DNA of 14,751 nt from Firmicutes bacterium AF25-13AC (lineage in GTDB: Bacteria > Bacillota > Clostridia > Lachnospirales > Lachnospiraceae). The notes below the pieces were generated by a model. That model saw nothing but the letters and a program-made list of their open reading frames with translations. It did no database searches and was not told the origin of the DNA. Positions 1 to 14,751 of the stretch are shown here, piece after piece. The stretch's first letter is position 1. Every line of letters starts with the position of its first letter. The position numbers and the translations under genes are program-made. The DNA is taken from positions 1-14,751 of the forward strand of contig QUFP01000061.1 in assembly GCA_003478935.1 (NCBI GenBank), written 5' to 3'.

Positions 1-110
1 GGTATAGAGATAAAAGGATCAAACTATCATTAGGGGGTTTGAGTCCGATGGAGTATAGACGCAGTCTTGGAATTGCTTAATTCAGGTCCAAGAAAGCGTC
101 CGCACCCCCA
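1..110 (+). mobile_element. Right end of an IS3-family insertion sequence with transposase C-terminus
   Basis: Frame 3 is open from the window edge to the TAA at 78-80 and ends in a peptide containing the motif LSPMEYR, which resembles the extreme C-terminus of IS3-family OrfB (rve integrase core) transposases. After the stop comes a 30-base tail ending GTCCGCACCCCCA at 110. Read on the other strand it begins with TG, as IS3-family ends do. A diverged copy of this end lies at about 6218-6250. The element has cut off the 5' part of the following permease gene. Only the final 25 codons are in view, so the subgroup cannot be fixed. Confidence 0.75.
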
Positions 111-1136
111 AGTTTGAATGGTCTTGAAGATATAGGAAATATCTACTTATGGACTTCCAAACAGCCGCTTTCTGAAAACGACCTCGCCCGATTACAGGAA
201 CTCTCTGCTTCTTCCAATGATATTGCAAATGAACTGGAAAATTATAGGGTTCGACAGGAACATGGTGTGAATGTATATGGCTTGGATGATTTTCCGGCAG
301 AATATGTACAGGTGTTAGACGGTGAACTAAACACGGAACAGTGGAAAGCCGGAAACGGCGTGTATGTAACTCCGTTGCGAATGATGGGTGATGGTTCTCT
401 TTGCTTGTATAAACCAGGCGATCAAATTAGCGTGACACAGCTTGATGGTACAAATAAAGTGTATGATGTGCTGGCTGTGGTAAGTATTCCAAGCGCGTTA
501 CAAACTCCTTTGCAGGTAGACATGGGATTGGACTATATTTTCCCAACCAATGAACTTTTGGGGAATATGGTATTCGCCGACCAGCCGGCCATGAAAACAA
601 TCTTTAATGTGGATGAAGAACACCAGTTTGCTACAGAAAACTGGCTGAAAAATTACACTACGAATACGGACACTGCTTTGGATTATCTTTCAAAAGTGAC
701 CCTACGGCAGACCTTTGACGGGATGATCAATATGTACCGTCTTGTGGGCGGTGCTCTTTGTGCGATATTGGCTCTGATCGGCATACTGAACTTTATTAAC
801 TCCATGACAACATCTATCTTGTCTCGGTACAGAGAAATTGCAATGCTGCAATCGGTAGGTATGACAGGACGACAGGTTAAGCAAATATTGATATATGAAG
901 GGATTGGTTATTCTATCTTGGGCCTTTTAGGTTCTCTGATACTTTCCGTTATAGCAAGTCTAACGGTGGTTCGGATGATGGGTGCAGAATTAACCTATTT
1001 TACATGGCATTTTACCATGCTTCCGGTATTTCTCTGTATTATCCCGCTGATCCTCATTACAGCCATTGTTCCTTTGGTTTGCTATAACAAAATGGCACAA
1101 AAAACGGTGGTAGAGCGGCTACGCATTGCTGAATAA
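111..1136 (+). pseudogene. 5'-truncated FtsX-family ABC transporter permease
   Basis: About 340 codons of the C-terminal part of an FtsX/MacB/BceB-type permease. The first ~205 residues are hydrophilic and look like the extracytoplasmic domain. Then come three predicted membrane helices at about residues 212-235, 266-289 and 303-325. Between the first two is the cytoplasmic FtsX signature region, with a 'REIAMLQSVGMT' motif and YEG. Full-length members run about 650-800 residues, so roughly half is missing. The reading frame enters directly from the insertion-sequence end at 110 and has no ribosome binding site; the in-frame TTG at 114 is not a credible native start. Such permeases work with an ATPase to remove or sense peptide antibiotics, or to export lipoproteins or peptides; the partner ATPase would have been upstream and is lost. 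An intrinsic terminator follows at 1149. Confidence 0.85.
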
Positions 1137-1148
1137 AATACGCAGACA

Positions 1149-1181
1149 CGAAACGGTCATCCGAAAGGGTGGCCGTTTTCA
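1149..1181 (+). terminator. Intrinsic terminator after the FtsX-like permease
   Basis: A hairpin with arms of the type AAACGGTCATCC and GGGTGGCCGTTT closes on a GAAA loop and runs into TTTTC. It lies 12 bases after the permease stop codon. The U-tract is short. Confidence 0.65.
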
Positions 1182-1185
1182 AATG

Positions 1186-1256
1186 TCACAAAAATGTGAA
1201 TTTTTAGCCGACAAAAAGGGGCTGGCGGTGACATTTCTGTGAGGTTTCTATTTTAT
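1186..1256 (+). promoter_or_regulatory. Candidate control region of the truncated ABC gene: two BceR-like boxes and a promoter
   Basis: TCACA-AAAA-TGTGA (1186-1199) is a perfect inverted repeat. A near copy in the opposite orientation, TGACA-TTTC-TGTGA, lies at 1229-1242; the two match at 12 of 14 positions after reverse-complementing. Both fit the TNACA-N4-TGT pattern known for BceR-type response regulators of peptide-antibiotic transporters. The second box overlaps a candidate -35 (GTGACA, 1228-1233), which is 17 bases from a weak -10 (TTTTAT, 1251-1256). Regulator binding is inferred from pattern only. Confidence 0.45.
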
Positions 1257-1693
1257 GATGGTTGCTATAAGACAAAGGAACTCGCACACAGCGAGCATCA
1301 TCAAAAGGAGGTAATATTTTGGATTATATTCTCAAAGCAGAGAATTTGACGAAGATTTACGGCCACCATAAAGCATTAGACAATTTTTCCATACACATTC
1401 CGCAGGGGAGTACCTATGGATTAGTAGGAAAAAATGGTGCTGGCAAAACAACTTTGCTTCGGATAATTTGCGGACTGCAAGAAGCTACTTCCGGGGATTA
1501 TTCCCTATATGGAATTAGCAGCCGAAAACACGAAATCCTGAACGCAAGAAAAGAAATGGGGGCTGTGATTGAAACACCGGCTATCTATCTGGATATGTCG
1601 GCCACCGGAAACTTAAAGGAACAGTATCGTGTGTTGGGACTACGATCATTCGATACCATTCCTCAACTTCTGAAGATGGTGGGCTTGGAGGAT

Positions 1694-1739
1694 GAAGCCA
1701 TGGTGACAGGTACGGTGGCTTTCAAAGTGTCCCTACTGG
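1694..1739 (+). repeat. Junction repeat, copy 1 (other copy 9115-9160)
   Basis: A 46-base stretch starting GAAGCCATGGTGACAGG and ending CTGG matches 9115-9160 at 42 of 46 positions. In both places it begins exactly where a resistance-cassette gene loses homology to its family. Three of the four differences are silent in the frame EAMVTGT, which suggests the segment is the tail of a coding sequence from one mobile element. The element is not identified. Confidence 0.75.
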
Positions 1740-1762
1740 CTCAGTCCCTGTCCCCCGGGCTG

Positions 1763-1791
1763 TTGACAATAATGCTCCTATATAGTATTAT
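1763..1791 (+). promoter_or_regulatory. Strong promoter of the MarR-radical SAM operon
   Basis: A perfect -35 TTGACA (1763-1768) is followed after 17 bases by -10 TATTAT (1786-1791, five of six consensus). The expected transcription start is near 1798, about 23 bases before the MarR start codon. The -10 lies inside the left half of the inverted repeat 1775-1813, so a bound repressor would block polymerase directly. Confidence 0.8.
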
Positions 1792-1813
1792 ATGAAAAAA
1801 TACTATATAGGAG
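1775..1813. promoter_or_regulatory. Candidate MarR operator: perfect 15-base inverted repeat
   Basis: The arms CTCCTATATAGTATT (1775-1789) and AATACTATATAGGAG (1799-1813) are perfectly complementary, separated by 9 bases. Each arm carries the self-palindrome CTATATAG (1778-1785 and 1803-1810). The site could thus hold two regulator dimers, or one on a long palindrome. The left half covers the spacer and -10 of the operon promoter. The right half contains the MarR gene's AGGAG ribosome binding site. Transcripts from this promoter start after the left arm, so the hairpin could form only in read-through RNA, where it would hide the ribosome binding site. Confidence 0.7.
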
Positions 1814-1820
1814 TTTTTAT

Positions 1821-2258
1821 ATGGAAATGAATGGAGGATTTCTTGTCACCAAAATAAAACAATTGGGAGATCGTATTTTTGAGAAGATTCTCAGTGAAAA
1901 GAATATTGATGCGTTCAATGGAGCTCAGGGGCGCATTCTATATGTGCTGTGGCAGGAGGATGGAATCACGATCAGGTCACTCTCGATCAAATGTGGATTA
2001 GCGATAACTTCTCTTACTACGATGTTGGAAAGAATGGAAAATCAAGGGCTGATAAGGCGCGTTCAGTCAGAAACGGACAAAAGGAAAACACTCCTGTTTC
2101 TGACTGAGAAAGCACATGCCTTAAAGGACGAGTACGATTCTGTATCTGATGAGATGGGCAGTATTTACTACAAAGGTTTTTCAGAGGAAGAAATTACCCG
2201 GTTTGAGGAATGCCTCGACCGTATCAGAAAGAATCTTGAGGAGTGGCAGAAGTCATGA
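1821..2258 (+). CDS. MarR-family transcriptional regulator of the radical SAM pair
   Basis: A 145-residue protein, normal for MarR. It has a central winged helix-turn-helix (about residues 45-105): the recognition helix region around 'SLTTMLERMENQGLIRR', then the wing with D-K-R-K-T. N- and C-terminal helices flank it for dimerisation. The ATG at 1821 has AGGAG at 1809-1813 with 7-base spacing; an ATG at 1827 is a less likely alternative. The gene directly follows a strong promoter that overlaps a perfect palindrome, so autorepression relieved by a ligand or stress is the likely control. Its stop overlaps the next start (ATGA at 2255-2258), which ties it to the two radical SAM genes. I recall a MarR regulator being a standard third member of the 'radical SAM mobile pair' locus. 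The ligand is unknown. Confidence 0.9.
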   Translation: MEMNGGFLVTKIKQLGDRIFEKILSEKNIDAFNGAQGRILYVLWQEDGITIRSLSIKCGLAITSLTTMLERMENQGLIRRVQSETDKRKTLLFLTEKAHALKDEYDSVSDEMGSIYYKGFSEEEITRFEECLDRIRKNLEEWQKS

Positions 2259-2944
2259 GTATTTGTATCAAAGATCAGATTCAAAACATGAATATCGTCA
2301 TCGGCTGTACAGTGGGGTGTGCATATTGCTATGCCCGCAACAATGTGAAACGCTGGCATATGATTGATGACTTCACTTACCCTGAATTCTTTCAGGGTAA
2401 GCTCAAGATGATAGAAAAGAAACGTCCGCAGAACTTTCTTCTTACCGGGATGAGCGATCTCTCCGGATGGAAGCCGGAATGGAGAGACGAGGTATTTGCA
2501 AAGATTCGTGAAAATCCACAGCATCAGTTCCTGTTCCTTACCAAGCGACCTGATTTGCTGGATTTTGATACCGATCTGGAAAACGCATGGTTTGGCGTTA
2601 CGGTGACGAGGAAAGCAGAACGGTGGCGTATCGACGCCCTTCGGAAAAACGTCAGAGCAAAACATTACCATGTTACCTTTGAGCCGTTATTCGATGATCC
2701 CGGCACAGTTGACCTTTCCGGAATCAATTGGATCGTTGTCGGCACCATGACCGGAGTTCAGAGCAGGAAGGTTCATACGGAGCCGGAGTGGGCATGGTCT
2801 CTGACGAATCAGGCACACGCACTAGGCATTCCAGTGTTTATGAAGGAAGACCTTGTCCCAATCATAGGGGATGAAAATATGATTCAGGAAATGCCGGAAG
2901 AATTCAATAAAGTGTTGGAGGTACAGAGATTATGGCAGAAGTAA
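2255..2944 (+). CDS. DUF5131-like radical SAM protein (probable 'radical SAM mobile pair' protein A)
   Basis: A 229-residue cytosolic protein with CX3CX2C for a 4Fe-4S cluster at Cys18, Cys22 and Cys25 (GCTVGCAYCYARN), the hallmark of radical SAM enzymes. Later segments resemble DUF5131/phage Gp37-Gp68 proteins: 'LTKRPDLL', 'WFGVTVT', 'WIVVGTMTG', and a C-terminal stretch around 'GIPVFMKED'. The ATG at 2255 overlaps the MarR stop and has GAGGAG at 2238-2243. An upstream in-frame GTG at 2243 overlaps that ribosome binding site and is rejected. The stop lies 13 bases inside the next gene, so translation is probably coupled. The substrate is unknown. The family link and Cys motif are seen; the 'mobile pair' name is from memory of NCBI annotation, and which member is A or B could be reversed. 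Confidence 0.85.
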   Translation: MSICIKDQIQNMNIVIGCTVGCAYCYARNNVKRWHMIDDFTYPEFFQGKLKMIEKKRPQNFLLTGMSDLSGWKPEWRDEVFAKIRENPQHQFLFLTKRPDLLDFDTDLENAWFGVTVTRKAERWRIDALRKNVRAKHYHVTFEPLFDDPGTVDLSGINWIVVGTMTGVQSRKVHTEPEWAWSLTNQAHALGIPVFMKEDLVPIIGDENMIQEMPEEFNKVLEVQRLWQK

Positions 2945-3840
2945 TCAATGGAATCCTCATTAATGAGGTAGAAACAAAGAACATCATGACCAAGTCCAGT
3001 CTGCCTGTAGGCGGTTACTCGGTCAATCCCTATGTAGGCTGTACACATGCCTGCAAGTATTGTTATGCTTCTTTTATGAAGCGCTTTACCGGACACAAGG
3101 AGGAATGGGGCACTTTCCTTGATGTGAAGCATTGGCCGGAAATTAAGAATCCGAAGAAATATGCCGGACAGCGTGTGGTCATCGGTTCTGTGACGGATGG
3201 CTACAATCCACAGGAGGAGCAATTCGGGAATACCAGAAAACTTCTGGAACAGCTGATTGGCAGTGACGCAGATATTCTAATCTGCACAAAGTCTGATCTT
3301 GTGGTACGGGATATTGATCTGTTGAAGAAGCTTAGACGAGTAACCGTTTCATGGTCAATCAACACATTGGATGAAAATTTCAAGAACGATATGGATTCTG
3401 CTTCGAGCATTGAGCGGCGTATCGCTGCTATGAAGCAGGTATATGAAGCTGGTATCCGTACAGTCTGTTTCGTATCCCCGGTATTCCCCGGTATCACGGA
3501 TTTTGAAACAATCTTTGAGCGGGTAAAGGATCAATGCGATCTGTTCTGGCTCGAAAATCTCAATCTTCGAGGCGGTTTCAAAAAGACAATTATGGATTAT
3601 ATCGCTGGAAAATATCCTGATCTTGTACCGCTTTACGATGAGATCTATAACAAGCATAACCGCAGCTACTTTGAAGCGCTTGAAGTAAAAGCTGAGGAAA
3701 TGGCTAAGAAGTATGATTGTCCCTTTGTGGATAATGAAATGCCTTATGGCAGAGTCCCGCAGGGACATCCGGTGATTGTGGATTATTTCTATCATGAGGA
3801 CATCCGAGGGACAGAGAATACAGGAAAAAGAAACCGTTAG
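2932..3840 (+). CDS. SPL-like radical SAM protein (probable 'radical SAM mobile pair' protein B)
   Basis: A 302-residue protein with CX3CX2C at Cys37, Cys41 and Cys44 in the context NPYVGCTHACKYCYA, as in the spore-photoproduct-lyase-like (SPL/Rv2578c) group of radical SAM proteins. A further group motif, 'VTDGYNPQE', is at about residues 87-95. The TIM-barrel core continues through 'TKSDLVVRD', 'VSWSINT' and 'CFVSPVFPGITD'. The ATG at 2932 has GGAGG at 2917-2921 and overlaps the previous gene by 13 bases, so the two enzymes should be made together. A terminator follows at 3882. SPL itself repairs a DNA thymine lesion, but a repair role here would be inference. The closest alternative is a general SPL-family enzyme of unknown substrate. 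Confidence 0.88.
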   Translation: MAEVINGILINEVETKNIMTKSSLPVGGYSVNPYVGCTHACKYCYASFMKRFTGHKEEWGTFLDVKHWPEIKNPKKYAGQRVVIGSVTDGYNPQEEQFGNTRKLLEQLIGSDADILICTKSDLVVRDIDLLKKLRRVTVSWSINTLDENFKNDMDSASSIERRIAAMKQVYEAGIRTVCFVSPVFPGITDFETIFERVKDQCDLFWLENLNLRGGFKKTIMDYIAGKYPDLVPLYDEIYNKHNRSYFEALEVKAEEMAKKYDCPFVDNEMPYGRVPQGHPVIVDYFYHEDIRGTENTGKRNR

Positions 3841-3881
3841 GCAGAAATTGTAGAATTCAAAAATTTAATATGAAATGTGAG

Positions 3882-3920
3882 ATAGAGCGTATGGAAATTA
3901 ACTATACGTTCTATTTTTTT
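3882..3920 (+). terminator. Intrinsic terminator of the MarR-radical SAM operon
   Basis: The arms ATAGAGCGTAT (3882-3892) and ATACGTTCTAT (3904-3914) pair over 11 positions with one G-U, and are followed by a T-run. It lies about 40 bases after the last stop and closes the operon. Confidence 0.85.
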
Positions 3921-4149
3921 GCTTTTTTGAAAAAAACGATTAATAAATTATTGATATTTTACTTATTGAATATGGCCTGAAAAGGTACTTTGACTTTTGT
4001 AGCCTATATATAACTACATCCTTCAAATTTTAGTTGCAAAATGTAATGTCTAGAGATCGGTTTTTATCACAAAATCAATTTTATCGTTAATAGTCATTAA
4101 TAAATATATTGACTTAGAATCAAACAGAAGTGAAAGAGTCAATTTCCTT
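3921..4149. other. AT-rich intergenic spacer between convergent genes
   Basis: The whole gap 3841-4149 holds only the terminator above and an AT-rich stretch with no credible ORF. On the minus strand a 7-bp hairpin (ATTGACT at 4108-4114, AGTCAAT at 4137-4143) lies just after the LysR stop and may be a weak terminator. I see no insertion-sequence end here. Confidence 0.5.
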
Positions 4150-5037
4150 CTAAGAAGCAATCCATGCCAGTAGGAATTCACGAAAGTAGCGGTTCACCTT
4201 AGTCATGCGCAGCTGTGAGTTTGAGAGCAGATAGATTGTATTGCCTTCATGACCGGAATCAACCAAAGGTCGACTTATAACCTCGGGATGCGACCATAAT
4301 GTATTCATATAATCATAGCCGAGATAAATTGCTTTGTTTTTTATCAATAAATCGCGGATTACAGACTCATCCGTAGTTTCAACAAGAATATGGATTTTGC
4401 GGTTTAATCCGAGAACATATTTGTCAATCATATTTCTGAAACATGAATAGGCACGACCTTTGCTGACAATGGTTTGTCCGTCGAGATCAGCAAAGGTTAT
4501 GTGCCTTTTATTTGCCAATGGATGCTGCTGATTCATTATCACACTGTATCTGCTGTAAAACAACGGATCAGCTTGAAACTGTGTTTGTTCGAATGGCCCA
4601 GTCACAATCGCAAAATTGCATTGCTGAGCAGATAATGCTGAAAGAGCGGCATCATCTGTGGTATCGACCACGTTTAAAATAATTTGTGGATATTTCTGAT
4701 GAAACTGTATAACAAAATCGGCCCCCAAGAAGGCTAGAATATGATCAATGGCATAAATGGTTACAACGCTATGTGATTGTGCGGCGAGAGTATGAAGCCC
4801 GCTGATAGCGGTACATGCTTCTAAAAATTGTCTGGCATGAGGCAAAAGCGCAACGGCATAATCTGTTGGCGTAACACCTTTGCTGCTACGGGTGAAAAGT
4901 GCCTGACCGAGTTCGGTTTCCAGTAAACGGATCACTTTGCTGACACCCTGTCGTGTGACAAATAACTGATCAGCCGCCACTTGTATATTTTGTGTTTCAT
5001 AGACAGTCACGAAATATTGCATTTGTTTTTGATTCAT
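4150..5037 (-). CDS. LysR-family transcriptional regulator
   Basis: A 295-residue protein, the usual LysR length. The N-terminal helix-turn-helix spans about residues 16-40 (around 'AADQLFVTRQGVSKVI') and is followed by 'RLLETELGQALF', typical of the linker start. The rest is a type-2 periplasmic-binding-like effector domain. The ATG at 5037 is preceded by AGGAGGAGG at good spacing; a GTG two codons upstream overlaps this site and is rejected. It is divergently transcribed from the metallohydrolase at 5189 and shares a 150-base control region with it, the classical LysR arrangement, so that hydrolase is the likely target. The effector is probably a small molecule connected to the hydrolase substrate. 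Nothing in the sequence names it. Confidence 0.93.
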   Translation of the reverse strand: MNQKQMQYFVTVYETQNIQVAADQLFVTRQGVSKVIRLLETELGQALFTRSSKGVTPTDYAVALLPHARQFLEACTAISGLHTLAAQSHSVVTIYAIDHILAFLGADFVIQFHQKYPQIILNVVDTTDDAALSALSAQQCNFAIVTGPFEQTQFQADPLFYSRYSVIMNQQHPLANKRHITFADLDGQTIVSKGRAYSCFRNMIDKYVLGLNRKIHILVETTDESVIRDLLIKNKAIYLGYDYMNTLWSHPEVISRPLVDSGHEGNTIYLLSNSQLRMTKVNRYFREFLLAWIAS

Positions 5038-5059
5038 GGGCACCTCCTCCTATAATTTT

Positions 5060-5088
5060 AGTATACAGCAACTATATGGTTGCGGCAA
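5060..5088 (-). promoter_or_regulatory. Promoter of the LysR gene
   Basis: On the minus strand, -35 TTGCCG (5083-5088) and -10 TATACT (5060-5065) are spaced by 17 bases. The palindrome 5068-5083 fills the spacer, so a bound regulator should repress its own gene. Confidence 0.6.
5068..5083. promoter_or_regulatory. Candidate LysR operator GCAAC-N6-GTTGC
   Basis: A perfect inverted repeat, GCAAC TATATG GTTGC, between the divergent genes. Its centre is about 63 bases upstream of the start expected from the -10 of the hydrolase, the position usual for LysR recognition sites on activated genes. Confidence 0.6.
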
Positions 5089-5126
5089 GGAATGTTTTTT
5101 TTCTTTTTTGAAAAACAGAAAGCTAT

Positions 5127-5132
5127 TATAAT
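5127..5132 (+). promoter_or_regulatory. -10 element of the metallohydrolase gene
   Basis: A perfect TATAAT at 5127-5132. No good -35 stands 16-18 bases upstream, only a T-run, which fits a promoter that needs an activator such as the divergent LysR. Confidence 0.6.
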
Positions 5133-5188
5133 GAATTAAGCAAAAGCAACTAAGAATAGATAATAAAAATAGAAGAGGAGATACTCAT

Positions 5189-5983
5189 ATGAAACTAACA
5201 CAAATTCGCAATGCAACTAATCGTTTGGAATATGCAGGAACAACGTTTTTGATCGATCCATGGCTGGCACCAAAGCATACGCTGTCTTTTGTGGATATCC
5301 CAGGAATGCCTTATCATATTCCTGATCCAGTGAAAGAAAACCAGCCCATGCCATTCTATGATCTTCCACTTTCGGTTGAACAGATTATGGCAGACGTTGA
5401 TGCAGTCATTGTGACACATTTACATCCGGATCATATTGATATTTCGCCTATCGATGGTACTGTAGGTGCCCCTTTAGATAAAAAAATCCAGATCTATTGT
5501 CAAAATGAAGAAGATGCCGCTGTACTGGAAAAATCCGGATTTTCTAGAATTACTGTGCTTCCGCTGACCGGATTGAAAGTGGGTAATGTAAAAATAACCA
5601 GGATTCCGGCGCAACATGGTACTTATAAGAATTGTGGTGAGGCTATGGGAGTCATGTTTTCTGCTGAGACAGAGAAAACGTTTTATCTTGCTGGTGATAC
5701 AGTATGGTATTACGGAGTACAGAAGGCAATCAATGAATTTAAACCAGAGGTTATAGCTTTGAATTGTTGTGCTGCTGAAACAAAGGAAAATGGCCGTCTG
5801 ATTATGGGTTCTGAGGATGTATGGAATGTTTCGCTGGCAGCACCAGAGGCAAAACTTTATCTGACACATATGGATAATGTTGCTCATGCATCAGTTACAC
5901 GATTTACGATGCGTGGTCAATTAACAGCGTACGGTGTTTCTAACTATGATATGCTGGAAGATGGGGGATCTGTTGTTTACTAA
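5189..5983 (+). CDS. Metallo-beta-lactamase-fold hydrolase (UlaG-like)
   Basis: A 264-residue cytosolic protein with no signal peptide. The metal-binding motif HLHPDH is at residues 77-82. Further probable ligands are His143 (AQHG), Asp170 (AGDT) and His227 (THMD), so the di-metal site looks complete. The N-terminus ('NRLEYAGTTFLIDPWLA') is typical of the UlaG/L-ascorbate-6-phosphate-lactonase-like branch rather than true beta-lactamases. The ATG at 5189 has GAGGAG at 5175-5180 with 8-base spacing. It stands alone downstream of a LysR-controlled region, and no transport or sugar gene follows to suggest a substrate. The reaction is probably hydrolysis of a lactone, phosphodiester or similar ester, but this is not determined. 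Confidence 0.9.
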   Translation: MKLTQIRNATNRLEYAGTTFLIDPWLAPKHTLSFVDIPGMPYHIPDPVKENQPMPFYDLPLSVEQIMADVDAVIVTHLHPDHIDISPIDGTVGAPLDKKIQIYCQNEEDAAVLEKSGFSRITVLPLTGLKVGNVKITRIPAQHGTYKNCGEAMGVMFSAETEKTFYLAGDTVWYYGVQKAINEFKPEVIALNCCAAETKENGRLIMGSEDVWNVSLAAPEAKLYLTHMDNVAHASVTRFTMRGQLTAYGVSNYDMLEDGGSVVY

Positions 5984-6034
5984 AAGATAGAAGTTAGCAC
6001 TAATGCTTTTTGCTTTCTCTGGCAGATTTTCTTG

Positions 6035-6097
6035 GACGCAGTGCCAGGTACTCTTACAATTTTCAGCCATAGAATGACCATTGTAAGAGTGCTTGGC
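6035..6097. repeat. Palindromic repeat, 18-bp stem (insertion-element end or MITE-like)
   Basis: The arms GCCAGGTACTCTTACAAT (6043-6060) and ATTGTAAGAGTGCTTGGC (6080-6097) pair over all 18 positions with two G-U pairs, around a 19-base loop. The left part, 6035-6062, is identical over 28 bases to 9203-9230, where it abuts a truncated XRE gene. A related 8-bp stem lies at 6625-6647 at the 5' end of the MFS fragment. There is no T-run, so this is not a usual terminator. Confidence 0.7.
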
Positions 6098-6150
6098 AGC
6101 AAGTTCTTGCTATATCATTTTGTAATAAAAGCTGTTATCATATCGAAATA

Positions 6151-6250
6151 CCACAGGGACACTAATTGAGCCAGTGTACCCAATAAAAGAGCCGGAATCC
6201 CTGTCCCTTTGGCGGTTCTTAATTCAGGTAAAAAAAGTGTCCGCCCCTCA
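6151..6250 (+). mobile_element. Remnant insertion-sequence ends, including an IS3-like right end
   Basis: CCACAGGGACA (6151-6161) and TGTCCCTTTGG (6202-6212) form an inverted repeat with one mismatch. From about 6216 to 6250 the sequence (CTTAATTCAGGT, then GTCCGCCCCTCA) is a diverged copy of the IS3-type right end at 74-110. The preceding bases do not encode a recognisable transposase C-terminus, so only the end survives. The rest of 5984-6250 has no credible gene. Confidence 0.55.
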
Positions 6251-6252
6251 CA

Positions 6253-6290
6253 AGAACCTGGAAGGATTATCCTTCTAGGTTCTTTTTTGC
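6253..6290 (+). terminator. Strong intrinsic terminator
   Basis: AGAACCTGGAAGGA and TCCTTCTAGGTTCT form a 14-bp stem with one G-U pair and a 3-base loop, followed by TTTTTT. It directly follows the insertion-sequence end at 6250, so the gene it served is gone. It now insulates the small gene downstream. Confidence 0.85.
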
Positions 6291-6342
6291 GCAGAAAAAT
6301 GTGATGTAATGGAAATAGATAGATGTAATTGAGGGAAAAGTG

Positions 6343-6351
6343 TGATATTAT
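6343..6351 (+). promoter_or_regulatory. Extended -10 promoter of the small membrane protein
   Basis: TGA-TATTAT (6343-6351) is an extended -10 element 35 bases before the start codon. No good -35 is present. Confidence 0.45.
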
Positions 6352-6386
6352 GGGAGTAAGAAATTGGAATTTGTGGAGGTATCATT

Positions 6387-6554
6387 ATGAAAAATATTAT
6401 GTTTGGAAATAGTTTAATGCTTTTGGCAATTTTTTTATTTATGTGGTGTGGTTTTATGAAATCAATGTATGTTCTTATGTGGATTGCAATTGCATTGATT
6501 CTAATAGGATTTATTATAGCGGTTGTTGGCTATATTAGCAAGGACAAGAAATAA
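6387..6554 (+). CDS. Small hydrophobic membrane protein, 55 residues
   Basis: An ORF from ATG 6387 to TAA 6554 with GGAGG at 6375-6379. The product is almost wholly hydrophobic: helix 1 at about residues 5-22, helix 2 at about 29-50, and a basic tail (SKDKK) expected in the cytoplasm. It has its own extended -10 promoter and follows a strong terminator, so it is an independent unit. I do not recognise a family; small two-helix proteins of this kind are common as accessory or toxin-like peptides, but nothing here shows a function. It sits between decayed insertion-sequence ends and the MFS fragment. Confidence 0.6.
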   Translation: MKNIMFGNSLMLLAIFLFMWCGFMKSMYVLMWIAIALILIGFIIAVVGYISKDKK

Positions 6555-6602
6555 GTAAAAAGTCTTGAGTTGTGCTAAGCGTAGACAGCAAGGTGATTTG
6601 TA

Positions 6603-7046
6603 ATGAAAAGAAGCAGGACTAAGAGTAAGAGTACCAGGCACTCTTACGACATCGAATCAGGAACACGCGAGGCCTTGGCATATGATAGTTTAAAGTCAGT
6701 GAATAGCGAGAATGATTACAATAAATTTGCATCAACTGAGATGATGTTGTATCGAATCACCAGTTCATTGGCTACGCTATGCGCAGGCTTGACCTTGTGG
6801 TTGGGATATAAAAGAGCCTATGAAATTGATATTTTCTTTGGACTAATTGCGATGGGCTTTGCATTCGGCTTGAAAGAGATTTCAGTTGATGATAATGAGC
6901 ATTCACAATATTCCATAAGCCAGAAATTAAAAGAAGTCATTACAGAAAGCATAAACTTTTTGGTTACAAACAAAAAAGCCAGAGCAATTATGTTTTTAAA
7001 TGCACTGATAGGCGCCGTATCAACACTTGTGGGAAGCATTATGTGA
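6603..7046 (+). pseudogene. Fragment of an MFS drug-efflux-type transporter
   Basis: An open frame of 147 codons with a plausible ribosome binding site (AAGGTG). From about residue 16 it matches the middle of a 12-helix MFS transporter: 'SGTREALAYDSL' (a motif seen around helix 4-5 of such carriers), then 'RITSSLATLCAGL', a hydrophobic pair of helices, a charged central loop, and the start of helix 7 ('AIMFLNALIGAVSTL'). Both ends are missing, since a full carrier is about 400 residues. The first 15 residues come from a short palindromic repeat (6625-6647) related to that at 6035-6097, so an insertion or recombination event cut the 5' end. The stop at 7044 truncates it inside helix 7. It is unlikely to transport anything. 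Confidence 0.75.
6625..6647. repeat. Short palindrome related to 6035-6097
   Basis: GTAAGAGT (6625-6632) and ACTCTTAC (6640-6647) flank ACCAGGC. The same words (CCAGG, ACTCTTAC) make up the larger palindrome at 6043-6097 and the repeat at 9211-9228. It lies exactly where the MFS homology begins. Confidence 0.6.
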
Positions 7047-7372
7047 TACATAGGCATTTGCATCTTACCGCCGATTTTTGTATTTCACAGGATAAACGCT
7101 AGACAGATATGCGAAAAAACGATAGAATGAAGAGACTAGAAGAAAATTGTGCTCTGTTAATGGCAACACCAAGCAAGCTTCCTGCGACAATGATGTGATA
7201 ATCAGGAGCGTCTTCACAAAAGTATTTGAGAGAAGTCAAGGTACGTGTTTATTTATAACTAAAGATGAGGTTGCAAATTCCTTTTTTAATGTATATCTTA
7301 AAAATAGCAGAAAAGAAGGAAAAAATTTATGCCTAAATATGCGAGTACCTTCTTTTTGGGAGGAAAATTGCT
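7047..7372. other. No recognisable gene; possible leader hairpin
   Basis: An 82-codon frame (7147-7395) here has no family resemblance and runs into the next gene in another frame, so I do not call it. AAAAGAAGG (7311-7319) can pair with CCTTCTTTT (7348-7356) just upstream of the GGGAGG ribosome binding site of the deaminase-like gene. With the T-rich right arm this could act as an attenuator, but it is weak. I see no known riboswitch consensus. Confidence 0.35.
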
Positions 7373-8367
7373 ATGACCTTTATAGAAGCACTTAATAGTC
7401 AGGATTTAGAAAAAATAAGAAAGTTCCCCAAAGCGGATTTGCATAACCATTTTGTGCTTGGTGGTAGTAGAGAGTATATATTCAATAAGACTGGATATAA
7501 AATCAAATCCATAACAACTCCGTTGAAATCTATGGGTGAAATGGATTCATGGAGCAGTAAATATATTGGAAATCATTTTAATAGCCCGGAAGGAAGAAAA
7601 TTATTAATTGAGGCAACATTTGCACAAGCAAAATTCGACGGAGTAACAGTGTTGGAAATAGGAGAAGATGTATGGGGCCTTGGCGAGTTTTTTGATAATG
7701 ACATTGAAAAAATGATTTTTTGTTTTCAGGAGCAAATGCTAGGATAGCTCCTGAGATCGAATTACGTTTACAAATTGGATTATCAAGACATTGTTCGGTT
7801 GACTATTTGATGAATTGTTTATCTCATTTTTGGGGACATAAGGAATTTTATTCGATTGATCTTTATGGAGATGAATTGGCACAGTCGATAGCGAATTTCA
7901 TCCCAATTTATGATAAAGCTGCTGAAAACGGACTTGTGTTAAAAGCTCATGTGGGCGAATGGGGTACTGCGAAGGATATAATTACTGCAGTTGAACTTCT
8001 TCACCTTAATGAAGTGCAACATGGAATAGCGGCTGTACAAGATGAAAATGTCATAGAGTATCTGATTGAAAATAATATTCGATTGAATATTACACCTTCA
8101 AGTAATGTACTTTTGGGTCGCGTATCTGATATGGCACATCATCCGATAGCACAACTTTATCATAGGGGTGTAGATGTTACCATAGGCTCTGATGATGTAC
8201 TAATTTTTAATTCGGATATTTCAAAAGAGTATCTGAGGTTATATCAGTCTGGATGCTTAACAAAAGAAGAACTTGATGACATTCGGATAAATGGATTAAG
8301 AGATCGAAAGAATAAAGCATCGCATCGGTCTACAAACAACGGAGCAAGAATATACAAAGAATTGTAA
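7373..8367 (+). pseudogene. Adenosine-deaminase-like metallohydrolase broken by a frameshift
   Basis: The first part (7373-7747, ATG with GGGAGG 9 bases upstream) carries the metal-binding HxH motif at residues 24-26 (KADLHNH). The second part is in the -1 frame from about 7720 and carries the other hallmarks in order: a 'HVGEWG' segment (HAGE-like catalytic Glu), 'VQHGIAA' (zinc His), and 'IGSDDVLIF' (DDP-like Asp pair). Together they make a normal-length (~330) deaminase-like protein of the adenosine/AMP deaminase superfamily. The frames join in the run ATTTTTTG (7714-7722); one extra T would restore a continuous reading frame. No X-XXY-YYZ slippery heptamer is in frame, so a mutation or a sequencing error is more likely than programmed frameshifting. 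The substrate could be adenosine or a modified purine. Confidence 0.8.
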
Positions 8368-8710
8368 AAATAACTTCCAAGATGGATGAAGAAATTTAAT
8401 GAGTTTACATTCGATAAAAGTATATCATCACTGTGGAGAATGTGGGAAGAAGCAAGATTTTTTTTAATTCAGGAAAGTTCAGAGTAAATGCTAATGGCAA
8501 TCGGATTGATATATTGATGTAAAAAATGTAAGCATTCTTGGAATCTATCAATAGATCTTTTTGCATCTTACAAGCTGATTTTTGCATATTATTCAAGAAT
8601 ACTGGACAGCATTACAAAAATTGTTCTTTACTGAAGACTCGTATTGCTTGCCTCTTTTCTCTGAAAATGAAAAGAACCAGTGAGAGAATCGTTAAATTTC
8701 ACTCACTGGC
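8368..8710. other. Intergenic region without recognisable genes
   Basis: AT-rich, with only short frames on both strands and no family resemblance. The only structure I see is at its right end: CCAGTGAG/CTCACTGG, used as the probable terminator of the minus-strand ORF at 8711-8866. Confidence 0.4.
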
Positions 8711-8713
8711 TCA
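8679..8713 (-). terminator. Probable terminator of the small minus-strand gene
   Basis: On the minus strand, GCCAGTGAG overlaps the stop codon and pairs with CTCACTGG, followed by TTCTTTTC. The stem is 8 bp. Confidence 0.5.
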
Positions 8714-8866
8714 ATTTGTTTCAAATTCTTTGGACAACTCTGTCAGTTCTTTCACCGTTTCTTGGGTGTGATGCAACAGGGTGTCACGCATTTCTGGCGG
8801 ACAGCTGGAATAAAGCATTTTCCCCTTTTCTATAGTGGCGATTTGCTTTACAGAAACATGGCTCAT
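8711..8866 (-). CDS. Small uncharacterised protein, 51 residues
   Basis: A frame from ATG (8864-8866) to TGA (8711-8713) encodes a hydrophilic, mostly helical peptide with 'VKQIATIEKGKMLY' and 'SCPPEMRDTL' segments, ending in an acidic helix. A promoter on the same strand (TTGTAT, 17 bases, TATTAT) ends 18 bases before this ATG, and a terminator-like hairpin overlaps the stop, which supports a real unit. Against it: no clear ribosome binding site precedes the ATG. A downstream ATG with AAGGGG before it (at 'MLYSS') would give a shorter product. The open frame extends further upstream to 8971 but lies before the promoter. I do not recognise the family. Confidence 0.45.
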   Translation of the reverse strand: MSHVSVKQIATIEKGKMLYSSCPPEMRDTLLHHTQETVKELTELSKEFETN

Positions 8867-9017
8867 TGATCGAGTAAAAAATTTATAATATACTCTGTAA
8901 AAACAAGATACAAAAAAACTCTTGTTGTTGGATGGACGTTTCTTAAACATAAGGGAAATAATGCACTTCATCAGAAATTCAAAAAACTATGTTATTTTAT
9001 AAATTGGAGGTGGAACA

Positions 9018-9146
9018 ATGCAGAAGATTTTAATTGTCGAAGATGATATTGACATTCAGGATATATTGAAAAAACATATGATTGATGCAGGCTATGAAGT
9101 TGCTGTCGCTTCTAGAAGCCATGGTGACAGGAACGTTGGCTTTTAA
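9018..9146 (+). pseudogene. Response-regulator fragment (OmpR/VanR type), N-terminus only
   Basis: The ATG at 9018 has GGAGGTGG at 9005-9012. The first ~31 residues ('MQKILIVEDDIDIQDIL' onward) are the beta1-alpha1-beta2 start of a receiver domain with the acidic pair EDD, very like the intact regulator at 10153. At 9115 the gene runs into the junction repeat shared with 1694 and stops after 42 codons. The phospho-acceptor Asp, the conserved Lys and the DNA-binding domain are all lost, so it is non-functional. It is probably the regulator of a lost peptide-resistance cassette. Confidence 0.8.
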
Positions 9147-9160
9147 AGTGTCCCTGCTGG
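9115..9160 (+). repeat. Junction repeat, copy 2 (other copy 1694-1739)
   Basis: Matches 1694-1739 at 42 of 46 positions. It truncates the response-regulator gene and is followed by TTTAATATGTGTCCCC, so GTGTCCC occurs twice within 30 bases. That would fit the repeated terminal motifs of some insertion sequences; the family is not determined. Confidence 0.75.
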
Positions 9161-9202
9161 TTTAATATGTGTCCCCAAAAATCATAATATTTAATTATGT
9201 AA

Positions 9203-9230
9203 GACGCAGTGCCAGGTACTCTTACAATTT
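9203..9230. repeat. 28-base repeat identical to 6035-6062
   Basis: This is the left half of the palindromic element at 6035-6097, without its right arm. It abuts the 5'-truncated XRE gene, so it marks a breakpoint. Confidence 0.8.
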
Positions 9231-9477
9231 GAGCAACATTGAAAACGGCCATTCCAAGTTGAGCTTGCCGATGGCGGTTGCGCTGGCAAACGTCCTGTCT
9301 GTTTCGGTGGATGAATTTCTGTGCGACAGCGTGATCCACTCCAAGGAAGTTTTCTCCCATGAGGTTCAAATGCTTTTGGAGGATTGCGACGACTACGAGA
9401 TACGCATACTTACCGATCTATTCAAAGCAGCCAAAGACACGATCCGCAGGGATATGAAGCTGAAACAACAGGAATAG
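9229..9477 (+). pseudogene. 5'-truncated XRE-family regulator of a conjugative transposon
   Basis: The translation from 9229 begins inside the recognition helix of an XRE-type helix-turn-helix ('LSNIENGHSKLSLP'), continues 'ALANVLSVSVDEFL' (the end of the HTH_3 domain), and ends with a helical C-terminal tail and TAG at 9475-9477. About 30 N-terminal residues, including the first HTH helices, are missing. They are replaced by the 28-base repeat. The domestic pattern (small XRE protein upstream of an antisense HTH_16 gene) is usual for Tn916/Tn1549-like elements, where the XRE protein controls transfer genes. Base composition is clearly richer in GC than the cargo around it. The remnant cannot bind DNA normally. 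Confidence 0.8.
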
Positions 9478-9520
9478 CGCAGACGGTCATAGTTGACCGT
9501 GCTGCGCTACTCTTTTCTTA
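9476..9520 (+). terminator. Intrinsic terminator of the XRE gene
   Basis: AGCGCAG-A-CGGTCA and TGACCG-TG-CTGCGCT form a 13-bp stem with one small internal loop and a TAGT loop, followed by a T-rich tail. It overlaps the stop codon. Confidence 0.85.
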
Positions 9521-9526
9521 CAATGC

Positions 9527-9575
9527 AAAGCGCGGGCGCGGGGGCTGTATGCCTCTGCGTCCGGCGCTTTGTTTC
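9527..9575 (-). terminator. Hairpin after the HTH_16-type gene
   Basis: The arms CAAAGCGC and GCGCTTTG, with more GC pairing inside, form a large hairpin directly after the minus-strand stop at 9576. The T-tail is poor, so termination is only probable. Confidence 0.45.
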
Positions 9576-9770
9576 TTATGCCTGCCCCATCGGGAAGTTT
9601 GGCAGTTCTTCCAGCAGCTTCATAATCAAGTGCTGCTTCATATCCTCATTAACGGCCAGCTCGTCGATCATGGGGGTGTAGTGTTCGATCACCTTTTCTT
9701 TGGCCCATTTCTCGCCGGCGACGGCGGCCCTGATGGTAGCTGTGTCCAGTAACATTTCCTGTTCGGCCAT
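9576..9770 (-). CDS. HTH_16-type small protein of a conjugative transposon
   Basis: A 64-residue protein with 'IRAAVAGEKWAKEKVIEHYTP' cut to its core features: an A-V-x-G-[ED]-x2-A segment, a V-I-x-H-Y turn, an acidic middle, and an amphipathic C-terminal helix (LIMKLLEELPNF). This is the pattern of the helix-turn-helix domain proteins (PF12645 type) found next to sigma-like genes in Tn916/Tn1549-like elements. The ATG (9768-9770) has AGGAG with 8-base spacing; the longer open frame upstream to 9893 is not needed. In related elements it is linked to regulation of excision or transfer. Here it is the only intact backbone gene, on the opposite strand to the XRE remnant. Confidence 0.75.
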   Translation of the reverse strand: MAEQEMLLDTATIRAAVAGEKWAKEKVIEHYTPMIDELAVNEDMKQHLIMKLLEELPNFPMGQA

Positions 9771-10059
9771 CGTGTCAACTCCTGTCGTTTTTTGTCTTAT
9801 TCCAGCATACCACAGAACCGGCGGGAAAACCAGCGCCGGAAAGATTTTCCTACGCATTTCAAAGCCCGTTCCGGCGGGTATTTGATAAATCATTCTGCCA
9901 CCCCATTGACCACCGCCGAAAAGCCTTGATTTCCGTGGGCTTTTTGCCCCCTAAATGCGTAGACAGGAGGGGCTTTTGCTGGCTTTTGGTTTCATATTTC
10001 CAGTGTACCCAGCAATAGAAATGTGTTCTTCTAACATCTAATAATTCATATTTTACGCC
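9771..10059. other. Spacer between transposon backbone and resistance cassette
   Basis: GC-rich to about 9990, then abruptly AT-rich. It holds two hairpins: AAAAGCC/GGGCTTTTT at 9919-9945, terminator-like on the plus strand, and GCCCC/GGGGC just after. The word CCAGTGTACCCA at 10000-10011, where composition changes, also occurs at 6171-6182 in the insertion-sequence remnant. No gene is visible. Confidence 0.45.
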
Positions 10060-10088
10060 TTGTATTCTCTCCTGAAAAGAAATATAAT
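10060..10088 (+). promoter_or_regulatory. Promoter of the response-regulator gene
   Basis: -35 TTGTAT (10060-10065), a 17-base spacer, and a perfect -10 TATAAT (10083-10088). It lies about 65 bases before the start codon and should give steady expression of the regulator. Confidence 0.75.
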
Positions 10089-10152
10089 TAAATCTATTAG
10101 AGATAAAAAGTGTAGTGCAATACTGACATAAGGCAGGTGAACATAGAACAAT

Positions 10153-10836
10153 ATGAAAATTTTGATTGTTGAGGATGATTTAGAGATCAGCAAATTGCTG
10201 GCTGATTTTTTACAGGGAAATGGATATGAGGTGCTTTGTCAGTATGATGGGCTTCATGTGTTAGACTGCATACAAGAACATCAGATTGATCTTATTCTGC
10301 TTGATATAATGCTGCCTTATCGGAGTGGTGATACTATACTTGCGGATATTCGTAAATTCTCAACGGTTCCTGTCATAGTAATTTCAGCAAAGGAAACAAC
10401 ACAGAACAAGATTGATTTGTTGCGGCTTGGTGCGGATGATTACATTACAAAACCTTTCGATATGGAAGAAGTTCTCGCCAGAATTGAAAGCAACTTACGC
10501 CGGATTCAATTTCAAAACAGCACGCCGTCATCTTTGAAGTGCAATGATTTGGTTTTAGATTTAGACGGTAACAGAGCTATGCTACAAGGGGCGGAGTTAC
10601 CTTTAACTGCGAAAGAATTTGCTATACTGGAATTGCTTATGAAATACCCGGACAAGATCTTCTCAAAGGCGAATTTGTTTCAAAGTGTTTGGAATACAGA
10701 GTATATCAGCGAGGACAACACCTTGAATGTCCATATTAGCAACTTGCGAAACAAGATGAAAGCCATTTGCCCGGATAAAGAGTTTATAGATACTGTGTGG
10801 GGCATTGGATACCGTTTGCATAAAGCCGAGGGGTAA
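10153..10836 (+). CDS. OmpR-family response regulator of the peptide-resistance cassette
   Basis: A 227-residue protein of full length. The receiver domain (1-~115) has the acidic pair at 8-9, phospho-acceptor Asp51 in 'LILLDIMLP', and Lys100 in 'ITKPFD'. The winged-helix output domain (~128-225) ends in the usual 'VWGIGYRL'. The ATG at 10153 is preceded by AGGTGA at 12-base spacing, longer than ideal. The gene has its own promoter and terminator, apart from the transporter operon; the kinase is at the far end of that operon (13300). It probably controls the operon at 10933 in response to peptide antibiotics, as NisR/SpaR/CprR-type regulators do. The exact ligand is unknown. Confidence 0.93.
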   Translation: MKILIVEDDLEISKLLADFLQGNGYEVLCQYDGLHVLDCIQEHQIDLILLDIMLPYRSGDTILADIRKFSTVPVIVISAKETTQNKIDLLRLGADDYITKPFDMEEVLARIESNLRRIQFQNSTPSSLKCNDLVLDLDGNRAMLQGAELPLTAKEFAILELLMKYPDKIFSKANLFQSVWNTEYISEDNTLNVHISNLRNKMKAICPDKEFIDTVWGIGYRLHKAEG

Positions 10837-10860
10837 GCTCTTGGCTTTATGCTTTTTTTA
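10819..10860 (+). terminator. Intrinsic terminator of the response-regulator gene
   Basis: CATAAAGCC (10819-10827) and GGCTTTATG (10843-10851), with extra GAG/CTC pairing inside, are followed by seven Ts. It overlaps the end of the coding sequence. Confidence 0.85.
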
Positions 10861-10879
10861 TGGTTTCCAAATAGAAATT

Positions 10880-10918
10880 AAGAAATTCTTTATGATTTCC
10901 CCTTACACTAAAATGTAA
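10880..10918 (+). promoter_or_regulatory. Candidate regulator sites upstream of the transporter operon
   Basis: There are two inverted repeats: AAGAA-A-TTCTT (10880-10890) and TTACA-N6-TGTAA (10903-10918). The latter overlaps a possible -10 (TACACT, 10904-10909). No good -35 is visible, which fits a promoter that needs the phosphorylated regulator. Confidence 0.35.
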
Positions 10919-10932
10919 AGGAGGATGACAAC

Positions 10933-11871
10933 ATGAGTTCTGTTATTTTGGAAGCACATGACTTAACAAAAGAATACCGGCACACAATTGCCTTAGATCA
11001 TATTGATTTGAAAATTGAAAAAGGGAAAATTTATGGCTTCATAGGCCAAAATGGAGCAGGAAAGACCACCTTTTTGAGATTGGTTACAGGATTAGCGTTT
11101 CCGACAAGCGGCACCTTATCGTTGTGGGGGAAAACCGTCGAAAAGGAATTGCAGGAACAGAGAAAGCGGATCGGTTGCATGATCGAAACACCTGCGCTTT
11201 TTCCGACAATGACCGCTTATCAAAATATGGAGATACAGCGTATCCAACGTGGTATCCCTGACAAAGCAGTTATCCAAAAAACTTTAGACATGGTAGGTCT
11301 GAAAGATACCGGGAAAAAAGCTGTCCGTAATTTTTCGCTGGGGATGCGACAGCGATTGGGTATTGCAATCGCACTATTAAATACACCAGAATTTCTTATT
11401 TTGGATGAACCGATCAATGGGCTTGATCCTGCTGGAATTGTGGAAATTCGTAATTTGCTAAAGTCCTTGAATAAGGAATACGGAATGACAATATTGGTAT
11501 CCAGCCATATCTTAGAGGAACTGTATCAGACAGCATCAGAGTTTATTTTAATAGACAAAGGCAAAATTATCGAAGAAATATCAGATCGAGAACTAAATGA
11601 TCGTTGCAAACGGCATATCGCAATAAAGGCAACTGATCCACAAAAAGCTCTGATCGTTTTGGAAGAAACGCTACACACAGATAGTTTTAAGCTGATGCCA
11701 GATGGCATGATTCGCCTATATGATTATCTCGATGATATGGAAAAAGTGGCTGCTGCTTTGTCAGATGCACATATTCTCGTTACAGGTCTTTCTGTGGCCG
11801 GTGATACATTAGAAGATTACTTTTTAAGCAAAATAGGAGGGACAGCAAATGTCAAATCTCCTAAAAGCTGA
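10933..11871 (+). CDS. ABC transporter ATPase, BcrA/lantibiotic-immunity (CprA-like) type
   Basis: A 312-residue protein of full length. Walker A is GFIGQNGAGKTT at about residues 35-46, the signature is 'NFSLGMRQRLG', and Walker B is 'LILDEPINGLD'. An H-loop His is in 'VSSHILEEL'. The C-terminal ~90 residues are the extra domain typical of BcrA/NisF/SpaF ATPases. The ATG at 10933 has AAGGAGG at 8-base spacing. The gene overlaps the first permease by 23 bases and starts a four-gene operon ending in a kinase. It powers export or membrane removal of bacitracin- or lantibiotic-like peptides. Order and content resemble the cprABCK operon of Clostridioides difficile as I remember it; identity to any named gene was not tested. 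Confidence 0.93.
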   Translation: MSSVILEAHDLTKEYRHTIALDHIDLKIEKGKIYGFIGQNGAGKTTFLRLVTGLAFPTSGTLSLWGKTVEKELQEQRKRIGCMIETPALFPTMTAYQNMEIQRIQRGIPDKAVIQKTLDMVGLKDTGKKAVRNFSLGMRQRLGIAIALLNTPEFLILDEPINGLDPAGIVEIRNLLKSLNKEYGMTILVSSHILEELYQTASEFILIDKGKIIEEISDRELNDRCKRHIAIKATDPQKALIVLEETLHTDSFKLMPDGMIRLYDYLDDMEKVAAALSDAHILVTGLSVAGDTLEDYFLSKIGGTANVKSPKS

Positions 11872-12535
11872 ATTTTATAAGCTGTTCCATAGCTGGTATT
11901 TTTGGGGGATAGGATTGTTTAATCTCCTTTTAAGTAGTGTGTTGTTACTGGATAGCGTTGGGGAAACATCCAACCTTTTCTTTGCTTCGATATACAATAT
12001 GCCAATCCTATATTTCCTCACAATCATCTTTTCTGCCATGTTTGTTGGAAATGATTTTGGCAGAAGAACATTACAATCATATATCAATGCCGGACATCGA
12101 CGCGGAAAGATACTATTTGCGAAGCTGGTAGTTCATCAAATCGCCTGCATGGTTATCCTGTCTTTTCCACTGTTGTTACATAGCATAATTGGTACGTTTG
12201 TCACTAAAGGAGCATTGGCAAGCATCGGCATAGTTGTAATGGTGATTGCTTCGCAATTTGCAATGTGCCTATTACCTTTTTTCTTTGCCTTCATTTTCCG
12301 TGATATAGGAAAGAGTATGGCTGTGCCGATGGTACTCTTTTTCTTAATGGTCTTTTTGATGAATGGAGATCAAGCGCAGCTTATCTCACAAATATTGCCT
12401 ATGGGCCAGCTTCGGCTTATGGCATTGCAACAATCCAACATATCCGGCGGGCAATTCATGTTTTCAGATTTTTTATGGGTACTGGCATTATGCTTAGGTA
12501 CTTATCTGTGGTTCCGACGCTCGGATTTGAAATAA
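11849..12535 (+). CDS. ABC-2-type permease, first subunit (lantibiotic immunity type)
   Basis: A 228-residue integral membrane protein with about six helices (roughly residues 16-34, 50-70, 97-118, 125-150, 158-175 and 205-224). It starts with 'LLKAEFYKLFHSWYFW', typical of NisE/SpaE/CprB-like permeases. The motif 'NDFGRRTLQSYINAGHRRGK', between helices 2 and 3, is the coupling region, and its counterpart appears in the next permease. The ATG at 11849 lies inside the ATPase gene with GGAGGG before it, so translation is coupled. It forms the channel together with the second permease. Confidence 0.9.
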   Translation: MSNLLKAEFYKLFHSWYFWGIGLFNLLLSSVLLLDSVGETSNLFFASIYNMPILYFLTIIFSAMFVGNDFGRRTLQSYINAGHRRGKILFAKLVVHQIACMVILSFPLLLHSIIGTFVTKGALASIGIVVMVIASQFAMCLLPFFFAFIFRDIGKSMAVPMVLFFLMVFLMNGDQAQLISQILPMGQLRLMALQQSNISGGQFMFSDFLWVLALCLGTYLWFRRSDLK

Positions 12536-12550
12536 CAAGGAGGTGTGGGA

Positions 12551-13288
12551 ATGAACAACTTACTGAAAATGGAAAAATATCAATTATCACATAATATCTT
12601 TTATTGGTGCGGTTTAATAGGGATATTTTTGATTGGTTTTTTTACCGCAGATACTTATGTCCCGGAAGCTATGGGGCCTATGGGTGGGGCTGCTACATCC
12701 CTCGCAGATATTTTTAATGGAATGGTTTACGATTCAACCTTTCTCCTGATTATTATATCCAGTATTTTAGCTCTGATTTTAGGACAGGAATTTTCCAGTC
12801 GGACGATTGATCTTGAGGTCAATGCAGGACATTCGAGAAAAACCATTTTCTTTGCTAAAGTAATCTCATACTTAATTGCATTTAATATCATGGCTCTTGT
12901 TTATCCTGTGGCTGGTTGTATAAGAGAAAGTGTCCGCTTTGGTATTACCGAAGCAGGCAACCTTTGTTATAAGGTCAGTAAGGCGATTTTATATTCTCTG
13001 CTTTTGAACAGTGCGACTTTTCTTATTGCAATCTGGATTGTTTTTTGGTTAAGAAGCTCTGCAAGAGCAATAGCTGTTACCGCTTTAGTCACTTTTGTTC
13101 TTAGCCTTTATCTTGGGTATGGAATGATGTTCGATCTTCCTGTTGCATTTTTGGCAACCTATCAGATACGGGAAGCGGTTTTTTCTGTGACCTATTTTTT
13201 GCCATGGGCCATTTTAGTTGGCGTTGTTTGGATAGTTGCTTTGATAACCTTTTCATGGATTAGCTTTCGCAAATGTGAACTCAAATAA
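12551..13288 (+). CDS. ABC-2-type permease, second subunit (lantibiotic immunity type)
   Basis: About 245 residues with six predicted helices. It has the same layout as the preceding permease, including 'LLKMEKYQLSH' at the N-terminus and the coupling motif 'QEFSSRTIDLEVNAGHSRK', so the two are probably old paralogues. The ATG at 12551 has AAGGAGG at 12537-12543 with 7-base spacing; the GTG at 12545 is too close to that site. It follows the first permease after 15 bases and should form a heterodimeric membrane part, like NisE-NisG or CprB-CprC. Confidence 0.9.
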   Translation: MNNLLKMEKYQLSHNIFYWCGLIGIFLIGFFTADTYVPEAMGPMGGAATSLADIFNGMVYDSTFLLIIISSILALILGQEFSSRTIDLEVNAGHSRKTIFFAKVISYLIAFNIMALVYPVAGCIRESVRFGITEAGNLCYKVSKAILYSLLLNSATFLIAIWIVFWLRSSARAIAVTALVTFVLSLYLGYGMMFDLPVAFLATYQIREAVFSVTYFLPWAILVGVVWIVALITFSWISFRKCELK

Positions 13289-13299
13289 CAAGGAGGGAG

Positions 13300-14202
13300 G
13301 TGTCTGGAATAAAGCTATTGTTAATTTTAGTTATCGCAGTCTTGATAGTAGTGCTTTTCAAATATGTGCAAATCAAAAGACAAATCCGTAACCTATCGAA
13401 ACAAATGACCGATCTTACAACTGGAAAATCGGAAAAGATGCTGGACATCTCTCTTGTTGATAAAGATATAGAACAACTGGCCGCAGTATTAAACCAGTAT
13501 AATGAAAAGCAAAGACAGTCCATTGCAAGCACATTACGGCACGAAATGTATTTGAAAGAGTCCATTGTTAATATTTCACATGACTTGCGTACCCCTCTGA
13601 CGGTAATACTTGGCCATGTACAATTATTAAAAAAGGAGAATTTATCAGCAGGTCAAACACAGCGTATAGAAACCATTTTTAATAAAGCAGAAAGAATGAA
13701 AGAGCTGATACAAACCTTTTACGATCTTTCTGTAATAGACGCAAAAGAAGTAACTCCTGTGCGTGAAGATTTCAACTTAACAAATTTGCTGATAAATCTT
13801 ATCACAGAGAACGCCCCAGCATTGGAAGCAAAAGGCATATCTCCTGTAATTGGTCTGCCAGATCATTCCGTTTATCTCCATTCGGACTATGGTATGGTAG
13901 AACGTATTTTTCAAAATCTTATTATAAATGCTATTCGATATTCCTCTGGCTCGATTAAAATTGATTTGAAGCAAGGCAAAGAAAAGAGTGCTATTTTTAT
14001 CATTGAAAATCCCATTGATAGTAAGGTGGAAATAGACCCAAACCGACTATTTGAAAGATTTTATACCGGGGACAAATCAAGGCATAATAGCGGTACAGGA
14101 GTGGGGCTTGCTGTGGTAAAACTATTAACTGACAAGCTCGGCGGCAATGTGTTCGCTAAAATTGAAAATGATACACTAACCATTTCATTGGAAATCAAAT
14201 AA
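13300..14202 (+). CDS. Sensor histidine kinase of the peptide-resistance cassette
   Basis: A 300-residue protein with one N-terminal membrane helix (about residues 4-21) and no extracellular sensor domain. A short linker leads to the HisKA domain with phospho-acceptor His94 in 'NISHDLRTPLTVI'. The ATPase domain has the N-box 'QNLIINAIRYS', the F-box 'LFERFYTGD' and the G-box 'GTGVGLAVVKLL', all intact. Lack of a sensor domain suggests it senses through the neighbouring transporter or within the membrane, as Bce- and Cpr-type kinases do. The GTG at 13300 follows AAGGAGG at 13290-13296, a short 3-base gap; a TTG at 13318 is an alternative. It should phosphorylate the regulator at 10153. Confidence 0.9.
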   Translation: MSGIKLLLILVIAVLIVVLFKYVQIKRQIRNLSKQMTDLTTGKSEKMLDISLVDKDIEQLAAVLNQYNEKQRQSIASTLRHEMYLKESIVNISHDLRTPLTVILGHVQLLKKENLSAGQTQRIETIFNKAERMKELIQTFYDLSVIDAKEVTPVREDFNLTNLLINLITENAPALEAKGISPVIGLPDHSVYLHSDYGMVERIFQNLIINAIRYSSGSIKIDLKQGKEKSAIFIIENPIDSKVEIDPNRLFERFYTGDKSRHNSGTGVGLAVVKLLTDKLGGNVFAKIENDTLTISLEIK

Positions 14203-14399
14203 ACAGTATTGTTTCAACTGCCGGGCGACGGCAAAGAAAAAAAGCCGTCGTACAGCAGCCCTTTTGACACGCCCATAAAGCCGCCATGCTGATATACCCT
14301 GTTTTTCCAAAGCATAATTTCTTAAAAAAGCCTGTATCCAACAGGGGGCGACGCAACCGGCCCCGGCCTCTCACTCTCCCGCAGATCGGGGGTGAGAAG
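14203..14399. other. Leader of the sigma-like gene
   Basis: Apart from the hairpin above, TCTCAC (14369-14374) can pair with GTGAGA (14392-14397), and CCC (14378-14380) with GGG (14388-14390). This encloses the ribosome binding site GGGGGTGAG of the next gene, so it may limit its translation. No gene is visible. Confidence 0.35.
14225..14251 (+). terminator. Possible terminator of the transporter-kinase operon
   Basis: CGACGGC (14226-14232) and GCCGTCG (14244-14250) form a 7-bp GC-rich stem with an A-rich loop. No T-run follows, so termination would be weak. Confidence 0.35.
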
Positions 14400-14630
14400 A
14401 TGAAGTACACTCCTGATGGTTATGGAGAACGCTGCCGGTTTGACGCTTTCTGCAAAACCGTTCTCCGCAACGAGGCCAGAACCCACCTGCGGGATTTGGG
14501 CCGCCAGCGGAACCGGGAAATCGAGTTCAGCGCCTTATCGCAGCAAGAAATGGACAAGCTCTGCACAGTAGACGAATACCCAAGTGACAGCTTCCTATTC
14601 ACAGCCTATGGCTATGCCTTACATATTGAG
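14400..14630 (+). pseudogene. Sigma-70-like protein of a conjugative transposon, cut by an IS3 element
   Basis: The ATG at 14400 follows GGGGGTGAG. The 77 native codons begin 'MKYTPDGYGERCRFDAFCKT', then an Arg/Glu-rich helix and 'YPSDSFLFTAYGYALHIE'. As I remember it, this is the N-terminal half of the ~140-residue sigma-70-family/region-4 proteins of Tn916- and Tn1549-like elements. The DNA-binding half that should follow is separated by the insertion-sequence end at 14631; the frame stops in insertion sequence at 14646-14648. Whether the remainder lies beyond the element is outside the window. The GC-rich composition matches the backbone piece at 9230-9990, so both probably come from one element whose cargo is the 10153-14202 cassette. 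Confidence 0.8.
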
Positions 14631-14751
14631 CCGACCCCCAAAAGTTAGACCAAGAATCTAACACTTGGGAGGTTGCTTTTATGATTAAATATAGTTTTGA
14701 ACAAAAGAAGGCACTCGTTACTGCCTATCTGAATGGTGAAGGCGGAATACG
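14631..14751 (+). mobile_element. Left end of an IS3-family element (IS150 group)
   Basis: The end sequence CGACCCCCAAAAGTTAGA at 14632 closely matches the TGACCCCCAAAAGTTAGA terminal repeat typical of the IS150 group. An imperfect inverted copy (TCTAACACTTGGG) lies just inside. The OrfA start follows at 14681. The element runs off the window edge. Confidence 0.85.
14681..14751 (+). CDS. Transposase OrfA, N-terminal part (partial at window edge)
   Basis: The ATG at 14681 has GGGAGG at 14668-14673. The 23 codons in view (MIKYSFEQKKALVTAYLNGE onward) are the first helix of the helix-turn-helix domain of an IS3-family OrfA, which binds the element's ends. The rest, and OrfB, lie outside the window. 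OrfAB is normally made by -1 frameshifting; that site is not visible here. Confidence 0.85.
   Translation, partial: MIKYSFEQKKALVTAYLNGEGGI

Follow-up and report, generated by a model that had tools for sequence, protein, structure and literature searches.

A MarR and radical SAM gene trio that probably travels as a discrete cassette among phages, a megaplasmid and bacterial chromosomes

In the stretch of DNA analysed here (14,751 nucleotides, referred to as the window), a MarR-type regulator gene and the genes of two radical SAM proteins, A and B, form an operon that very probably constitutes a discrete, exchangeable cassette with sharp ends. Judging from sequence comparison, the three genes appear to travel together, as a single cassette, among phages, a megaplasmid and the chromosomes of bacteria from gut and mouth. 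Taken as a whole, we favor, at a probability of about 0.6, a promoter-bearing cassette under MarR control whose two enzymes cooperate, the class of their substrate being left open. The radical SAM mobile pair is already known by its family name and its proteins are unexplained. The operon of the window is a further member of this known family, and its cassette context is what may be new; the exchangeable unit with defined ends is the point that goes beyond the preliminary description of this DNA.

The operon and its control region

Three adjacent genes spanning 1821-3840 encode the MarR regulator, A and B, each above its NCBIfam curated cut-off (Table 1). Their Pfam domains are MarR, DUF5131 and Radical_SAM, with protein A scoring 109 bits against PF07505 (DUF5131, cut-off 28.9). 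The preliminary description had named the operon a radical SAM mobile pair with a MarR regulator, a DUF5131-like A and a B resembling spore photoproduct lyase (SPL). These family calls proved correct, with NCBIfam and Pfam matches for both enzymes, the mobile pair system being judged here from the names and scores of the NCBIfam models. Likewise, the CX3CX2C motif described as intact in each enzyme is complete in A (C18/C22/C25) and in B (C37/C41/C44), embedded in both in C-X3-C-X-Y-C-Y, and the genes overlap as described, MarR and A by ATGA (2255-2258) and A and B by 13 nt (2932-2944). In a literature outside which lay most subscription papers and all preprints, we found no paper on the "radical SAM mobile pair" or on DUF5131 together with radical SAM, unrelated papers only under the TIGR numbers of the trio, and nothing on the exact cassette, its border sites or its exchange with other genes.

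Table 1. Features of the operon and its borders in the window.
Feature	Position	Strand	Basis
Sigma-70-type promoter, TTGACA-17-TATTAT	1763..1791	+	11/12 matches; coincides with the left end of the shared unit in this copy
Operator-like palindrome	1775..1813	.	Two perfect 15-nt arms, 9 nt apart
MarR-family regulator (TIGR04472)	1821..2258	+	NCBIfam 293.1 bits, cut-off 240
Radical SAM mobile pair protein A (TIGR04471, DUF5131 type)	2255..2944	+	429.4 bits, cut-off 355
Radical SAM mobile pair protein B (TIGR04470)	2932..3840	+	606.1 bits, cut-off 410
Degenerate right border site	3841..3858	+	Comparison with L019 and other loci; others carry MTTCnnGTTTG
Intrinsic terminator hairpin	3879..3917	+	-18.4 kcal/mol, z -5.6, 0/200 shuffles as good

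The claim that the operon has its own promoter and operator was borne out by a strong promoter and a perfect 15-bp palindrome. As a class, promoter-like matches are not in excess between 1600 and 4000 (4 found, 5.2 expected from shuffles). The arms of the palindrome (1775-1789 and 1799-1813) form a perfect inverted repeat that covers the -10 box and extends to the ribosome-binding site. Among 49 other loci, 13 of 13 arm positions match in 40 and 12 of 13 in 9, a count that rests on a search pattern presupposing the arms. MarR would sit on this palindrome over its own promoter, from which a ligand would release it. The further claim of an own terminator held in part: the hairpin is real, although terminator-like matches as a class number 1 against 1.4 expected from shuffles (1600-4000), but it lies outside the conserved unit. 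Among the fetched loci, L019 alone aligns with the flank that bears it (113 nt, 91%), and on these alignments we assign the terminator to the flank.

Carriers, borders and conservation

A scan with protein B, one genome per species, returned 386 relatives. The best 80 of these 386, one megaplasmid record and four viral contigs make up the 85 loci analysed, a set that leans to close relatives; a second megaplasmid record also matched and is not among the 85. Judged by their titles, the hosts are Treponema, many Lachnospiraceae, other Firmicutes and Collinsella, with single bins called Fibrobacter and Anaerolineaceae. The pair lies on unrelated mobile elements (phages or prophages and a megaplasmid) and also on chromosomes; the recurrence in unrelated contexts anticipated by the preliminary description is therefore observed.

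The ends of the unit were read from 51 alignments to the window (at least 91% identity, more than 1500 nt). Forty-seven of them start at 1755-1763 and end at 3832-3850, and homology stops at both borders, near 1760 and near 3839. The four remaining alignments miss the right border (two), the left (one) or both (one); two are contig ends (L008, L061), L025 continues to 3870 and L019 covers only 2389-3960. The rest of the window gave no match to the 85 loci at E 1e-10. The borders consist of a repeated core (consensus AAMTTCMAGTTTG) and CGGAATTT. In the 48 loci with both ends mapped, conservation on the left fades across the leader before TTGACA, and on the right it ends just past the stop codon, where CTTCCAGTTTG is most common. 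The left end is AAMTTCMA-like and followed by GTTTGnnGnATTG in 23 of these 48; the right ends of these array-type copies carry an exact MTTCnnGTTTG in 13 and a degenerate one in the rest, apart from L022, which is without it. We also considered a transposon with terminal repeats and target duplication: the two variable bases of the 13 exact-core copies are the same on the left and right in 6 and different in 7, which a plain duplication does not fit.

Across 1.24 Mb of loci, the core pattern of the right end has 46 forward and 6 reverse matches, a strand bias that is partly built in, since the loci were oriented on the pair and chosen for it; 24 forward and 4 reverse sites are left once those that bound the pair itself are set aside. 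The same pattern has 0 matches in 118 kb of Treponema integron DNA. Of 299 genomes of the family, 20, including two known carriers, contain a stricter junction pattern; its reversed control has 0 matches. Looser 13-base patterns are less specific, giving a few matches also in Treponema and in reversed controls. It could be argued that no cassette system exists, and that sharp borders are a sampling effect of a few carriers that were inherited or recombined. Some loci do share a common carrier (L009, L012, L013, L027, L030, L032), but identical borders were seen in settings as different as prophages, a megaplasmid, slots next to recombinase genes and Treponema chromosomes, and they also bound other genes, so that we hold this explanation to be very unlikely.

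The copy in the window is damaged, its left leader being lost and its right border degenerate. The preliminary description had placed it between broken mobile-element pieces. This stands on the left, where the neighbor is a truncated ABC-ATPase fragment (its family match stops near residue 129 of 158), but not on the right, where genes of LysR type and metallo-hydrolase type look whole. A 46-bp stretch between the cassette and the truncated ATPase (1694-1739) recurs at 9115-9160 (91%), where it stands before a helix-turn-helix ORF. Elsewhere in the window, an adenosine deaminase gene (NF006856, 7373-8367) is split between overlapping forward frames, 7373-7747 and 7720-8367, that match model positions 4-121 and 122-313. 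A response regulator, an ABC ATPase, two membrane proteins and a histidine kinase are encoded in a row at 10153-14202 (forward strand), an arrangement known from antimicrobial-peptide immunity loci. An HTH_16 protein, of a type known from Tn916-like elements, is encoded at 9576-9893 (reverse strand); in L010:9932-11527 HTH_16 is fused to an integrase.

Within the cassette, A and B overlap by 13 nt in all 77 loci with both ends readable, and MarR and A by 4 nt in 56 of 74; such conserved overlaps fit coupled translation. Median dN/dS against the window is 0.07 for MarR, 0.18 for A and 0.07 for B (n = 51, 51 and 52; copies of at least 91% identity), indicating that all three are under purifying selection. 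A occurs in 82 of the 85 loci, and 75 of them have MarR no more than 4 kb away. Three loci are without both (L049, L064 and L075, which start near or in B or are without A), and the remaining MarR-less loci are without MarR only. An opposite-strand gene replaces MarR in L046, L048, L050 and L057; in L046, the one examined, it is TetR-type. The search for conserved third genes proposed at the outset found partners but none present in all loci: a flavin reductase gene (PF01613 in a representative), which directly precedes MarR in 15 of 85 loci, each of them of the more divergent type, and a CGGC-domain gene that separates A from B in L065 and L069 (2 of 85 loci; about 7633-7970). Since the regulator can be replaced and these putative redox or metal partners differ among loci, the core is A plus B.

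Of 119 genomes drawn evenly across the phylum, 2 contained A above cut-off, one of them picked for having the pair, and the pair is therefore patchy. At 90% identity, one cluster of A and one of B each hold more than 20,000 member sequences. Together, the comparisons describe two adjacent radical SAM genes with a fixed 13-nt overlap, a swappable regulator and purifying selection, carried as one unit with short, defined borders by very different carriers.

Other genes at the same borders and candidate movers

Cutting the loci between successive sites yielded 42 units, 16 with the pair and 26 others (two are the same DNA fetched twice). Most of the non-pair units, with few exceptions, hold one small forward ORF. 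Small-gene units also stand in short arrays. Pfam searches on representatives identified HxlR (a cluster of four units), two GNAT proteins, GyrI-like, Rce1-like and DUF5714 proteins and a SnoaL_2 match below cut-off; one 115-aa protein was without a match. Natural swaps fix the borders of the cassette. In L010 one slot, with a tyrosine recombinase gene beside it, occurs twice; one of the recombinase gene copies is a fragment. The slot copies share 1082 nt upstream at 93% identity, a match that breaks off one base beyond CGGAATTT (position 4517), and their similarity restarts downstream at AATTCCAGTTTG (136 nt, 89%); one copy contains the pair and the other a peptidase S51 gene. Likewise, related prophages carry, behind the same tail gene and at the same CGGAATTT border, the pair in L102 and L107 and another gene in L104 (marginal TfoX_N match, 30.6 bits against a cut-off of 30.1). 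A third prophage, L143, carries a YjbR gene directly before the shared right flank, and is weaker evidence for a swap because it has no recognisable core.

The position of the left junction was further examined in flank matches restricted to those ending between -80 and +5 of TTGACA, in which some DNA is counted twice. All but two of these 63 matches end between -55 and -14: 18 at -25 to -19, 17 at -46 to -44, 12 at -55 to -52, 8 at -32 to -30 and 6 at -16 to -14, the other 2 ending at -74/-73. On the right flank, 60 of 72 matches were tallied, of which 37 start at a core or degenerate core and 23 elsewhere. A TATAAT-like box lies shortly before the cassette in several slots, in a manner reminiscent of an integron cassette promoter.

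L015 has a 1763-bp duplication (1-1763 and 5023-6785, 98% identity) ending at the cassette's left side. L038 has four spacer copies of about 110-190 bp near 282, 6617, 8911 and 9612, each beginning with a core-like site and following different sequences. Adjacent MatE transporter pairs stand near the cassette in L010:6936-9483, L033:699-3390 and L042:16-3139; a supposed "recombinase trio" element in L010 was discarded, two of the three neighboring genes being these MatE transporters.

We tentatively propose, as a reading not far below even odds, an integron-like system, not recognised so far, by which bacteria of the gut and mouth exchange cassettes. Its slots, headed by a promoter and located in prophages or beside recombinase genes, would accept cassettes of small genes or operons at a short site; the radical SAM pair, with a promoter of its own, would be among the most widely spread of its passengers. 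The junction consensus, read by eye, is close to AAATTCCAGTTTGTCGAACTGACAAATCGGAATTT. In our main reading, too, a site-specific recombinase supplied from elsewhere would move the cassette between slots.

Ordinary integron borders, with the pair as a classical integron cassette, would also account for small one-direction units with a common border and for the promoter-like box that precedes the first unit of several slots. Moreover, some pair copies end in a longer right end that folds as an imperfect, attC-like hairpin, and among 15 host genomes an integron integrase is above cut-off in two, both Treponema (T. socranskii and T. putidum), with that of T. parvum in two pieces just below cut-off. 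However, none of the 12 non-Treponema host genomes has such an integrase above cut-off, though one could act from another cell. Furthermore, a covariance model built from 18 Treponema attC sites gave 60 matches, all in three array loci, and 0 in 25 other loci and the window, showing that the pair does not lie in those attC arrays. We thus largely reject the classical integron and regard it as improbable here; the cassette may still have some link to integrons. The IntegronFinder 2.0 paper (PMC9024848) reports integrons to be very rare in such anaerobes. One T. putidum locus, L093, contains a regular integron array with more than 20 attC matches in 20 kb beside the integrase.

As for the recombinase of the proposed exchange system, a crude motif scan of 94 loci detected a tyrosine-recombinase motif in 3 frames and a serine motif in 1, and missed that of L054. 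A large serine recombinase is present in 10 of 85 loci, not always close; in L036 its gene (4611-6775) lies between two core sites, directly before the cassette. A large serine recombinase remains a candidate for the mover.

Possible role of the enzyme pair and relation to known systems

Once MarR is released, the production of A and B would be coupled in amount, and the two would act jointly under anaerobic conditions. We consider it possible, with reserve, that they form an inducible two-enzyme module acting on a nucleic acid or nucleotide, in repair or modification, as SPL does; flavin reductase or CGGC partners, where present, would supply electrons or metal. Fold models of both proteins match radical SAM enzymes with SPL among the best, but SPL, viperin-like, LIAS, SkfB and NifB matches are tied (Z differences below 1), and the folds therefore do not point to nucleic acid or to any substrate. 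SPL uses a catalytic H-donor cysteine; B has Ser86 at the aligned place, and a compared SPL-like protein (222.3 bits, cut-off 400) also has Ser there. A possible A-B fusion as a sign of a complex was left unused, one record (P0135) reading as frame-shifted and the other (P0146) being single.

An alternative is that the same cassette encodes enzymes that alter or destroy a small molecule, such as a drug or a diet or host compound, sensed by MarR. MarR control and the flavin reductase neighbor would suit this, as would the GNAT, GyrI-like and HxlR genes of other units, which often serve detoxification or sensing. Yet both enzymes have phage relatives (A matches phrog_2045), and the match of B to the PHROG "DNA repair photolyase" (9.3e-9) fits nucleic acids better, leaving the small-molecule role somewhat unlikely.

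A phage-defence or phage-competition module is another explanation. Copies of the pair lie in prophages, and A matches the PADLOC candidate-defence models PDC-M30B (1.4e-30) and PDC-M41B (3.8e-30), the B-component models only. However, these matches fall on the part of A that the general DUF5131 domain also covers, and MarR control is unusual for defence systems; we judge a defence role unlikely.

The pair is very common yet unexplained. A defined unit with its operator, borders and accessory genes makes the role of the enzymes testable, and equally the identity of the recombinase by which small gene cassettes are spread among anaerobes.

Among known systems, the closest is the NCBIfam radical SAM mobile pair itself, to which our analysis adds the precise extent of the mobile unit, the sites at its borders, the replacement of the regulator and the flavin reductase and CGGC partners. 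From the SPL and PA0069/Rv2578c families the pair is set apart by B, which falls far below the cut-off of the SPL family TIGR04070 (19.2 bits against 400), and by folds tied with other radical SAM enzymes. A matches DUF5131 (phage Gp37/Gp68) and PDC-M30/M41, but belongs to a distinct equivalog tied to B. As in integron cassettes and CALIN arrays, small one-direction units lie between copies of a common site and are apparently exchangeable, sometimes with a promoter-like box ahead of them. In contrast to those cassettes, the site here is a short core rather than a Treponema-type attC, the non-Treponema hosts surveyed show no integron integrase above cut-off, and the pair cassette brings its own promoter.
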